Shown piece after piece: positions 1-64,000 of a DNA stretch of 64,000 nucleotides (the stretch's first letter is position 1; every line of letters starts with the position of its first letter). The DNA is from Cognatishimia maritima. Lineage in GTDB: Bacteria > Pseudomonadota > Alphaproteobacteria > Rhodobacterales > Rhodobacteraceae. A model generated the notes under the pieces. It was given only the letters and a program-made list of their open reading frames with translations. It did no database searches and was not told the origin of the DNA. Position numbers and translations under genes: made by a program. The stretch spans positions 396,654 to 460,653 of the forward strand of contig NZ_FQWM01000002.1 in the NCBI RefSeq assembly GCF_900129685.1. Direction: 5' to 3'.

Positions 1-681
1 CCCACGAGCGGTGCCGATCCCTGCCGGACCATACCAGCTCATTTTTGGATGCCAGAATCGATCCAGTTCCATCACCTCAGGCCCACCCTGCGACGGGTAG
101 CGCACAAGGTGCGTCAGCATGTCGAGAATTAACTGACAAGACGCGGCGCTTTCGGCCTCGTTGCGAGGGGCGCTTACCAGCCCGTTCTGCAGCGCGGGCG
201 CAGGTGCCAGCCATTCACGGCCCAAGGAGGGTGCCATCGGCCAAGCGCTGGCTTGCAGCATGACCTCAGGAATGTCCCAGATGGCCTGAACTTCGACGAC
301 CTTACCGTTCTCAAATCGGTAGAACTCGTGGAAGCGCATCGCGACCTGATGGCCCGTTGCCGGGATATCCAACCAGGGCGCGAGAAATGTCCCGGTGTAG
401 TAGCCCGCACAGCCGACCCAATCTGCCCCGTTTATGTCAGGGCCCGCGGCCACGATGTAGTCGCGTCGCTCAACATCGGGCCACGCCGCACTTAACCCGG
501 CGAAAGCGGATTGATAGAAGGCGTCTGGCCCAATCACATCGCCAAATGGATGGCACATGTGCACAATCGCGTCGGCAGCCATGACATCTGTCATCGCTGC
601 CTGAACCTGCTTTGGTTCAAAATCATACAGGGCGCCCCGGAGCGGAGCCAAAAGCGCCTTGTGCTGATTATGTCGATCCAT
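1..681 (-). CDS. NTF2/SnoaL-like two-domain protein (partial, 3' end cut by window edge)
   Basis: An open frame of 227 codons runs from an ATG at 679-681 off the left edge without a stop. A purine-rich AAGAGTG lies just upstream of the ATG. The translation resembles the complete 333-aa protein encoded at 7237-8238: both have an HPF motif near residue 44, a [FW]DIP...MxQA stretch near residue 137, and a WxGPxGIG motif in the second domain (WYGPAGIGTARG at the edge). About 100 residues are probably missing. NTF2/SnoaL-like folds serve as small isomerases, cyclases, hydrolases or hydratases, but nothing here identifies the reaction. It is the last visible gene of a minus-strand operon behind the ABC importer and the HisD-like dehydrogenase, 26 bases after the latter, so it is probably an enzyme of the same pathway. 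Confidence 0.7.
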   Translation of the reverse strand, partial: MDRHNQHKALLAPLRGALYDFEPKQVQAAMTDVMAADAIVHMCHPFGDVIGPDAFYQSAFAGLSAAWPDVERRDYIVAAGPDINGADWVGCAGYYTGTFLAPWLDIPATGHQVAMRFHEFYRFENGKVVEVQAIWDIPEVMLQASAWPMAPSLGREWLAPAPALQNGLVSAPRNEAESAASCQLILDMLTHLVRYPSQGGPEVMELDRFWHPKMSWYGPAGIGTARG

Positions 682-707
682 GGATCACTCTTATGTTGGC
701 CAGAGCG

Positions 708-2039
708 TTACTCGGCTGGTTCCCGAAAAGCCGCTGCTTCGCCGTAGGGCACATTGATGCCACCAAAGCGACGCACGCGGATGTTGCATTGCTCGGCATG
801 GCCGACAAAGCCTTCCAACATGCAAAGTCGCGAGCCGTATTCACCGATCAACGTTGCCGCCTCATCGGTTGTGATCCGTTGGTAGCTGTGGGTCTTCAGA
901 TATTTCCCGACCCAGAGACCACCTGTGTACCGGCCGGCTTTCTTGGTTGGCAATGTGTGGTTGGTGCCAATGACCTTGTCGCCATTGGAGACATTGGTAC
1001 GTGGACCTAGGAACAAAGCTCCGTAGCTGGTCATGTTTTCAAGGAACCAGTCGTCGCGATCTGTCATCACCTGCACGTGTTCGGACGCGATATCATCGGC
1101 GACCTCAAGCATTTCGTCATAGGTGTCGCAGACAATCACTTCTCCGTATTCTTCCCAGCTCACGCGCGCAGTCCCCGCAGTCGGGAGAATGCCAAGAATG
1201 CGGTCAATCTCAGACAAAGTTTCCTCAGCCAGTTTCTTGCTGTTGGTCAGCAAAACGCAGGGGCTGTTGTAGCCGTGCTCGGCTTGGCCCAGCAAATCCG
1301 TCGCGCAAAGTTCGGCATCTGCAGCGGTTTCGTCTGCAATCACCATGGTTTCTGTCGGGCCGGCAAAAAGGTCGATGCCGACGCGACCAAAAAGCTGACG
1401 CTTGGCTTCCGCCACAAAGGCGTTGCCCGGACCAACCAGCATGTGCACCGGATCGATGGTTTCCGTACCGATCGCCATGGCGCCGATGGCCTGAATGCCG
1501 CCCATGACATAAATCTCATGCGCGCCACCCAGATGCATCGCTGCAATAACGGCTGGGTTTGGTTTCCCTTGGAAAGGCGGGGTACATGCGATGATACGCG
1601 GAACGCCTGCAACAGAGGCCGTCGCCACGGACATATGCGCCGACGCCACCATAGGGAACTTGCCCCCTGGAACATAGCAGCCCACGGATTGCACCGGGAT
1701 GTTCTTATGCCCAAGGATCACGCCGGGCATGGTTTCCACTTCGATATCCAGCATGGAATCGCGCTGCGCCTGCGCGAAGTTGCGCACCTGCGCTTGTGCA
1801 AACTTGATGTCGGCCAGCTCGCGCTCGGTCAGTTGCCCCATCAGTTCTTCGATCTGCGCTTCGCTAAGACGGAAGCTTTCCGGAGAATAGTTATCAAACT
1901 TCTCAGACAATTCCCGCACAGCCGCATCGCCGCGCGCTTCGATGTCCTTTAGCGTCGCCTCGACAACGGCGCGTGTCTTTGCATCGTCCTCAGCGCGATC
2001 CGCTTCGGGTTTTCCGCGTTTCAGATATTCGATGGTCAT
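708..2039 (-). CDS. Histidinol-dehydrogenase-family (HisD/HpsN-like) NAD-dependent dehydrogenase
   Basis: A 443-aa protein of the histidinol dehydrogenase family, which oxidises an alcohol in two NAD-linked steps to a carboxylate. Family residues are present: zinc ligands by position Q252 and H255 (LLGQAEHG), D354, and H414 (GFVGHAEQ), plus the catalytic pair E320-H321 in ASEHVQVM and H361 in GTNHTLPT. It is unlikely to serve histidine synthesis. No his genes are nearby, the N-terminus ([14 protein letters not shown]) is not that of biosynthetic HisD, and it sits in an ABC-importer operon between two NTF2-like genes, 11 bases after the upstream one. The family includes HpsN, sulfopropanediol 3-dehydrogenase, but no hpsO or hpsP is visible, so the substrate remains open: a polyol, a sugar alcohol or a sulfonated polyol are all possible. 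The family is secure, the substrate is not. Confidence 0.85.
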
Positions 2040-2050
2040 TACATTAATCC

Positions 2051-2581
2051 TTAGTCTTGAGGGCGCGGAGCGACTTTCTCTCCGCGATCAAATGCTTCCC
2101 AGCCATGGCCGTTGAAAAGATCGACACCCAATTGGGCTGCGACATGGGCGAAGTCCACATTCACCCAGTTGTCCACGATCTTGCCGTCGACAACTTTCCA
2201 AAAGTCCATGTAGCGGATTTCGACCCGCTTGCCGGTTGGGGCGATCCCCAGAAATTCACCACTGTGCGTGGCCTCTTGGCGACCAAAAGCAGCCGCCCAT
2301 TCGCCCATGTATAGGCGCGCTTCGTCGATACAGGTCTTGTCGGAAAACGCCGCTTGGAAGGGGCGCTGCCAGTTGTCCTGAAATTCTTGCAACCCGGTCT
2401 TTGTCCCGCAGCCTTGGTTTCCCATCCAACGGAAACCTTGGGCGAAATACTCACCGATGTCGTCAATGCGATGGTCGTTCAAACCATCCACCATACCCTC
2501 GATCACGGCGCGGGTTTCTTCGGTTTTGCTTAGGTCGGTGTCTCTTGACAGCACGGCCTGTTCTGGGCGAGAGCCTTTCAT
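2051..2581 (-). CDS. NTF2/SnoaL-like (ester cyclase-type) protein
   Basis: A 176-aa cytoplasmic protein without signal peptide. The second half of the chain (about residues 25-150) reads as one SnoaL/NTF2-like alpha+beta barrel: an N-terminal helix, the segment [20 protein letters not shown], and a terminal strand run ending in [11 protein letters not shown]. The GxxGxGT plus [WQ]RPFxxxF pattern matches the second domain of the proteins at 1-681 and 7237-8238, so the three are paralogs and this one is a single-domain version. Its ATG is at 2579-2581; the next gene, the HisD-like dehydrogenase, begins 11 bases after its stop. It is separated from the permease gene upstream by a 133-base spacer that holds a long hairpin. 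Enzymatic activity is not predictable. Confidence 0.75.
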
Positions 2582-2598
2582 GTTGTGTCCTTTTCAGA

Positions 2599-2664
2599 AT
2601 GCCAAGGTAAGTTTTGAAGTAAGGGGGAAGAGGGTAGGATCTACTTCAAAAAATCCCTTGGCAT
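2599..2664 (-). other. Long intercistronic hairpin between permease and NTF2-like genes
   Basis: Two nested perfect inverted repeats form one 66-base structure. The outer arms are ATGCCAAGG (2599-2607) and CCTTGGCAT (2656-2664). The inner arms are TTTTGAAGTA (2612-2621) and TACTTCAAAA (2642-2651). They are separated by symmetric 4x4 internal bulges and closed by a 20-base purine-rich loop. As minus-strand RNA the loop is pyrimidine-rich (CCTCTTCCCCCT), complementary to Shine-Dalgarno-like sequence. It is followed at 2689-2700 by the perfect palindrome CATGGCGCCATG. There is no U-run typical of a terminator, so an RNA processing or stability element is likelier. Confidence 0.55.
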
Positions 2665-2714
2665 CCTGTTGAGCGCCGGATGGCGCCCCATGGCGCCATG
2701 GCGGAAATTCGAAC

Positions 2715-3596
2715 TCATCCTTTGACGGCCCCTGCAGTCAGGCCAGACACGATCTGACGCTGGAAGAAGAGAACCAACACGAAAAGTGGTGCCGTGGCTG
2801 AAACAACCGCCGCAACGGCGAACATCACGTTGCCTTCTTCCAGAGTCGAGCCGAGGAAGCCGGCAATCGCGGGCACCATGGTGCGGTTATCTTCGCTGAG
2901 CAGCATCGAGGTCACGGCAAAGTCGTTGTAGGCCAACAGGAAGCTAAAGAGGCCTGTGGTGATCACGCCCGGCCACATGACGGGCATGATGACATGGCGG
3001 AACGCTTGAATTTGCGTGCACCCGTCGACCCGCGCGCTTTCATCCAAATCCTTTGGGATATTCAAGAAGAAGGAATGTAGCATCCACAGGGTGAAAGGCT
3101 GGTTGATCGCAACAAGCACGATGATCGCGGTAGGCAGTTTCCCCCAAAGGTTCCACTCAAAGAACGGCAGCAGATAGCCCGACACGAGGGTGATGTGTGG
3201 CATCGCGCGGAATACCAGAGCGATCATCAAAAGCCAGAATGCGTATTTATGACCAGAGCGCGCCAGCGCATAGCCACCGAGCGTTCCGAAGGTCAAAGAA
3301 ATGATCACGGTAAAGAACACAACGATCATGGTGTTGATCGTGGCGCGCCAGAACTCTTCCTGGATCCAAGCGCCTTCATAACCTGCCCCGGTGAACGTGC
3401 CGCCGGTTTCAAGCAGTGTACGTGTACCCCAGAGGGCGTTGCGCCAATCGGCTTTGGAAAAGAAGTCGCCTTGCACCTTGAAGGAGCCCCAGAGGGTCCA
3501 AAGGAACGGGAAGGACGCGATCACGACCCACAGCAGAACAAAGGCTGAGGAAAAGATTACGACAGAGCGCGAGGAACGGTTAGCTACAGAAGACAT
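2715..3596 (-). CDS. Sugar-type ABC transporter permease (MalG family)
   Basis: A 293-aa inner-membrane permease of the carbohydrate-uptake-1 type, with six predicted membrane helices and the cytoplasmic EAA-loop DESARVDGCTQIQAFRHVIMP that docks on the ATPase. The reading frame extends upstream, but the ATG at 3594-3596 is the better start: it shares one base with the TAA of the upstream permease (TAATG) and follows AAGGAAAGG, which implies translational coupling. It should form a heterodimer with the permease at 3596-4624 and use the binding protein at 4698-5933 and the ATPase at 6020-7072. Confidence 0.9.
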   Translation of the reverse strand: MSSVANRSSRSVVIFSSAFVLLWVVIASFPFLWTLWGSFKVQGDFFSKADWRNALWGTRTLLETGGTFTGAGYEGAWIQEEFWRATINTMIVVFFTVIISLTFGTLGGYALARSGHKYAFWLLMIALVFRAMPHITLVSGYLLPFFEWNLWGKLPTAIIVLVAINQPFTLWMLHSFFLNIPKDLDESARVDGCTQIQAFRHVIMPVMWPGVITTGLFSFLLAYNDFAVTSMLLSEDNRTMVPAIAGFLGSTLEEGNVMFAVAAVVSATAPLFVLVLFFQRQIVSGLTAGAVKG

Positions 3597-4624
3597 TAGA
3601 CAGCCTTTCCTTTGAAGTCGCGCCAAGTGCGCAGCAGGACGGGTGACAATAGGATCGCCACACCAAGCACGGTCAGCACCGAAGTTGCCGCCGCAGAGTT
3701 GTACCGTATGATGTCGCTGCGCATGTCAGCGAAGATGATGTAAGACAGCGACGGTGCGTTTGCCCCAGCCTTGAAGCCAATGACAGGTTCAAAGACTTTG
3801 AAGTTGTCCATCAGCTGGATCAGCGAGATGAAAACCACCAGCGGCATCAGATGCGGAATCACCACAAATCGGATTTGCTGCCAACGAGACGCACCGTCGA
3901 TTTGTGCGGCTTCCAGAGAGTCCGTGTTGACGGTCTGAAGACCCGCATAGAAAACCACGAAGGCAAAGGGGGCAGAGCTCCAGACGCCGTAAACCATCAA
4001 TGTGATCCAAGTCAGAGCAGGCGACGCCTTCAGCGACAGCTCCGGGTCATCAAAGATGAATTGCAAGGTTTTGCCAATCACACCCTGAGCGTCGATCATC
4101 CAGAACAGGATCAAGGACCCAACAAGCGGTGTGATCATCATGGGCAGAAGGGAAACGAAGATGGTCGGCCCCTTCAAAACTGGCGTCACGCGGTTCACGC
4201 CCAGCGCGATCAACAAGCCAAGAACGATAACAAGCGGGGTCACGATAAATGTGTAAGCAAGCGTAAATGTCAGCGCCTTGTAGAACGGGAGGTTGAAAAT
4301 CTCGCCGAAGAAGTCGCCGAAGCTATCGTTTGTTCGCCAAGCTTCGGCAATTTCTGCCGTCGCAAGGTGACCCCGATCAAAATAGGTGCTTAGCCCGGCA
4401 AACCGGCCAAGGGGCTTCTCGGCGCGCAACTGTTCTGTCGCCTCAGTGTCAACAGAGCTTTCCTGCTTACACCCGAATGGGCCGCAGTTTTCTGTGACGA
4501 CAATAACTTGTTCATGTTCGATGTGCAGCGATTGAACCACCACGGAAACAAGAGGCAGGGCGATGAACAGGAACATCGCTGCCAGACTGGGCAGAATGAA
4601 CCAGAAGAACGTTTTATGGCGCAT
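3596..4624 (-). CDS. Sugar-type ABC transporter permease (MalF family)
   Basis: A 342-aa inner-membrane permease. The first helix (about residues 8-30) is followed by an unusually long periplasmic segment of roughly 80 residues holding a Cys pair (CGPFGC, near residue 48) before the remaining five helices. The EAA loop reads EAAQIDGASRWQQIRFVVIPHL from about residue 240. It is the first permease after the binding-protein gene; its last base overlaps the start of the next permease. The extended loop is reminiscent of the P2 insertion of MalF, which contacts the binding protein. That parallel is inference. Confidence 0.9.
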   Translation of the reverse strand: MRHKTFFWFILPSLAAMFLFIALPLVSVVVQSLHIEHEQVIVVTENCGPFGCKQESSVDTEATEQLRAEKPLGRFAGLSTYFDRGHLATAEIAEAWRTNDSFGDFFGEIFNLPFYKALTFTLAYTFIVTPLVIVLGLLIALGVNRVTPVLKGPTIFVSLLPMMITPLVGSLILFWMIDAQGVIGKTLQFIFDDPELSLKASPALTWITLMVYGVWSSAPFAFVVFYAGLQTVNTDSLEAAQIDGASRWQQIRFVVIPHLMPLVVFISLIQLMDNFKVFEPVIGFKAGANAPSLSYIIFADMRSDIIRYNSAAATSVLTVLGVAILLSPVLLRTWRDFKGKAV

Positions 4625-4654
4625 GTGAAATCCGTCCGCTTCGCGTGGGGTTAA

Positions 4655-4683
4655 GTCAGAGCCAACCGGGCGCTGGCTCTGAC
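4655..4683 (-). terminator. Intercistronic hairpin after the binding-protein gene (attenuator-like)
   Basis: Perfect 10-base arms GTCAGAGCCA (4655-4664) and TGGCTCTGAC (4674-4683) with a 9-base loop, located between the binding-protein stop and the first permease start. There is no strong U-run, so it likely protects the upstream message or causes partial termination, giving more binding protein than permease. Confidence 0.6.
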
Positions 4684-4697
4684 AGAGGTCTTCCTGA

Positions 4698-5933
4698 TTA
4701 GTTCAGGAAGCCTTTTTCTTTTGCAGCTGTGGTGTAAGCCGCTTCGACGTCAGCCAGTGCTTGCTCAGCGGATTCCGATCCTTGTAGGAATTCGTTCAGC
4801 TCTGCGCCCAACGCAGTGTGCATCAGACCCATGAAAGGGATCATTGGATAAGGCTGAGTGTTGCCAGACGCCGTCGCAAAAACGCCTGCCGCCGCCGGGG
4901 TTGGCTCATAGCCATCAACCAGCCAAACTGCCGCGTCGTTATTGGCTTTCACGACGTCTGGGCTGATGCCCTTAACCATCGCGATAAAGCTCGCTTCCGC
5001 GTCTGCATCGCTCACGTTTTTTGCAATTGCGAAACCATCCCACCACAGTGTGGAGGCTGGGACATCGCCGCCACCAACGGTCGGAGAGCTGACCAGCATG
5101 GTGTTGCTGACAACTTCGTCGCTGGAGCCTTCGTCATCCAAGATGCCTGTGCCGCGAGACCCCCAGAGGTGCGCGATTGCGAGATCACCAGATTCCCAGT
5201 TGGCCTGGACCGCGTTAGAGTCAAAGGTCAGGAAGTCCGGGTTGGACAGCTCTGTCAGCGCCTTCAGCGTGTTCAACGCTGCGACACCGGTTTCGTTGTT
5301 GATGTTCGGCTCTGCAGACCCCGGCTTGAAGAACTCACCGCCGTGGCCAAGGAACATGTTCACGAACTCTTCGCCAAGGTTCCAACCAGTCGCACTTGTT
5401 GTCGCAAACGGATGCGCCATGATACCGGCATCTTTGATGGCCTGCGCAACAGCAATCACTTCTTCATAGGTGGTCGGTACTTCGACACCGGCCTGCTCAA
5501 GGATGTCCTTGCGCACAAACAGGTGCTGCGCGTTTGCCATAAACGCCACCGCCATGACTTTGCCGTCGACGGAAATCATCTGGTTCTTAGACAGATGTTG
5601 ACCGTGCTTGGCGATCAGATCGTCCAGCGGACGGATCAGGTCTTCACCAAGTAGCGGAACGATAGCGCCGTTGTTGGTAACCACAACGCTATACTGCGCA
5701 GGGTTCGCGGTCAGCGCTGCAACCTGCAATTCACGGTAGTCTTTATTGAGGTTGCTTTCGACCGTGACGGTATCGGTTGCACATGCTTTTGCGCCGTCAA
5801 CGACCGCCTGGATCGCAGAGAATTCGTTCCCTACGATGTTGATATTTGCGCTTTCGATACCGCAGTCCGCATAGGCTGCAGTACCCATGAAAACGGCGAC
5901 CGCACCGATTGTAGATAGTTTTTGAATAGACAT
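4698..5933 (-). CDS. ABC transporter extracellular solute-binding protein (sugar type)
   Basis: A 411-aa periplasmic binding protein of the bacterial extracellular solute-binding family 1 (MalE/UgpB-like). A Sec signal peptide ends near TAAYA, giving a mature start close to DCGIES. The ATG at 5931-5933 was chosen over an in-frame one 36 bases upstream because AGGGAGA precedes it at normal spacing and the signal peptide starts there. The mature chain has the two-lobe family pattern, including TPAAAGVFATAS near the C-terminus. It lies between the ATPase gene (86 bases upstream) and the permeases. The ligand is unknown; co-occurrence with a lactonase-like amidohydrolase and an alcohol dehydrogenase suggests a sugar, polyol or sugar acid. 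Confidence 0.9.
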   Translation of the reverse strand: MSIQKLSTIGAVAVFMGTAAYADCGIESANINIVGNEFSAIQAVVDGAKACATDTVTVESNLNKDYRELQVAALTANPAQYSVVVTNNGAIVPLLGEDLIRPLDDLIAKHGQHLSKNQMISVDGKVMAVAFMANAQHLFVRKDILEQAGVEVPTTYEEVIAVAQAIKDAGIMAHPFATTSATGWNLGEEFVNMFLGHGGEFFKPGSAEPNINNETGVAALNTLKALTELSNPDFLTFDSNAVQANWESGDLAIAHLWGSRGTGILDDEGSSDEVVSNTMLVSSPTVGGGDVPASTLWWDGFAIAKNVSDADAEASFIAMVKGISPDVVKANNDAAVWLVDGYEPTPAAAGVFATASGNTQPYPMIPFMGLMHTALGAELNEFLQGSESAEQALADVEAAYTTAAKEKGFLN

Positions 5934-6019
5934 ATTTGTCTCCCTGTAGTGGGTCATAAGTCCGGACAAATGACCCGGTTGGCCCTCACTGCATGCGCGA
6001 GGACGTCTTTACGGCCGGG

Positions 6020-7072
6020 TTACTCCCCGATCCGTGCGCCATCGTTCGCATTGAACAAATGGCAAATTTCGTTTGGTACGCTGATCGAAACCATATCGCC
6101 GATTTCAGCCCGGTAGGTCTTGTCAGCTTTGACTGACACAAGTGCGTCTCCGACCCGAACAGAGATCATAGTCGCGTCACCCAGAAGCTCGAGCGTATAG
6201 ATCGGCGCATTGATCTGACCGTTTCCATCACTGGCCAGCGACGCGTCTTCGGCGCGGTAGCCAAGAGTGAGCGGGCCGTCAGGTGCGTTCAGACCTGTGA
6301 TTTTGACATTTGGTGCCGTGAACGTGCCGCCCGACATCGCGCCATCCATCAAGTTCATGGCAGGGGAGCCAATGAAGCTCGCCACAAAGGCGTTGGCAGG
6401 TTTGTCATAGATATCGGTTGGGGAACCGACCTGCTGCACAACTCCGCCCTTCATCACCACAACCCGATCCGCAAGGGTCATCGCCTCGATCTGGTCATGG
6501 GTCACGTAGATCGTGGTGACGGCCAATTCATGGCTCAGGTTTTTGATCTGGGCACGGGTAGAAACGCGAAGCTTGGCGTCGAGGTTGGACAGCGGTTCAT
6601 CCATAAGGAAAACGTTTGGCTCGCGGACAATGGCGCGCGCCAAAGCCACACGCTGGCGTTGACCACCAGACAGCTCTGCAGGTTTGCGATGCAGGAAGTC
6701 GTCAAGTTCCACCATCGCTGATGCGCGACGTACTTTCTCATCATGTGTGGATTGATCGATCCCACGCACCCGCAGTGGGAAGCGGATGTTTTCATAGACG
6801 TTCATGTTTGGGTAAAGCGCATAGCTTTGGAACACCATGGACACATCGCGGTCCTTTGGTTCCAATTCGTTCACGACTTTGCCGCCGATCAGGATTTCGC
6901 CCTCGGTCACATCCTCAAGGCCTGCGATCATACGCATCGTTGTGGTCTTGCCGCAGCCGGACGGACCAAGAAGCACAAGGAACTCTTTGTCTGCAATTGT
7001 CAGGTCAAAATTGTCGACGCCAACGAAACTTCCCCAACGCTTTCCAACGTTGCGCAATTGAATTTCAGCCAT
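6020..7072 (-). CDS. Sugar-type ABC transporter ATP-binding protein (MalK/UgpC family)
   Basis: A 350-aa ATPase with Walker [11 protein letters not shown], signature [10 protein letters not shown], Walker [12 protein letters not shown] and H-loop THDQ, followed by a C-terminal TOBE/OB domain (about residues 240-350). The frame extends another 48 codons upstream through the operator region, but the ATG at 7070-7072 is preceded by AGGGGGACC and begins the canonical [14 protein letters not shown]. It is the first gene of the minus-strand operon and energises the importer encoded by the next three genes. Two palindromes in its leader suggest control by a LacI-type repressor. Confidence 0.9.
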
Positions 7073-7092
7073 TTGGTCCCCCTGAAGGATTT

Positions 7093-7114
7093 TTTTTGCA
7101 TACGCTTGCAAAAA
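7093..7114. promoter_or_regulatory. Imperfect LacI-type operator palindrome
   Basis: Arms TTTTTGCA (7093-7100) and TGCAAAAA (7107-7114) flank the centre TACGCT, with the central CG at 7103-7104 typical of LacI-family operators. It sits 21 bases upstream of the ATPase start codon and shares the TTTGCATACG half-site with the perfect palindrome at 7150-7167. The two centres are 55 bases apart. Confidence 0.65.
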
Positions 7115-7149
7115 CGGTAATGCCCCAAGGTCACTTCTGGCAAGACATT

Positions 7150-7167
7150 TTTGCATACGTATGCAAA
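7150..7167. promoter_or_regulatory. Perfect 18-bp LacI-type operator palindrome
   Basis: TTTGCATACGTATGCAAA is a perfect 18-base palindrome with a central CG step, the hallmark of LacI/GalR-family operators. It lies mid-way in the divergent region between the ATPase (start 7072, minus) and the NTF2-like gene (start 7237, plus), so one regulator could control both arms of the locus. No LacI-family gene is in the window. Confidence 0.7.
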
Positions 7168-7236
7168 TATCAGCAAGACTTGCGAGTCGCCGCAAAAAGT
7201 CACATAACTCAAGCATCGAAAAACAAAGGAAAAACC

Positions 7237-8238
7237 GTGTCCTTCCTCCCCCAAAAGCATCTGGTGCTGAATTTCTACGCAGCGCTCGACGAAACGGACG
7301 CCGAGACAGTTGTTAGCGCTGTCAGTCAGTTCTGCAGCCCGGATTTGCTTTGGCGTGGCTATCACCCGTTCAATGAGATTCGGGGCGCTGAGTCGGTCGC
7401 GACCCGCTTTTGGCAACCTTTAAAAGCCAGCCTGACGGGCATGCAACGCCGCCTCGATATCTTCTTCGCAGGCGACAATATATATGCAGAGCCTGGTGAG
7501 GTCTGGGTCTGTTCCATGGGGCACGTTATGGGGCTCTTTGACAAACCATGGCTTGGTATTCGCCCGACCGGAAAACTGACGTTCCTGCGTTATTCAGCGT
7601 TTCACAAGATCGAAGGCGACAAGATCACTGAAACGGCGATGTACTTTGATATCCCGCATTTCATGGTTCAAGCTGGGCTTTCACCCTTCCCGCCTCAGAC
7701 CGGAGCGCAATTGGTGCAACCCGGCCCACTCATGCACAACGGCCTGCTTCTTGAAGACAACGACCCGGCCGAAGGTCAAAAGACGCTCGCTGTCATTGAT
7801 AAGATGGCCAAAGACCTCGGCCAGTGGAACTCTGGCATGCCACTTGAGGAGGAACTGCGGCGCACGTGGCATGAGGACATGCTGTGGTGGGGTCCGACCG
7901 GTATTGGCGCGACCTACACGATCCCGCGTTACGCGCAACAGCACGCCCGTCCCTTCCGCACGTCCTTTGCCGAACGCAGTAAGACAAAGCACCTTTGCCG
8001 CATTGGTGAAGGACAGTTCGGCGCGTTCTTTGGCTGGCCGAACTTTACCGCCATTCCAACCGGTGGCTTCATGGGGATGCCCGCGACCGGCAAACCTGGC
8101 GAATTCCGCGTAATCGACCTCTATCGGCGCGAAGGGGACAAGCTGAAAGAAAACTGGATCTTCATCGACTTGCTGCATTTCTGGAAAAGTCAGGGCGTGG
8201 ATATCCTTGAACGCACGGTGGGGATCAGCCAAGCATGA
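7237..8238 (+). CDS. Two-domain NTF2/SnoaL-like protein
   Basis: A 333-aa protein read from a GTG at 7237, six bases after AAAGGA. Although the open frame extends 200 codons upstream, that part lies opposite the ATPase gene and is not real. Domain 1 (about residues 1-150) has HPF...RLDIFFAG and [11 protein letters not shown]; domain 2 (about 185-325) has [24 protein letters not shown] and a closing strand [13 protein letters not shown]. Both are NTF2/SnoaL-like, making a tandem fusion. It is paralogous to the proteins at 1-681 and 2051-2581. It overlaps the amidohydrolase gene by four bases (ATGA), implying a coupled enzyme pair. No catalytic residue can be assigned; sugar-lactone, isomerase or hydratase chemistry is possible. 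Confidence 0.75.
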
Positions 8239-9119
8239 GGATCGACGCGCATCACCATCTTTGGGACCTGAAGGCCGTATATTACCCTTGGCTGATGGCC
8301 AAAGGGGAACCCCGTTTTTTTGGCGACCCAGCCCCAATCCAGCGCGACTACCTGATTGACGAATTTACCACGGATGCAAAAGCACACGGGTTTGCCGGCT
8401 CTGTCCATATTCAAGTCGGGGCAGAAAACCCGTTGTACGAAGCACGTTGGGTACAAAGCGTCGCCCAAGCCAACCCAGATTGGCCGCTTGTCCAAGTGGC
8501 CTTCTGCGACTTGACGGCGGACAGCGCAGAAAACGACCTTGATCAGCTGCAGTCACTAACCAGCCTCCGTGGCGTGCGCCAAATCGTCGGCCGCGCACCA
8601 GGGGAAGACGCGCAAAGCGGTACGAACTTTCTGCTCGATGATCCCCGATTTGCAGCCGGGTTAAAGGGGCTGGCGCAGCGCGGCCTTGGTTTTGATTTGC
8701 AACTTTTGCCCGAGTTAATGGAAAAAACCGCAAAGGTTCTGGAACAGGCCCCAGACACCAAAATCGCCCTTTGCCACGCAGGGTCCCCCCATGATCGCAG
8801 CGCCGCAGGGCTGGCGGAGTGGTCCAAGAACCTGCAACACCTTTCCGCCTTGCCAAACGTTGTTTGCAAATTGTCAGGTCTTGGCATGTTTGATCACAGT
8901 TGGACGGCCGAAAGCATTCGCCCAATTGTCGAAACGGTTCTCGAACAATTCGGACCAGAGCGCGCGATGTTCGGCTCAAACTTCCCGGTGGATTCCCTGC
9001 CTGCCACCTATGCTAAGATCGTCGAAGCATATGAGACCCTGATCCCCACAGAGATGCAATCAAAGGTGTTTGCCGAGACCGCGATTGAATTTTATGACAT
9101 CCCGGTTCCGAAGGCATGA
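8235..9119 (+). CDS. Amidohydrolase-2 family protein, sugar lactonase-like (COG3618)
   Basis: A 294-aa TIM-barrel metal hydrolase. The N-terminal metal motif is [10 protein letters not shown] (H6 and H8); further family landmarks are SVHIQVG, a His in IALCHAGSP near residue 180, and the closing MFGSNFPVDS whose Asp (near residue 256) is the catalytic acid/base in this family. Relatives hydrolyse L-fuconolactone, galactarolactones, 2-pyrone-4,6-dicarboxylate or 4-sulfomuconolactone. The 4-base overlap with the preceding NTF2-like gene, and divergence from a sugar-type importer, point to a lactone intermediate in the same pathway. The specific substrate is not deducible. Confidence 0.8.
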   Translation: MRIDAHHHLWDLKAVYYPWLMAKGEPRFFGDPAPIQRDYLIDEFTTDAKAHGFAGSVHIQVGAENPLYEARWVQSVAQANPDWPLVQVAFCDLTADSAENDLDQLQSLTSLRGVRQIVGRAPGEDAQSGTNFLLDDPRFAAGLKGLAQRGLGFDLQLLPELMEKTAKVLEQAPDTKIALCHAGSPHDRSAAGLAEWSKNLQHLSALPNVVCKLSGLGMFDHSWTAESIRPIVETVLEQFGPERAMFGSNFPVDSLPATYAKIVEAYETLIPTEMQSKVFAETAIEFYDIPVPKA

Positions 9120-9243
9120 TCTAAAAACCTCAGCTAACAAGAAAATCCAAAGCGATACTTTACGCGCGAAGCGCCTGTTCAGTAAGGATGTTTGCGAAGG
9201 CAATCGCCCGATCAGTCGTTTTACATAGATAAAGAGTAGCGCC

Positions 9244-10848
9244 TTGGGAAAAGTTCTGAAGAAGCTCTACCTGTTTGCCATGACATTGGCGTTTGCAGGC
9301 ATTTTTGGTTTGATCAGCATGCGCGTTTTCCCGCTCTCTCTGCAAACCAAAGCGATCGTCGGCCCCCTTATTATCCTGCATTTCCTCGTGATGGCGGTTG
9401 CAGTGTTGTTGAAAAAACCGCGGTGGCGTTCCCTGGATATGACCTCAGCTGCGCTGTTAGTTGCAGCGCTCGTGGTCGTGCTGCCGTTTAGCTTCATGAG
9501 CACCGCCTTCGGTGTTGGCGACTTCTCAAGTTTGTTAATCACTTTTGCTGAAAACCGTGCGGGTCAGATGTTTGCGGTCGGTCTCGAAGGGTTTGTCCCT
9601 GAGTTTTTGACCGAAGCGCTGAAGGGGATCGTAATTCTCATCGCAGGGTTTGCGATGGTGCGGTACGTCTCGATGGGGCGCGGCACCGTGATCGTGGCTT
9701 CGCTAGCTCTCTTGCTATTGAACCCTTTGACCTACTTCGCCTTCCGACTGTTTGTGCCGCACCCTGATCAACTGGCGATCCAGCAAGACGTAAAAAATCT
9801 CGCACCAAATATCCTGTCCAAACCAGAGGCGCAGAAAAACCTCGTAATTGTCTACCTTGAAAGCCTCGAACGCACTTATGCGGATTTGCCAATATCAGAA
9901 GCTGCTTTTGCACCTTTCGCAAAGTGGGAAGACCAGGGCTTGGCATTCAAGAATATCCAGCAGTCAAAATCCGTATTCTTCACCGCCGGCGGGCTAGTGG
10001 CGACACAATGCGGCGTGCCGATGCTGCCACGTGGCGTTTTTAACTCACAGAAACGAATTAGAGACGACCTAGACGTTATACCAGAAGAAACAGACTTTCT
10101 GCTTGGCGCGACATGCCTCGGCGATATTTTGACGCGCGACGGATATAATGCGAGCTATATCAACGGGTCAGCGCTTACGATATATTCCAAGGGCGCGTTC
10201 TTCAAAAGCCACAACTATCAGCGTGTGATGGGCTTCGAGTCTTACGAGGGACACAAAACAGAGACGCGCCGCAACGTTTGGGGAATGGATGACGACCTAT
10301 TGTTTGAACGCGTTGAAGCGGAGCTTGCAGCTTTGGCGAGCGAAGGAAAACCGTTCCTCCTCTCCACCCTGACACTTGGAACGCATGGACCAACCGGCTA
10401 CCCTGACGGGACCTGCCGAGACTCTACATTCACTTCAAACAAAATCTTGAATGCCATGGAATGTTCCGCTGGGCACGTCCGGTCCTTGGTCGAGAAGATC
10501 GACAGTTTAGGCCTTTCCGAAAGCACTATTGTTGTGCTGGCTTCCGATCATTTGGCATACCGAAACTCACTCGATGACCAGCTGATGGAGGTCAAAGACA
10601 CTCGACGTAATTATTTCACTGTGCTCGGCGCAGACGCCGCCACCAATCTTCGCGAGGGAACTGCGCTTGATATCTATCCAACACTCCTAGAGCTGCTTGG
10701 ATATGAACTTGAAGGCAACCGGGCGGGTCTCGGGCGATCGTTGATTGGGGAGAGCCCAACGCTTCCGGAAAGCATTGGCGCAGATCGCCTTGAAGAAGCA
10801 ATCCGGTATAACACCGACCTCCAAAAGGCGATCTGGAATATTCCCTAG
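9244..10848 (+). CDS. OpgB/MdoB-like phosphoglycerol transferase (sulfatase superfamily, membrane)
   Basis: A 534-aa protein with about five N-terminal membrane helices (residues 8-170) and a periplasmic alkaline-phosphatase-fold domain. Motifs are YLESLERTY (about 202), TAGGLVATQCGVP (about 246, holding the likely Thr nucleophile), HGPTGYPDG and ASDHLAYRN (about 433, metal Asp-His). This order matches OpgB/MdoB, which moves phosphoglycerol from phosphatidylglycerol to osmoregulated periplasmic glucans, rather than arylsulfatases. The first codon is TTG at 9244, preceded by AAAGAG; an ATG at 9280 would cut into the first helix. No glucan synthase (opgG, opgH or ndvB) is adjacent. It ends 16 bases before the convergent AAA ATPase gene. 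Confidence 0.8.
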   Translation: MGKVLKKLYLFAMTLAFAGIFGLISMRVFPLSLQTKAIVGPLIILHFLVMAVAVLLKKPRWRSLDMTSAALLVAALVVVLPFSFMSTAFGVGDFSSLLITFAENRAGQMFAVGLEGFVPEFLTEALKGIVILIAGFAMVRYVSMGRGTVIVASLALLLLNPLTYFAFRLFVPHPDQLAIQQDVKNLAPNILSKPEAQKNLVIVYLESLERTYADLPISEAAFAPFAKWEDQGLAFKNIQQSKSVFFTAGGLVATQCGVPMLPRGVFNSQKRIRDDLDVIPEETDFLLGATCLGDILTRDGYNASYINGSALTIYSKGAFFKSHNYQRVMGFESYEGHKTETRRNVWGMDDDLLFERVEAELAALASEGKPFLLSTLTLGTHGPTGYPDGTCRDSTFTSNKILNAMECSAGHVRSLVEKIDSLGLSESTIVVLASDHLAYRNSLDDQLMEVKDTRRNYFTVLGADAATNLREGTALDIYPTLLELLGYELEGNRAGLGRSLIGESPTLPESIGADRLEEAIRYNTDLQKAIWNIP

Positions 10849-10864
10849 TAATCGCGCCGCATGC

Positions 10865-12370
10865 TTAGTTCGACCGCCTCTGGTTAGCGGAGACGTTTTT
10901 CCACGCCAAATCGAGCAGATCATGGCTCAACTCTGGCTCTTGATCCAAATAACGACAAGCTGCAAATATGTGGTTCACAAGGAAGCCCGGGTGTGCACCC
11001 GAAGTGATAAACCGGTCGCGTTCGTAGCGCTTTTCATAGAATTCGTCCATGATGTCCGCCTTCCACTCCAATCCGCGCTCATCGCAGACGTCACGGAAAA
11101 TCTGCAAATAGTCTTCGCGGGTTGGGCTTGGTACGTGGATTTTGAAGTAAATCCGCCGCTGTGCCGCGTCATCACCAAGGTCCTCGGGGCGCGTGTTGGA
11201 CGAGAACACAACCAATTGGTCAAAGCTGATTTGGAATTTCTTCCCAGTATGCAGAGAAAGAATATCAAACCCCTTCTCCAAGGGCACGATCCACCGGTTC
11301 AGGAAGCGCTGTGGCTCTTCTTTCTGGCGGCCAAAATCGTCCAAAACAAAAATGCCGCCAAGCGCCTTCAAGTGCATCGGGGCTTCGTAGAAACGCGCCG
11401 ACGCTTCAAACCGCAGGTCAAGCATATCCAATGTCAATTCACCGCCCGCGATGACCACGGGTCTCTGACACAATACCCAGCGGGCATCATATTCACGGGA
11501 GTTCTCAAACTCCTCTACCGGCTGGTGCAATGTTTCGTCGAAGAAACGAATGATCTGGTTCCCGACCAAGATGGCATGAGGGACACTGATCGTATCGACG
11601 AAAGATGACCCAAGTGCTTCGGCCAATGACGTCTTTCCGTTGCCAGGTTCTCCGTAAAGCAGCATGGAGCGACCGGAGTTCGCCGCAGGGCCAAGTTGAG
11701 CCTTCAGGATCGAAGGAATAACAAGGTGCGAAAAGGCTTTGTCCAGTTCGGCGCGATGGACCTCTTCATGCTTAATCGATTGACGCTGCATCTGCGCTTC
11801 GAATTGCTCCAACGTCACCGGAGCAGGCCCGACGTATTGTGAGACCATCTGCGCATCCAGCGCCCATTTTTTCCCGAGATCCGTCAGGCTATAGCGAATG
11901 TCACTTTTTACATCTGCGCTTTCCAGACCCTGAGATTCAATCAGCATCAGACCCGTCATTTCCTTAAGGATCTGGCGGCAAACGAGTTTGGGGAGCTTGA
12001 TAATCGCAGCAATCTGGGCGGGCGTCATTGTCCCGCCTTCATGCAAAATCTTTGCCGTCAGGTTGATGACAAAAGACATCGACAGGCCGGTTTCCTCGAC
12101 CGTTTTCGGGGAGGGACCCGGCAGGAAATTGACTTTGCGAGTTTCCCTTACCTCGGGTGCCGGTGCCACGGACGCACTGTCACCTGCGTTAGGCACAACG
12201 GGCACTGCCCCTTCTTCAGAGGCCGTCACCTCTTCTTTCGCGCCCGCTTCGTTAAGCGTTTCTTCTTCGGCGGTTTCAGGAACTGCAACCTCTTCGCTCG
12301 GCGCCGGTGCGGTCTGATCTACCTTGATGTCAGGTGATTTCTTTTTCTTTCCGCCCAGCCCAAATACCAT
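10865..12370 (-). CDS. AAA-family ATPase divergent from the tad pilus operon
   Basis: A 501-aa cytoplasmic protein: a charged, Pro/Glu-rich disordered N-terminus (residues 1-95), a winged-helix-like segment (about 95-185), then an AAA ATPase with Walker A GEPGNGKTS (about 240), Walker B IFVLDDFGRQ (about 343) and a sensor-like FSSNTRPEDLG. It is transcribed away from tadD across a 313-base intergenic region. Its ATPase type (MoxR/helicase-loader-like, with a separate regulatory N-domain) suggests a remodelling or regulatory role linked to pilus biogenesis, but this is inferred only from the neighbourhood. Confidence 0.75.
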   Translation of the reverse strand: MVFGLGGKKKKSPDIKVDQTAPAPSEEVAVPETAEEETLNEAGAKEEVTASEEGAVPVVPNAGDSASVAPAPEVRETRKVNFLPGPSPKTVEETGLSMSFVINLTAKILHEGGTMTPAQIAAIIKLPKLVCRQILKEMTGLMLIESQGLESADVKSDIRYSLTDLGKKWALDAQMVSQYVGPAPVTLEQFEAQMQRQSIKHEEVHRAELDKAFSHLVIPSILKAQLGPAANSGRSMLLYGEPGNGKTSLAEALGSSFVDTISVPHAILVGNQIIRFFDETLHQPVEEFENSREYDARWVLCQRPVVIAGGELTLDMLDLRFEASARFYEAPMHLKALGGIFVLDDFGRQKEEPQRFLNRWIVPLEKGFDILSLHTGKKFQISFDQLVVFSSNTRPEDLGDDAAQRRIYFKIHVPSPTREDYLQIFRDVCDERGLEWKADIMDEFYEKRYERDRFITSGAHPGFLVNHIFAACRYLDQEPELSHDLLDLAWKNVSANQRRSN

Positions 12371-12683
12371 CGCTCATCACCCCATTAAGTTGTTTTCGCT
12401 TGCGCCAAGCTTAGACGCAATGCACGCCAATTTTCACCAGATTAATCAATATAACAAGCAAACCCAATATGTTTATTGGCACAGGGACGCGCTGAAAACC
12501 ATTTGGACAAACCCCATCAAAACAGCGTTATCACAGAGAGATTGTATCAAAAAAACCGCAACTCTGGGGCTTCTAAGGGTCAGTTTGAGTTTAAAGTGGT
12601 TTCCGGAGCAACTTTATTATAATACAGCTACGGTAGGTTTAAGCTTCGAGAAAAACCGATATCAATTCGGGTGGGACAGTAAA
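12371..12683. promoter_or_regulatory. Divergent intergenic region with candidate tadD promoter
   Basis: This 313-base region between the AAA ATPase and tadD is AT-rich. A perfect -10 hexamer TATAAT lies at 12618-12623, about 60 bases before tadD, but I see no good -35 at proper spacing. No coding potential, repeat or palindrome stands out. The tadD open frame technically runs back through it, but has no leader or ribosome site there. Confidence 0.35.
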
Positions 12684-13193
12684 ATGCGTCTAGTAGCAGC
12701 AGCGGCAGTGATTTTGGCCCTCGCAGGGTGCGAAGGATTCAACGGTTCATTTGACGATGGCGAAGGGTCCGTCTTGGACAACTCCAATCGTGCTTACTAT
12801 CGCGACGATGAGCCTCTTGTTCAGGCAAAGGTGCAATTCCTAGAAGGCAACTATGGCCGGTCTTACCGTCTCTTTGACAAAGCGCTGGATGTAACACCGG
12901 CTGACCCGGCGGCGCTGCTTGGATATGCAGCATCCGCGGACATGCTGGGTCGCTTTGATAAAGCTGACCGCGCGTATCAGAAACTGCGCCCAATCATTGG
13001 TAACCGGATCGAGTTCCACAACAACTATGGCTACTCCCTCCTTTTGCGGGGTGACCTCGTTGGCGCTCGTCAGCATTTCTTGATTGCCTATGAAATGGAC
13101 CCAAGCAACGAACGGGCTACAAACAATCTGGAACTGCTCCGCAATTCCGTGAACTTCCCGAAACGGGCTCCGGGCGACCTGCGCGGCATCTAA
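12684..13193 (+). CDS. tadD: TadD-like TPR lipoprotein of the Tad/Flp pilus
   Basis: A 169-aa lipoprotein. The signal peptide MRLVAAAAVILALAGC has a clear lipobox (LAGC, Cys16). The mature part carries about three TPR motifs (residues 50-150), for example LEGNYGRSYRLFDKALDVTPADPAALLGYA. TadD is an outer-membrane pilotin-like TPR protein of Tad systems. The ATG at 12684 was chosen because the lipoprotein signal starts there. It heads the plus-strand tad locus and is followed after 13 bases by the prepilin peptidase. Confidence 0.85.
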   Translation: MRLVAAAAVILALAGCEGFNGSFDDGEGSVLDNSNRAYYRDDEPLVQAKVQFLEGNYGRSYRLFDKALDVTPADPAALLGYAASADMLGRFDKADRAYQKLRPIIGNRIEFHNNYGYSLLLRGDLVGARQHFLIAYEMDPSNERATNNLELLRNSVNFPKRAPGDLRGI

Positions 13194-13206
13194 CGGGTAA
13201 GAACGC

Positions 13207-13710
13207 GTGTCCGCGTTAGGCATCCTTGAAATTTTGATCGAATTGGCGTGTGCAGCGCTATTGCTGCGCATTGCGGTGCGCGATTTCAAAACGCTCACCG
13301 TGTCCAATGCCGACAACCTTGCGCTCCTCGGGCTTTACCTACTTTGGGCGGCAACACGCGGGTTCCAAGATTTCTGGACCGACCTGTTGATTGGCGGATT
13401 GCTGTTTGGCGTAGCGCTGATCATGTGGCTTTTGCGCACGTTGGGTGCGGGAGATGTAAAGCTTTACTTCACACTCGGCATGCTGATCGGCATCAAAGCC
13501 TCGGCCTTGTTTGTGGTCATATTGCTGGTGCTTTCATTCCTTTTTGCGGCCATCTTGCGTTGGGTAAAGCTGCCAGACGCTGATCAAGCGACATCTCCGA
13601 CCAAATGGCGCCTCCGCGAAATTCAGATCACGGGACGTTTACCCTATGCCGTGGTCATGGTGCTAGCCGCCGCCCTACCTTTGGCGCTAAGATTTGCAGG
13701 GGCAGCTTGA
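13207..13710 (+). CDS. cpaA: Type IVb prepilin peptidase (TadV/CpaA)
   Basis: A 167-aa polytopic membrane protease of the A24 family, which cleaves the leader from Flp pilin and the TadE-like pseudopilins. The two catalytic aspartates are visible: the Asp in AVRDFKTLTV (near residue 24) and the one in the GxGDxK motif LGAGDVKLYF (near residue 81). The start is GTG at 13207. It is short, lacking the methyltransferase domain of PilD, as expected for the TadV/CpaA class. Confidence 0.9.
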   Translation: MSALGILEILIELACAALLLRIAVRDFKTLTVSNADNLALLGLYLLWAATRGFQDFWTDLLIGGLLFGVALIMWLLRTLGAGDVKLYFTLGMLIGIKASALFVVILLVLSFLFAAILRWVKLPDADQATSPTKWRLREIQITGRLPYAVVMVLAAALPLALRFAGAA

Positions 13711-13783
13711 GAAAGCGCGCCCAATATGAGATGATTGCGCCAATTTCTTAAAGACTTACATGTGCGTGCGGAAAGGTAGCTCC

Positions 13784-15505
13784 ATGAGACGGTTTACCAA
13801 AGACCAAAACGGATTCATCTTGGTTCTGTCCCTCTTGTCTTTGCCGATTTTCATTGGCTTCGGGCTTTTGATCATCGATTTGAGCCGAGTGAACAACGCC
13901 CACTCCGATCTGGCATTGGCTGCAGATGCGGTGGCTTTAGCCGGGGCGGGTGAGCTGGACGGCGGATCAGACGCCATCACCCGCGCGCAGGCCGCGATGA
14001 GCGCCGAAGGCCTGGTCAACACGGTTAGTATGCTCGCTACATCTGGGGATGATACGCACATCAGCCTTGAATACGAGGATGTTGATGGGAACGAGTTCAC
14101 GGTCATTTTCCTGACCAATATTCCTGATGATGACAGAGACCCAATCGATCAAGCTTGGGTGAATGATTACGCGACGACAGACGGCACCGAGGCGGAATTT
14201 GTCTATGTGCATGCACAGTCGCGTGATCTGATTACAGCCTTCTTTAACCCGATCAGTTACCTTCGGGAAACCGTTCCGGTCGCTGCGATAGCGGTTGCGA
14301 TGTCGGAGTCTGCGATTTGTGACATCCCGCCATTGTTTATGTGCAATCCGCTGGAAGACGATGGTTATGCGGGCGACGCGCTTCAAGAAGGTTTCGAAGC
14401 AGGAGACTTGCACGCACGCATCTTCAAGCTGCACCCCAAGGGGTCAGATACGGCTGCACCCGGCAATTTTGGCTACCTTTCGATTGATGGCACCTCCAGC
14501 GCGGATGCCTTGCGAGATTATTTCGCTGGCGCACAGGTGCCTCGTTGCTTTGCCGAAGGTATAGTCACCACAAAACCGGGGGCAGCCGAGTCCATCGCCC
14601 AAGGATACAACGTGCGTTTTGATATCTACGAAGGCAACTTTAATAGCCCAATCGGCACCCAACCCGGCGGCGACCCTTGGCCTGAAGCATATGGCAAGCC
14701 CGCTGTAAACGTACGCAAAGGCATTCGCCCTCGCGTGAACGGCAGTAATGTCAACCACTGCGTGACCACCACAGGTGGCGGCAGCGGCGGCACCATTGCG
14801 CAAAAACTTGGCGACGATCACATCAACGACGAAGTTGCTAGCTGGGATCCAATGGTAACCCATTTCGGCGATGACGGTCTCGATGATGATGTTTTTGGCC
14901 TCCCAGATGATTTCGTCATGGATTCTGGTGGAGTTGCTGCCGGCGCGGTTTCTGGGTCTGGTGGGTGGCCTATTGATGTCTATATGCAAGAAAACTACGG
15001 TCACCTGAATGTTCCGCCTGACTCTGTGAGCGGCGAATGGCCGACGTCATCGCATCCGGTGAATGCAACACCTTCACGCTATGACGTTTACCTTTGGGAA
15101 CAGAACACGAGGCTTGACGCCACAGATGCCGACCTAGCGTCAGGGATAGAATACTTCTATCAGGTGCAACATCCGGGAACCTATGACCCCGCCGTCCCAA
15201 GCAGCGCACCGGACAGCGAAAATGGCGAAGCAATGTGTGGTCCTGAGGATACGCCAACACCGAAGAATTCTATTTCGGACCCTGATCGACGTGTCACCGT
15301 TGTCGCTATTATCGACTGCAATTCGGCATCAGCCGTCGCGGAAGGTGGTGGTGTCAACGATTATATCGTCAACTCGTATGCCAGCGTCTTTATGGTCCGC
15401 CCGATGATCGACACGATTGATATCGAAATTGTCGATATCACTGGCTATGGAGGCAATGGCACGCTTGATACCTTCATTCGCAAAGAGGCGATTCTCGTAC
15501 GTTGA
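13784..15505 (+). CDS. tadG: TadG-like pilus assembly protein
   Basis: A 573-aa protein with an N-terminal TadE/TadG-type hydrophobic helix (about residues 10-32, after RRFTKDQNG) and a long extracytoplasmic domain rich in Asp, Gly and Ser. This fits the putative TadG family of Tad loci, which are minor, often poorly conserved, membrane-anchored components. The ATG at 13784 after AAAGGTAGCTCC is a better start than one 24 bases upstream. Several Cys (for example CDIPPLFMCNP) suggest disulfides. It ends 295 bases before the pilin gene. Confidence 0.75.
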   Translation: MRRFTKDQNGFILVLSLLSLPIFIGFGLLIIDLSRVNNAHSDLALAADAVALAGAGELDGGSDAITRAQAAMSAEGLVNTVSMLATSGDDTHISLEYEDVDGNEFTVIFLTNIPDDDRDPIDQAWVNDYATTDGTEAEFVYVHAQSRDLITAFFNPISYLRETVPVAAIAVAMSESAICDIPPLFMCNPLEDDGYAGDALQEGFEAGDLHARIFKLHPKGSDTAAPGNFGYLSIDGTSSADALRDYFAGAQVPRCFAEGIVTTKPGAAESIAQGYNVRFDIYEGNFNSPIGTQPGGDPWPEAYGKPAVNVRKGIRPRVNGSNVNHCVTTTGGGSGGTIAQKLGDDHINDEVASWDPMVTHFGDDGLDDDVFGLPDDFVMDSGGVAAGAVSGSGGWPIDVYMQENYGHLNVPPDSVSGEWPTSSHPVNATPSRYDVYLWEQNTRLDATDADLASGIEYFYQVQHPGTYDPAVPSSAPDSENGEAMCGPEDTPTPKNSISDPDRRVTVVAIIDCNSASAVAEGGGVNDYIVNSYASVFMVRPMIDTIDIEIVDITGYGGNGTLDTFIRKEAILVR

Positions 15506-15800
15506 TTCGGGAATCGCGTCTGCTCAGACACACAGTGAATTCGAGAGTGCGCGCACTTAAAAACACCCTATGGTTGCGGCCATGCATTGAATGTGGCGAC
15601 AATTTCCTAAAATCGAGAGCATTGTTCATGTAAATCAAGGCGATAGTATGAAAAATGTGTTGAAAGTTTGACAGCAATAAGGCCTAAGCCTACTCTCGAA
15701 TTGCTACTAAACTAACCTTTTGGGTAGGGGCAGAGGGCGATCATATCGCAGGTTGTGTGGCATAAATTTCTGCGTTTGTGACGCGTGTTAGGAGTACAAA
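15506..15800 (+). promoter_or_regulatory. Leader region of the flp pilin gene with candidate sigma-70 promoter
   Basis: TTGACA at 15668-15673 and TACTCT at 15691-15696 are spaced by exactly 17 bases, placing a transcript start near 15703 and a 5' leader of about 100 bases. The pilin start at 15801 follows AGGAG. This would let the major pilin be expressed independently from the rest of the tad genes. Confidence 0.45.
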
Positions 15801-16013
15801 ATGAATATTACATCTTACCTCATGGGCGTCGTTGCACGCTTTAAATCTGAAGAAGACGGTCTGGCACTGACCGAATACCTGATCCTGTTGGGTCTGCTGA
15901 CAGCGGCAGTTGTTCTGGCAGTTCAAGCATTCGGCGTGAACTTGGGCAATGCATGGCAAGCATGGTCTGATTGGATCACACAATTGGACGGCCCGCCATC
16001 GCTGCCATCCTAA
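15801..16013 (+). CDS. flp: Flp-family type IVb major pilin
   Basis: A 70-aa prepilin. The leader of 20 residues ends in EEDG, followed by mature LALTEYLILLGLL: cleavage after Gly20, with Glu at +5 and Tyr at +6, the canonical Flp motif. A single hydrophobic helix (about 21-43) forms the filament core, followed by a short polar tail ending in PPSLPS. It is processed by the prepilin peptidase at 13207-13710 and assembled by the cpaF/tadB/tadC motor. It has its own candidate promoter and a terminator immediately downstream, consistent with high-level monocistronic expression. Confidence 0.95.
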   Translation: MNITSYLMGVVARFKSEEDGLALTEYLILLGLLTAAVVLAVQAFGVNLGNAWQAWSDWITQLDGPPSLPS

Positions 16014-16046
16014 ACAGCACAGAGCTGGCTTATAGTCGGTAACTAG

Positions 16047-16080
16047 AAGCGTGGCACGACTGCATCGTGTCACGCTTTTT
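16047..16080 (+). terminator. Rho-independent terminator of the pilin gene
   Basis: A 13-base stem with one G-U pair: AAGCGTGGCACGA (16047-16059) against TCGTGTCACGCTT (16065-16077), a five-base loop, then a run of T. It separates flp from cpaB. The 143 bases downstream carry a possible -10 TATAGT (16139-16144) for cpaB, but its -35 is weak. Confidence 0.85.
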
Positions 16081-16222
16081 CAATTCTTGCGCGCAATATT
16101 TTGTCGCAATCAACTAGCCATCACCGGCGAATTCTTGCTATAGTGATGGAAAGATTACGGGTTACACCCTTGACAAAAAAGGGAGATAGCCCGCGTGCAG
16201 TTTCTGAAAGGGTCCGTCTCAG

Positions 16223-17350
16223 ATGAGGTTTTCGACAGTCGCGAGTTTGCTGGTCGCCGTCATTTTGGCCGTGATCGCCGTATTTGGGTTTCAACAATGG
16301 CTTGAGGCCGAACGCACCAATATCCAAGATGATCTAGAACGGCGTTTGGCCCGCGAAGCGCAAGCTGAAGCTGAAGCGCCTAAAAACACCATCGTCGTGG
16401 CAGATCGCCAATTGGCCTTTGGGCATCTAATCGAAGGCAATGTCCTGCAAGAGATCGAATGGACCAGCAGCGTGCGTCCGGATGGATCATTTTCGAAAAT
16501 CGAAGAAATCGTTGTCGGCGACACCGAAGAGACCCGCCGCTTTGCCCTGACGCAGATCGCACAGGGCGAGCCAATTTTGGCGTCCAAAATCACCGTTCCC
16601 GGCCAGCGCGCTAAATTGTCCGCTGCGCTGACACCTGGCCTGAAGGCTGTATCGATCCGCGTCAACGACGTGCTTGGTGTGGCGGGCTTTGTTCTGCCGG
16701 GTGACCGCGTGGACGTGATGCTGACACGCGGCGGCCGGTCCAATCCTTATGTCGACGTGCTGCTACAAGGCGTACGAGTCCTTGCAATTGACCAAGTTGC
16801 AGACGAGCGCCGCGACAAGCCAAGCGTTGTGCGCACAGTCACCTTTGAGGTGAACACCACGGAAGCGCAGAAACTTGTTCTGGGTGCGAACGTCGGTACA
16901 CTTTCTTTGGCTTTGCGCAATGTCGGCTCCAACGACATCGAAAATATAGAACGTGTGACATCGCGCGATCTGAATGAACAGGATGCGTCAGACGATCTGA
17001 TCCGTGCACAAGCCGAAGAACTTGCGTTAGAAGCAGAACAAGCAAACGAAGAAGCACGTTTTTCCAGCTTGGAAAACCTGATCCAAGACCTTTCCGAAGG
17101 CGTGAATCAGCGACTCGAAGGTGTGGAACAGAAAATTGAAGAACAAGAGCCTGTGATCATTGCGGCTCCTGAACCACAAATCGCGCCGACTCCGGCCCCA
17201 ACTGTGTCCTTAGCGCCATCACGGGTCAACGTTAGCGTCATTCGGAACGGGAAGCGCGTTGACTATAAGGTCTCACGCGGAGACGATGCAGGCGAATTCT
17301 CAGCCGATGACGAAACAGGCAATGACTTGTCAGAGGCTGAAACTCAGTAA
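16223..17350 (+). CDS. cpaB: Flp pilus assembly protein CpaB/RcpC
   Basis: A 375-aa periplasmic protein anchored by an N-terminal helix (about residues 5-24). A SAF domain (about 50-115, TIVVADRQLAFG...) is followed by the RcpC/CpaB domain (about 125-245, VSIRVNDVLGVAGFVLPGDRVDVML). The C-terminal third is an acidic coiled coil (about 255-300) and a Pro/Ala linker ending in a short basic region. CpaB works with the secretin in guiding the pilus through the outer membrane. It is followed by the secretin gene after 15 bases. Confidence 0.9.
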   Translation: MRFSTVASLLVAVILAVIAVFGFQQWLEAERTNIQDDLERRLAREAQAEAEAPKNTIVVADRQLAFGHLIEGNVLQEIEWTSSVRPDGSFSKIEEIVVGDTEETRRFALTQIAQGEPILASKITVPGQRAKLSAALTPGLKAVSIRVNDVLGVAGFVLPGDRVDVMLTRGGRSNPYVDVLLQGVRVLAIDQVADERRDKPSVVRTVTFEVNTTEAQKLVLGANVGTLSLALRNVGSNDIENIERVTSRDLNEQDASDDLIRAQAEELALEAEQANEEARFSSLENLIQDLSEGVNQRLEGVEQKIEEQEPVIIAAPEPQIAPTPAPTVSLAPSRVNVSVIRNGKRVDYKVSRGDDAGEFSADDETGNDLSEAETQ

Positions 17351-17365
17351 GGTGAGGGCAGAGCA

Positions 17366-18778
17366 ATGAAACGAACTGAATTCGGGTCGGCGTCTCGGTG
17401 GCAGCTGCCGCTGGTATGCTTGCTTTCCGCCGTGATGGCGTTTGCACCCGTGGCGCGAGACGCCGAGGCGCAAACGCAAAACATTACAATTGATGACGGG
17501 CGAGTCAGCAACATCGTTATGGAATCCGGGCGGGTACTGACGGTGTCCACAGACAAACCGTTTTCTGAAATTATCATCGGTAACACCGAGATTTTGGATG
17601 TTTTCCCGCTGACGGATAACTCTTTATATATCCAGTCCAAGCGGTTCGGCATCACGAACATCACGCTTTATACCGAGGATCGCCGTATCCTTGAGGTCGT
17701 CGATGTGCGCGTCCGCGCTGATTTCAGTGATCTGGAAACATCAATTCAGGCCGCCGTGCCAAGCGCAAATGTCACGGTCACCAACGTCAACAACCGCATT
17801 CGCCTGACGGGCACCGCACGCAATGACGTTGACGCAAGCCGTATTGTTCGCATCGCAGAGCAATACACATCCGAGCCAGTTATCAATGCGATGCAGGTCA
17901 AGGGTGAACGTCAAGTTGAACTTGATGTGCGCATCATTGAAGTCGAACGCAGTTCTGGGCGTGAGCTTGGTGTTAATCTGACGGCAACCGGCGATTCAAC
18001 TTTTGAAACGGGTGCTTTGCCAACGAGCATTCCATTTGGAACTGCAGTAGGCACACTTCTTCAGGTTTCAGGTACTCAAATCGACTTTTTGATCAATGCG
18101 CTCGAAGGCAAAGGCCTCGCCCGTCGTCTAGCGAACCCAAAACTGGTCACAACCAGCGGCATCGAAGCGAATTTCGTTGCTGGCGGTGAAGTTCCAATCT
18201 CGCGTTCAAGCACCAAAGATGGCGTGACATCTATCGAAACGAGCTATCGTGAGTTTGGTGTGAAACTCAACTTCCTCCCAGAAGTGTTGGACGACGAACT
18301 TATCCGCTTGCGCATTACACCCGAAGTTTCCGACATCGACGCATCAATCAACGTAAACGGTGAGCCGGGCTTTACCACCCGTCGCGCACAAACCACGGTG
18401 TCATTGCGTTCAGGGCAAAGCTTTGCAATTGCAGGTCTTTTGCAGACAAACAACTCCCGCAGCCTCGATCAGGTCCCGTGGCTAGGCAACGTCCCAGTCC
18501 TGGGTACATTGTTCCGTAGCTCTCGTTTTCAGAAAAAAGAAAGCGATCTGGTGATCTTGGTCACACCTCGTCTGGTTCGCCCAGCACGCCCAGGTGAACC
18601 TCTGGTCACGCCGTTTGACACAACTCGGTCCAGCGATGATGTGGAATTGTTCCTGATGGGCTTGTTGGAAGTCGATAAAGATCAAATTCGTAACTACCGC
18701 AATGGCGTTGGCGTTGTCGGTCCTTATGGTCACATGATTGATTTGGAGTTTGACGATGGCGTCATCACGAAAAAGTAA
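17366..18778 (+). CDS. cpaC: Tad pilus outer-membrane secretin CpaC/RcpA
   Basis: A 470-aa secretin with a Sec signal peptide ending near DAEAQT, an N-terminal pilus/secretin domain (about 40-120), a BON-like segment (VTVTNVNNRIRLTGTARN) and a C-terminal secretin homology domain (about 215-425) with the typical VPWLGNVPVLGTLFRS. It forms the outer-membrane channel of the Flp pilus. GAGGGCAGAGC precedes the ATG. Its last 23 bases overlap the start of the short lipoprotein gene. Confidence 0.92.
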   Translation: MKRTEFGSASRWQLPLVCLLSAVMAFAPVARDAEAQTQNITIDDGRVSNIVMESGRVLTVSTDKPFSEIIIGNTEILDVFPLTDNSLYIQSKRFGITNITLYTEDRRILEVVDVRVRADFSDLETSIQAAVPSANVTVTNVNNRIRLTGTARNDVDASRIVRIAEQYTSEPVINAMQVKGERQVELDVRIIEVERSSGRELGVNLTATGDSTFETGALPTSIPFGTAVGTLLQVSGTQIDFLINALEGKGLARRLANPKLVTTSGIEANFVAGGEVPISRSSTKDGVTSIETSYREFGVKLNFLPEVLDDELIRLRITPEVSDIDASINVNGEPGFTTRRAQTTVSLRSGQSFAIAGLLQTNNSRSLDQVPWLGNVPVLGTLFRSSRFQKKESDLVILVTPRLVRPARPGEPLVTPFDTTRSSDDVELFLMGLLEVDKDQIRNYRNGVGVVGPYGHMIDLEFDDGVITKK

Positions 18779-18953
18779 GTCCGTTGTCGCCACCTTGCTT
18801 GCCTGCCTGACATTGGCAGGCTGCTCGGCAGAGTATATGAACAATTGGGATCGTATCTCGACGCGCTCGGGCAACGCAAACCAAGCAAACACGGCCATTA
18901 TGGAAGTGGAGCCGACCAACACTGGCGACGTCTCCACCAACGTTGGCGGCTAA
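18756..18953 (+). CDS. Short lipoprotein in the tad operon (CpaD position)
   Basis: A 65-aa lipoprotein: the signal MASSRKSKSVVATLLACLTLAGC has a lipobox (LAGC, Cys23), leaving a mature peptide of only about 43 residues rich in Asn, Thr and Ser. It overlaps the secretin gene by 23 bases and occupies the place where other alphaproteobacteria carry cpaD (around 200 aa) or an OmpA-like gene. It may be a reduced CpaD or secretin pilotin. I do not recognise any domain, and its short length makes the call tentative. Confidence 0.6.
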   Translation: MASSRKSKSVVATLLACLTLAGCSAEYMNNWDRISTRSGNANQANTAIMEVEPTNTGDVSTNVGG

Positions 18954-18959
18954 CAAGAC

Positions 18960-18982
18960 CCGCTTGCCTAAAAGGCAGGCGG
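18960..18982 (+). other. Intercistronic hairpin upstream of the first TadE-like gene
   Basis: Arms CCGCTTGCCT (18960-18969) and AGGCAGGCGG (18973-18982) pair over ten bases with one G-U and a three-base loop. No T-run follows, so it probably stabilises the upstream transcript or lowers read-through into the pseudopilin genes. Confidence 0.5.
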
Positions 18983-19031
18983 TTACGGTATCGGTACCTT
19001 GTCCGGGATCTCTGATTAGAGGAGCCTGTTT

Positions 19032-19493
19032 TTGTTGTTTAGAAGGAATAGGTCGCTAGCTAAGGACCAAGACGGTGCCGTTTTGGTTGAGGGACTTATT
19101 GCACTTCCAGTATTGGTTCTCTTCACGATGGGGCTTTTGGAATTTGGCAGCCTGATGTGGCAGCGGCAGCAGTTACAGGTCGGCGTTCGTGATGCGGCGC
19201 GTTATTGGTCCAAATGCCGGGAATTCCTGAGTTGCGACATCAATACTGCACGCGAGATAGCATTCTATGGCTATCCCGGCGGTGCATCGCAAACACGGGT
19301 ACCCGGATGGGATGAAGCATCGGAACTGACGATTTCACCGGACCTCGCGAGCCTCCCAGAGGTGCCTGATATTGACGACGTTGTCATACTTGAAGCCAGC
19401 GTTCGTTACCAGGGGACCCCGTTCTTCAATGCAGTATTCAGTGACGATGTTCAGATCCGCTACTGGGCGACCATGAGGTACTACGGATGGTAA
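19032..19493 (+). CDS. tadE: TadE-like pseudopilin
   Basis: A 153-aa protein with the TadE pattern: a basic leader ending in KDQDG, then AVLVEGLIALPVLVLFTMGLLEFG, i.e. cleavage after Gly with Glu at +5 followed by a hydrophobic helix. The start is TTG (19032 or 19035) behind GAGGAG. TadE-like proteins are processed by TadV and are required for pilus assembly. It overlaps the next TadE-like gene by seven bases, so the two are probably made as a pair. Confidence 0.85.
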   Translation: MLFRRNRSLAKDQDGAVLVEGLIALPVLVLFTMGLLEFGSLMWQRQQLQVGVRDAARYWSKCREFLSCDINTAREIAFYGYPGGASQTRVPGWDEASELTISPDLASLPEVPDIDDVVILEASVRYQGTPFFNAVFSDDVQIRYWATMRYYGW

Positions 19494-20128
19494 ATTCCAT
19501 GTCCCGGCTTCTGCGGTCGACCAGAGGAACAAGCTTGACCGAAGCGATGCTGGCCATGCCCATCGTATTGCTGATCTTCACGGGTATGATCGAATTTGGC
19601 GGCTTGCTCTGGCAATGGAACATGGCTGCCAAAGCGACTCAAATTGGCGCACGTTTAGCCGCTGTTTCAACCCCGATGATGGGAACGTCAGCCTATGAAG
19701 CAGCGATGACATCTGATTATGGCAGCGATGACATCGAAGGCAATGCTGTCCCTTCTGCGGTTGTGCGCGTTGCTTGTGGCGCGGGAACGACCGCCTGTGA
19801 TTCCGACGCGATTTCACGCCTCGTTACTGGCGGCGATGGTATTTGTGGAACAGTTTCAGCAAATTCTTTGATTGGCATGTGCGACGTCGCACCTTTTCTC
19901 ACATCAGATAACGTGCGCGTCACTTATTCGCGCTCTGGCCTCGGGTATGTTGGTCGCCCCTTCGGTGATGTTTCAACGATCACGGTCGAACTACGCGATA
20001 TTAACTTTGATTTTTTGCTACTGGACAGTCTAGTCCCCGGCATCAACAACCTCCAGATCGCAGCCCATCCGGTTGCCATCACAAGCGAAGATTTGAGTGA
20101 CTGCATCGATGGGGACCCTCCATGCTGA
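19487..20128 (+). CDS. TadE/TadF-like pseudopilin
   Basis: A 213-aa second pseudopilin: leader RSTRG, then TSLTEAMLAMPIVLLIFTGMIEFGGLLW with Glu at +5. The extracytoplasmic part has paired Cys (RVACGAGTTACDSD, CGT...MCD, and C-terminal DCIDGDPPC) suggesting disulfides. It probably represents TadF in tad nomenclature, though TadE and TadF are hard to separate by eye. Two in-frame starts (19487 and 19499) are possible. Confidence 0.8.
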   Translation: MVNSMSRLLRSTRGTSLTEAMLAMPIVLLIFTGMIEFGGLLWQWNMAAKATQIGARLAAVSTPMMGTSAYEAAMTSDYGSDDIEGNAVPSAVVRVACGAGTTACDSDAISRLVTGGDGICGTVSANSLIGMCDVAPFLTSDNVRVTYSRSGLGYVGRPFGDVSTITVELRDINFDFLLLDSLVPGINNLQIAAHPVAITSEDLSDCIDGDPPC

Positions 20129-20148
20129 CGCTCCTCGGGAATTGAGAC

Positions 20149-21297
20149 ATGAACGAAACGACAAAAACTCGAATTTTGCTGATCAACGGCGAAGGTACAC
20201 ATCCGAGCGATGTGTCTTCCGCATTGGAAAAGGCAAATTTCGCAATTGAAGCAATCGCTCCTCAGATGGTGGAAACTGCTCTGAGCGACGGTGTCTTTGA
20301 TCTCGTGATCCTGGATTTCCTGACCTTCGGCGAAAACGAAACGCAGGTACTGACGTCGGTCAGTGGAAGTCAGGAAAGCCTGCCCGTCATTGCGGTCTCG
20401 CCGCAGCTCAACGCCGCTGAGACGCGACTGTTATTCAAGCATAAAGTCGCGGATTGGGTGAACAAGCCGCTCGAGAAAGACGTTCTTATCGCCTCTATCC
20501 GAGGTGCGGTTCAAACAAAACGGTTTGGCAGACATCAGGTGCATGCCGTTCTGTCCGCCGTCGGTGGCGCGGGAGCAACAACCGTGGCCGTCAGCCTAGC
20601 CGACCTCATTCAGACACAATACGGCAAGAAAAAGAACGCGTCGATTGCGCTCTTCGACCTCGATTTTTCGACGGGAAACTGCTCCTATGCATTGGACATG
20701 CCGAGCGACTTCAACCTCGGTTCCATTGCAGGTTCGCCAAGACGCGTAGACGCCGAATTCATGCGCGTGCTGCGTCAGACCCACGAAAACGGTTTCTTCC
20801 TCTATTCCTTCAAGCGGCCCGACTTGAACACAGAATTGAACGGCTATGAATTGGTTCTGAGGATGTTGGATACTGTGGTTATGGAACACGACCACACGAT
20901 ACTTGATATTCCGTATTACGAGACGGACTGGCGTGAAGATGTGCTTTCAGCGATCAACACCTGCACGATTGTGTCGGAGCTGAATTTGCCTGCGCTGAAG
21001 CACACATTGGAAATGGCCGAGCGCATCAAAGAGCTACGTGGGCCAAGCTTTCCGATCAACATACTGTTTAACAAACATAGAAGCAGTTTGTTCGGGCAGC
21101 GTATCGGCAATTCGAAACTGAAAGAGTTGTTCCCCGATACACCTTACTATTTCCTTCCGCAGGAGAATGACGTCCTCAGCGAGGCTCTTGATCGTGGCAT
21201 GGTCCCCTCGGAGATCAAGCGCGGCAACAGCTTTACCAAGCGCCTGCGCAAATATCTGAATAACATTGATCTGAGCCACCGAGAGGAAGCTGCATGA
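20149..21297 (+). CDS. cpaE: Pilus localisation ATPase CpaE/TadZ
   Basis: A 382-aa protein: an N-terminal receiver-like domain (about 1-130, with DLVILDFLTFGEN) and a C-terminal MinD/ParA-type ATPase (about 138-370) with a deviant Walker A SAVGGAGATTVAVSL that lacks the usual GKGG lysine signature, and the switch-like IALFDLDFSTGNCSYAL. CpaE/TadZ places the pilus machine at the cell pole. Its stop overlaps the start of the L,D-transpeptidase gene by four bases. Confidence 0.88.
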   Translation: MNETTKTRILLINGEGTHPSDVSSALEKANFAIEAIAPQMVETALSDGVFDLVILDFLTFGENETQVLTSVSGSQESLPVIAVSPQLNAAETRLLFKHKVADWVNKPLEKDVLIASIRGAVQTKRFGRHQVHAVLSAVGGAGATTVAVSLADLIQTQYGKKKNASIALFDLDFSTGNCSYALDMPSDFNLGSIAGSPRRVDAEFMRVLRQTHENGFFLYSFKRPDLNTELNGYELVLRMLDTVVMEHDHTILDIPYYETDWREDVLSAINTCTIVSELNLPALKHTLEMAERIKELRGPSFPINILFNKHRSSLFGQRIGNSKLKELFPDTPYYFLPQENDVLSEALDRGMVPSEIKRGNSFTKRLRKYLNNIDLSHREEAA

Positions 21298-21851
21298 TGA
21301 CAAATGTCACACGACGTTCCCTTCTGCTCGCCGGTGCAAGCACCATTTTTGCCGGCACAGCTGCCCTCGCCGAAGTCAAGAAGATCCCGCGCAGCCACGG
21401 ACCGACCACGATGGAAATTGTGCCCTTCCAAAGTTCGGAGCGTGTCGGAACCATCATTATTTCCAACAAGGACCTCACGCTGCATCGTATTGTTGGTCAA
21501 GGCAAAGCCGAACGCTATAAGATTGCGGCGGGACGAGACGGATTCATCTGGGAAGGTACAACCACAGTTGGCCACAAGGCAAAATGGCCTGCGTGGCGCC
21601 CGCCTGCAGCCATGCGGAAACGGGACACATCGCTGCCCGCCTATGTCCCGCCGGGGCCCTACAATCCGCTCGGCGCGCGCGCTCTCTATCTCTATGACAA
21701 TGGCCGCGATACACTCTACCGAATTCATGGCACCAATGACAATACCACCATCGGCGGTTTTGAGACCTCGGGTTGTTTTCGTATGACAAATGCAGACGTG
21801 ATGTCGCTCTATAATAAGGTGCGCTCCGGCACCAAAGTGATTGTAAGGTAA
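21294..21851 (+). CDS. L,D-transpeptidase (YkuD family) inside the tad operon
   Basis: A 185-aa exported enzyme. The N-terminus TRRSLLLAGASTIFAGTAALA is a signal peptide with a twin Arg that may use Tat. The YkuD domain (about 50-185) carries H145 in RIHGTND and the catalytic Cys161 in ETSGCFRMTN. Such enzymes make 3-3 crosslinks in peptidoglycan or attach proteins to it. It is translationally coupled to cpaE (ATGA overlap) and followed by cpaF after nine bases, so it belongs to the pilus operon. A role in local cell-wall remodelling around the pilus is inference. Confidence 0.85.
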   Translation: MMTNVTRRSLLLAGASTIFAGTAALAEVKKIPRSHGPTTMEIVPFQSSERVGTIIISNKDLTLHRIVGQGKAERYKIAAGRDGFIWEGTTTVGHKAKWPAWRPPAAMRKRDTSLPAYVPPGPYNPLGARALYLYDNGRDTLYRIHGTNDNTTIGGFETSGCFRMTNADVMSLYNKVRSGTKVIVR

Positions 21852-21860
21852 AGGCAGGTT

Positions 21861-23255
21861 ATGGTCGGTCGATTTTTTCGTAGTTCAGACTCCAAAGAAG
21901 CAACCAAGCCAAGCCCACGGGCTGGGAAAGGCGCTGCAGACAAGACGCCTGCCGAAGTCAAAGTGCCTGTTGAGGCACCAGCTGAACCGGATTTCATTTC
22001 TGAACGCGTCGAACTGCACCGCTACCTGATCGACAAAATCAACCTGTCAATCCTCGACACGATGGAAGAGGATGAAATTCAGGACGAATTGCGCCCTCTG
22101 GTCCGTGACTACGCGAAAGCCAATAACTTTCCGCTCAGTGCAACAGAATTGGATAGCCTGATCACCAGCATTGGTGATGAAATGCTCGGCCTTGGCCCGA
22201 TTGAGCCGCTGCTGGCAGATGACTCGATTTCTGACATTCTGATTGTCGGCTCTGGACGCGTTTTCATTGAACGCGCTGGTCTGCTTTCGGCAACCAAAGT
22301 GCGCTTCAAAGACGAAGACCACCTGATGCGAGTGATCAACAAAATCGTGGCCTCGGTTGGCCGCCGTGTTGATGAAAGCTCCCCGCTTGTGGACGCCCGT
22401 CTGGCCGATGGCTCTCGTGTGAACGTCGCAATCCGACCTGTGGCGGTTGACGGCCCACAGGTCTCAATTCGTAAGTTCTCAAAACGACCTTACAGCCTGG
22501 AACGACTTGTCGAAGCCAACGCCCTGTCGCAGGGCATGGCGGACCTGTTGGCTGCTTCTGCCAAAGCGAAAATTTCGATGATTGTAAGCGGTGGCACAGG
22601 TGCTGGTAAAACCACCATGCTCAACGCGTTGTCGTCGTTCATTCCACATGAAGAGCGTCTTGTGACCATCGAAGACGCAGCAGAACTTCAACTGCAGCAA
22701 CCCCATGTTGTACGCCTTGAAACGCGTCCACCGACGGTCGATGGCCGGAATGAGATTATGCAGCGTGACCTCGTGAAAAACGCGCTGCGTATGCGTCCTG
22801 ACCGCGTGATCATCGGGGAGGTTCGGGGCGGTGAAGCCTTTGACATGCTGCAAGCCATGAACACCGGCCATGAGGGGTCGATGTCCACGGTGCACGCCAA
22901 CAACCCACGCGATGCGATCAGCCGGATCGAACAAATGGTCGGTATGGCAGGCATGCCTATGAGCCAAAACGCGATTCGAGGGCAAATCTCATCAGCGGTG
23001 CGCCTGCTCATTCAGCTTGTGCGGCTGCGCGACGGCTCTCGGAAGGTGGTTTCGATCTCTGAGATTACGGGTATGGAGGGTGATATCATCCAGCTACAAG
23101 AAATCGCCAAGTTCAAACGCTTAGGTGTCGAAGATGATGGTCGTATCGTCGGCGAGTTCCGCGCCACAGGTATCAGGCCGACTTACTTGGATGACCTGGA
23201 AACCATGGGCATCTTCCTGCCGTCTGAAATTTTTGATCCGTCGCGAGTGCAATAA
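21861..23255 (+). CDS. cpaF: Tad pilus assembly ATPase CpaF/TadA
   Basis: A 464-aa secretion ATPase of the VirB11/PilT/CpaF class. A variable N-terminus (1-50) precedes the N-domain (about 60-200) and the catalytic core with Walker [11 protein letters not shown] (about 244), Asp box [15 protein letters not shown], and His box [12 protein letters not shown]. It drives pilus assembly and probably retraction through TadB and TadC, whose genes follow at once; tadB begins right after its stop. Confidence 0.95.
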
Positions 23256-24218
23256 ATGACTGACAATCTACTTCTTCTCTATGGTCTGGTCTTCGTTGCA
23301 GCCCTCTTGGGCGTGGATACCTTTCTGCGGTTTCTCGCATCATCGACGCGGCGCAAGAAGGACGTTTCCAATCGTCTTGAGGCTTTGAAACAGTCATCTA
23401 AGAGCGGCGAAGCACATCTTGATCTACTGCGATCACGTGGCTTGGCCAACCGCAAAGGCGAATTGGACATAAGCAATACAGTCAGTAGCTTTATGGGGCA
23501 AACTGGGCTTGTGATTTCTCTGCCGCGGATGATCGTTTACCTTGGCGCCTTCATCTTTGCTGGATTTGTTGTCGGTGGCCTATTAGTTGGTGTCGCTGGA
23601 ATTACGCAGATCATTTTTGCCGTTCTGTTTGGTTTTGGGCTCGGCTTTCTTATTCTCTATGTGCGCCGCAGCCGACGCATCAAGGCCTTTACCAACCAAC
23701 TGCCGGATGCGCTCGACGTCATGGTCCGCAGCTTGAACGCAGGTCACCCATTGAATTCCTCGATCGCTTTGGTGGCGCGGGAGATGCCTGACCCTCTTGG
23801 TTCTGAGTTTGGCATCTTGAACGACCAAATGACTTTCGGCGCAGAACTGGAGATCGCGATGATCAACATGTACCAACGTGTTGGCGCGCCCGAGATCAAT
23901 ATGGTGACGGTCAGCGTCAGCGTTCAGCGTGGCACCGGCGGCAACCTTGCTGAAATTCTGACCAACCTTTCCACAATGATCCGCGACCGGATCATGCTGA
24001 AACGCAAGATTCTCGCAATTTCTGCAGAAGGCAGGATCACCGCTTGGATCATGCTTTTATTCCCTTTCGGGCTCTATTACATGATCAAATTCCTGGTGCC
24101 GACCTACTTTGACCCGCTGTGGGAGACTGGCTATGGACCCTATGTGGTCTTTGGCTGCCTGACCGGGATTTTCCTAGGTATGATCGTCATTCGACGCCTC
24201 GTGAACTTTGACTACTAA
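23256..24218 (+). CDS. tadB: Tad pilus inner-membrane platform protein TadB
   Basis: A 320-aa protein with an N-terminal helix, two further helices (about 88-130) and a type II secretion F domain (about 150-290; LPDALDVMVRSLNAGHPL) followed by two C-terminal helices. It forms the inner-membrane platform with TadC. It starts on the base after the cpaF stop. Confidence 0.92.
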   Translation: MTDNLLLLYGLVFVAALLGVDTFLRFLASSTRRKKDVSNRLEALKQSSKSGEAHLDLLRSRGLANRKGELDISNTVSSFMGQTGLVISLPRMIVYLGAFIFAGFVVGGLLVGVAGITQIIFAVLFGFGLGFLILYVRRSRRIKAFTNQLPDALDVMVRSLNAGHPLNSSIALVAREMPDPLGSEFGILNDQMTFGAELEIAMINMYQRVGAPEINMVTVSVSVQRGTGGNLAEILTNLSTMIRDRIMLKRKILAISAEGRITAWIMLLFPFGLYYMIKFLVPTYFDPLWETGYGPYVVFGCLTGIFLGMIVIRRLVNFDY

Positions 24219-24235
24219 CGCGCCGGAGATAACGC

Positions 24236-25159
24236 ATGTCTGAAAATCAACTTCTCGGCGTTGTTTTTGTCGGAGTTCTGGTCGTCGTCTTTGTTCTCGT
24301 GTCGATCATCCTCCGGCGTCGCGAATTGTCCCAGAACATCAGCCGAATTCGGAAAAATCGGGCGAATGTCGATCAGAATATTGATCGCATCCTCGGTTCC
24401 GGCAACGAACAAATCAAATATTATCTTGATGTCGTGCAGAACGAGCCTGCGGATTCCCTTCGAATGCGTCTTGTCCAAGCTGGATTCTTTTCCGAACGCG
24501 CGATCACAGTCTTCAACTTTATTAGATTTGGTGTATCTGCCGCGTTTATCGCGGGTGCACAGTTCGCAGCCAATATTCTCGCACCTGCCCTTGATCCGCT
24601 CTATATTCTTCTGCTGTCGTTCCTTGTCGGCGGCGTCATTTTCATCCTGTGTTCTGCAGTGCTGGAACGTCGTGCTAAGAAGCGCCAGTTTGAATTTCGT
24701 AAGATCTTCCCAGATTTTCTGGACCTGCTTCTGGTGTGTGTTGAGGCCGGCCTAGGCATTGATGCTGCCCTGGATCGCGTCACGCGAGAATATTTGCTAA
24801 CGACGCAAGACTTCGGCATCCAGCTCTCAATTATCAACTTGGAAATTCGCGCTGGCCGCCCTGTTGACCAAGCTTTGATGAATTTCTCTAAGCGCATCAA
24901 TGTAGACGAAGCACGGTCGCTGGCCATTCTCTTCAAGCAATCTCAAGAATTGGGCGCATCGGTGGCGCAAACTCTGCGCGTCTTCGGTGCCGAAATGCGA
25001 CAGAGACGCCTTTTGAATGCAGAAGAAAAAGCGAACGCCCTGCCCGTTAAGATGCTGTTCCCGATGGCTGCTTTCATGTTCCCTGTGAACCTTGTGATCG
25101 TTCTTGTCCCGATTATGATCGCTATCCTCGAGATGCTTTTGACGCTGTCGCCCGGATAA
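24236..25159 (+). CDS. tadC: Tad pilus inner-membrane platform protein TadC
   Basis: A 307-aa protein with T2SSF domain (about 165-295; FPDFLDLLLVCVEAGLGIDAAL) and membrane helices at about 5-25, 95-140 and 280-305. It pairs with TadB as the CpaF-driven assembly platform. It is the last gene of the plus-strand tad operon; no strong terminator follows. Confidence 0.92.
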   Translation: MSENQLLGVVFVGVLVVVFVLVSIILRRRELSQNISRIRKNRANVDQNIDRILGSGNEQIKYYLDVVQNEPADSLRMRLVQAGFFSERAITVFNFIRFGVSAAFIAGAQFAANILAPALDPLYILLLSFLVGGVIFILCSAVLERRAKKRQFEFRKIFPDFLDLLLVCVEAGLGIDAALDRVTREYLLTTQDFGIQLSIINLEIRAGRPVDQALMNFSKRINVDEARSLAILFKQSQELGASVAQTLRVFGAEMRQRRLLNAEEKANALPVKMLFPMAAFMFPVNLVIVLVPIMIAILEMLLTLSPG

Positions 25160-25311
25160 TTTTCAGGTCCGCAGCCTTAAATTCGCCCCAATATTACCTG
25201 CAAAACTCCCGATGCCGATCACCAGTTAGGCCCATTCTCCTCTCATAACAGAGTCGTGCGAAGGCATTCCGCGTCGCATGGTCAACTGTTGAAAGCAGAG
25301 AGGACGGACCG

Positions 25312-25611
25312 ATGAAGAAACTATTTGGTACTGCAATTGCAGCGACTGTAGTTGCCATGTCTATGGCTACGTCTGCACAGGCCGCGACATGTGCAAACCG
25401 TACAGCCGTTGTAGATCGACTGAACAACAACTTTGGTGAAAGCCTGATTGCCAATGCTATGAGCGTGTCAAACAACGTCTTGGAAGTGTATTCCAAGCCT
25501 GACAACGCGACATGGACGATTTTGGTGACGCTGCCAAAGCGCCAGCTGACATGCTTTGTGGCTTCTGGCCGCGGCGAAGAGCGTCTACAGGCTTACCTAG
25601 CCGATCTTTGA
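25312..25611 (+). CDS. Small secreted protein of unknown function
   Basis: A 99-aa protein with a clear Sec signal peptide ending SAQA, giving a mature chain of about 75 residues starting ATCANRTAVVDRLNN. Two Cys (ATC and QLTCFVAS) could form one disulfide. GAGAGGAC lies at good spacing before the ATG. The mature sequence is compact and not low-complexity. A weak stem (CCGGTTGC 25623-25630 / GCAACCCGG 25643-25651, one bulge, no T-run) follows it. It lies between tadC and a convergent methyltransferase-like gene; no function can be given. Confidence 0.7.
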   Translation: MKKLFGTAIAATVVAMSMATSAQAATCANRTAVVDRLNNNFGESLIANAMSVSNNVLEVYSKPDNATWTILVTLPKRQLTCFVASGRGEERLQAYLADL

Positions 25612-25680
25612 TGAAGTGATTTCCGGTTGCTCGTTATGACGGGCAACCCGGAGTTGCTGGATCGAGAGGGACCGTAAGTC

Positions 25681-26325
25681 CTATTTCGGCTTACGTGCGA
25701 ACAGCACCTGAGGGCAATTTGGCTCTTCTATGATGCGGTAGTTCAGGCGCGGCAGAACAGTGTCGCGCACAAGTTCAAGTGGATGTGCTGCGATCTCATC
25801 TTTGTCGTATTCCGCAAGCTGCGCGGTCTGTCTCTGAAAGTAAGGCGATGATTCAATCGACCATTTCAGACCCGGCGCTATCATCAACCCTCCTGGGCGC
25901 AGCAAAATATCTGCCAAATAGGCCGTAAGTGCAACTGCATCCCAGCGCCGATTTCCGTTCAGGACGCAGATGTCAAAACGCGGGCGTCTTTCGTCATTTA
26001 TCAGCCTTTGCAAAGCCCAGTGATATGACTTTCGAACCGGCATGATCGTCACGTGATCTTGCAGTTCATTCTGTCCCAAAAGTCGGTTGAATTTCTTTCG
26101 AACTGGCGATGGTCCCATTTCAAAGGCCGTGAGCACACCGCCCTGACCGCCAGCTTTGAGTGCCTCAGCCAACGCATAGGTTACTGCAGAAGGTACCCTG
26201 CAAATCTCCAGCACAGCCAACGGCGTTTCGCCCATTACTTTCCGGCGAAATGTCTCTCGATCCCCGCAGTCTGCGGGCAAAGGGAAGTCCTCTGTTTCAG
26301 GCGAGGATGTGATCGGATCATTCAT
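25681..26325 (-). CDS. Class I SAM-methyltransferase-like protein
   Basis: A 214-aa cytoplasmic protein with a Rossmann-like layout: LAVLEICRVPSAVTYALAEAL (degenerate motif I lacking the usual GxGxG), a strand GGVLTAFEM ending in the acidic residue that would bind the ribose, NELQDHVTIMPVR, then FDICVLNGNRRWDAVALTAYLADILLRPGGLMIAPG. It resembles the class-24/CmcI-like methyltransferase fold. The missing glycines in motif I make activity uncertain. It is a single gene, convergent with the small secreted gene and oriented toward the tad locus. Confidence 0.6.
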   Translation of the reverse strand: MNDPITSSPETEDFPLPADCGDRETFRRKVMGETPLAVLEICRVPSAVTYALAEALKAGGQGGVLTAFEMGPSPVRKKFNRLLGQNELQDHVTIMPVRKSYHWALQRLINDERRPRFDICVLNGNRRWDAVALTAYLADILLRPGGLMIAPGLKWSIESSPYFQRQTAQLAEYDKDEIAAHPLELVRDTVLPRLNYRIIEEPNCPQVLFARKPK

Positions 26326-26378
26326 TTGCGTATCGTTCGTAGTTAACAGAGCATACTCGACCTCAACAAAATAGAAAA

Positions 26379-26397
26379 GGCAGGGCGATGCCCTGCC
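26379..26397 (-). terminator. Rho-independent terminator of the secreted-protein pair
   Basis: A perfect 8-base stem GGCAGGGC (26379-26386) / GCCCTGCC (26390-26397) with a three-base loop. Read on the minus strand it is followed by TTTTCTATTTTG, and it lies 30 bases after the stop of the 26427-26969 gene. Confidence 0.8.
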
Positions 26398-26426
26398 TGT
26401 TTCCGCTTTTGATTAACGACAGGAGA

Positions 26427-26969
26427 TTATGGCTTGTTGCCTTTGTCACCGTCGTTGTTGGAGTTGTCCTGGTCGGACGCGTCACAACCTTCAGAACCGT
26501 TACCGCCACCGTTGTTACAGTTGCCATCACAACCGTTGCCACCTGCGGCCGTCAGCCAGACCATGCTTTCTACGCTTTCACCTGTTGGCATATCAACGAT
26601 GCTTGCGCGGATGGACATATAGGTCGCGATTGCAGCCGGCTCACCGATAGCAGTCAGAACATCCATCCAGTGCGCATCCAGAGCGGCAATTTCAATCGCC
26701 GACGCAGCTGAGTAGCTGAGTTCGATGGTTTCGGTCAGGTTCTGACGCAGATTAGCAGCTGCGATCATATCTTCAATGTGTGCGCTTAGCGGCACATTGC
26801 CCTGCGTGATCGGTGCCATTCCATCCTTTACAGACCGCCAAGTTTGGACCTGAGAGATGTGGTCGTCCATCGCAAGCGGTGCTGCAGACACAACGCGCGA
26901 CAAACCAAACGCACCGAGTACAACGGTTTTGAAGATTAAGAGCGAGCGAGATTTTTTGAACTTAAACAT
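26427..26969 (-). CDS. Exported protein with Gly/Asn/Asp-rich Cys-containing tail, unknown function
   Basis: A 180-aa protein. The N-terminus MFKFKKSRSLLIFKTVVLGAF...VVSA is a signal peptide. The middle (about 35-135) is predicted helical. The last 40 residues are low-complexity Gly/Asn/Asp/Ser with three Cys (GCDGNC...GCDASD). It starts 11 bases after the stop of the larger exported protein, so they form a two-gene operon ending at a strong terminator. The tail resembles flexible surface or crosslinkable linkers, but is too irregular for a RTX repeat. I recognise no family. Confidence 0.65.
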   Translation of the reverse strand: MFKFKKSRSLLIFKTVVLGAFGLSRVVSAAPLAMDDHISQVQTWRSVKDGMAPITQGNVPLSAHIEDMIAAANLRQNLTETIELSYSAASAIEIAALDAHWMDVLTAIGEPAAIATYMSIRASIVDMPTGESVESMVWLTAAGGNGCDGNCNNGGGNGSEGCDASDQDNSNNDGDKGNKP

Positions 26970-26980
26970 GTTGACTCTCT

Positions 26981-27955
26981 TTACTCTACGATGATGCCAG
27001 CGATGGAGAAGTCGTTACTTGCGCTGAACGGCGCGAAGAATGACAGCCCGGTGGCTTTAAGATCAACGTCCAAGTCGTGGCCGACTTCGCCGTTTGACAT
27101 GCGGATAGTGTCGCGTTTCTGGCGCGCGACTTGGAGCAGACGCTCGATGTTTTCTGGGTCCTCAGACACCGCTTTAATGATTTCAAAGTTTCTGGAACCA
27201 ACCTCAAAGACAGGAGCGTCGCTGAATTCTTGCAGAATATCTGTAATGTCCAACTCAACGGTTTCCAGACCTGCAAATAGGGCGTTTTGCTTATCCTCGT
27301 CTTGCTCCAACGGCTGCGTCGGTGCGCTGAGAAGTAGGTCATCGCCAGGGATCATCACGCGAATTGTGTCGCCCGTGACAATGACGCGGCGGCGCAAGTC
27401 ACCGTTCTCACGAAACCGTACGTCAACCTCTTGATTGAATGACGCCCAAGGCAAACGCTCTTCGCCGTTGATCGCGAGAGAGATCAGCTCCACATCACCA
27501 TCCAACAGCGAAACGCCGGCAACCTCTGTATCTGCCGGCAAATCTGGCAACAGCCGATCAGCACCGTAGGTGCCGTAACGCACGTCCTCGGATACGAACA
27601 GGTCGCTTAACCAGATGCGCTTAACAGTGACAGCTTCGCCGAAGCTAACAAGAATACGTTCATCGATATCAATCTCATCGTTCTGCGCGCCATCTTGAAC
27701 ACCCAGACCATCGATCGGGTCCCAATAAAGGCTTGCGGCCAACCACGGCGAGTTCTGATCCTCCCGCCGCTCTGCTTGTATAGTGACAGAACCCACGGTG
27801 CAGCTTTCCTGATTCAAGCAGCCTGCGAAGGCCTGTGCTCGGAAATCAATCTGCTGGGCAAGTTCAGAGTCAATCGTCGCCGCGATCCCGGCGCTGGAAA
27901 CAACCGGCAACATCGCGGAAGCCAGTGCTAACTTTTTAATCTTTGATACAAACAT
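26981..27955 (-). CDS. Exported protein of unknown function
   Basis: A 324-aa protein with Sec signal peptide MFVSKIKKLALASAMLPVVSSAGIAA. The ATG at 27953-27955 was chosen over one 66 bases upstream because TTAGGAAATTCG precedes it and the signal peptide starts there. The mature part is acidic and beta-rich, with one Cys pair (AGCLNQESCTV) and a C-terminal sandwich-like end LSFFAPFSASNDFSIAGIIVE. There is no LPXTG, PEP-CTERM or membrane anchor. It is the first gene of a two-gene secreted operon; the spacer upstream carries an inverted repeat. Confidence 0.65.
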   Translation of the reverse strand: MFVSKIKKLALASAMLPVVSSAGIAATIDSELAQQIDFRAQAFAGCLNQESCTVGSVTIQAERREDQNSPWLAASLYWDPIDGLGVQDGAQNDEIDIDERILVSFGEAVTVKRIWLSDLFVSEDVRYGTYGADRLLPDLPADTEVAGVSLLDGDVELISLAINGEERLPWASFNQEVDVRFRENGDLRRRVIVTGDTIRVMIPGDDLLLSAPTQPLEQDEDKQNALFAGLETVELDITDILQEFSDAPVFEVGSRNFEIIKAVSEDPENIERLLQVARQKRDTIRMSNGEVGHDLDVDLKATGLSFFAPFSASNDFSIAGIIVE

Positions 27956-28125
27956 TTCGAATTTCCTAACGACTGAGGCGGTCGCCCTTGTGACACAGTT
28001 TCGCCCCAATGTTGAACGCATGCTGCCTACTTTGCCGCAAATTGCTTACAATTCAAAGAGGTAGTCGCTTATCTTACCATGATTCAGAGACAATAATTTC
28101 ATTTTTGAAGGATTGTAGCGTGCCT

Positions 28126-28152
28126 GAGTGATAATTTAATGAATTATCACTC
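28126..28152. repeat. Perfect 11-bp inverted repeat in the intergenic region
   Basis: GAGTGATAATT (28126-28136) and AATTATCACTC (28142-28152) are perfect arms around TAATG. No T-run follows on either strand. It lies about 170 bases upstream of the exported-protein operon (start 27955) and 72 bases past the stop of the 28224-28781 gene on the same strand, so it may be an operator or a protective 3' hairpin. Confidence 0.6.
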
Positions 28153-28223
28153 TCCCTAAAGTCGAACAATCGCCACAATTCACGACCTAGCGCGAATCAA
28201 CTTAGGTTTGCGACAATCCCGCC

Positions 28224-28781
28224 TCACTTCTGCCAGATTCGCTCAGAACCAAGCAAACTGCGTACTTCCCTGAGGCCGTATCTGATGGCCGCGCGCTCAT
28301 AGGCTGTCACCAATCTTTCGGTTCCTACATATTCATAAGTGAACTGGTATCGGCCCAAAAACGGTATGGCGTCAAAACGCGTGCACAAGAAAACGAAACG
28401 CGCAAACGGATCGCTTGCATGCGCAGTTAACAATGCGCGCAGACCGGTGCGAACCTCATCCTTACTAGCGTCAGGAACCAGAATGCCAACCACGGGCAGC
28501 TGCGCCGGGTTCTCTGCCCAAACAATGGTGCCAAGTGGGACATTCAGGGGCGGAAGCAGTTTCGCAACTGGATCATCCGTGATTGAAGTGGTCAGAACTT
28601 GCGGCGCTGGCACAGTGTCCTGAAAATCAATTTTCAGATCAAACAATTCGGGGTTTGCCAGTTCTTCAAGGAGGCGTCGATACTCGTGACGTGCCAGTGC
28701 ACGCCCTTGATTTCGACTTTGCCTCAAAAGGCGACGCACATAACCGGGACTGATGTTCAGACTGTCAGATTTGGTAACCAT
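28224..28781 (-). CDS. Conserved-looking hypothetical protein behind two glycosyltransferase genes
   Basis: A 185-aa cytoplasmic protein without membrane segments. An Arg-rich N-terminal helix region (SPGYVRRLLRQSRNQGRALARHEYRRLLEEL) precedes an alpha/beta part: VPLGTIVWAENPAQLPVVGILVPDAS and ARFVFLCTRFDAIPFLGRYQFTYEYVG. It begins six bases after the stop of the glycosyltransferase at 28788-30539, making a three-gene operon with it and the glycosyltransferase at 30529-32874. It may be a partner or regulator of these enzymes; no family is recognised. Confidence 0.6.
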   Translation of the reverse strand: MVTKSDSLNISPGYVRRLLRQSRNQGRALARHEYRRLLEELANPELFDLKIDFQDTVPAPQVLTTSITDDPVAKLLPPLNVPLGTIVWAENPAQLPVVGILVPDASKDEVRTGLRALLTAHASDPFARFVFLCTRFDAIPFLGRYQFTYEYVGTERLVTAYERAAIRYGLREVRSLLGSERIWQK

Positions 28782-28787
28782 GGCGTG

Positions 28788-30539
28788 TTAGTTCCGATAT
28801 CTTTTCACGAGTGCATCTAGTTCCTGCACCATCTCAGTCTGCGGCAGGAACTCCTTAGGGCGCGTATCGACCGTTTCCCGTTTTTTCAGCATCCGCATGA
28901 ACCGGGCGATAATGTCCGGGAAATCCTCCGGGCGGGTTGGATGGAGCACATCACACCACCCTTGATCCCCTGCATAACTGGCACGGGCAATCTGGTCGTC
29001 GATACGATCAAGATTGGTGGGCGCCAAGAGGACGGGTTTATCGTAGTTGATAAGAAGTTCGTGAAAACTGTTATACCCGGTCGCTGATATAACGCCGTCA
29101 AAGGCGCTTAGATATGGACCCAACGGGTAGATCTGGCGGATGACAGTATCTGCCTTTGAAGAGTCCGGTGGTGGTGACAGCGGCGACTGGGCCCAAACCA
29201 AGGTGACCCCATTCTTGCGAGCATTTTCTGTGACGGTCCAAAGTAGCTCGTCCCAATTGCCAAAGGCCCCGCCCAAGGACATGAGGCAATAGCGCCCCCA
29301 ACGTTTCAAACCTAACCGCTTTCGCGCTTCGGCACGGCTATAGCTATTGAGGTAGGGGCGGAGTGTGACCGAGGGCACGACCAAAGATTCACAAAATCCT
29401 TGGTATTCGGCACGCCCGACGCGTGTCGGGCCTTTGTCGACCTCGACAGCAAGGTCGCCGGGTTCCAGAACCAAGTCAGAGAACTGTTCCGGGTTCAGCA
29501 CGCTTTCGGGTGTCCCAGCGCTCATCATCCCGCGGCGCACCCACAAGACAGCATTCTTACCGCACCCCGGAGTACGCATGGCATTGATAAGGAAACGGTC
29601 AAAGGACCCGCCATCATACGAAACAATATCAGGTCGCACGTCGCGCAAGAGTTTAGCGAACTCTACGCGTTCCCACCAACGCCAATCCGGCGGGTGTGCA
29701 TCGATGTGACCGAATGTCTGACGCAGCACCACCTCAAAGCCAGCGGCCTGTACGATGGCGGCCGCGCGCGAGAAGCACCAGAAAATCACCCGATAGCCGC
29801 GCGCCTTCCTAAGCTCCATGCCGATGGACATCATCCGTGTCACGTGCCCCAACCCAATGCCATTTGGCACCACAACGACCATAGTCGGTGGGCCCCCGCG
29901 CACCGCAGGAGCCGCGACACCAGCAACACCACGAGAGAACGTGACTATGTCTTCCATATCCAGATCGCGCGGGTCGGCCGCGATCAAAGTTGCAAGCCGT
30001 CTCAGGCGCACCCAATTGTAGACATTCAATTCTGCATGGCGTGTTTCACGCTCGCCGTTCTTATTGGTCACAGAAAAGCTGATAACCGGGTCATCGCGCC
30101 GAATGGCGACCGTCGGCTTTTCGCCTGTGATCTGATGCAATGGAGGCAAAGTTTTTATCGGTCGCTCGGTCAGCGTCTGAATGGCGCTGGCCGCTTCCGG
30201 CGTGATTGCAAACAAGTCAACTGTTTCGCTCTCTGACAGGTCAAGACTGTCCGCAAGCAAGCTGATGCTTTCTTCGGCCTGCGAGATCTGCCCCATGGAT
30301 TCCGCGCGCCGCAATATCACGGCGCAGGGCAGCCCCATTGCAATAATTTCTGGCAGATGGGTCAGCGCATGACTTTGGCTCAGGACAACAAAGGCGTCAA
30401 CCAATTCAGCCGCCGATGCCGGGTCCGTCACCCAGAGATAGCTGCGGTCCGCATCTTCCGGATAGTCTTCGAGAAGCTGAGAGACCGGATCACCGAACGG
30501 CCCGATAATCCCCAATCGTTTTACCTGTTCAGGAAACAT
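28788..30539 (-). CDS. GT28/MurG-like glycosyltransferase with extra N-terminal domain
   Basis: A 583-aa protein. The C-terminal half (about residue 215 on) looks like a GT-B enzyme: VVVVPNGIGLGHVTRMMSIG, with the GHxxR element of MurG/UgtP-like transferases, LVLEPGDLAVEV, SLGGAFGNWDELL, and ISATGYNSFHELLINYDKPVLLAP, the acceptor/nucleotide loop. The N-terminal 200 residues (MFPEQVKRLGIIGPFGDPVSQ...) are an unrecognised alpha/beta domain, perhaps a second Rossmann unit. The ATG at 30537-30539 overlaps the upstream glycosyltransferase gene by 11 bases and follows GGGGGTC. No signal peptide is present. Donor and acceptor are unknown; polysaccharide or protein glycosylation are both possible. 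Confidence 0.75.
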   Translation of the reverse strand: MFPEQVKRLGIIGPFGDPVSQLLEDYPEDADRSYLWVTDPASAAELVDAFVVLSQSHALTHLPEIIAMGLPCAVILRRAESMGQISQAEESISLLADSLDLSESETVDLFAITPEAASAIQTLTERPIKTLPPLHQITGEKPTVAIRRDDPVISFSVTNKNGERETRHAELNVYNWVRLRRLATLIAADPRDLDMEDIVTFSRGVAGVAAPAVRGGPPTMVVVVPNGIGLGHVTRMMSIGMELRKARGYRVIFWCFSRAAAIVQAAGFEVVLRQTFGHIDAHPPDWRWWERVEFAKLLRDVRPDIVSYDGGSFDRFLINAMRTPGCGKNAVLWVRRGMMSAGTPESVLNPEQFSDLVLEPGDLAVEVDKGPTRVGRAEYQGFCESLVVPSVTLRPYLNSYSRAEARKRLGLKRWGRYCLMSLGGAFGNWDELLWTVTENARKNGVTLVWAQSPLSPPPDSSKADTVIRQIYPLGPYLSAFDGVISATGYNSFHELLINYDKPVLLAPTNLDRIDDQIARASYAGDQGWCDVLHPTRPEDFPDIIARFMRMLKKRETVDTRPKEFLPQTEMVQELDALVKRYRN

Positions 30540-32874
30540 GATCGACCCCCAAGGGTAATCCGAGATAGGACAGATAAGTGTCACGCCCAAGTTTCTCACG
30601 TGAGAACTTCTCTTCCACAAACCTTCGCAAAAGCATCGGCGGTGCGTCCGTCAAGGATTGCAGCCAATCGTTAATCTGCGCTGCAGCGACGTCAGGTGCC
30701 ACATCCATCGGCATGACAAGCCCGGCACCCTTTCCGCCCGATTTCACGGCTTCAGCAGAACCGCCAACGTCGCAGGTCACAACGGGTTTGCCCATGGCTT
30801 GTGCTTCAAGCAAGACGTTAGGCAGACCTTCGACCGATGACATCAACAAAAGGACATCGAAAGACTCATAAATTTCTTTCAGATCGATCACCTCTTGACG
30901 AATGTCGAGATCATGCAGGCCAAGGCGCTCTGCTTCGGCTTCGACCTCGGACATCAATGGGCCCGAGCCAAACAGAACTGGCGTGAACTCAACATTGTAG
31001 ATGCCCCTCAGATGCGCCAGCGTGCGCAACCAAAGCAAAGGCCGCTTGTTGATTGCCATTCGAAACACCCCGCCGATACGGAGTCTTTGCCCCGGTGCTG
31101 GGATCGGCATCGCAGCGCCGCCTGTCGGGACCACAAGATCCGGCAGTCCACCCGTATCCAGCGCATTGTATATGGTAAGCACTTTGCTCTCTTCCGAGCC
31201 AAGCCAATCGTCATAGTCTTTCGCAGCCCGGTTTGAGTTCGCGGTGAATACAAAGTTTTCCTTTTCAGCAAAAGCCTGAAACAGCGCCTGGTTCTCGGCG
31301 AGCGTGCCGATCCGCCGCGTGATAGGGCTCATGTTGCGGAAACTCATCACGACCCGTTCAACCGATTGGATTGTGCCAATCACACCGCTTGCCGCCGCGG
31401 ACCGGTCTTGCCAGCCATGAAGCACATGCGGGTTCAATTGATTGACGAGCTTCCAAAGCGCAGTGCAATCCGCGCGCAACCTTGCAGGAAGAGCTTGCAG
31501 AAACACATTGATATCGTCGGGGATCGGAGCGGATGGGCGCGACTCATCTGACAGATCAAAAATATCAACGCCCAACGCCTCTAGCGCAGGTAAGAAATGT
31601 GCATGGCCGCGATCAGCAGCTAGTGAGAATATCGCGACATCAATGCGCTCTTTTGAAATACCCTGTTCGATCAAAGCACGCACCATCTCGACAAATTGCC
31701 GCTCAGCGCCCCCGATCCCTAATGTCGAGTTCACAAGCAGGATACGTTCTGGCTCTTTGCCGATGCCTGGCCATCCGGCGGGCTTATCGCTCATTTTCAG
31801 TGTGCGCTCGATGGGCAATAGGAAATTCGGGCTTCGAATCTCGCGCGCCTCTGCGACGTCATCGGGCATATCTCGGGCACCGCCAACTGCGAAACCGAGA
31901 TTGTCGAGTAGATTTCGCGCGCGTGTGCTAAGGGTAAGACGCCGACGCCGCAACCAGACCACCAACCCGATTTCACCATGATCCAGCAATGCATCGCAGA
32001 ACTGCTGCTGATCAGACCGCGAGAGGTCTTTGGCAGCCGTGCCATCCAACCCAATGTGTTCAGCCAACGCATAGGCCATACCAATTTGCCCTGCTTGCAA
32101 CGCAAATCGCAGACGTTCCAACGGTGTGATCTTAGCCAAGACCAACTGCGACCGAATACGCGCAACGTCCTCCGCGCGCTCAAGCCGAGTATAGAGTATT
32201 TCTAATCGCAACAACGCTGTTCCAAGAAACCTTTCGCCTTCAAGGCAAAGGTCTTCCCAGACCTGCGCAGCACCTTTTAGGTCGTTGAGCATTTCGAGAA
32301 TGCGCGCGTTTCGCGTGCGCAAGAACAGATCGTTAGGAAACATCTCTTGCCCGCGATCATTCACTTCCTTCGCCTTCGCGAATTCCTCAGAATTGCGCAG
32401 CAGATCGACGATCATTTTAACGTCGCTGGGAGTCTCCAGAGCAAAGTCAGCTGCAAGGTCAATCACAGCCTGCTTGTCAAAGCGGATACGTTCACCCTTC
32501 ATCTCGAGAACCGACTTACGGAGGTAAATTTGACCCAAGCGGCGTTTGACTTCTGGGATTGTACTGTCAAATCCGAAAGCGCTGGTCAGGATGAACTCGG
32601 CTTCCTCCAGTTCATCGCGCGCTGTCAGGTAATCTACCTCTACAATCGCCAGTTCCCCCAAACGCACGCCGGCTGCCCAGATTTCTTGACGGATCTGATG
32701 CGCGAGCTTTTCGCTTCCGTTCTGCTTGCAATCGCGGGCCAAAAACTCCCAGAGCGTTGGGTTTTTCGCAGGATCATATCCAGCACCTGCCAGATAAAGC
32801 CGAGCCGTTGAAAAGCGTCTTTGATCACAAAGCTCCAGTAGCTGGGAGCGTACTTGAGTGTAGGATGATAACAT
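30529..32874 (-). CDS. GT4-family glycosyltransferase with N-terminal TPR-like helical domain
   Basis: A 781-aa protein. Residues 1-370 are alpha-helical repeats of TPR character. From residue 377 a GT4 GT-B fold begins: ILLVNSTLGIGGAERQF (388-394 GGAERQF), a middle HVLHGWQDRSA, and the C-terminal EX7E-type loop SVEGLPNVLLEAQAMGKPVV. The start is ATG at 32872-32874; the longer frame upstream overlaps the divergent gene at 32918 and is not credible. Fusion of a TPR array to GT4 is typical of enzymes that dock on a large substrate or complex. The acceptor is unknown. Confidence 0.75.
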   Translation of the reverse strand: MLSSYTQVRSQLLELCDQRRFSTARLYLAGAGYDPAKNPTLWEFLARDCKQNGSEKLAHQIRQEIWAAGVRLGELAIVEVDYLTARDELEEAEFILTSAFGFDSTIPEVKRRLGQIYLRKSVLEMKGERIRFDKQAVIDLAADFALETPSDVKMIVDLLRNSEEFAKAKEVNDRGQEMFPNDLFLRTRNARILEMLNDLKGAAQVWEDLCLEGERFLGTALLRLEILYTRLERAEDVARIRSQLVLAKITPLERLRFALQAGQIGMAYALAEHIGLDGTAAKDLSRSDQQQFCDALLDHGEIGLVVWLRRRRLTLSTRARNLLDNLGFAVGGARDMPDDVAEAREIRSPNFLLPIERTLKMSDKPAGWPGIGKEPERILLVNSTLGIGGAERQFVEMVRALIEQGISKERIDVAIFSLAADRGHAHFLPALEALGVDIFDLSDESRPSAPIPDDINVFLQALPARLRADCTALWKLVNQLNPHVLHGWQDRSAAASGVIGTIQSVERVVMSFRNMSPITRRIGTLAENQALFQAFAEKENFVFTANSNRAAKDYDDWLGSEESKVLTIYNALDTGGLPDLVVPTGGAAMPIPAPGQRLRIGGVFRMAINKRPLLWLRTLAHLRGIYNVEFTPVLFGSGPLMSEVEAEAERLGLHDLDIRQEVIDLKEIYESFDVLLLMSSVEGLPNVLLEAQAMGKPVVTCDVGGSAEAVKSGGKGAGLVMPMDVAPDVAAAQINDWLQSLTDAPPMLLRRFVEEKFSREKLGRDTYLSYLGLPLGVDHVS

Positions 32875-32917
32875 TGTAATTTTTGCTCGAGCGCCCGCAT
32901 TTTTCTTTGAGGCTACT

Positions 32918-34255
32918 ATGAGCGATACAGCTATTCTTGACAAGGAATCACCAGCGGCGCCTGACATCCCCCGGATGCTTGGGGACGCGGATTTTGAACT
33001 TGTGAAATCTCGTGCAGAGCTAAGCAATGGCCCGATCCTCGAGATTGGTCCGTGGTTGGGAGCCGTAACTTTCGAATTGGCACAGATTGCGCCCGTAACA
33101 GTGGTCGATAACTTTTTCTGGTCTGAGTCTGAGGCAAACGCATATCCCGGTATTTCTGAGCCAAACGGCTCATTTCGAGCGGCCTTTGAAAGCCATGTGG
33201 CCGATACTCCGCATCCAGTAACCACACTTGAAATAGACGCGTCAGACTTTGCTTGGGACGACAGTGAATCCCTGTCACTACTGTTTTACGATGGCCCGCG
33301 CGATGCCGAGGCGTTGCATCTGATCCTCCGCCAAATTTCCAAAGCTTTGTCAGCGGAAGGCCAGATCTTAATCAAAAATGTATATGGCACCCGTGCACCC
33401 GCGATTGGTGCCTATGTGAATGCGCTTTTGGGAGCCAGTATTTGCGAGCTGATTCACACAGATCAGCCAAATTGGTGCAACATGGCTGTTCTGAAACCCA
33501 GTTCAGCTTGGGCGGACATTGACTCATTCGAAACAGCAGCTGATGCAATTTCGACGACCCCTCTTCCGCAAAGTTTCAGCGACCCGTGGTTCGGTCAAGC
33601 GACCTCTGTGATGCGCCTTTTTTGGCTCGCGCAATTGGGGAACTGGGGCGCCAGCTTTGCCCAACTGCATATGCTACCGGTTCACACCGAAAGCCCCACG
33701 CTTTTTGATGAATACGAACGTTTCTTAAGGCTGAACCAAACCGCTCCTGAAATGGCGGCGGTTTTCTCGGTATTCCGACAAATTCATCACGACACCGCTT
33801 TGCGGATCCCTACTACCGACCGTATCGGTGAGTCAGTAGATCTGCGGTTGCGTCGTCTTTGGGATACAATCAGTCCCGAACTTTGGGAAAGCGAAGCAAT
33901 TGATCCCCGCCAAGCCTTTTCAAACCGGTTCGAAGTATTGCGCGCGGCGCTCGCGTCAGGTTTTGCAGTAAAGGTGGCAGGCAAAAGCATTGCTATCCTG
34001 GGACCGCTAGACCAAGCCCTGGAAATTCTTTGTCTGATCTGCGGCGCTACCAAAGTGATAAGCTTGATGACAAATGACCCTCTTTCAGAGGGCGATTTTC
34101 TTCAGACTGAGCAGCTGGCGCGACAGCCGGTCGAGGATGCGAAGTCAGATAATTTTGACTTGATAATATGCATTGGTGCGCAAGAAAGACTTGCGGCATT
34201 GCAGAGCGATCAGGAAACAATCCAAGTCCCCGAATTGTCACCCAATATCGCTTGA
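32918..34255 (+). CDS. SAM-methyltransferase-like protein with C-terminal extension
   Basis: A 445-aa protein, divergent from the glycosyltransferase gene across 43 bases. The N-terminal part (about 35-190) has a class-I methyltransferase layout: ILEIGPWLGAVTFELA (motif I EIGxxxG), VVDNFFW with acidic Asp, and LSLLFYDGPRDAEAL, QISKALSAEGQILIKNVYG. The C-terminal half (about 200-445) is mixed alpha/beta with FDLIICIGAQERL near the end and has no recognised fold. It probably belongs with the surface-glycan block, but the methyl acceptor is unknown. Confidence 0.6.
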   Translation: MSDTAILDKESPAAPDIPRMLGDADFELVKSRAELSNGPILEIGPWLGAVTFELAQIAPVTVVDNFFWSESEANAYPGISEPNGSFRAAFESHVADTPHPVTTLEIDASDFAWDDSESLSLLFYDGPRDAEALHLILRQISKALSAEGQILIKNVYGTRAPAIGAYVNALLGASICELIHTDQPNWCNMAVLKPSSAWADIDSFETAADAISTTPLPQSFSDPWFGQATSVMRLFWLAQLGNWGASFAQLHMLPVHTESPTLFDEYERFLRLNQTAPEMAAVFSVFRQIHHDTALRIPTTDRIGESVDLRLRRLWDTISPELWESEAIDPRQAFSNRFEVLRAALASGFAVKVAGKSIAILGPLDQALEILCLICGATKVISLMTNDPLSEGDFLQTEQLARQPVEDAKSDNFDLIICIGAQERLAALQSDQETIQVPELSPNIA

Positions 34256-34373
34256 TGGCACGCGTTCTATGGTGCTAACCACCAGAAAAATAAGACAATC
34301 ACAAAGTTTCAAGTTATGATCTAAGGCGGAATGACAAAAGCCTAGTCGCAAATTTAGCAAGTGAGTTGAATTG

Positions 34374-35780
34374 ATGGTACATAAAATGCGTAGCCTCCTC
34401 GGCGCTGTTTTCGTTGTTGCTGCCTTGTTTGGTAGCGTTGCTTATGCTCAGTCAGAGCGCTCGCTCTACCAGCAGGCCGAGGATCTCCGGCTTGGTATAA
34501 ATGGACCCGTCGATCTTGGGCGCGCACTAGAACTTCACAAAGAGTCAGCCGACCTTGGTCGCGACACCTCGCTTGTTCGTATGGCGAGCATCTACATTGA
34601 AATGGGCGACCACGAAAAAGCAATCCAAGCGCTAGAGCGCGGCATCGTACGCGGCCATCAATTCTCTAAACAGGTTTGGGCAGGCAACCATATCAGCGGC
34701 AAATTCGGTGAACTTTCCGTACCTGAAAGCGGGGTGCTTGCTCTGCGCGAACTCATTGCGGAAACCGACAAACCCTGGGCAAGGTATCGACTGGCACGAG
34801 CCTACGAATTTGGCACAGGCGTTGACCGAGATATGGAAGCCGCCATCGCAGAATACGAACGTCTTGCTGATGAAAACTATGCCCCTGCACTAAAACGGCT
34901 GGCCGACTTTGCGCTGCGTGGAACTGCTCAGGACAAGGACCTTGAAGCCGCTGTCGCCCTTTATCAGAAAGCCATAGATGCCGGCGACAATCGGGTTTGG
35001 CTCAGCCTAGCGCAAGCCCATCTGGCGACCGGTGACGCAGAGGCTGCCTTTGCCGCCTATCAGTCTGCTATAGATAATGACATAGCCGGCGCTGAGGCGG
35101 AATTCGCGCGGCTCCACTTCCTTGGCGAATTCGCGGACAACTCGGACAAAGCCTTTGGCGCAAAATGGTTGGAAACGCAGGCCGAAGAAGGTGACCTTCA
35201 CGCCGCTATGGAAGCAATTCAACTGTGGGAGCGCCGCTCTCGCCGCATTAACACACTGGACCTTGATAGTGTCCTCGCGACGATCAAATCCGCAGCCGAC
35301 AACGGTGACCGCAGGGCGGCTCAAGCGTATCTGCGAGCCCTGCGTGTCCTTCGCTGGAAAATCCCCGGCGCGCGCGCGAAGCATGCTGCCGCAGTTCAGA
35401 CCTATCGCCCGATCTTGTCCGGAAACACGCTTTATCGCGAGTTGTTCTTTGCGACCTACGACAGAGACAATCACAGCAAAAGCACACGGGACTCTGTTGC
35501 TACGGTGCGCGGCTTGGGTGGAGATGAGTTTGTATCCGGCGCAATGGGATTGAGATCCAATGAATTCACAGCCTTTGTTTATTTGGTGCAGGCGGAATTG
35601 CGCGATCTTGGGCTCTATTCAGGTCCAATCACAGGGCGAGCAACCTCATCAACTATCCGAGCGATGCTGCGACTATGCCGCGACGCCGGGGTCTATGATA
35701 CCTGCATCCACGGACCACTGCTTTATAACTCGTCTTACGAAATCAGCCGTGCCATTGCCGAACGGCGCAACGTGAACTGA
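34374..35780 (+). CDS. Sel1/TPR-repeat exported protein (AlgK-like position)
   Basis: A 468-aa protein with signal peptide (MRSLLGAVFVVAALFGSVAYAQ) and Sel1-like repeats (about 30-290), e.g. YRLARAYEFGTGVDRDMEAAIAEYERLADENYAPALKRLADFAL. Residues about 400-460 (LVQAELRDLGLYSGPITGRATSSTIRAMLRLC) look like a peptidoglycan-binding-type module. It is similar in length and repeat type to AlgK of alginate producers, but lacks a lipobox. It precedes algF/algI-like genes by 148 bases. ATG starts at 34374 and 34386 are both possible. Confidence 0.65.
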   Translation: MVHKMRSLLGAVFVVAALFGSVAYAQSERSLYQQAEDLRLGINGPVDLGRALELHKESADLGRDTSLVRMASIYIEMGDHEKAIQALERGIVRGHQFSKQVWAGNHISGKFGELSVPESGVLALRELIAETDKPWARYRLARAYEFGTGVDRDMEAAIAEYERLADENYAPALKRLADFALRGTAQDKDLEAAVALYQKAIDAGDNRVWLSLAQAHLATGDAEAAFAAYQSAIDNDIAGAEAEFARLHFLGEFADNSDKAFGAKWLETQAEEGDLHAAMEAIQLWERRSRRINTLDLDSVLATIKSAADNGDRRAAQAYLRALRVLRWKIPGARAKHAAAVQTYRPILSGNTLYRELFFATYDRDNHSKSTRDSVATVRGLGGDEFVSGAMGLRSNEFTAFVYLVQAELRDLGLYSGPITGRATSSTIRAMLRLCRDAGVYDTCIHGPLLYNSSYEISRAIAERRNVN

Positions 35781-35801
35781 GGTCTTCGTAAAGTTCTACC
35801 C

Positions 35802-35829
35802 CGTGCGCCATGGTTCCCTTTGGCGCACG
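35802..35829 (+). other. Inverted repeat between Sel1 gene and acetylation operon
   Basis: Perfect nine-base arms CGTGCGCCA (35802-35810) and TGGCGCACG (35821-35829) with a ten-base loop. Only a weak T-rich stretch follows, so it may be a leaky terminator. Confidence 0.5.
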
Positions 35830-35928
35830 TGCATCATTCTCTTTAGAATTCGCATTCGCTCCATCGAAACGCTTTGTGTCCGCTGGCAGAGGATGTAACT
35901 TCACAAAAAACCTATTTGGGACGAGCAC

Positions 35929-36531
35929 ATGAAACGGCGCTTTTTTCTGCCAGCGGCAGTTCTTTCTTGCGTTGCAGCGGCCACCACCGCTTTCTCTGAT
36001 GACGTAGATGATGGCCTTTATGATGCGCCCCCGCCCGAAGATGCTGGCTTTGTGCGCTTTGTCGGCTACGAGACGCTTGATGCACCCGACCTGTTCGGCC
36101 TTTCAATCCCGGACGACCTATTGGCATCTCAAGACTATCTCGTCGTTAGCGCCGCAAACCATGAAGGGTTAGAGGCAGGACAGTATGTCACCATCATTCC
36201 GGGACGCGACACCGCTCCGATCATTCATGTCGAACCTGCACGGAATCGGGAAAAGGTGTTGGCAACGCTGATCAACCTATCACCCGCCGAAGCCATTTCT
36301 CTCAAAACCGCAGACGGGAAGATCGCTGTCGTCGCGCCAATCGCCCCATTCGAAATCGCACATCGCGAAGTGAATCCCATTGCCGTTGAGCTTGCGATAT
36401 TTGACGGAGACGCCATGCTAGGCGAACCAAGCAAGGTCATCTTCAAGCGCAATCAGCATGTGACCTACTTGGTTGGCAACGATGGATCCGTCAGCCGATT
36501 CACCAGTGGTTTTACATCAAATAAGAACTGA
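35929..36531 (+). CDS. algF: AlgF-like periplasmic polysaccharide O-acetylation protein
   Basis: A 200-aa exported protein; signal peptide ends near AFSDD. The mature start LYDAPPPEDAGFVRFVGYE matches the AlgF pattern (small residues, then FVR) and the rest forms two beta-rich segments (PVI-type IHVEPARN; HVTYLVGNDGSVSRF). AlgF is an adaptor that helps transfer acetyl from AlgI to the periplasmic transferases AlgJ and AlgX. It overlaps the algI-like gene by one base (TGATG). The family call is moderate. Confidence 0.65.
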   Translation: MKRRFFLPAAVLSCVAAATTAFSDDVDDGLYDAPPPEDAGFVRFVGYETLDAPDLFGLSIPDDLLASQDYLVVSAANHEGLEAGQYVTIIPGRDTAPIIHVEPARNREKVLATLINLSPAEAISLKTADGKIAVVAPIAPFEIAHREVNPIAVELAIFDGDAMLGEPSKVIFKRNQHVTYLVGNDGSVSRFTSGFTSNKN

Positions 36532-37928
36532 TGGTCTTTTCCACTCATCTCTTTGTATTCCTTTTCCTCCCGGCGTTCTTGGCGCTCTACTACGCGAGTC
36601 CCTCGCGCCTGAAATCCTATGTCATCTGTGGCGCTTCTTATGCGTTTTATGGGTGGTGGCGCGTAGAATACGTGCTGCTGATCTTTGGCGTTTCTGCTCT
36701 GACTTACCTGGCTGCACAAATTACTCTGCGGAGCACCTCCGAGAAAGTTCGCAAGCGCGCGCTTGTTATGGGCGTTGTTTTTGACCTTCTGGTCCTTGGG
36801 TATTTCAAATACGCCGTATTCTTTGCGAACAACATCGACGGTATCCTGACGTTTGCGGGCCAAGATGGTCTCGATTTCTATGACGTGTTGCTGCCCATCG
36901 GAATATCGTTTCATACATTCCAATCGATCAGCTTCCTGATCGACATGTACCGCAAGGATGCTCCGCCCCCGGACAGGTTCATCGATTTCTTAGCCTTCAG
37001 TGCGATGTTCCCGCAACTGATCGCGGGACCTGTTCTGCGCTACAAAGATTTGGCGGAACAGTTCAAAACGCGGGTGCACAGCCTCGAGAAGTTCACCCGC
37101 GGCATGTACCGTTTTATCATCGGTCTCGCGATGAAAGTGCTAATCGCTGACAGCCTCGCCCCAATGGCTGACCTGATCTTTGCAAGCCAAAACCCAACGT
37201 TTGTCGAAAGCTGGCTTGGCGCGCTCGCCTATACGTTCCAACTGTTTTTCGATTTTGCAGGTTATTCGGCGATGGCCATCGGCCTCGGATTGATGATCGG
37301 TTTCAATTTCCCAGAGAATTTCAACCGACCTTATATTAGCCGGTCGATCACAGAATTCTGGCGACGGTGGCACATCACGCTGTCGAGCTGGCTCCGCGAC
37401 TACCTGTATATCCCACTCGGCGGCAATCGCTTGGGCCAGTCAAAAACACTTCGGAATATTGTGCTAACAATGGTCCTTGGCGGCTTCTGGCACGGTGCCA
37501 ACTGGACGTTCATCATCTGGGGATTTTGGCACGGCGGCCTTATGGCGCTGGAGCGTGTCATGGGTTCAAAGCAATCCAAATCCGTGTGGCCCGAGCGCAT
37601 CGCCCTGCCCTTTACATTCTTTTTGGTGGTCCTTGGTTGGGTCATCTTTAGATCACCCACAGTCGCGCAAAGTCTGCAGATGTATCAGGGCATGTTCGGT
37701 CTGAATGGATTTGGGGTCTCTGACGCCATCGCATGGCAGCTTCGTACGAGCGAAATTGCGATCCTCGCACTGGCGTCGGCCCTCTGTTTCCTACCGCGCA
37801 CAGCTAGTGACAAAGCTATCTTCAACACACCCGCGACGCGCACGGCCGCGCACACCGCCCTCCTTGCCCTCGTCACGGTAAAAATGAGCGCAAGCACCTA
37901 CTCACCCTTCTTATATTTCCAGTTCTGA
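36531..37928 (+). CDS. algI: AlgI-like membrane-bound O-acyltransferase (MBOAT)
   Basis: A 465-aa polytopic membrane protein of the MBOAT family, which brings acetyl across the inner membrane. Diagnostic segments are NFPENFNRPYISRSITEFWRRWHITLSSWLRDYLYIPLGG and LGGFWHGANWTFIIWGFWHGG, whose first His (about 321) corresponds to the catalytic His of AlgI. The start ATG overlaps the algF-like stop by one base and the next gene starts on its last base. Confidence 0.92.
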   Translation: MVFSTHLFVFLFLPAFLALYYASPSRLKSYVICGASYAFYGWWRVEYVLLIFGVSALTYLAAQITLRSTSEKVRKRALVMGVVFDLLVLGYFKYAVFFANNIDGILTFAGQDGLDFYDVLLPIGISFHTFQSISFLIDMYRKDAPPPDRFIDFLAFSAMFPQLIAGPVLRYKDLAEQFKTRVHSLEKFTRGMYRFIIGLAMKVLIADSLAPMADLIFASQNPTFVESWLGALAYTFQLFFDFAGYSAMAIGLGLMIGFNFPENFNRPYISRSITEFWRRWHITLSSWLRDYLYIPLGGNRLGQSKTLRNIVLTMVLGGFWHGANWTFIIWGFWHGGLMALERVMGSKQSKSVWPERIALPFTFFLVVLGWVIFRSPTVAQSLQMYQGMFGLNGFGVSDAIAWQLRTSEIAILALASALCFLPRTASDKAIFNTPATRTAAHTALLALVTVKMSASTYSPFLYFQF

Positions 37929-38977
37929 TGCCAATGCTTGAGAAAATATCCGGCCTTTTGCTCATTGGATTGATTGGAGCGTTTGGCGTCACTTCCGCGA
38001 TCAACTCCGATTGGTCCAGCGCAACACAAGCCCCATTTAAGGATGGCGAAACGCAAAACCAGCTGGAAACGGAATATACCAATGCCTTCCCTTTCAAGGA
38101 CGCATCGATATCGCTGATCCGCGCATTTGAGTATCTGCTCTTTGGACAAGGCACTCAAAATGTCGTCGTTGGGAAGAATGGGTGGCTTTTCTCTGCGGAA
38201 GAATTTCAGATCCCCGCAGACTATGAAGAGCGGCTTCACACTAAATTCGGTCAAATCGTGGATTACACCCGAAAAGTTGAGGCGCATGATGTCGCTGTCA
38301 TCATCGCGCTCATCCCTGACAAAGCGAGGATCATGGCCGACCAACTTTCTGTCGCCAGACCCGGCGTGTTGGACGGACGGTACGAAGCGACTTTGGCGGC
38401 TCTCTCCGCTGATGGGATCGCCTTTACCGATCTACGCCCAGCGCTTCATCAGGCGCGGCAAGGCGGTCAAGCTTACATGAAAACAGATACACACTGGTCT
38501 CCGGCTGGAGCCAGCGCCGCCGCTCAGGTCCTTGCCCCTGCCATTCGTGAAAAAGCCACGCAAAGCATCGATTTTCAGTCCCATAGCGCTGACGAAACGA
38601 CCGAGATCAACGGAGATTTGGTGAAGTTCGTCGCGACGCCTCCCCTCGTATATTGGAGCGGTCCAAAGCCCGAAGAAATCTTGATCCTTGAAGTTACGCA
38701 GGACGGTAGCGACCTTGGACTTTTTGGCGATGCGCCTGAGCCAGAGGGACGTCTTGTAGGTACCAGTTTTTCCGCCATCGAGCATTGGGGATTTCTAAGC
38801 GCCTTGAAACTGTCGAGTGGCGTCGACATCCTTAATCTGGCACAGATGGGCCAAGGACCGTTCGCGCCTATGAATGCATTTATCGCTGAACTTGAAACGA
38901 CCGAAAACAAACCGAGTCTGGTCATCTGGGAAATTCCAGAACGCTATCTGACCATCGACCCGAAGGAGCAGCCATGA
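37928..38977 (+). CDS. AlgJ/AlgX-like SGNH O-acetyltransferase
   Basis: A 349-aa exported protein anchored by an N-terminal helix (about 8-24). Family features are VVVGKNGWLFSAEEF, VIIALIPDKARIM, and the TDTHWSPAG motif (Asp-x-x-His; about 180-190) used by AlgJ and AlgX as part of the catalytic set; LVGTSFSAIEHWGFLSAL supplies the Ser region. It transfers acetyl to the polysaccharide in the periplasm. It overlaps algI by one base and the following paralog by four. Confidence 0.8.
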   Translation: MPMLEKISGLLLIGLIGAFGVTSAINSDWSSATQAPFKDGETQNQLETEYTNAFPFKDASISLIRAFEYLLFGQGTQNVVVGKNGWLFSAEEFQIPADYEERLHTKFGQIVDYTRKVEAHDVAVIIALIPDKARIMADQLSVARPGVLDGRYEATLAALSADGIAFTDLRPALHQARQGGQAYMKTDTHWSPAGASAAAQVLAPAIREKATQSIDFQSHSADETTEINGDLVKFVATPPLVYWSGPKPEEILILEVTQDGSDLGLFGDAPEPEGRLVGTSFSAIEHWGFLSALKLSSGVDILNLAQMGQGPFAPMNAFIAELETTENKPSLVIWEIPERYLTIDPKEQP

Positions 38978-40299
38978 AACACACACTCCTCGCCGCCCTT
39001 GCTCTATGCGCGCTGACCCAACCGGCTGCTGCGGAAAAGGTTCAACTCTTCTGCGATGCGCTGTTGAAGGAAGAAAGCTATGAGCCTGACAATCGCCACA
39101 TGCGCTTTTTGACTGTCGATGAGGAAAGCGGCTGGATCAGTCGGACGACCGACATCAGATCAAACACTTATCGGCAAAGCGCCATCGATGTTCTTGCTGA
39201 AATTAGGCGCCGACTCGCCGACGATTTTGGCGCGACCCTCGTGATTGCCAATGCGCCGCAGCGCGGTATTTTCGTACCTTTCCTAGATGAGGTTGAAAAA
39301 GAAGACGCGCGTGCGATTTATCGTGAAATGCTCGGGCAACTAAATTCTGCAGGGATTATTACGCCAGATGCAGACGAGATTCTGACATCCGATATAGCAC
39401 AAGGCGACAGCTTTTATTTTCCGCGAGACACCCACTGGACACCAGAGGGCGCAGGCGTAGTGGCGCGGTCCTTAGCCAAAGCACTTCAGAATGCAGGCAA
39501 AATCGACGTCTCCGATGATGAGCCTCGCTATATCTTCGGTGATTTTGAACTCGAAACATTCAAAGGCACGTTTAACAATTCAATTGAAGAAATCTGCGGG
39601 ATTGAGCCACCTGAACATGAAATGATGGTGCCGAATGTTGTTCCTGTCGCTCACAGTACCGAAGAGCTCGCTGATCAACTTTTTGGCGACCCTGCTTTGG
39701 GAGACAGCAAGAAGATCGTTCTCTTGGGGACGAGCTTTGGGAACTCCTCAGGTGGTGATCGCTTTCGCTGGGCCGCGCAGCTTGAACATGCCCTGCAGAA
39801 TAAGGTCGAGAACCTCTCTCTGACCGGCGGACTTACGGTGACAGCTTTCGAAGCATATGCCTATCGCGATTTGGCTCCGGGGTCAGCGGACATCGTGATC
39901 TGGGAGTTTCCAGCCGTCTATGTTTCAAACTGGATTGAGTACGATTTTCGGCAAATTTTAGGCGCGATTGCGGGAGAATGTTCGGCGGAAACAGAATCCC
40001 ATGCACTAAGTTTTGAAGCAGGTTCAGACGCCGAAATCCGCTTTGAGAAACCCTTGCCCCTTCAAGAAACAGTAAGCTTGGACTTCACGGATTTTGAGAT
40101 CGGCTCAATGCAACTGCTATTGCAAGACGAAAACGGGAAGAAATATACACAGCGCATTCGACGGCGTGATCGGTTTCCCGGCAATGCGCGAACAACAATC
40201 TGGCGTACGAGCACACACGGACTGTCAGGAGAGTTAATTGGTATCCGTATCGAAAACTTGGACAGCGATCTCGAGGGCGAACTCAAGATTTGCGACTAA
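38974..40299 (+). CDS. AlgX/AlgJ-like SGNH O-acetyltransferase
   Basis: A 441-aa exported protein with signal peptide MKHTLLAALALCALTQPAAA. SGNH features: TLVIANAPQRGIF, the FPRDTHWTPEGAG motif (about 150-160), and VLLGTSFGNSSGGDRFRW holding the Ser. A C-terminal beta-rich domain (about 330-441) resembles the carbohydrate-binding module of AlgX in position. It is the last gene of a four-gene coupled module (algF, algI, and two SGNH genes). Confidence 0.78.
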   Translation: MKHTLLAALALCALTQPAAAEKVQLFCDALLKEESYEPDNRHMRFLTVDEESGWISRTTDIRSNTYRQSAIDVLAEIRRRLADDFGATLVIANAPQRGIFVPFLDEVEKEDARAIYREMLGQLNSAGIITPDADEILTSDIAQGDSFYFPRDTHWTPEGAGVVARSLAKALQNAGKIDVSDDEPRYIFGDFELETFKGTFNNSIEEICGIEPPEHEMMVPNVVPVAHSTEELADQLFGDPALGDSKKIVLLGTSFGNSSGGDRFRWAAQLEHALQNKVENLSLTGGLTVTAFEAYAYRDLAPGSADIVIWEFPAVYVSNWIEYDFRQILGAIAGECSAETESHALSFEAGSDAEIRFEKPLPLQETVSLDFTDFEIGSMQLLLQDENGKKYTQRIRRRDRFPGNARTTIWRTSTHGLSGELIGIRIENLDSDLEGELKICD

Positions 40300-40317
40300 A
40301 TTGTTCCCGCGCTGCCC

Positions 40318-40346
40318 CCGTCACTGAACCGTCACATCTCTGTCGC
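40318..40346 (+). promoter_or_regulatory. Pho box (PhoB-binding tandem repeats)
   Basis: Three direct 7-mers at an exact 11-base period: CCGTCAC (40318-40324), CCGTCAC (40329-40335) and CTGTCGC (40340-40346), with four-base spacers. This is the PhoB box architecture (CTGTCAT repeats); a fourth weaker copy GCGTAAC sits at 40351-40357. It lies 59 bases before the phosphatase ATG. Confidence 0.8.
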
Positions 40347-40404
40347 GAATGCGTAACGTTGGCCTCATACTCCCGCCGGGCAATCCACCCTGAGGAAGTA
40401 TCCC

Positions 40405-41895
40405 ATGAAAACGAAATTCACCGCCTCCGCGATCGCGCTGATGGCTGCAACCGCAGCCGGTGCTGAAGGTCATCTGCCACAAGCCACCAACGCATGGTAC
40501 GAAGCAGGCCAAGCACGTCTGGCTGCCGAACTGGCAAAAGAAATCAACACCAACCGCGCGAAAAACGTGATCCTTTTGATCGCGGACGGCAACGGCGTTG
40601 GCACCAACTACGCGACGCGTTTGTTTGCGGGTCAGCAAGCTGGCAACTTTGGGGACGAACATGTTCTGCCACATGAGTCGTTCCCAAACCTCGCGCTGGT
40701 CAAAACCTACAACGTCAACGCACAGACACCTGACTCTGCTGGTACCGGTACTGCGATGATGTCCGGTGTAAAAACCGACGCGGGCGTTCTGGGTGTGAAC
40801 GAAGCGGTGAACCGCTCTGATTGTGCCTCAATCGAAGGCAACCTTGTTTCCACCATGAACGAAATCATGACCGAGGCTGGCAAATCCACAGGCGTTGTCT
40901 CCACCGCACGTCTGACTCACGCGACACCGGCCTCCGGCTACGCACATTCCGTTGATCGCAACTACGAAGCATCTCTTCCAGAAGGCTGCGAGACGCAGAA
41001 AGACATCGCGACACAGTTGGTCGACGCCATGGAAGCGGGCATCATTGATGTCGCCTTGGGCGGTGGTCGCCGCAACTTCATCGGCAAGGACATCACCGAC
41101 GAAGAAGGCAAAACAGGTAAGCGCGCCGAAGGTGAAAACCTGATCGACCGCGCGAAGTCTTTGGGCATTCAATATGCTTGGAACGACGAGACCATCGCTG
41201 CGGCTACGACAGACGCACCAATCTTGGGTCTGTTTGAATCCTCCCACATGCAGTACGAAGCGGACCGCAGCGGTGAGCCTTCTTTGGCAGAGATGGTGGA
41301 AGTCGCCATCAAAAACCTGCAAGGCAACGAAAATGGCTTCTTCTTGCAGGTCGAAGCGGGTCGCGTTGACCACGCCAACCACGCCGGCAACCTTGCACGC
41401 GTTGTCCGTGACGGTATCGCCTTTACCGATGCAGTTGCCATGGCTGACAAGCTGACCAATGACGAAGACACTTTGATCATCGTGACAGCTGACCACGAGC
41501 ACGCGATTGCGTTCTCCGGCTATGCAGGTCGCGGCGCGGATATCACTGGTCTTTGCATGGGTATCTCCAATACCACAACAGAGCACACTGGCGAGCCTTG
41601 CTTGGCGAAAGACGGCAAGCCTTACACCATCGCGACCTACCTGAATGGCGCAGGCTCCATCCTGCGTGAAGACATGAACTGGGCCGGCGTTCGCCCGGAC
41701 CTGACACAGGAAGAAGCGACCGACTTGGACTACACCCAGCAGGCGCTGATCCCAATGTCTTCTGAAACTCACTCTGGTGAAGACGTCGCGGTTTACGCAA
41801 AAGGTCCTTGGGCACACCTGTTTGATGGCACCATCGAACAGAACTACGTGTTCCACGTAATGAAGCACGCGGCAGAAGTTAACGTTTCCAACTAA
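40405..41895 (+). CDS. phoA: Alkaline phosphatase (PhoA family)
   Basis: A 496-aa periplasmic phosphomonoesterase. The signal peptide MKTKFTASAIALMAATAAGA is Sec-type. Metal and catalytic motifs: IADGNGVG (Asp61 binds metal), the nucleophile Ser111 in TPDSAGTGTAMM, EAGRVDHANHAGN, and VTADHEHAIAFSGYAGRG. It releases phosphate from organic esters under phosphate starvation, and the Pho box upstream supports PhoB control. A terminator closes the transcript. Confidence 0.92.
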   Translation: MKTKFTASAIALMAATAAGAEGHLPQATNAWYEAGQARLAAELAKEINTNRAKNVILLIADGNGVGTNYATRLFAGQQAGNFGDEHVLPHESFPNLALVKTYNVNAQTPDSAGTGTAMMSGVKTDAGVLGVNEAVNRSDCASIEGNLVSTMNEIMTEAGKSTGVVSTARLTHATPASGYAHSVDRNYEASLPEGCETQKDIATQLVDAMEAGIIDVALGGGRRNFIGKDITDEEGKTGKRAEGENLIDRAKSLGIQYAWNDETIAAATTDAPILGLFESSHMQYEADRSGEPSLAEMVEVAIKNLQGNENGFFLQVEAGRVDHANHAGNLARVVRDGIAFTDAVAMADKLTNDEDTLIIVTADHEHAIAFSGYAGRGADITGLCMGISNTTTEHTGEPCLAKDGKPYTIATYLNGAGSILREDMNWAGVRPDLTQEEATDLDYTQQALIPMSSETHSGEDVAVYAKGPWAHLFDGTIEQNYVFHVMKHAAEVNVSN

Positions 41896-41913
41896 GCTTG
41901 CGACAGCTACAAA

Positions 41914-41947
41914 CGGGGCGCGGTTTCTGGCCGCGCCCCGACTTTTT
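41914..41947 (+). terminator. Rho-independent terminator of phoA
   Basis: A perfect ten-base GC stem CGGGGCGCGG (41914-41923) / CCGCGCCCCG (41931-41940) with a seven-base loop and ACTTTTT tail. Confidence 0.9.
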
Positions 41948-41961
41948 GCAGAAAGGGTTCA

Positions 41962-42393
41962 ATGATGTTTACGCGCCGACACTTTACCACCGGGCTGGCG
42001 ATGTCGCTGGGTTTTGGAACGTCAGCGACCGTTAGTGCGGCTGATACGCCTTTAAAGCTAAGAGAACTCTACAAACGGGACGGCTCCTTTTCTGCCCTCG
42101 CTTTGCAGCTTGAAGGTCAGCGTGTGACGGTCTCTGGGTACATGGCGCCGCCTTTAAAGGCGCAATCGAAATTTTTTGTCCTGACCAAGATGCCCATGTC
42201 GGTTTGCCCCTTCTGTGAAACCGAAGCGGAGTGGCCGGACAATATTCTGACGGTTTACACGAAACGGACGGTGAAGGTGATCCCATATACTGTCGGGATC
42301 AAAACCACTGGTGTGCTTGAACTGGGGGCGAAAACAGACCCTAACACAGGGTTTTTGTCCCTCATTCGGCTGGCAGGTGCCACCTATGGCTGA
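41962..42393 (+). CDS. Exported small protein of ABC cassette, DUF3299-like
   Basis: A 143-aa protein with a twin-Arg-like signal (TRRHFTTGLAMSLGFGTSATVSA). The mature part contains GQRVTVSGYMAPPLKAQSKF, FFVLTKMPMSVCPFCETE (a CxxC) and TTGVLELGAKTDPNTGF, reminiscent of DUF3299 proteins that accompany FtsX-type ABC transporters in metal-linked clusters. It overlaps the ATPase gene by eight bases (ATGGCTGA), so the three genes form one unit. Function is inferred only; DUF3299 assignment is tentative. Confidence 0.55.
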   Translation: MMFTRRHFTTGLAMSLGFGTSATVSAADTPLKLRELYKRDGSFSALALQLEGQRVTVSGYMAPPLKAQSKFFVLTKMPMSVCPFCETEAEWPDNILTVYTKRTVKVIPYTVGIKTTGVLELGAKTDPNTGFLSLIRLAGATYG

Positions 42394-43057
42394 CGCAATC
42401 GGCGCATTGTTTGTACGCGACCTAAAGGTCTCCAGCAACCGGGGCCGCATTTTGCTTTCCGCGCCGAAACTGGACATTGCGGCAGGCGCGGCTGTTGGCA
42501 TCAAAGGGCCATCCGGGGCCGGGAAATCAACCCTCCTTTTTGCGCTGGCTGGGCTTCAGCAGAATTGCACCGGCGCGATAAAGTGGGGCAGCGTCGATCT
42601 GACTGCCGCAAACCAAACAGCAAAAGCAAAGTTTCGTCGCGATCATCTTGGCATCGTGTTTCAAGATTTCCTTCTGTTTGATGAACTCGGTCCACTTGAA
42701 AATGGGGCGATACAGTCTCTATTTCGGCCCAAAACGGCACGTGCGGGTTTGCGCACCGCCGCCAGCGCAACACTGAAACAGCTTGGGGTATCGCGCGATA
42801 CCGGCGACGTCACGACCTATTCTGGCGGAGAGCGACAGCGCATCTCGGTGGCGCGCGCCCTGGCGCATGATCCCGCGATATTGCTAGCGGATGAGCCAAC
42901 CGCCAATTTGGATCGGGATGCCGCAGATGCCCTTGCGACGGACCTCGTATCGCAGGCCAAAGGCAAAGGGCGCACCCTGATTGTTGTTAGCCACGACCAA
43001 AGTGTCCTGGACCAAATGGACCGTGTTATCACGGTAAAAGACGGGGTGGTGGCATGA
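42386..43057 (+). CDS. ABC transporter ATP-binding protein (LolD/MacB type)
   Basis: A 223-aa ATPase with Walker A GPSGAGKSTL, signature YSGGERQRISVARALAHDP, Walker B ILLADEPTANLD and H-loop VVSHDQS. The start MADAIGALF (ATG at 42386) lies inside the end of the upstream gene and is followed by the permease gene with a four-base overlap. It belongs to the LolD/MacB/FtsE class of mechanotransmission transporters. Confidence 0.88.
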   Translation: MADAIGALFVRDLKVSSNRGRILLSAPKLDIAAGAAVGIKGPSGAGKSTLLFALAGLQQNCTGAIKWGSVDLTAANQTAKAKFRRDHLGIVFQDFLLFDELGPLENGAIQSLFRPKTARAGLRTAASATLKQLGVSRDTGDVTTYSGGERQRISVARALAHDPAILLADEPTANLDRDAADALATDLVSQAKGKGRTLIVVSHDQSVLDQMDRVITVKDGVVA

Positions 43058-44358
43058 TGGATCTTTGGCACAGCCTTTCCGCAACGGCGCAGGATGTTGG
43101 TCTATTTGCGGCTCTGACCCTGCCGATTTTGGCGCTTGGTGTGGGATTGACCTATGGCTATGCCCCGTTGCCTCTGGTGCGGGCGATGCTGTGGCGGTTT
43201 CGCTGGGCGAATGGCATATTTGTCCTTCTGATTGCCATATCGGTTGGCATGGGAATTGGGCTGTTGGCGCAAGAACGTGGGCTGCGATTGGGGTCGGCAA
43301 TGGCCGCAGACAAGTTTGACCTCGTGATCACTGCGCCGGGTTCAGAACTGACGATGATGCTGGCCACGGTCTTCCTACAGCCCAGTAACACGCCGTTATT
43401 GGATGGAGAGACATACGCCGAAATCGCCAACCATCCGCGCGTGAAAACGGCGGCACCGCTGGCGTTTGGTGACAGTTATGAAGGCAATCCTGTTGTCGGC
43501 ACGACCGCTGCCTTTGTGGAACACCTGACGGATGGTGCCATCGACGGGCAGCAATTCGAGACCACAGATGAGGCGGTCGTCGGGGCTTTGGTTGACCTGA
43601 ACATTGGCGATACGTTTGAACCCTCCCATGGCGTTGGTGACGCCGTTGAAGGCGGGCACGGTTTTGAGATTTCGGTGGTCGGGCGCATGCCTGTCACCGG
43701 GTCGCCTTGGGATCGGGCGCTGATAGTACCCATTGAAGGCGTTTGGGAGACGCACGGCCTTGCCAATGGTCACGCGCTTGAGGACACACACCTTGGCGCG
43801 CCTTTTGACCCAGAGTATTTCCCCGGCACGCCTTCGGTGATTGTTCAAGCGGACAGTCTGGCGGGAACCTATCTGTTGCAAAGCCAGTTCACGCGGGACC
43901 TAGAAACCATGGCCTTCTTTCCGGGGGCGGTCCTGTCGAACCTCTACCGCATCATGGGCGACATGCGGCAGGCAATGTCGATCATGGCGCTTGTATCGCA
44001 AATCCTTGTGGCGATTTCGGTGCTGTTGGGCCTCTTTATCCTAAGCCGTCTCTTTGCCCGTCAGTTGGGCCTACTGCGCGCCATCGGCGCGCCTCGTCGT
44101 TTCGTGTTGGGCGTGGTCTGGAGCTACGCAGCCACATTGCTAATCACGGGCAGCCTGCTGGGCGTCGCCTTAGGCCTTGTGGCAAGCGAGGTCCTTGGTC
44201 AGATCGTTTCGGAACGGACACAGATCTCTGTGCCAACTGGTCTTGGATGGACAGAGGTGCATCTGGTTGCAGCGTTTCTATCAGCAACCAGCGTGCTTTC
44301 GTTAATACCCGCATTTTCGGCTTTAAGAGGCTCTATTCTGGCAGCAATTCGCGCGTGA
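43054..44358 (+). CDS. ABC transporter permease (FtsX/MacB-like)
   Basis: A 434-aa membrane protein: an N-terminal membrane region (a helix at about 18-38 and another at 49-70), a long periplasmic domain (about 75-300), then three C-terminal helices (about 315-430; ILVAISVLLGLFILSRLFARQLGLLRAIGAP), the FtsX-like layout. It pairs with the ATPase at 42386-43057. Its 3' end overlaps the convergent beta-galactosidase gene by 26 bases. Confidence 0.82.
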   Translation: MMDLWHSLSATAQDVGLFAALTLPILALGVGLTYGYAPLPLVRAMLWRFRWANGIFVLLIAISVGMGIGLLAQERGLRLGSAMAADKFDLVITAPGSELTMMLATVFLQPSNTPLLDGETYAEIANHPRVKTAAPLAFGDSYEGNPVVGTTAAFVEHLTDGAIDGQQFETTDEAVVGALVDLNIGDTFEPSHGVGDAVEGGHGFEISVVGRMPVTGSPWDRALIVPIEGVWETHGLANGHALEDTHLGAPFDPEYFPGTPSVIVQADSLAGTYLLQSQFTRDLETMAFFPGAVLSNLYRIMGDMRQAMSIMALVSQILVAISVLLGLFILSRLFARQLGLLRAIGAPRRFVLGVVWSYAATLLITGSLLGVALGLVASEVLGQIVSERTQISVPTGLGWTEVHLVAAFLSATSVLSLIPAFSALRGSILAAIRA

Positions 44359-46240
44359 CGGAGGCGGGCGCAAACTGGCGCCCGTCATACGCCACAGCCT
44401 CTGTGCCATAGTTGAACCAGAACCGTTCTGTCGCCGTGTCGCGCAGGCGCAACCCTTCGGGCAAAGACAGAGCGGTTAGACCAGCCGCTTCAATGACGGG
44501 CGTTAATACACGGCTCATACCGGCTTGATCAAGCCATGCGCCCAGATAGGTGATGTTTCCTGACGACATCGTCACAGGCACACCGTCCTCTGCAACCAAG
44601 CCCACTTCAGCGCCGCCCACAAGCATCTCGCGATACCCTGTGATTGCGCCGCCGCCCTGCATCGCAATGGGCGTATCCGGGCGAATGGATTCCACGCGGT
44701 CCACGGTCACATCCAGCCCCGGTAAGGCTGGCGGCAGCGGCGTTGGAATGGTCATCTCGCCATCCCGCGCCGCAGCGCGCGGTCCGATCACAGTTACAGA
44801 ATTCGCCTGTGTTAGAGCCTGTTTTAGACCCTCAGGCATATGCATCAACCCCGGTGCCAAAACCACTTTGTAGCCGCTGAAATCTCGTGTTTCAGGGCGC
44901 AGGATGTCAATCGACAGCCCCATCTTGCGCAACGCCTGATAGGTTTCGAAGAACAGGCAGAAATAGCTCAGGCCCGCACCATGCGGCTGGACAGCCCATG
45001 CAGCTTCGGCGTCATAGTCGAATATCATCGCAACAGGCGCTTGCGCGGGCGCAACGTCCGGCGCCTTTGCGATCTCATCACGAACCTGTTTTGCCTCTGC
45101 CATGGCGGGCGCGTCCGCGCGATCCGGGCGCAATAGACCCGCATGCATCTGTTCCTGCGCCATTGGTGCCTGACGCCAGCGGAAGTAGCACACGGCCTCG
45201 GCACCATGTGCAAAAGCCTCCCACGACCAAAGCCGCACCATGCCGGGTAGCGGCGCTGGGTTGTAAGGCGCCCAATTCACCGGGCCGGGCTGCTGCTCCA
45301 TTACCCACCAGCGACCCTTGCCAACCGCGCGGTAGAGATCGTGATGTAAGGCCTGAAAATCAGGGTGCCCCTGCCGCGCATAGGCGCGTTGCTTTTCGAC
45401 CGATGCGCCAACGCGATCTTCAAGAAAGCCAAGCGGATAGCTGTCCCACGTGGCGATATCCAGATCGTCGCCCACTTTGAAATGGTCAAAATCGGTGATC
45501 CGCCCCATGTAATTATGCGAGGTCGGGGCCTTGGAATATTTGCGAATGATCTCTGCCTGCATGCGGTTGTAGCTGACAACCTGGTCAGAACTGAACCGGC
45601 GAAAATTCAAAGAATGGGCTGGATTAGGCTCTGTTACTGTCAAGTTCGGCAGGCCAATTTGGTCAAAATCATTGTACTCCATCGACCAGAACACATTACC
45701 CCAAGCCAGATTCAGCGCGTCGATCGTTTGGTATTTTTCGCGCAGCCATTTGCGGAAGGCCTGCAAGGCGGCATCGCTATAAGAGAGCGTCGTGCCATGG
45801 CAGCCATATTCATTGTCTGTCTGCCACGCCGCAACATAGGAGTTATCGCCATAGCGTTTCGCAAACAGCTCAACGATCCGCGCACTTTCGGCGCGATAGC
45901 CTGCGTTGCTAAAACAGTAGTGCCGACGAGAGCCAAACCCACGCGGATTGCCATTCACATCGACTGCAAACATGTCAGGGTGTTTGTCTGCCATCCAACG
46001 CGGCGGCGTCGCGGTAGGGGTGCCGAGAACAACCTTCAGCCCTGCTTTACCCAGCACCTCAATCGCTTGATCCAGCCAATCAAACCGCAGATCACCGGGG
46101 GTCGGTTCCAGTCGAGACCATGCAAATTCACCAATGCGAACCCACGTCAGGCCCGCATCGACCATTCGCTCAGCGTCCTTCGCCCAGAGCTCTGTTGGCC
46201 AGTGCTCCGGGTAATAACACGTCCCTAGTGTTCGCTTCAT
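44333..46240 (-). CDS. Beta-galactosidase, GH42 family
   Basis: A 635-aa cytoplasmic enzyme without signal peptide. GH42 features: opening YYPEHWPTELWAKDAERM, acid/base Glu144 in WQTDNEYGCHGT, nucleophile Glu315 in WVMEQQPGPVNW, and a trimerisation and C-terminal beta domain. It hydrolyses beta-galactosides (lactose-like or galactooligosaccharides) to galactose for the pathway encoded upstream. The ATG at 46238-46240 begins MKRTLGTCYYPEHW, seven bases after the lactonase stop; the longer frame is rejected. It is the last gene of the galactoside operon. Confidence 0.92.
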   Translation of the reverse strand: MKRTLGTCYYPEHWPTELWAKDAERMVDAGLTWVRIGEFAWSRLEPTPGDLRFDWLDQAIEVLGKAGLKVVLGTPTATPPRWMADKHPDMFAVDVNGNPRGFGSRRHYCFSNAGYRAESARIVELFAKRYGDNSYVAAWQTDNEYGCHGTTLSYSDAALQAFRKWLREKYQTIDALNLAWGNVFWSMEYNDFDQIGLPNLTVTEPNPAHSLNFRRFSSDQVVSYNRMQAEIIRKYSKAPTSHNYMGRITDFDHFKVGDDLDIATWDSYPLGFLEDRVGASVEKQRAYARQGHPDFQALHHDLYRAVGKGRWWVMEQQPGPVNWAPYNPAPLPGMVRLWSWEAFAHGAEAVCYFRWRQAPMAQEQMHAGLLRPDRADAPAMAEAKQVRDEIAKAPDVAPAQAPVAMIFDYDAEAAWAVQPHGAGLSYFCLFFETYQALRKMGLSIDILRPETRDFSGYKVVLAPGLMHMPEGLKQALTQANSVTVIGPRAAARDGEMTIPTPLPPALPGLDVTVDRVESIRPDTPIAMQGGGAITGYREMLVGGAEVGLVAEDGVPVTMSSGNITYLGAWLDQAGMSRVLTPVIEAAGLTALSLPEGLRLRDTATERFWFNYGTEAVAYDGRQFAPASVTRELLPE

Positions 46241-46247
46241 GTCTAAC

Positions 46248-47093
46248 TCACAAGATAACTTGGTGTTCCGCTTGTCCGGTCGCGTCTGGCAGGGAGACCA
46301 CAAAGGTTTTTCCTTCGGCGTCACCACTCAACCCTACGGCTGCCGATGTTGCGTAAAGATCATTGAGATCAGCGCCCCCGAAAGCCGGGCAAGAGATTTG
46401 TACGGCATCAAATTCAATCGCCGTAAGCAGCTGGCCATCTGGACTATAACATGCCACGCGATTCACGCCCCATTGCGCGTTCCAAAGGTTGCCAGCAGCG
46501 TCCACGACCGACCCGTCTGGGTTTAGGCCATCCTCGTTAACATCTACGAACACAGTTGGCTCTCCGACGGGCCATCCCGCCTCGTCCAATGCGACCTGCA
46601 TGATGGTTTTCTTTGCTGTATCGCTGTAATAGGCCACGTCGCCCAAGGGACCGAAGCAGATGGAATTAGAGATCGATATATCGCCGAACAGCTTGCGCAA
46701 CTCGCCGCGATAGTAGCGGTAAATCGCCCCTGCACCGGGTTCGCCGTTAAAGCCCATGGTCCCGATCCAGAAACCGCCTTGTGGATCTGCGCGCCCGTCG
46801 TTGGAACGCGTGGCCGCATTGTCGGCTTCCAAAGCGACCAACAGTTCGCGTTCACCTGAACTGAGATCAAAGCGATAAAGCCCGGTTTCAGACGCGATCA
46901 TCAACGTGTCTGCATCGACCCATCCGGCGGCAGAAACGTGTTCGTCAAAGGTCCATTCCTGCTCGGCCCCATCAACGCGCGTTAAAAGCTTCTTGCCGAG
47001 AATATCGAACCAGAACATCTGCTGACGCAGAGGGTGCCACAGCGGACCCTCACCTAACTCGCAAATGCGGTTGTCAAAAACTTCTGCGCCCAT
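46248..47093 (-). CDS. SMP-30/gluconolactonase-family sugar lactonase
   Basis: A 281-aa six-bladed beta-propeller. Metal and substrate markers: CELGEGPLWHP (Glu near residue 15), SNDGRADPQGGFWIGTMG and NPDGSVVDAAGNLWNAQWG, all SMP-30 signatures. It should hydrolyse D-galactono-lactone to D-galactonate between the galactose dehydrogenase and the galactonate dehydratase. It overlaps the aldolase gene by one base. Confidence 0.85.
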   Translation of the reverse strand: MGAEVFDNRICELGEGPLWHPLRQQMFWFDILGKKLLTRVDGAEQEWTFDEHVSAAGWVDADTLMIASETGLYRFDLSSGERELLVALEADNAATRSNDGRADPQGGFWIGTMGFNGEPGAGAIYRYYRGELRKLFGDISISNSICFGPLGDVAYYSDTAKKTIMQVALDEAGWPVGEPTVFVDVNEDGLNPDGSVVDAAGNLWNAQWGVNRVACYSPDGQLLTAIEFDAVQISCPAFGGADLNDLYATSAAVGLSGDAEGKTFVVSLPDATGQAEHQVIL

Positions 47094-47698
47094 CAGTCCA
47101 TGACCTCATCATAGGCCGCGACAATTGCGTCTGCTTTTGCGCGGACGTCTGCAGCACTCATACCGGCCTTGTAGATGCCGCTGCCGATGCCGAAACCACT
47201 TGCACCAGCTTCTATCCACTTGCCGAAGTTGTCAGGACCGGCGCCACCGACCGCGTAGACCTTGGTGCGCTGCGGCAGGACGGCACGCATGGCTTTCAAA
47301 CCCGCGATACCGAGAAGATCGCCGGGGAAAATTTTCAACCCATCCGCACCTGCGCGCAGGGCTGCGAAAGCCTCGGTTGGGGTAATCACACCGGGGAAAG
47401 ATTGCATGCCCAGTGCCTTAGTCTTTTCAATGACCGGCACGCAGGCATCTGGCGATACAATCAACTCACCGCCCGCATCCTTGACGCTTTGCACATCTTC
47501 TGGTGTCAGCACAGTACCTGCCCCGATCAACGCACGGTCGCCAAATTCCTTGGCAATCGCTTCGATGCTTTGAAACGGCTGCGGAGAGTTCAGCGGAACT
47601 TCGATCCGGTCAATGCCTGCTTCAAGAATTTCAGCGCAGATGCCAACAACTTCGTCAGGCTTCACGCCACGTAGGATGGCAATGACTTCTCGGCTCAT
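47093..47698 (-). CDS. dgoA: 2-dehydro-3-deoxy-6-phosphogalactonate aldolase
   Basis: A 201-aa class I aldolase of the KDPG/KDPGal family: EVIAILRGV, Glu33 in RIEVPLNSPQPF, LIGAGTVLTPEDV, and the Schiff-base Lys122 in GLKIFPGDLLG. The NSPQPF loop is the hallmark of the galactonate branch (DgoA) rather than Eda. It cleaves KDPGal to pyruvate and glyceraldehyde-3-phosphate. Confidence 0.9.
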   Translation of the reverse strand: MSREVIAILRGVKPDEVVGICAEILEAGIDRIEVPLNSPQPFQSIEAIAKEFGDRALIGAGTVLTPEDVQSVKDAGGELIVSPDACVPVIEKTKALGMQSFPGVITPTEAFAALRAGADGLKIFPGDLLGIAGLKAMRAVLPQRTKVYAVGGAGPDNFGKWIEAGASGFGIGSGIYKAGMSAADVRAKADAIVAAYDEVMD

Positions 47699-48621
47699 GG
47701 GTTCATTTCCTTCACATCAGAGTAGGCCGCTTTCAGGCCGCTCAGGGTCATGTCGCTGACGGAATGCAGAGAGGCTTTGACGCCCTGTGCAGTAAGTCCG
47801 TCTTGGTAAAGTTTACAAAGCGCAGGCGCGCCAATCAGGGCGACTGGCATGCCCAGCCAATAGGGCCGCGCCCCGGCCAGCTCGAGTCCGATCAGATAAC
47901 CGGACAGGCGTGCCTTTCCCTGAGAAGGCGTCATGTCGCCAACAAGGAACTCTGCACGCAACCCAAAGAGTTTGCTGGCGATCGATTGTGGGCGGCTCAT
48001 GGCATCCGACAGGGCGTCAACAAAGGCATCCGCATCCCAATCGTCACCGTTGACCGTGTGTCGCAGCACAGATTGTTTGGACAACAGTGCGAACAATTCG
48101 CCGGTCATATAGGTCTGAAAGCTGACGACCTCTTTGGCCGAAATCCGCGCCCATTTGGTGTGGGTGCCGGGCAGGCAAAGAACGCCATCAAAATCTGGGT
48201 TTTCTGCCAGAAACCCAGCGATTTGGGTTTCTTCGCCACGCATCACATCGCCCGGGTTGGTTTGTTTCAAACCGGGTAGAATCCAGACGGAAATGCGCGG
48301 GTCCTTGGCGTCGACCCGTGTGGCGCCTTTGCCGTCGGGCGGAGCGCAGGGCACCGCCTGATAGGTGGCTTCTTTCCAACCTTGCGCCGCCCCGACCATG
48401 CCGCAGCAAATCACAGGTGTGACTTTATTATCTGGCAGGTCTGCGTCGATCAATTCAAGCAGCGCACCTTCGAATTCAGACGGGGCCAAAGACCCCATCC
48501 CGCGGTCCGAAGACCGTTCGGCAAGTACCGTGCCGTCGTTATCCAGTAAAGACAGCCGCAAATTGCTGGTGCCCCAATCCACAGCCACCAGCGCAACGCT
48601 GTCTCGAATTGTATCTGTCAT
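47695..48621 (-). CDS. dgoK: 2-dehydro-3-deoxygalactonokinase
   Basis: A 308-aa sugar-acid kinase: VAVDWGTSNLRLSLLD (ATP-binding, ASKHA-like), LPGTHTKWARIS, and GLELAGARPYWLG near the C-terminus, as in DgoK. It phosphorylates 2-dehydro-3-deoxygalactonate with ATP. It overlaps the aldolase gene by four bases and the dehydrogenase gene by four. Confidence 0.88.
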   Translation of the reverse strand: MTDTIRDSVALVAVDWGTSNLRLSLLDNDGTVLAERSSDRGMGSLAPSEFEGALLELIDADLPDNKVTPVICCGMVGAAQGWKEATYQAVPCAPPDGKGATRVDAKDPRISVWILPGLKQTNPGDVMRGEETQIAGFLAENPDFDGVLCLPGTHTKWARISAKEVVSFQTYMTGELFALLSKQSVLRHTVNGDDWDADAFVDALSDAMSRPQSIASKLFGLRAEFLVGDMTPSQGKARLSGYLIGLELAGARPYWLGMPVALIGAPALCKLYQDGLTAQGVKASLHSVSDMTLSGLKAAYSDVKEMNP

Positions 48622-49388
48622 CCCGTTACTACGACTCCGCCGTCCACAACCATGGCCTGACCAGTCATCATCTTGCTTGCGTCAGACGCCAGGAACAGCG
48701 TCGCGCCGACGATATCTTCGGGCCCCAAAGTATCTTTCAGGCATTGACGGCCAAGGTGGTCTTCCAGCGCTTCAGGTGTGACCCAAAGTTCTTTCTGCTT
48801 GTCCGTAAGGACCCAGCCCGGTGCCAATGCGTTCACGCGGATCTTGTCCGGGCCGAATTCGCGCGCCAAGCTGCGGGTCATACCATTGATGCCCGAATTG
48901 GCGGTTGTGTAGGCCGGATAGCCCGCATTGCCCATCATATACGAGATCGATGTGAAGTTCACAATGGTACCGCTACCAGCCGCTTTCATACCCGGCATAA
49001 CCTCTTGGCAAGCAAAGAAATAAGCCTTGAGATTGATGGCTTGAGACCAGTCCCAGAACTCTTCGGTGACTTCTTCGGTGCTGTGGCGCTTGTCATTCGC
49101 GGCATTGTTGATCAGCGCGGTCACCGGCCCATGGGCTTCAGAAGCCTGCTGAATAGCCGCCTTCAGCGCGGGAATATCGGTGATGTCACATTGGATGAAC
49201 AATGGACGGTTGCCGTGCTTGGCTTCCATCTCATCGCAGAACGCCGTGCTGTCGGAGCGCTGAACAAAGGCGACTTTGGCGCCCTGCGCCAAGAAACCTT
49301 CGGTCAGGAACGCACCGATGCCAGAACCACCGCCCGTGATGAATACGGACTTTCCCTTGAGGTCATGGAATGTTGCATTGATTGCCAT
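48618..49388 (-). CDS. Short-chain dehydrogenase, probable D-galactose 1-dehydrogenase
   Basis: A 256-aa classical SDR: nucleotide motif TGGGSGIG, NNAAND, catalytic Ser region FTSISYMM, and Tyr160 in YPAYTTAN. At the canonical YxxxK position the Lys is replaced by Asn164 (AAT codon, 48897-48899), a key difference. By operon position it oxidises D-galactose to galactono-lactone in the De Ley-Doudoroff pathway. The change could alter or reduce activity, so the assignment rests on context. Confidence 0.75.
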   Translation of the reverse strand: MAINATFHDLKGKSVFITGGGSGIGAFLTEGFLAQGAKVAFVQRSDSTAFCDEMEAKHGNRPLFIQCDITDIPALKAAIQQASEAHGPVTALINNAANDKRHSTEEVTEEFWDWSQAINLKAYFFACQEVMPGMKAAGSGTIVNFTSISYMMGNAGYPAYTTANSGINGMTRSLAREFGPDKIRVNALAPGWVLTDKQKELWVTPEALEDHLGRQCLKDTLGPEDIVGATLFLASDASKMMTGQAMVVDGGVVVTG

Positions 49389-51097
49389 CAGTGGCTCTCC
49401 CTTGTCACAGGGCGGGTGTCTTTGCCCACCAAAAAGTCCAGATCGGCACCCTTGTCGGCCTGCAGCACGTGATCAACGTACATCTTGGCATAGCCACGGG
49501 TGTAATAAGGTTCCGGCGCGACCCAAGCGGCGCGGCGTTCGGCCAGTTCGTCCTCTGACACCAGCAATTCCAGAACGCCGGTCGACGCAGAGACTTTGAT
49601 CCGGTCGCCAGTTTTCACAAGCGCCAATGGCCCGCCTGCCGTCGCTTCCGGGGCGACATGCAAGATGACCGTGCCAAAAGCCGTGCCCGACATGCGCGCA
49701 TCAGAAACCCGCACGATGTCTTTGACACCCTGTTTGGCAAGCTTGGCCGGGATCGGCATATCGCCCACCTCGGGCATGCCGGGATAGCCTTTGGGGCCGC
49801 AGTTTTTCAGCACCAGAATGCTCTCTGCGGTGACGGGCAGATCTTCGCGGTCAATATTGGCTTTCAGCTCTTCGATGGTTTCAAACACGTAGGCCTCGCC
49901 CTCATGCTCCAGTAGGTGATCGCTCGCGGCGGAGGGTTTCACAATAGCGCCGTTGGGTGCCAAGTTCCCCCGTAGAACCCGCAGACCCGCTGCGGGTTTG
50001 CGCGGTGCATCATAGGCAAAAATCACGTCACGATTGTAACACTCGGCCCCGTCGAAATAATGCGAGATATCCTTGCCCATCACGGTGTTGGCGGGCTGCA
50101 GCTTGTGACTGATTTCTTTCAGCACAACCGGTACACCGCCTGCGTAGCAAAAATCTTCCATCAGGTATTTGCCCGAGGGCATGCAATTCACCAGTAGAGG
50201 TATTTCGCCGCCCTTTTCGAAGTCTTCCATCGTCAAATCGATGCCAACCCGCCCCGCAAGCGCCAGAAGGTGCACGACGGCATTGGTCGAGCCACCCAGC
50301 GCAGCGTTGGCGACAATGGCGTTGTCAAAGCTGGCTTTGCTGAGAACGTCGGACAGTTTCAGGTCTTCGTCGACCATTTCGACAATGCGTTTGCCTGTCA
50401 TATGCGCCAGGGCCATGCGGCGCGCGTCGACGGCGGGCAATGTCCCGTTCATCGGCAAGGAAAGCCCCATCGCTTCGGACAATGACGAGGTGGTCGAAGC
50501 CGTGCCCATCGTCATGCAGACACCTTTTGAACGACTCATGCCAGACTCGGTTGCCATGAAGTCCTTAAGGGTCATTTCTCCGGCTTTCACGGCCGTGGCA
50601 AATTTGCGCACGTCGGTGCCGGACCCTAGGTCGCGGCCCTTCCATTTGCCATTCAGCATAGGACCGGCGGACACAACGATGGTCGGCAGATCAACCGACG
50701 CCGCACCCATCAATTGGCCCGGTGTGGTCTTGTCGCAGCCGCCCAACAGCACAACGCCATCCATGCCATAGGCGCGGATCGATTCCTCGACATCCATCGC
50801 CAGCAGGTTGCGAAACAGCATCGCCGTGGGCTTCATCTGGGTTTCGCCCAATGACATCACCGGGAATTCGACTGGGAAACCACCGGCTTCCCAAACCCCG
50901 CGTTTGACGCCTTCGGCCAGTTCTCTTAGCCCCGAATTGCAGGGGGTCAGTTCTGACCAAGTGTTGCAGATACCGATCACCGGACGCCCATCAAAAGCAT
51001 GATCAGGGAAGCCCTGATTTTTCATCCAGCTACGCCGGATGAAACCATCTTTGTCCATCATGCCGTACCAGCTGCGATTGCGTCTGCTTTTGGTCAT
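49388..51097 (-). CDS. IlvD/Edd-family sugar-acid dehydratase, probable D-galactonate dehydratase
   Basis: A 569-aa Fe-S dehydratase. Cys ligands: ICNTWSELTPCN, LLGGCDKTTPG and SKGVCMTMGT. The N-terminus SWYGMMDKDGFIRRSWMKNQG matches the pentonate/hexonate dehydratase subgroup (L-arabinonate dehydratase-like) rather than IlvD. In this operon it should convert D-galactonate to 2-dehydro-3-deoxygalactonate. It overlaps its neighbours by four bases and by one. Confidence 0.85.
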   Translation of the reverse strand: MTKSRRNRSWYGMMDKDGFIRRSWMKNQGFPDHAFDGRPVIGICNTWSELTPCNSGLRELAEGVKRGVWEAGGFPVEFPVMSLGETQMKPTAMLFRNLLAMDVEESIRAYGMDGVVLLGGCDKTTPGQLMGAASVDLPTIVVSAGPMLNGKWKGRDLGSGTDVRKFATAVKAGEMTLKDFMATESGMSRSKGVCMTMGTASTTSSLSEAMGLSLPMNGTLPAVDARRMALAHMTGKRIVEMVDEDLKLSDVLSKASFDNAIVANAALGGSTNAVVHLLALAGRVGIDLTMEDFEKGGEIPLLVNCMPSGKYLMEDFCYAGGVPVVLKEISHKLQPANTVMGKDISHYFDGAECYNRDVIFAYDAPRKPAAGLRVLRGNLAPNGAIVKPSAASDHLLEHEGEAYVFETIEELKANIDREDLPVTAESILVLKNCGPKGYPGMPEVGDMPIPAKLAKQGVKDIVRVSDARMSGTAFGTVILHVAPEATAGGPLALVKTGDRIKVSASTGVLELLVSEDELAERRAAWVAPEPYYTRGYAKMYVDHVLQADKGADLDFLVGKDTRPVTRESH

Positions 51098-53178
51098 AGG
51101 CGTGTTCCTTCAAGTACCCACATCTTGTCCGGGAAGCTCCATGGCAGGGTCAGTCCCTGCGCCATCAGGTAGGCCCCGCTGGCGACCAGTGGTTCGGATT
51201 TTAACAATGGTGTGCCGCGAGACAGATAAGGCGCGTCATCTCGGTTGATCAATTCGACTCGGTACATCGCGTCCGGGCTAAGCCGGGTCAAGCGCAGAGG
51301 CCGCGGCGCGATCTGTGAGGATGTGCCTGCCAAACCGGCGAAGACAACAAAGCGACCGCCACCCTCGGCGAGTTGTTGCTCTGCAATCACCGCGGGATCA
51401 GAGCTATCAAGGCGCAGAATATCCGCCCGGTACATCCAGTCTCGGTTCTCTTTCCACCATGCGGTCACCTTGCTGAGCACCTCGACTTCGTCGTCGATCA
51501 GCTCGCGCGGGTCCATTTCAAACCCCATGTGGCGCTGAGCAGCAACCCACGCGCGGAACCGGATGTCGTAGACACGGCCCGACGTATGGCATTCACGCGG
51601 GCCAACGTGACTTCCGGTCACGGCGGAAGGAAGGAAGATCGCAGCGTTGTGCTGCATCTTCAGGCGTTCCAATGCGTCATTGGAATCCGACAGCCAAACG
51701 CGCTGCGTGCGGCTGAGGATGCCAAAGTCAATCCGGCCACCACCCGAGGCGCAGCTTTCAATTTCAACATGCGGGAAGGCCGCACGCAGACGATCCATCA
51801 ACGCATAGGACCCACGGGTCTGCGCGGCATCCGGCAAAGGCAGCACGCGGTTGTGGTCCCATTTGATATAGTCGATCTCGTAGTCACGCAGGATCGCACC
51901 GATCCGATCAAACAAGAATTCCTGCACATCGGACCGCGCCATGTTCACTGCTTTTTGCTGACGTCCAAGGATCTGGTCTTCGGACCCCAATGCCCATTCG
52001 GGGTGCGCCCGGTGAATGTTGGAGTTTTCATTGATCATTTCTGGCTCAAACCAGATCCCAAAGGTCATACCTTCGGAATGCACATGGTCGATCAGCGGCT
52101 GCAGCCCTTCTGGGTATTTGCGCGCGTCAACTTCCCAATCTGACAGTGCCATCGTGTCATCATCACGATTGCCAAACCAACCATCATCCAGAACGAAACG
52201 CTCTGCCCCCAAGGCAGCGGCACGGCTGGCGATCTCTTTGAGTTCAGGCAGGTTGTGGTTGAAATAAACCGCTTCCCAGCAATTGTAGTGCACAGGTCGT
52301 GGACGGTCCGGATGGGGCCATGTCACCACGCGGTCGCGCAGGTGGCGCTGAAAGGCCACGGCACAGCCGTTGATTCCGTCATCAGAGAACACCGCATAAA
52401 GGGTCGCGGTTCCAAAACGCGTCTTTGCAGAAAGTTCGACGCGAGTCGCATGGCCGAACTGGATTTGGCGACGCCCATCGGGCAGCTCTTCCGCCGCCAT
52501 ACGGTGCCCACCGGACCAACCGTAATGGAAGGCGTAGGCATGGCCTGAGGCATTGGTCGCTCCGCCACAGGGAACAATTAGCCCTGGGAAATGTTCGTGG
52601 CCCGTGCGGCCTGTGCGATTTTCGCGGTAGCGCATGCCCGCAGACCACGGCGTGCGGTTCATCTGAAACTCGCCACACCAACGACCTGCGAAATCGATCA
52701 TCTCGGTCGAGTTCTGCGGCGCCGGGAAAACGGGCGCAGACAGCCAGTGCAGGTGCACCGGATGGGCCGCGTCGACCCAGGCCTTCGCCTCGATCATGTG
52801 GGTTTGCCCGTCAATTGCAAAACGGGCGGAATAGGTCAGGATGCCTTCCTGATCTTTAAAGGTCAGCGTCAGGGCATCGTCTTCTTCCTTTGCCTCGGCA
52901 AAGCAGAATTTCGGCAGCATTGGCGTGCCGTCTTTGTCACGCAGGCTCATGCCCGGCTGGCCGGGAAAACTGCGCGTTGCCTCAGGACAAATTGAAAGTT
53001 CAGGGTTTTGGTCGAGCATGCCCCCGGTAACATCGAGGACATGAGCTTTGTAGAGCGTTGTCAGGTCTTCTTTGTCTGACAACCTGGGCCCCCAATAGAC
53101 CACCTCGGCGAGGTGGTCATTGTGGGAACCCAGAACAAGCGTTTGACGTGAGTCATCAAGACGCCAGCATTGGATCAT
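51094..53178 (-). CDS. Alpha-galactosidase, GH36 family
   Basis: A 694-aa cytoplasmic enzyme. GH36 features: FVLDDGWFGNRDDDT, nucleophile Asp near 438 in DYIKWDHNR, acid/base Asp near 496 in WLSDSNDALERL, and a beta-sandwich N-terminal domain with VYWGPRLSD. It removes alpha-linked galactose from melibiose/raffinose-type sugars. No signal peptide is present, so substrates arrive intact through the importer. It overlaps the permease gene upstream and the dehydratase gene downstream by four bases each. Confidence 0.93.
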   Translation of the reverse strand: MIQCWRLDDSRQTLVLGSHNDHLAEVVYWGPRLSDKEDLTTLYKAHVLDVTGGMLDQNPELSICPEATRSFPGQPGMSLRDKDGTPMLPKFCFAEAKEEDDALTLTFKDQEGILTYSARFAIDGQTHMIEAKAWVDAAHPVHLHWLSAPVFPAPQNSTEMIDFAGRWCGEFQMNRTPWSAGMRYRENRTGRTGHEHFPGLIVPCGGATNASGHAYAFHYGWSGGHRMAAEELPDGRRQIQFGHATRVELSAKTRFGTATLYAVFSDDGINGCAVAFQRHLRDRVVTWPHPDRPRPVHYNCWEAVYFNHNLPELKEIASRAAALGAERFVLDDGWFGNRDDDTMALSDWEVDARKYPEGLQPLIDHVHSEGMTFGIWFEPEMINENSNIHRAHPEWALGSEDQILGRQQKAVNMARSDVQEFLFDRIGAILRDYEIDYIKWDHNRVLPLPDAAQTRGSYALMDRLRAAFPHVEIESCASGGGRIDFGILSRTQRVWLSDSNDALERLKMQHNAAIFLPSAVTGSHVGPRECHTSGRVYDIRFRAWVAAQRHMGFEMDPRELIDDEVEVLSKVTAWWKENRDWMYRADILRLDSSDPAVIAEQQLAEGGGRFVVFAGLAGTSSQIAPRPLRLTRLSPDAMYRVELINRDDAPYLSRGTPLLKSEPLVASGAYLMAQGLTLPWSFPDKMWVLEGTRL

Positions 53179-54023
53179 TTAACGGCTCCTAGAGTGAGAC
53201 CGGCAATGAAGTGTTTCTGCATCAGGAAGAACATCGCCACAGGCGGAAGCGCTGCCACAATGGAGCCTGCACTCATCAGGTGATACGCGGCACGGTACTG
53301 AGCGTTAAAGCTCGTGATACCCGCGGTCACCGGCTGACTTTCGGCACCCTGTGTCAGGACAACTGCCCAGAAGTAGTCGTTCCAGATGAAAGTAAAGATC
53401 AGCACCGCCATGGCCGCCAACGCTGGTTTCATCAGCGGCAGCACCACGTGCCAGAAGATTTTCCACTCTGCCACGCCTTCAACACGTGCCACCTCGATCA
53501 GATCGAAAGGCAGCGCTTTGATGAAGTTCCGCATGAACAGCGTACAGAAACCTGTCTGGAATGCGATGTGAAAGAACACTAGCCCGGTTTTGGTATTATA
53601 AAGACCCATATCCAGAGTCAGGTCCCGTACAGGCACCATGAGAATCTGGAATGGCACGAAGTTGCCCGCGACGAACATGAAGAAGATCCAGATGTTCGAA
53701 CGGAATTTGTAAACGCCCAGCGCAAAGCCGGTCATGGAACTTAGGACAACACAGCCGATCATGGTGGGTACCGTGATCAGAACAGAGTTCATCAGATAAC
53801 GGGGCATGTCGGACTGAAAGAAGACCTTGCCGTAGTTGTTGACGAACTCAAACGAGGTCGGCAGACCCCAGTAGTTGCCGGTTGTGAAATCCGCATCCGG
53901 TTTGATCGAGAACACAGCAACCGCGATCAGTGGCAAAAGCCAGAGGACCAAGGCCGCAGGCAGCAGCGCCTGATAGGATAGCTGCCATGTGCGAGAGGAT
54001 TTTTCGATTGGAGTCGGAAACAT
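53175..54023 (-). CDS. Sugar ABC transporter permease (MalG family), galactoside operon
   Basis: A 282-aa inner-membrane permease with six helices and EAA loop (IEVARVEGVAEWKIFWHVVLPLM). The ATG at 54021-54023 was chosen because GGGAGG lies eight bases before it; an in-frame ATG 21 bases upstream is unlikely. It begins one base after the upstream permease stop and overlaps the alpha-galactosidase gene by four bases. Confidence 0.9.
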   Translation of the reverse strand: MFPTPIEKSSRTWQLSYQALLPAALVLWLLPLIAVAVFSIKPDADFTTGNYWGLPTSFEFVNNYGKVFFQSDMPRYLMNSVLITVPTMIGCVVLSSMTGFALGVYKFRSNIWIFFMFVAGNFVPFQILMVPVRDLTLDMGLYNTKTGLVFFHIAFQTGFCTLFMRNFIKALPFDLIEVARVEGVAEWKIFWHVVLPLMKPALAAMAVLIFTFIWNDYFWAVVLTQGAESQPVTAGITSFNAQYRAAYHLMSAGSIVAALPPVAMFFLMQKHFIAGLTLGAVK

Positions 54024-54024
54024 A

Positions 54025-54942
54025 TCAGCGACCTCCCTTTTCATCTTTGTACATTGACCACAAGAAGTATGTGATGAAGCACAGCATGATCAGGAACAGA
54101 ACAACCGCGATCGAGGCACCATAGCCCATGCGGAAGCCATATTCAGACAGGGCGACCTCGAACATGTAGAATGACAAGACGCGGCTCTCACCGAATGGAC
54201 CGCCGTTCGTCATAATCGAAATCAAGTCAAAGGACCGCAACGCGCCGATGATCGTCACAACGAAGGCAATAAAGGTTGCTGGTTTCAACTGAGGAACGAT
54301 GATGTGCCACAGCATTTTCCAACCTTTGGCACCGTCCAGTCGCGCGGCTTCGATCTGCTCTGGGTCAACGGCATTCAAACCGGTGAGGTAGAGGATCATA
54401 CAGTATGCCGTTTGTGGCCAGATGCCTGCGGCAATAATCCCGTAGGTCACAAAGCGCTCGTCCCCAAGCACGTTGATTGGATCAATCCCGAACACCGCCA
54501 AGAATTGGTTCAAGAGCCCAAACGTCGGATCGTAGAACCAGGTAAACACGAGGCCCACAACGACTTGAGAGATCACGAAGGGGAAAAAGAAGAGTGACTT
54601 ATAAAGACGGATGCCTGTGACGGTCTGGTTCAAGAAGAGCGCAATAAAGAGACCGGCAGGGATCGCCAATAGGTAAAGAACCAGCCAGATCAAGTTGTTG
54701 CGTAAAGACACGTAAAACGCATCGTCCCAATACAGTTCTTCATAGTTGCCCATGCCAACCCATTGGGCTTCGCCCAAACCGTCCCAGTCGTAGAAGGAGA
54801 CATTGATGGATTGGAAGATGGGAAAGATGACGTACAGAAGAAACATCGCGACGCCGGGGATCAAAAAGAGCCATGGCGTGGCAGCTATCTCATTCCGCTT
54901 GTACCACGACGCTTTGGTCGCGGCTTCAGTGGATGAAGACAT
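54025..54942 (-). CDS. Sugar ABC transporter permease (MalF family), galactoside operon
   Basis: A 305-aa inner-membrane permease with six helices, lacking the long periplasmic loop seen in the first locus. The EAA loop is IEAARLDGAKGWKMLWHIIVPQL. It lies downstream of the binding protein across a 123-base gap that contains a hairpin, and it partners the permease at 53175-54023. Confidence 0.92.
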   Translation of the reverse strand: MSSSTEAATKASWYKRNEIAATPWLFLIPGVAMFLLYVIFPIFQSINVSFYDWDGLGEAQWVGMGNYEELYWDDAFYVSLRNNLIWLVLYLLAIPAGLFIALFLNQTVTGIRLYKSLFFFPFVISQVVVGLVFTWFYDPTFGLLNQFLAVFGIDPINVLGDERFVTYGIIAAGIWPQTAYCMILYLTGLNAVDPEQIEAARLDGAKGWKMLWHIIVPQLKPATFIAFVVTIIGALRSFDLISIMTNGGPFGESRVLSFYMFEVALSEYGFRMGYGASIAVVLFLIMLCFITYFLWSMYKDEKGGR

Positions 54943-55020
54943 GTTCTATCTCCGAGGAGCTATGCACGGTTTTCCAAGAAAGTTGTTCAGAGGGGTGGAA
55001 AACACCGCGCTTTGAAAGAA

Positions 55021-55054
55021 TGAGGGCGTAATGCGTCTATGCACTACGCCCTCA
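55021..55054 (-). terminator. Intercistronic hairpin after the galactoside-binding protein
   Basis: Perfect ten-base arms TGAGGGCGTA (55021-55030) and TACGCCCTCA (55045-55054) with a 14-base loop, directly downstream of the binding-protein stop (minus strand) and followed by TTCTTTC. It should reduce read-through to the permeases. Confidence 0.65.
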
Positions 55055-55065
55055 GAGATCAGATA

Positions 55066-56331
55066 TTACTTGTAGATACGCTGAGCAGCTCGGTCGAGGC
55101 GATCAATGATCTTATCAAGATTGTCTGGTTTCACCATGAACTCCTGGAAACCTTCCATCGCAACTTTCGCCATTTCTGCTGGTGCGTCGCGGTCAAAGAA
55201 CTGCGCAACACCACCTGGGCTGTTGGAGGAAAGCATCTCGAAGCCTTCTTTCAGGAACTTGTCGTCATCCACAGAGGATTTCGCATTCACCGGCAACTGA
55301 CCCAGGTTGTCACCATTGTTGATAAGTGTCTGGTTTTCAGCAGATACGACGAACTTCAAGAAGGCTTTTGCAGCTTCTTTGTTCTTCGCACCGGATGGGA
55401 TGTGGAACGTGTCGGTTGGCGCGTCTTCTGCGAGTTCAACATCTGGGTTGATCGATGGGAACTGGTAGAAGTCCAGTTTGCTGTCGTCCAGACCTGCTTC
55501 ACGCAGTGGTGGCACCGCGAAGTTGCCTTTCAGGATCGCTGCTGCTTCGCCAGAGACGATGAACGGCAGGGATTCTTGCCAGCTGTATGCGGTGTGGTTG
55601 TCGATGAACGCGCCCATGTCGATCAGTTCACGCCAGTTGGCGAATGTCTTCGCAACACCTTCGTCTGTCCATGGGATTTCGCCACCGGTCAGCTTTGCGT
55701 GGTAATCATACCCGTTGGTGCGCATGTTTAGGTAGTCAAACCAGCCACCTGCGGTCCATAGGAACTTGGTGCCGATGGTGTAGCACTTGCGACCAGAGTC
55801 CAAAATGGTCTGGCAGTTGGACTTCATTTCTTCGAAGGTTGCAGGCTCGTTTAGGCCCAGCTCTTCGTAGATGTCTTTGCGGTAGTACACACCCCATTGG
55901 TAGTAGGTGTATGGTACGCCCCACTGCTTGCCATCCAGGGTCATCGCGCCCTTTGTGGATGCCAGATCAGCAAGTTCAGGGTCTTCCCAAACATCAGAGA
56001 TGTCTTCAAACAACCCTGCGTCTACGTATGGACGCATGCGGTTTGCCGCATACCAGTTTGCAACGTCAGGCGCATTTGCTGTCAGGAAGTTCCGGATCTG
56101 AGTCTTGTACGCTTCGCGGTCAATCACCGTCAGCTCGATGTTCAGATCTGGGTGCATCTCACCGAAACGCTCAACCATGCCTTCCATAACCGCGCGCGGC
56201 GCCGGGTTGGACATGTCAGAGAAGATGACGAGATCGCCAGACAGCTTTGCATGGCTCCCTGCAAATGCACCGGTGGTGAGTGCAGCGGTCGCAGCCAAAG
56301 TCGCCAAGACGGACTTGGTTTTATGGAACAT
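55066..56331 (-). CDS. Extracellular sugar-binding protein, galactoside ABC importer
   Basis: A 421-aa periplasmic binding protein with Sec signal MFHKTKSVLATLAATAALTTGAFAGS. The ATG at 56329-56331 follows GGAGGAAAACC; the frame 36 bases upstream lacks a signal. The mature protein is of solute-binding family 1 type (LVIFSDMSNPAPRAVMEGMVERFGEMHPD...). It delivers alpha- or beta-galactosides to the permeases. It is the first gene of the 12-kb minus-strand operon. Confidence 0.9.
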   Translation of the reverse strand: MFHKTKSVLATLAATAALTTGAFAGSHAKLSGDLVIFSDMSNPAPRAVMEGMVERFGEMHPDLNIELTVIDREAYKTQIRNFLTANAPDVANWYAANRMRPYVDAGLFEDISDVWEDPELADLASTKGAMTLDGKQWGVPYTYYQWGVYYRKDIYEELGLNEPATFEEMKSNCQTILDSGRKCYTIGTKFLWTAGGWFDYLNMRTNGYDYHAKLTGGEIPWTDEGVAKTFANWRELIDMGAFIDNHTAYSWQESLPFIVSGEAAAILKGNFAVPPLREAGLDDSKLDFYQFPSINPDVELAEDAPTDTFHIPSGAKNKEAAKAFLKFVVSAENQTLINNGDNLGQLPVNAKSSVDDDKFLKEGFEMLSSNSPGGVAQFFDRDAPAEMAKVAMEGFQEFMVKPDNLDKIIDRLDRAAQRIYK

Positions 56332-56360
56332 GGTTTTCCTCCCCATTTTGCTCCGTAGAT

Positions 56361-56377
56361 GTTCCAAATAATGGAAC
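56361..56377. promoter_or_regulatory. Candidate IclR-family operator
   Basis: GTTCCA (56361-56366), five-base spacer, TGGAAC (56372-56377): a perfect palindrome in the middle of the region between the binding-protein gene and the IclR gene. The GTTCC-N7-GGAAC format is close to IclR-family operators. Confidence 0.5.
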
Positions 56378-56472
56378 TTAGTTTTAACTATTGAAAATAA
56401 TGCGCCGACTCACTAGGGTTGTCAACATGTTTCGTCAGCTTTACGGCGGCGGAACAGGGAGGAAAAAACAAT

Positions 56473-57258
56473 ATGGCGCAAACTGTCAAAAAAGACGGGA
56501 CGGTCGGTAAAGCGTTGGAAATTCTCGACTTGGTCGCGACTTTCAACCGCCCAGTTCGGTTCTCGGAGCTGCTTTCGATCAGCGAGCAGCCGAAAGCGAC
56601 TCTGTATCGGTTTCTTCAGACTTTAACGAATCAGGGTATGTTGTCTTACGACGAAGACCGTCAGGTCTACAGCATGGGGCTGCGTCTCGTGCGCCTTGCC
56701 CATTCGGCCTGGCAAAGTGCGTCTTTGGCCCCACTCGCCTCAGAGATGCTGGACATCTTGGAAGAGGAAGTTGGCGAAACCATCCACCTCGCACAGATGG
56801 AGAACGGTCAGGTTCTATTCGTCGACAAGCGCCGCAGTTCTGTTTTGTTTGAAACGCTTGCTCAGGCCGGGCGAATTGCGCCCGCACATTGCACGGGGGT
56901 TGGCAAAGCCATTTTGGCCTTCATGGCACCCGAAAGGCTGGAGCGCGCTTTGAAACAACAGGCGTTTGTGCCATATACGGCGTCGACGCACAAAGATCGC
57001 GAAAGTCTGATAGCCGAATTTGACACGATTAGGGCAGAAGGTGTCGCATTTGACAGGGAAGAGCACGAGCGTGGAATCATTTCGATTGCTGCGCCGATCT
57101 TATTGAACAACGGCAAGGTCGTGGGTTCGGTCTCTATTGCGACCACAACTTCACGCCATAGTCTAAAGGATTTGGAAACCTTCAAACCTCAACTGCTACA
57201 AGCAACCAAAGCAATCGGTGATGCCGCGACAACGTGGCAATTTCCATCACCAAAATAA
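56473..57258 (+). CDS. IclR-family transcriptional regulator
   Basis: A 261-aa regulator: an N-terminal winged helix-turn-helix (about 10-70; VRFSELLSISEQPKATLYRFLQTL) and C-terminal IclR effector domain (about 80-255; IAPAHCTGVGKAILAFM, HERGIISIAAPI). It probably binds the palindrome at 56361-56377 and controls the divergent galactoside operon, with a sugar or sugar acid as ligand. The ATG at 56473 was chosen because GGGAGGA precedes it; the open frame upstream is not coding-like. Confidence 0.88.
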   Translation: MAQTVKKDGTVGKALEILDLVATFNRPVRFSELLSISEQPKATLYRFLQTLTNQGMLSYDEDRQVYSMGLRLVRLAHSAWQSASLAPLASEMLDILEEEVGETIHLAQMENGQVLFVDKRRSSVLFETLAQAGRIAPAHCTGVGKAILAFMAPERLERALKQQAFVPYTASTHKDRESLIAEFDTIRAEGVAFDREEHERGIISIAAPILLNNGKVVGSVSIATTTSRHSLKDLETFKPQLLQATKAIGDAATTWQFPSPK

Positions 57259-57277
57259 CCTCGGGAGAGAGAAGTAA

Positions 57278-58339
57278 ATGTCGGGTGTAGAACTCACGAA
57301 TGTCATCAAGAAATATGGCGAAACGCAGGTCATCCACGGTGTGGACCTGAAAATCGAAGAAGGCGAATTCTGCGTCTTTGTTGGCCCATCGGGCTGCGGT
57401 AAATCCACACTCCTGCGTATGGTTGCGGGTTTGGAAGAAACGACCGGCGGTCAAATGACAATCGGGACACGTGATGTGACCCATATGGACCCTGCCGAGC
57501 GCGGCGTGGCCATGGTGTTCCAGACCTACGCACTATACCCACATATGACCGTCGAAGAAAACATGGGCTTTGGCCTGAAAATGAATGGCGTGCCCAAGGC
57601 CGAGATCGACAAGAAAGTCGGCGAAGCCTCACAGATTCTGCAGCTTGACCAATACCTCAAGCGCAAGCCCAAAGCGCTCTCTGGTGGTCAGCGTCAGCGT
57701 GTGGCGATTGGCCGTGCGATTGTGCGTGGCCCAGAGGTTTTCCTTTTTGACGAGCCTCTATCCAACCTTGACGCAGAACTGCGTGTCGACATGCGCGTTG
57801 AAATCGCGCGTCTGCACAGCGAAATCGGCGCGACCATGATCTACGTGACCCACGACCAGGTCGAGGCGATGACCCTTGCGGACAAAATCGTCGTTCTGCG
57901 TGCAGGCTACATTGAACAGGTCGGCGCCCCAATGGATCTGTTCCGCGACCCGGACAACAAATTCGTTGCTGGCTTTATCGGTTCGCCATCCATGAACTTC
58001 CTGAAAGGCGTGGTCGAAGGCGGCAAAGTCCGCGTGCCAGCACTGGATGATGAATTGGTTGACGCGTCCGTCAGTCTGCCAGCGGAGGGCACCGAAGTTC
58101 TCGTCGGTATGCGCCCGCAGCACCTGACTGTCACGGCTGCGGATACCACAGTTAAAGTTGATCTGGCCGAACAGCTGGGCGGTGTGTCCTACGAATACCT
58201 CTCGGCAAAAACCGGTGAGCGGATTGTCGTGGAAAGCAAAGAGGAAGAAGTTCTTCCCAAAGGCTCGACTGTGAAGGTGGCTTACCAGCCAGAGAAGGTT
58301 CTTTTCTTTGATGCGCAAACCGAAAAGCGCATTCGCTAA
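57278..58339 (+). CDS. Sugar ABC transporter ATP-binding protein (MalK/UgpC family), galactoside importer
   Basis: A 353-aa ATPase: Walker A GPSGCGKSTL, signature [19 protein letters not shown], Walker [13 protein letters not shown]-loop THDQVEAMTL, C-terminal TOBE domain. It is the missing subunit of the importer whose binding protein and permeases are on the minus strand. It is co-transcribed with the IclR gene 19 bases upstream and followed by a bidirectional terminator. Confidence 0.92.
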   Translation: MSGVELTNVIKKYGETQVIHGVDLKIEEGEFCVFVGPSGCGKSTLLRMVAGLEETTGGQMTIGTRDVTHMDPAERGVAMVFQTYALYPHMTVEENMGFGLKMNGVPKAEIDKKVGEASQILQLDQYLKRKPKALSGGQRQRVAIGRAIVRGPEVFLFDEPLSNLDAELRVDMRVEIARLHSEIGATMIYVTHDQVEAMTLADKIVVLRAGYIEQVGAPMDLFRDPDNKFVAGFIGSPSMNFLKGVVEGGKVRVPALDDELVDASVSLPAEGTEVLVGMRPQHLTVTAADTTVKVDLAEQLGGVSYEYLSAKTGERIVVESKEEEVLPKGSTVKVAYQPEKVLFFDAQTEKRIR

Positions 58340-58362
58340 GTCAGACCCGCTTGGTTAAAAAG

Positions 58363-58390
58363 AAACGGCGCCCTCTGAGGCGCCGTTTTT
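58363..58390. terminator. Bidirectional rho-independent terminator
   Basis: Stem AAACGGCGCC (58363-58372) / GGCGCC (58379-58384) GTTT with a six-base loop. T-runs lie on both sides (plus GTTTTTG; minus TTTCTTTTT), so it ends both the ATPase transcript and the convergent DUF4202-like gene. Confidence 0.85.
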
Positions 58391-58391
58391 G

Positions 58392-58952
58392 TTACGCGAA
58401 AGCCGCTGCCAAGGGCGCTGGTAGCTCAAATTCCCTAAGCACGCGGGCGCGACCCTCTGCCGACATCTTGCGCGCGGTTTTTTCGACGATGCGCAGAACT
58501 TTGTCGTCGGGATGTTTGGCCGCAAAGGGGGCGAAATACCATTTCAGAAACACGAAACAAATGATGTCCTCAAGCGCCTGCACATTGTCATCGCGCTTGA
58601 TGCCTTCCTTGCGCAGCATTTTTTCGACGTCCGCACAGTCCTCAGCGCCATAGCCCGCAGCTGCCATGAACCCCGACACTCGGCTGGCATGATGCGCGCC
58701 AAGATCGCGACGCCATTTCAAATAGCCTGCGCGCCCCTCGGGATAGTCTGCGCGTTTCAAAACCCAACGCTCAATATGCTGGCCGCGCGCCGCGATCTGC
58801 AGGATTTCCGGCGCGTCTGGGAACAGCCGATCACATTCCGCACTCATGCGTTGTCCGTACAAAAGCGCTTCCGGCTGGCCTTCGTCCATACGCGGGTCCT
58901 GCGCGTTCGCCGCGTCGATTTCTGATAATACGTTTTGAAGTGCGTCGCTCAT
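58392..58952 (-). CDS. DUF4202-like protein
   Basis: A 186-aa cytoplasmic protein starting at ATG 58950-58952 (MSDALQNVLSEIDAANAQDPR). The longer frame upstream is rejected because it lacks conserved features. The pattern IERWVLKRADYPEGRAGYLKWRRDLGAHHASRV followed by a helical C-terminus fits DUF4202, a His-rich HD-like fold of unknown function. It is monocistronic. Confidence 0.7.
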   Translation of the reverse strand: MSDALQNVLSEIDAANAQDPRMDEGQPEALLYGQRMSAECDRLFPDAPEILQIAARGQHIERWVLKRADYPEGRAGYLKWRRDLGAHHASRVSGFMAAAGYGAEDCADVEKMLRKEGIKRDDNVQALEDIICFVFLKWYFAPFAAKHPDDKVLRIVEKTARKMSAEGRARVLREFELPAPLAAAFA

Positions 58953-59088
58953 CCTGCCATCCTCGCTTGCTTGCCGCCAGCATAGCCAGTGCCGCCAGCA
59001 TACAAAACCCAGCATTTCCCTGCTGACTGCAATTGAATAACCTAGGGCAAACCCGTAAGTCGGGCCTATATCCAAATCCGAGGTCATA

Positions 59089-59700
59089 ATGGCAAACCAT
59101 CTTTATCACGGCGATCTTCCCGACGGGCTGGATCTGGGCCCTGTTGTTGCAATCGATTGTGAAACGATGGGCTTGAACCCGCATCGGGATCGGCTGTGCG
59201 TTGTTCAGATGTCAGGCGGGGATGGCGACGCCCACATCTTGCAAATCGCTAAGGGGCAGACCGAAGCCCCCAACCTTTGCCGTATGCTTGAGGACCCCAA
59301 TGTCCTAAAGCTGTTCCACTTTGGCAGGTTTGACATTGCTGCGATGCAAAACGCCTTCGGTACCCTCGCCGCGCCGGTCTACTGCACCAAGATCGCCTCG
59401 AAATTGATACGGACCTACACGGATCGTCACGGCCTGAAGAACCTGTTGCAGGAATTGCTCGGCATAGACATTTCCAAGCAACAGCAAATGAGCGACTGGG
59501 GCGCGCCAAACCTGACCGACGCGCAGCTAGAGTATGCGGCGTCGGATGTCCTCTACTTGCACCAACTGCGCGAGAAGCTGAACGCTCGACTTACACGTGA
59601 GGGCCGTATGGAACTGGCACAATCTTGTTTTGATTTCCTACCGACACGCGCGCAGCTTGACCTTGAGGGCTGGCCAGAGATCGACATCTTTTCGCACTGA
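59089..59700 (+). CDS. Ribonuclease D-type 3'-5' exonuclease
   Basis: A 203-aa DEDDy exonuclease without HRDC domain. Exo motifs: IDCETMGLNPHRDRL (Asp, Glu), LFHFGRFDIAAM (Asp), and YAASDVLYLHQL with Tyr and Asp. This short form is usual in Alphaproteobacteria. It probably trims tRNA or rRNA 3' ends. It overlaps lptC by one base. Confidence 0.88.
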   Translation: MANHLYHGDLPDGLDLGPVVAIDCETMGLNPHRDRLCVVQMSGGDGDAHILQIAKGQTEAPNLCRMLEDPNVLKLFHFGRFDIAAMQNAFGTLAAPVYCTKIASKLIRTYTDRHGLKNLLQELLGIDISKQQQMSDWGAPNLTDAQLEYAASDVLYLHQLREKLNARLTREGRMELAQSCFDFLPTRAQLDLEGWPEIDIFSH

Positions 59701-60308
59701 TGGCACGGCGCGGGCTGACATACACGCAGGTCATCAATGGCTTGAAGGTGCTGTTGCCCGTGACAGCCTTGGCATTGCTGTCGACGATGTTCCTCTTTGC
59801 GCGGTCCGTGACCCCGACCAGTCAAATCCCATTCGCCAAAATCGAATTGGAAGAGCGCGCCAGCGAGCAGCGCATCACCTCGCCGTTCTTTGCTGGACAG
59901 ACCGTGGGCAACCATAACGTCCGCGTCACAGCGCGCTCGGCTCGGCCCGATCAGGAAAATGCAAGCCTGTCCCACGTCGAGGGGATGCAAGCCAACGTCG
60001 AATTCCAGGACGGGCAGACCTTGTCGCTGAGTGCCGAGACGGGCCAAATCAACAGCCTGTCGCTGGAGGCTGAGCTCTCCGGCGGCGCACGCGCGGAGGC
60101 ATCCAATGGCTATAGCATTCAAACCGATGCCATTACCTTGAATTTGAACGAAGGCACCGCCAAATCTGACACCAAAGTTACAGGTTTCGGACCCGCCGGT
60201 GCGTTTGAAGCGGGCGCGATGGAGCTTACATATGATGAGGACGCGCCGGACGGGCGTTTCCTTTTCACAAACGGCGTTAAGCTGGTATACACACCGCAAA
60301 GTCCATGA
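59700..60308 (+). CDS. lptC: LPS export protein LptC
   Basis: A 202-aa inner-membrane-anchored periplasmic protein: one N-terminal helix (about 12-34) and a beta-jellyroll repeat domain (about 60-195; LEAELSGGARAEASNGYSIQTDAITLNL). It links LptBFG to LptA in moving LPS across the periplasm. It is followed by lptA after ten bases. Confidence 0.88.
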   Translation: MARRGLTYTQVINGLKVLLPVTALALLSTMFLFARSVTPTSQIPFAKIELEERASEQRITSPFFAGQTVGNHNVRVTARSARPDQENASLSHVEGMQANVEFQDGQTLSLSAETGQINSLSLEAELSGGARAEASNGYSIQTDAITLNLNEGTAKSDTKVTGFGPAGAFEAGAMELTYDEDAPDGRFLFTNGVKLVYTPQSP

Positions 60309-60318
60309 GGGTCGCGTC

Positions 60319-60801
60319 TTGTTAAGGTTTTCAGCAATCGTTCTCGCGCTTGTCTTTGCGGCAGCCGCCTATGCCCAAGAGTTCAAAGTCAACTTTGGCC
60401 TGTCCAATGGCGACCCAAACGCCCCCATCGAGGTTGAAGCCGACTCTCTGAGCGTCGATCAGGCGACAGGAAACGCAGTATTCACCGGCAATGTGATTAT
60501 CACCCAAAGCGACATGAGCTTTCGCGCGGCGCTGGTTGAAGTGACCTATCTGACCGAAGACACAGGCATAGCGAAACTGACCGGGTCCGGCGGCGTTGCC
60601 TTGCAAAGCGGAAATGACACCGCGCAGGCGGAAACAGCGGTCTATGATGTTGAATCCGGGCTGATCCACATGACAGGCAATGTGTCACTGGCCCAGCGTG
60701 GCAACACCATCACCGCGCAGCGCATGACAGTGAACACAGCAAACTCCACCGCTGAACTGCACGGGCGTGTGCGCACTGTCTTGCAACCGGCGGCGAACTG
60801 A
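60319..60801 (+). CDS. lptA: LPS export protein LptA
   Basis: A 160-aa periplasmic protein; signal LLRFSAIVLALVFAAAAYAQ. The jellyroll contains IEVEADSLSVDQATGNAVFTGNV and RVTVNTANSTAEL-type strands. The start is TTG at 60319 behind GAGGGT. It polymerises to bridge LptC to LptD. It overlaps lptB by one base. Confidence 0.87.
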   Translation: MLRFSAIVLALVFAAAAYAQEFKVNFGLSNGDPNAPIEVEADSLSVDQATGNAVFTGNVIITQSDMSFRAALVEVTYLTEDTGIAKLTGSGGVALQSGNDTAQAETAVYDVESGLIHMTGNVSLAQRGNTITAQRMTVNTANSTAELHGRVRTVLQPAAN

Positions 60802-61559
60802 TGGCGGCTCCGCAATTCCAAGTGACCGAAGGCAGCTCCGGGCTGCGGGTGGAAAACCTGCGCAAGAGCTATCGCAAGCGGGTTGTGATCCGAGACGTCG
60901 GATTGGAATTGCAGCGCGGCGAAGTGGTCGCCCTGCTTGGTCCGAACGGCAGCGGCAAAACCACCAGCTTTTACGCCATCGCAGGACTTGTTGTGCCCGA
61001 AGGCGGGCGTGTGATGATCGACGGGCATGACGTGACAACCATGCCAATGTATCGGCGGGCGAAACTCGGCATCGGCTATCTGCCACAAGAAATGTCGATC
61101 TTTCGGGGCCTCAGCGTCGAAGACAATATCATGGCGATCTTGGACATCGCGCTAAGCGACCGCCACAAAAGGCGCGAGCGTCTGGAAGAATTGCTCTCCG
61201 AGTTTTCCATCGAACACCTGCGCCGCGCACCGGCCCTTGCCCTGTCGGGCGGTGAACGACGGCGTGTGGAAATCGCGCGCTGCTTGGCGGCAGATCCCAA
61301 GTATCTTTTGCTTGACGAACCCTTCGCAGGCGTTGACCCAATCAGCGTGGGCGATATTCGCCATCTGGTGGCCGACCTGAAGAAGCGTGGCATTGGTGTT
61401 TTGATCACGGACCACAACGTACGCGAAACGCTAGAGATCGTGGACCGCGCCTATATCCTGCATGACGGCAAGGTCCTGATGTCAGGCAGCCCGGACGAAG
61501 TGGTCGAAAACGAAAACGTGCGGCGCGTCTATTTAGGTGACAGTTTCAAAATCTCTTAA
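60801..61559 (+). CDS. lptB: LPS export ABC transporter ATPase LptB
   Basis: A 252-aa ATPase: Walker A GPNGSGKTTS, signature LSGGERRRVEIARCL, Walker B LLLDEPFAGVDPISV, H-loop ITDHNVRETLE. It drives LPS extraction with LptF and LptG, which are not here. The coupled lptC-lptA-lptB order is typical of Rhodobacterales. Confidence 0.95.
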   Translation: MAAPQFQVTEGSSGLRVENLRKSYRKRVVIRDVGLELQRGEVVALLGPNGSGKTTSFYAIAGLVVPEGGRVMIDGHDVTTMPMYRRAKLGIGYLPQEMSIFRGLSVEDNIMAILDIALSDRHKRRERLEELLSEFSIEHLRRAPALALSGGERRRVEIARCLAADPKYLLLDEPFAGVDPISVGDIRHLVADLKKRGIGVLITDHNVRETLEIVDRAYILHDGKVLMSGSPDEVVENENVRRVYLGDSFKIS

Positions 61560-61814
61560 GGGCGTCGAAATCACGGTGATTTTTCGCCGCTCGTCATTCG
61601 CCAGATTGACATTTTGACGAATGCCTGCCCCAATAGAGATATGACGTTGGTGTTCCCCCAGTTGGCGAATCTGATGACCCCCTTCACGGGGCACGACGCT
61701 GAACTGGCCATATCAACGTCCAATTCCAACATTCCGACCTAAACTGCTGACCTGCCTTTGCGGGCTGGGCAGTCGGATTGGGCCTTCGGACATGTTCACT
61801 AATAAGGAGATAGA

Positions 61815-62381
61815 ATGCGCTATCAAATCACCGGAAAACAGATCGATATCGGCAACGCGTTGCAGCAACACGTTGAGGGGGAGTTGGGCAGTATCATGGG
61901 CAAATATGCCGGTCGCCCAACCGACGCTCAGATCGTATTTTCCAAAAGCGCGCACGAATTTGTCTGTGAGACAACCGTACATCTGTCAACCGGCCTGACT
62001 GCGCAGGCCAAAGGGCGCGCAACAGAGATTTATGCCGCCTTCGAAAACTGCAGCGAAAAGATGGAAAAGCAGCTGCGTCGCTACAAGCGTCGGCTAAAGG
62101 ATCACCACAAGGAGCGGGAAGTACCGGTTGAACTTTCCGGCGCTTCGTCTTATATCCTCGCCACTGAAAACACCTCGGAAGAGACGGAGCCGGACTCCCT
62201 GCAGCCTGTAATTGTTGCGGAGATGGAGGCCAAAATCCCGTCGCTTTCAGTTGGTGAAGCTGTGATGCAGATGGAGATTGCTGGAGCGCCAGTGCTGGTG
62301 TTCCGCAACGAGGGGAAAGACGGGTTAAACGTGGTCTATCGCCGTGATGACGGCAATATCGGATGGATCGACCCGCAATAA
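61815..62381 (+). CDS. hpf: Ribosome hibernation promoting factor (long HPF)
   Basis: A 188-aa long-form HPF: an N-terminal S30AE domain (about 1-105; MRYQITGKQIDIGNALQQHVE, RRYKRRLKDHHKER) and C-terminal dimerisation domain (about 130-188; VIVAEMEAKIPSLSVGEAVMQMEIAGAPVLVFRNEG). It dimerises ribosomes in stationary phase. AAGGAGATAG precedes the ATG. A TTGACA at 61606-61611 upstream may be part of its promoter, with a poor -10. Confidence 0.9.
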   Translation: MRYQITGKQIDIGNALQQHVEGELGSIMGKYAGRPTDAQIVFSKSAHEFVCETTVHLSTGLTAQAKGRATEIYAAFENCSEKMEKQLRRYKRRLKDHHKEREVPVELSGASSYILATENTSEETEPDSLQPVIVAEMEAKIPSLSVGEAVMQMEIAGAPVLVFRNEGKDGLNVVYRRDDGNIGWIDPQ

Positions 62382-62416
62382 AAGCGTCAGGAAACTGATG
62401 CGGAGATACAGGCTAA

Positions 62417-62881
62417 ATGGACTTATCTACCATCCTACGCCCGGAGGCGGTCAGAGTAATTTCGGCCGCCACCAGTAAAAAACGTTTGCTGCAGGATTTT
62501 GGCGATCTTGCAGCCTCGGCTTATGGTTTGGACGCGGTGAAAGTGGTTACCGCGCTGCAAGAACGCGAAAGCCTTGGCCCAACAGGTGTCGGCAACGGTG
62601 TTGCCCTGCCGCACGCCCGTTTGGACGGCATCGACTCTGTCAAAGGGGCGTTTATTCTTTTGGAAAAGCCAATTGAATTCAATGCCGTAGACCGTCAGCC
62701 GGTTGATGTTGCCTTTGCGCTCTTTGCCCCGCATGACGCGGGTGTGGACCACTTGAAAGCACTGGCGCAAGTGTCACGACGTCTGCGGGAAAGCAGCGTT
62801 TGTGCCAAGCTGCGCGCGAACCCGGAAACGGCAACGCTTTATACAATCCTGACCGAAGCAGACGCGATGCAAGCGGCCTAA
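62417..62881 (+). CDS. ptsN: PTS IIA-like nitrogen regulatory protein PtsN
   Basis: A 154-aa EIIA-Ntr protein with phospho-accepting His66 in GNGVALPHARLDG and the usual C-terminal FALFAPHDAGVDHLKALAQVSR. It is the output of the nitrogen-PTS relay (PtsP-NPr-PtsN). It lies 35 bases after hpf, the common gene order; rpoN is not in this window. Confidence 0.92.
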   Translation: MDLSTILRPEAVRVISAATSKKRLLQDFGDLAASAYGLDAVKVVTALQERESLGPTGVGNGVALPHARLDGIDSVKGAFILLEKPIEFNAVDRQPVDVAFALFAPHDAGVDHLKALAQVSRRLRESSVCAKLRANPETATLYTILTEADAMQAA

Positions 62882-62897
62882 GGGCTGCTTGTTTTCA

Positions 62898-64000
62898 TTA
62901 CGAGCGCCAAGAGCCAAACCCAAAAGTTGCGTAGTCTTTGTGATAGACCTCTTGGCATTTGGCCTCGATCACGTTGTCATAGATGTCTTGCAGCGGAAAT
63001 GGCGCGTCGTCTTCAAAAGCGGCATAGGCTGGCGTCTTGCGCGCGCCGACTTTCGCGGCCAGTTCTTCTAGCCCTGTCGGCAGTTCGTCCTCTCTTAGAA
63101 CAGCGTCCGGACTCGCAAATTGCGCGAACCCCGAAACCACTGCTGATTGTGTGGCCCAATTGGCGTCCTGACGAATCGCCGTCTGACCTGCGAGATTGGC
63201 CTTCACAAAATCGAGATAGGCTAGAAACGCTGTCCGATGCGCCGCGAGATCATATTGCGCGTCAGGCATGGTCTCAGGGATCGGCAGGTCAAACCGATTG
63301 CGCAGGGTTCGGCGGATTTTCATATAGCTGCCGGGTCCGGTGGAAAGAATGGTCCGGCAGAAGCTGTCGTGCGCCCGCGCCACCGGGTGACGTAACACGC
63401 AGAAGCTGCGGCTTGGCACATGTCGGTTCTTCCACTGGCGCAACGCCTTTTGGTTCATGCCAGAGGTCAGGCGGTCCGGCGTCGTCCCGTTTGTCCTTGC
63501 CAGCCAATCAATGACCGCCGCATCCGGGCCGCCGGGGATTGGCAGATACAGCAGACCGACGTCATCACCGGCAACATAACTTGGCACTGCCGCACCACGC
63601 CGGGGTTCAAAGTTCGGCGTCCGAGAGAGGTTAAAGCGATCGAGGTCGCGCAGGGCAAAGGGGATATCTTCAAAGTTTTCGACTTTGTCAGCAATCGAAC
63701 TTGGGTTTTGGCGTTTCAACTGGCTGTCGAGGTCCTCGAGCCGCGCATCGACGCCCAGAAACGTCGCCAAACCGTTCATCACATCGATATCCTGCAGGTC
63801 CTCATAGGCGACATAGAACGCCGTCTGACCGGACTTTTGCAGCGTGTTCATCAAGAAGACCTGAAAGGCCTGTAGCTTTGCGACATGCTGCGCGAACTCT
63901 GGGCCGTCGAACCGGACTTTGCTGTCGCGACGTCGGCGCACATCGGTCAACTTCCACTGCCCCGTTGCCTGCGCGATTTTCAGGCTGACGTAGCTGTCCA
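62898..64000 (-). CDS. NodH-like sulfotransferase-family protein (partial, 5' end beyond window)
   Basis: The frame stays open to the right edge, so the N-terminus is missing; at least 367 residues are here. The edge reads SYVSLKIAQATGQWKLTD, the NodH/sulfotransferase signature, followed by YEDLQDIDVMNGLATFLGVD. The second half contains SFCVLRHPVARAHDSFCRTIL, resembling the 3'-PAPS phosphate-binding RHPxxRxxS of a second sulfotransferase domain, so two domains may be fused. It could sulfate a surface glycan, but the acceptor is unknown. It converges with ptsN across 16 bases. Confidence 0.7.
   Translation of the reverse strand, partial: DSYVSLKIAQATGQWKLTDVRRRRDSKVRFDGPEFAQHVAKLQAFQVFLMNTLQKSGQTAFYVAYEDLQDIDVMNGLATFLGVDARLEDLDSQLKRQNPSSIADKVENFEDIPFALRDLDRFNLSRTPNFEPRRGAAVPSYVAGDDVGLLYLPIPGGPDAAVIDWLARTNGTTPDRLTSGMNQKALRQWKNRHVPSRSFCVLRHPVARAHDSFCRTILSTGPGSYMKIRRTLRNRFDLPIPETMPDAQYDLAAHRTAFLAYLDFVKANLAGQTAIRQDANWATQSAVVSGFAQFASPDAVLREDELPTGLEELAAKVGARKTPAYAAFEDDAPFPLQDIYDNVIEAKCQEVYHKDYATFGFGSWRS

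Follow-up and report, generated by a model that had tools for sequence, protein, structure and literature searches.

A conserved 16-gene locus with NTF2-fold paralogs in Cognatishimia maritima and its possible role in the breakdown of mycosporine-like amino acids

Our study identified a locus of 16 genes at the edge of the analysed window (64,000 nucleotides of Cognatishimia maritima DNA), which is probably a catabolic operon under common regulation, with an aldolase as its last enzyme. As its function we tentatively propose the LacI-controlled catabolism of an amino-acid-conjugated, O-methylated C7 ring compound, with mycosporine-like amino acids (MAAs), the sunscreens of algae, as the leading candidates. 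With slightly more reserve, we suggest that this may be the first genetic pathway of MAA breakdown, in Roseobacter-type and other plankton bacteria, in which tandem NTF2 proteins would strip the amino acids and a dehydrogenase, a cupin and an aldolase would convert 4-deoxygadusol to pyruvate and oxaloacetate.

Gene content, promoter and conservation of the locus

The locus encodes an RraA-type aldolase, an alpha/beta-hydrolase, a MetE-like protein, a bicupin, a LacI regulator, an SDR, an HpsN-like dehydrogenase, three NTF2/SnoaL proteins and a four-gene sugar-type ABC importer, with a 333-aa NTF2 protein (NTFa) and an amidohydrolase arranged divergently (Table 1). The window cuts it, and the remaining ~6.8 kb lie further upstream (L009). 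The open reading frames described in an earlier note on this DNA were recovered at their coordinates and its family calls stood, but its account of the locus was incomplete: seven further genes lie upstream outside the window, namely a fourth NTF2 paralog (L009:8840-9904) and the genes for the RraA, alpha/beta-hydrolase, MetE-like, cupin, LacI and SDR proteins. Likewise, the stretch it called an NTF2/SnoaL gene at the window edge is one, but it is the truncated part of a longer gene.

Table 1. Features of the locus within the window (positions of the window; L009, upstream coordinates)
Feature	Position	Strand	Remarks
NTFc, tandem NTF2/SnoaL protein	1..681	-	window has the 5' 681 bases; remainder L009:11629-12000; 350 aa in full (L009:11629-12681)
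HpsN/HisD-like NAD dehydrogenase, 443 aa	708..2039	-	GKFPM where HpsN has GRY(A/S)H
NTFb, single-domain NTF2/SnoaL protein, 176 aa	2051..2581	-	
ABC permease 2 (BPD_transp_1)	2715..3626	-	start probably ~3596
ABC permease 1 (BPD_transp_1)	3596..4624	-	
Extracellular solute-binding protein (SBP_bac_1)	4698..5969	-	
UgpC-family ABC ATPase	6020..7072	-	ORF open to 7216; start placed by family match
LacI-type operator-like site TTGCATACGCTTGCAA	7096..7111	.	
LacI-type operator-like site TTGCATACGTATGCAA	7151..7166	.	perfect palindrome; 55 bp from the 7096..7111 site
NTFa, tandem NTF2/SnoaL protein, 333 aa	7237..8238	+	confident two-domain model
Amidohydrolase_2 protein	8235..9119	+	start overlaps NTFa stop

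The sugar-type importer named in the earlier note is borne out by its ATPase, which exceeds the cut-off of the UgpC-family model NF008653 (446.5 against 432 bits). The ORF start of this ATPase at 7216 is too early, since the family match begins at residue 49 (~7072), which places the divergent promoter within ~165 bp. This promoter, previously proposed to be shared by the importer and the NTFa genes, indeed contains two LacI-type palindromes, and the motif was also found in 63 of 90 relatives when the palindrome read from the window replaced the canonical AANCGNTT, whose search gave 8 of 90 relatives and no signal. Elsewhere in the genome there is one more near-perfect operator-like site (C10:225170), flanked by ORFs read by eye, with no family search, as tricarboxylate-transporter-like and MBL-fold. 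A second regulon locus at that site was rejected: comparison with the locus genes and their partners yielded just one match, of 25%, and this was to the query for inositol dehydrogenase.

Records whose titles name alpha- and gammaproteobacteria contain the gene set with most of its order preserved, and all or some of the genes occur in records of the Roseobacter group, Kiloniella, Oceanospirillaceae and SUP05 type. Of 198 genera sampled from the family to which the window belongs, 99 carry the HpsN-like gene, 79 the cupin and 52 NTFa, and all but one of these last (51/52) also have the HpsN-like gene. Because half of the sampled genera have the dehydrogenase, and parts of the locus are found in Oceanospirillaceae, Kiloniella and SUP05-type records, it is probable that the substrate is widespread in the sea and that current labels such as "ester cyclase" and "histidinol dehydrogenase" conceal its turnover. 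Of the 77 genera with both the HpsN-like and the cupin gene, 69 have the two within 15 kb of each other, and the other 8 have them on separate contigs. The genes are co-conserved, co-occur and co-localise in relatives, and the conservation of the set is more than chance. The front end varies: NTFa is missing, at the cut-off used, from 48 of the 99 HpsN-bearing genera, and an amidase of one family is present in six (L146, L147, L152, L157, L174 and L182) of the 26 genomes examined from these 48, a pattern consistent with the channelling of several related conjugates into a single core.

Other neighbours were observed around NTFa. A choline-dehydrogenase-like GMC gene accounts for 13 ORFs, with identity down to 33%, and ends right before NTFa in six loci (L045, L051, L055, L058, L063 and L087). 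MTTB genes make up 3 of the 114 genes of our neighbour census, with further ones left out. In V. pelagius NTFa has sarcosine-oxidase neighbours, which probably form a glycine-betaine cluster of their own.

Enzyme families and conserved residues

Pfam SnoaL/SnoaL_2 domains match NTFa, NTFb and NTFc, and these are true paralogs, as the earlier note had held (NTFa/NTFc, 31% identity, E 6e-55; NTFb/NTFc, 36%, E 2e-20). The signature it ascribed to all three, GxxGxGT plus RPFxxxF/HPF, did not hold up, as each motif is missing from one of them: GxxGxGT is present in NTFb and NTFc but is GPTGIGAT in NTFa, RPFxxxF is present in NTFa and NTFb but is IPFLNAM in NTFc, and HPF is present in NTFa and NTFc but absent from NTFb. 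None of these motifs occurs in the fourth paralog. To our knowledge, multiple paralogous NTF2-fold proteins within one catabolic locus are unusual.

Residues of catalytic type are kept in at least 97% of orthologs in five further proteins. The RraA protein has an RraA-like Pfam domain (E 9e-16, 58.9 against 24.5 bits) and conserves R146 and D147 (21 orthologs), the Arg-Asp pair being a mark of the RraA-like aldolase superfamily. The MetE-like protein matches Pfam Meth_synt_2 (55.8 against 21 bits) and conserves H243, C245, E277 and C343 (9 orthologs), in keeping with the His, Cys, Glu, Cys zinc-ligand pattern of MetE-like thiol alkyl transferases. Also conserved are S62, D182 and H210 of the alpha/beta-hydrolase and H76, H78 and E82 of the cupin. 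The bicupin model is closest to quercetin 2,3-dioxygenase, followed by 3-hydroxyanthranilate and salicylate dioxygenases among others (TM ~0.47, rmsd ~8-13). On the other side, oxalate decarboxylases and seed vicilins also rank high, the model is moderate (pLDDT 81, eight sequences), and the usual fourth metal-ligand position has an invariant Arg, so that the bicupin is a putative dioxygenase.

The dehydrogenase matches Pfam Histidinol_dh (E 5e-132) and conserves E320, H321, D354 and H414, that is, the catalytic Glu-His and zinc ligands of the HisD/HpsN fold. In the accessible part of PMC11382572, it has been reported that the sulfonate-binding His126 of HpsN sits in the motif GRY(A/S)H and that the HisD motif is GSAPL. 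Our alignment of 64 dehydrogenases has GKFPM in 63 and GKYPM in one at this position, without the sulfonate-binding His. Histidine biosynthesis was therefore rejected for this enzyme, despite a TIGR00069 score above the cut-off (424.5 against 243.8 bits), and so was DHPS or another sulfonate as substrate. Catabolism of a DHPS-type sulfonated polyol through HpsN, an idea of the earlier note that the missing histidine weakens, is highly improbable. In its favour, DHPS dehydrogenases are the nearest solved structures (E 8.5e-113), and the SDR of the locus has a counterpart in HpsO of the DHPS pathway, also an SDR according to the portion of PMC11131964 available; no sulfite-releasing enzyme or other sulfonate gene appears in the family matches of the 16 genes.

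Candidate substrates and the proposed pathway

Our computation shows which genes make up the set and that they are conserved, that the promoter motif recurs, to which families the enzymes belong and that they keep residues of catalytic type; from this we infer every step of the following mechanism. The ABC system would import the substrate. Release of the amino-acid side groups, leaving a 4-deoxygadusol-like ring, would fall chiefly to NTFa among the NTF2-fold proteins, together with the amidohydrolase and in some variants the amidase. The HpsN-like dehydrogenase would then oxidise the ring CH2OH beside the tertiary OH to COOH, the bicupin with O2 would cleave the ring between the keto-enol carbons, and the MetE-like protein and/or the alpha/beta-hydrolase would take off the O-methyl group, as an ether or a methyl ester. 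The product, 4-carboxy-4-hydroxy-2-oxoadipate (CHA), would be split by the RraA-type aldolase into pyruvate and oxaloacetate. Judging by the structures of both compounds, 4-deoxygadusol, the MAA core, could map carbon by carbon onto CHA, which makes an MAA substrate a possibility we put forward cautiously.

This proposal draws on the conserved set and order, the HpsN-cupin linkage, the variable front end, the promoter motif pair, the conserved residues, the bicupin model, the L-serine ammonia-lyase neighbours and the extra genes of Halobellus. L-serine ammonia-lyase is a neighbour of NTFa in two lineages: it adjoins NTFa in L050 and lies three genes from it in V. europaeus (L098) and, in the same arrangement, in three genomes of one genus. 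The part of a review available to us (PMC3083659) attributes to Dunlap and Shick the suggestion that Vibrio harveyi frees shinorine and porphyra-334 of their hydroxyamino acids by hydrolysis. Against it stand the sugar-handling families of importer and regulator, the RraA score far under the LigK cut-off, and the 48 HpsN-bearing genera without NTFa. The census of 114 genes near NTFa, selected from 275 listed, tempers the idea of an amino-acid partner, since serine dehydratase occurs only twice and no other amino-acid-breakdown family was recognised among the 25 neighbour families listed out of 125. The amidohydrolase, its SMP-30 replacement in one relative and the SDR are without a firm role in the MAA scheme. 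If the proposal is true, the locus would provide marker genes for marine sunscreen turnover.

The same operon logic could serve another branched or cyclic polyol (a methylated cyclitol, a branched-chain sugar acid or another C7 cyclitol), whose CH2OH would be oxidised to give a tertiary 4-hydroxy-2-oxo acid for an RraA- or HpcH-type aldolase. We consider this possible, if a little less so than MAAs, given the sugar-type importer and LacI regulator, the KduD-like SDR (below the cut-off), the inositol 2-dehydrogenase adjoining NTFa in L030 (409 against 355 bits), with members of this gene's cluster in that place in L031 and L041, and the HpcH/GarL-like aldolase of L100, which scores under the cut-offs and is found in a locus whose listed genes include no RraA. 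By itself it leaves the serine ammonia-lyase and amidase partners unexplained and does not account for the tight linkage of a bicupin with a dioxygenase-like fold. The reading of the earlier note, which starts from the oxidation of a small polyol or sugar acid to a lactone or acid and continues with ring opening by the amidohydrolase and isomerisation or hydration by NTF2-like enzymes, now seems unlikely. A catabolic-type, co-conserved locus around a sugar-type importer is upheld, and a sugar or polyol may still be its substrate; the simple oxidation and lactone opening is not upheld. The amidohydrolase (Pfam Amidohydro_2) is a distant relative of L-fuconolactonase, and in L100 a gene annotated SMP-30/gluconolactonase occupies its place. 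However, the amidohydrolase, on which the lactone step depends, was found in 17 of 40 relatives with long flanks (at least 35% identity) and scores far under the cut-off of the L-fucono-1,5-lactonase model NF052480, and a simple lactone pathway was rejected on this variation. Nor does that reading account for the aldolase, the cupin, the MetE-like protein and the hydrolase, which point instead to C-C cleavage, methyl loss and, at the end, a retro-aldol step.

That the locus degrades a methoxylated catechol-like aromatic, and that the NTF2 proteins use acids derived from its ring, is more doubtful still. Three genes of the Halobellus locus speak for it, although none reaches its model cut-off: those of a DesA/LigM-like O-demethylase, a catechol-2,3-dioxygenase-like protein and an HpaI-like aldolase. 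In V. europaeus, moreover, aromatic-acid symporter models give the best matches, far below the cut-offs, to the transporter next to NTFa. Nevertheless, outside Halobellus a DesA-like gene occurs among loci L009-L183 only in L011, where over 6 kb separate it from NTFa. The importer and the regulator belong to sugar-type families, and we know of no catechol route that includes an HpsN-like CH2OH oxidation. The Halobellus O-demethylase and dioxygenase may belong to a separate aromatic pathway.

Relation to known systems

In agreement with the earlier note, which could name no pathway for this set, a full-text literature search gave no description of the locus among the matches listed, and the accessible parts of PMC9870897 and PMC10675870 hold nothing relatable to it; PMC10130141 contains none of the five terms sought there. 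Four known systems come closest. The HpsN of Cupriavidus and Ruegeria, a DHPS 3-dehydrogenase, shares the fold family and the catalytic Glu-His pair with the locus enzyme, which has GKFPM instead of the sulfonate-binding motif and no sulfonate genes around it among the 16. L-fucono-1,5-lactonase has the amidohydrolase 2 family in common, and His/Asp residues of the metal-site type are conserved in the locus protein, but the latter reaches 123.8 bits against a cut-off of 400. The protocatechuate-4,5/gallate lower pathway ends in a CHA aldolase (LigK/GalC) and would share its final RraA-fold reaction with the locus; its other genes are unlike the locus set, and the locus aldolase scores 21.5 bits against the LigK/PcmE model TIGR02798 (cut-off 304.5). 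The NTF2 fold is common to the locus proteins and to SnoaL/AknH polyketide cyclases, limonene epoxide hydrolase and the polyether epoxide hydrolases MonB/Lsd19, at 9-21% identity. MonB/Lsd19, which are tandem-domain proteins, rank first in the structure comparison of NTFa, although the rmsd of 16-18 for the whole model, against ~3-5 for single domains, indicates a different domain arrangement. That group is mostly biosynthetic, whereas here four NTF2 paralogs belong to a locus built around an importer.

Extent of the locus and its divergent promoter

The open reading frames (ORFs) that the earlier note had placed in this region are present at their positions, and its family assignments were borne out by family searches. 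The window (C10:396654-460653, in a genome of 3.28 Mb) cuts the locus at its edge; the minus strand continues for about 6.8 kb further in L009, the window's own locus with its upstream extension, whose coordinates convert to window coordinates by subtracting 12000. Going by the listed ends of the ORFs, neighbouring genes on the minus strand either overlap or are separated by no more than 135 bases; the one exception is the 179 bases between cupin and NTFd.

Genes of the upstream extension, in L009 coordinates
Gene	Position	Strand	Basis
SDR	10868-11632	-	ORF + family search
LacI regulator	9837-10883	-	ORF + family search
NTFd, fourth NTF2 protein	8840-9904	-	ORF + family search
Bicupin	7692-8660	-	ORF + family search
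MetE-like protein	6541-7674	-	ORF + family search
Alpha/beta-hydrolase	5852-6544	-	ORF + family search
RraA-type aldolase	5155-5904	-	ORF + family search

The divergent promoter, of about 165 bp, carries TTGCATACGCTTGCAA (7096) and TTGCATACGTATGCAA (7151), 55 bp apart. With an operator motif derived from the window itself, 63 of 90 loci show a site of at least 12/16 matches upstream of NTFa, the related loci among them not being independent; site density is 2.54 per kb upstream of NTFa vs 0.037 per kb elsewhere in the same loci. Searched genome-wide with two mismatches allowed, a longer pattern gave 13 matches, compared with 2 for a control, and the only further place with at most one mismatch (L201:10170, G000:C10:225170) has none of the locus gene set nearby. 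The LacI regulator encoded in the locus would be the protein that recognises these operator-like sites.

Conservation and neighbours of NTFa

In a pattern-based search with NTFa that took a single genome for each species, 115 relatives were found and 80 of them kept. By record title these are mainly from the Roseobacter group; Kiloniella, Oceanospirillaceae, SUP05/Thioglobus, SAR116, Granulosicoccaceae and others are also represented, and many of the records are metagenome bins that may be mislabelled. Judged by NTFa, the window's family stands closest to Cognatishimia, Shimia and Ruegeria among named relatives. In the neighbourhoods of NTFa with 9.5 kb or more on each side, 40 in number, matches at 35% identity or above were found for the HpsN-like gene in 35, for the importer in similar numbers (permeases 36 and 35, SBP 35, ATPase 34) and for NTFc in 34. 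LacI follows with 31, NTFb with 30, NTFd and SDR with 28 each and the amidohydrolase with 17; the counts for RraA (6), cupin (4), hydrolase (2) and the MetE-like gene (0) carry little weight because these genes lie at or beyond the flank edge in the window's gene order. Four of the 40 loci (L030, L031, L039, L085) have NTFa without any of HpsN, NTFc or SBP. In the SAR116 record L075, a stretch of 9 kb, matches were limited to NTFa, the amidohydrolase and, weakly, SDR (25%).

A census of the window's family (198 genomes, one per genus; cut-offs E 1e-150 for HpsN-like, 1e-70 for NTFa and 1e-60 for cupin) found HpsN-like in 99 genera, cupin in 79 and NTFa in 52, the weakest two of which (37-45% identity) may be paralogs. 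HpsN is present in 77 of the 79 cupin genomes, within 15 kb in 69 of these, and in 51 of the 52 NTFa genomes, within 15 kb in 36; in the others NTFa lies more than 850 kb away on the same contig (5 genomes) or on another contig (10), so that NTFa nearly always accompanies the core even when unlinked. Fisher values computed for these co-occurrences take no account of how the genomes are related. At the same cut-offs, HpsN occurs without NTFa in 48 genomes, of which 30 have cupin and 18 lack it. Among the 26 of these that were surveyed, six carry an amidase of one family (L146, L147, L152, L157, L174, L182; that of L147 is AtzE-like, below model cut-offs), and all but L157 also carry a second HpsN-like gene, whose motif reads GR(F/Y)PL in seven of eight listed ORFs, two pairs of which overlap, the remaining ORF being partial. 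The amidase variants also span L168 (with L147) and L169 (with L152). Amidase, second HpsN and NTFa occur together in L018, and L064 has NTFa plus a 32% amidase match.

Beyond the family, NTFa matches occur in 23 of 72,556 plasmid records, including Ruegeria, Vibrio, Ensifer and the archaeon Halobellus; in the window's phylum, a profile that contained some paralogs, and thus also counted NTFc-like proteins, matched 22 of 398 sampled genomes at E 1e-40, own genome included. The class of genome G285 gave 15/240 at E 1e-45 (many at only 31-41% identity, perhaps paralogs) and that of G007 gave 6/368 at E 1e-60. In L096, an Octadecabacter plasmid, annotated IS transposases and an integrase flank and interrupt the locus, a sign of mobility. 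In L170 (genome G577), a segment with the HpsN-like gene and the genes next to it is present as two tandem copies spaced by about 8.9 kb, either a duplication or an assembly artefact.

The Halobellus limi plasmid locus (L095, 2298-20986) is a haloarchaeal version with five ester-cyclase genes and a MetE-like gene. It also encodes a DesA-like O-demethylase (470 bits against a cut-off of 800, and 432 against 580 for the LigM model), a catechol-2,3-dioxygenase-like protein (248 bits, cut-off 320) and an HpaI-like aldolase (135 bits, cut-off 369), which count as side evidence for the reactions proposed below. MTTB (trimethylamine-methyltransferase-family) genes lie close to NTFa in L045, L051, L063, L085 and L087, which are SUP05/Thioglobus-type, other gammaproteobacterial and Planktotalea records. 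Directly before NTFa ends a choline-dehydrogenase-like GMC oxidoreductase in L045, L051, L055, L058, L063 and L087; no HpsN-like gene was called within the DNA compared for these six loci, where the oxidoreductase might substitute for it.

Proposed reactions and substrate

The gene set would imply import first, then release or rearrangement of the substrate by the NTF2 proteins, with amidohydrolase or amidase as partners, followed by oxidation of CH2OH to COOH, cleavage of a C-C bond with O2, removal of a methyl or ester group and, last, a retro-aldol step. The amidohydrolase and SDR have no firm role in this scheme. In 4-deoxygadusol, the core of mycosporine-like amino acids (MAAs) and a 2-methoxy-1,3-dicarbonyl, C5 bears CH2OH and OH between two CH2 groups, and 4-carboxy-4-hydroxy-2-oxoadipate (CHA) is the substrate of RraA-fold CHA aldolases. 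Oxidation of the CH2OH and C1-C2 cleavage of 4-deoxygadusol would give the exact CHA carbon skeleton, or its methyl ester in case the methoxy group is retained. MAAs are thus a candidate substrate; a branched or cyclic sugar would fit almost as well.

An amino-acid link is suggestive only, since serine dehydratase appears just twice (and MTTB three times, the rest being mixed families) among 114 neighbours of NTFa chosen from 275 listed. In the Oceanospirillaceae bin L050, an L-serine ammonia-lyase gene (TIGR00720, 704.9 vs 345.1 bits) starts about 250 bases after NTFa, and a serine dehydratase gene is divergent from MFS-NTFa-porin-LacI, with a shared promoter, in V. europaeus L098 and in L139, L166 and L167, three genomes of one genus. 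According to a review (PMC3083659), Dunlap and Shick suggested that shinorine and porphyra-334 lose their hydroxyamino acids by hydrolysis in Vibrio harveyi. As for MAA degradation, the open-licence full-text literature, preprints excluded, yielded among the matches listed no recognisable description of the locus or of MAA-degrading genes.

Enzymes compared with known systems

Across 9 orthologs the MetE-like protein keeps His, Cys, Glu and Cys of zinc-ligand type; an Arg-Asp pair is conserved in 21 RraA orthologs, and Ser, Asp and His in 13 of the alpha/beta-hydrolase, presumably in catalytic-type roles. For the HpsN-like dehydrogenase, the closest solved structures are DHPS dehydrogenases. 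The Cupriavidus enzyme has GRY(A/S)H, whose last residue is the sulfonate-binding His126, and HisD has GSAPL (PMC11382572). At the corresponding site here, 63 of 64 aligned sequences read GKFPM and the remaining one GKYPM, which makes a substrate other than DHPS likely, although a Lys also contacting the sulfonate is retained (GDK) in the alignment.

The NTF2 proteins comprise tandem-domain NTFa (333 aa), NTFc (350 aa) and NTFd and single-domain NTFb (176 aa); against NTFc, identity is 31% for NTFa (E 6e-55), 36% for NTFb (E 2e-20) and 29% for NTFd (E 1e-5). Motif comparison found the signature that the earlier note had described for the paralogs to be common to them only in part. The cupin model is of moderate confidence (pLDDT 81, eight sequences); quercetin 2,3-dioxygenase is closest, 3-hydroxyanthranilate and salicylate dioxygenases come next, and oxalate decarboxylase and vicilins are also similar. 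The NTFa model is confident (pLDDT 92.5, 48 sequences): the polyether epoxide hydrolases MonB and Lsd19 rank top, yet at rmsd 16-18, so the two-domain arrangement of NTFa differs from theirs, whereas a closer fit, of about 3-5, is obtained with single domains of IdmH, AclR, SnoaL, AknH and limonene epoxide hydrolase.
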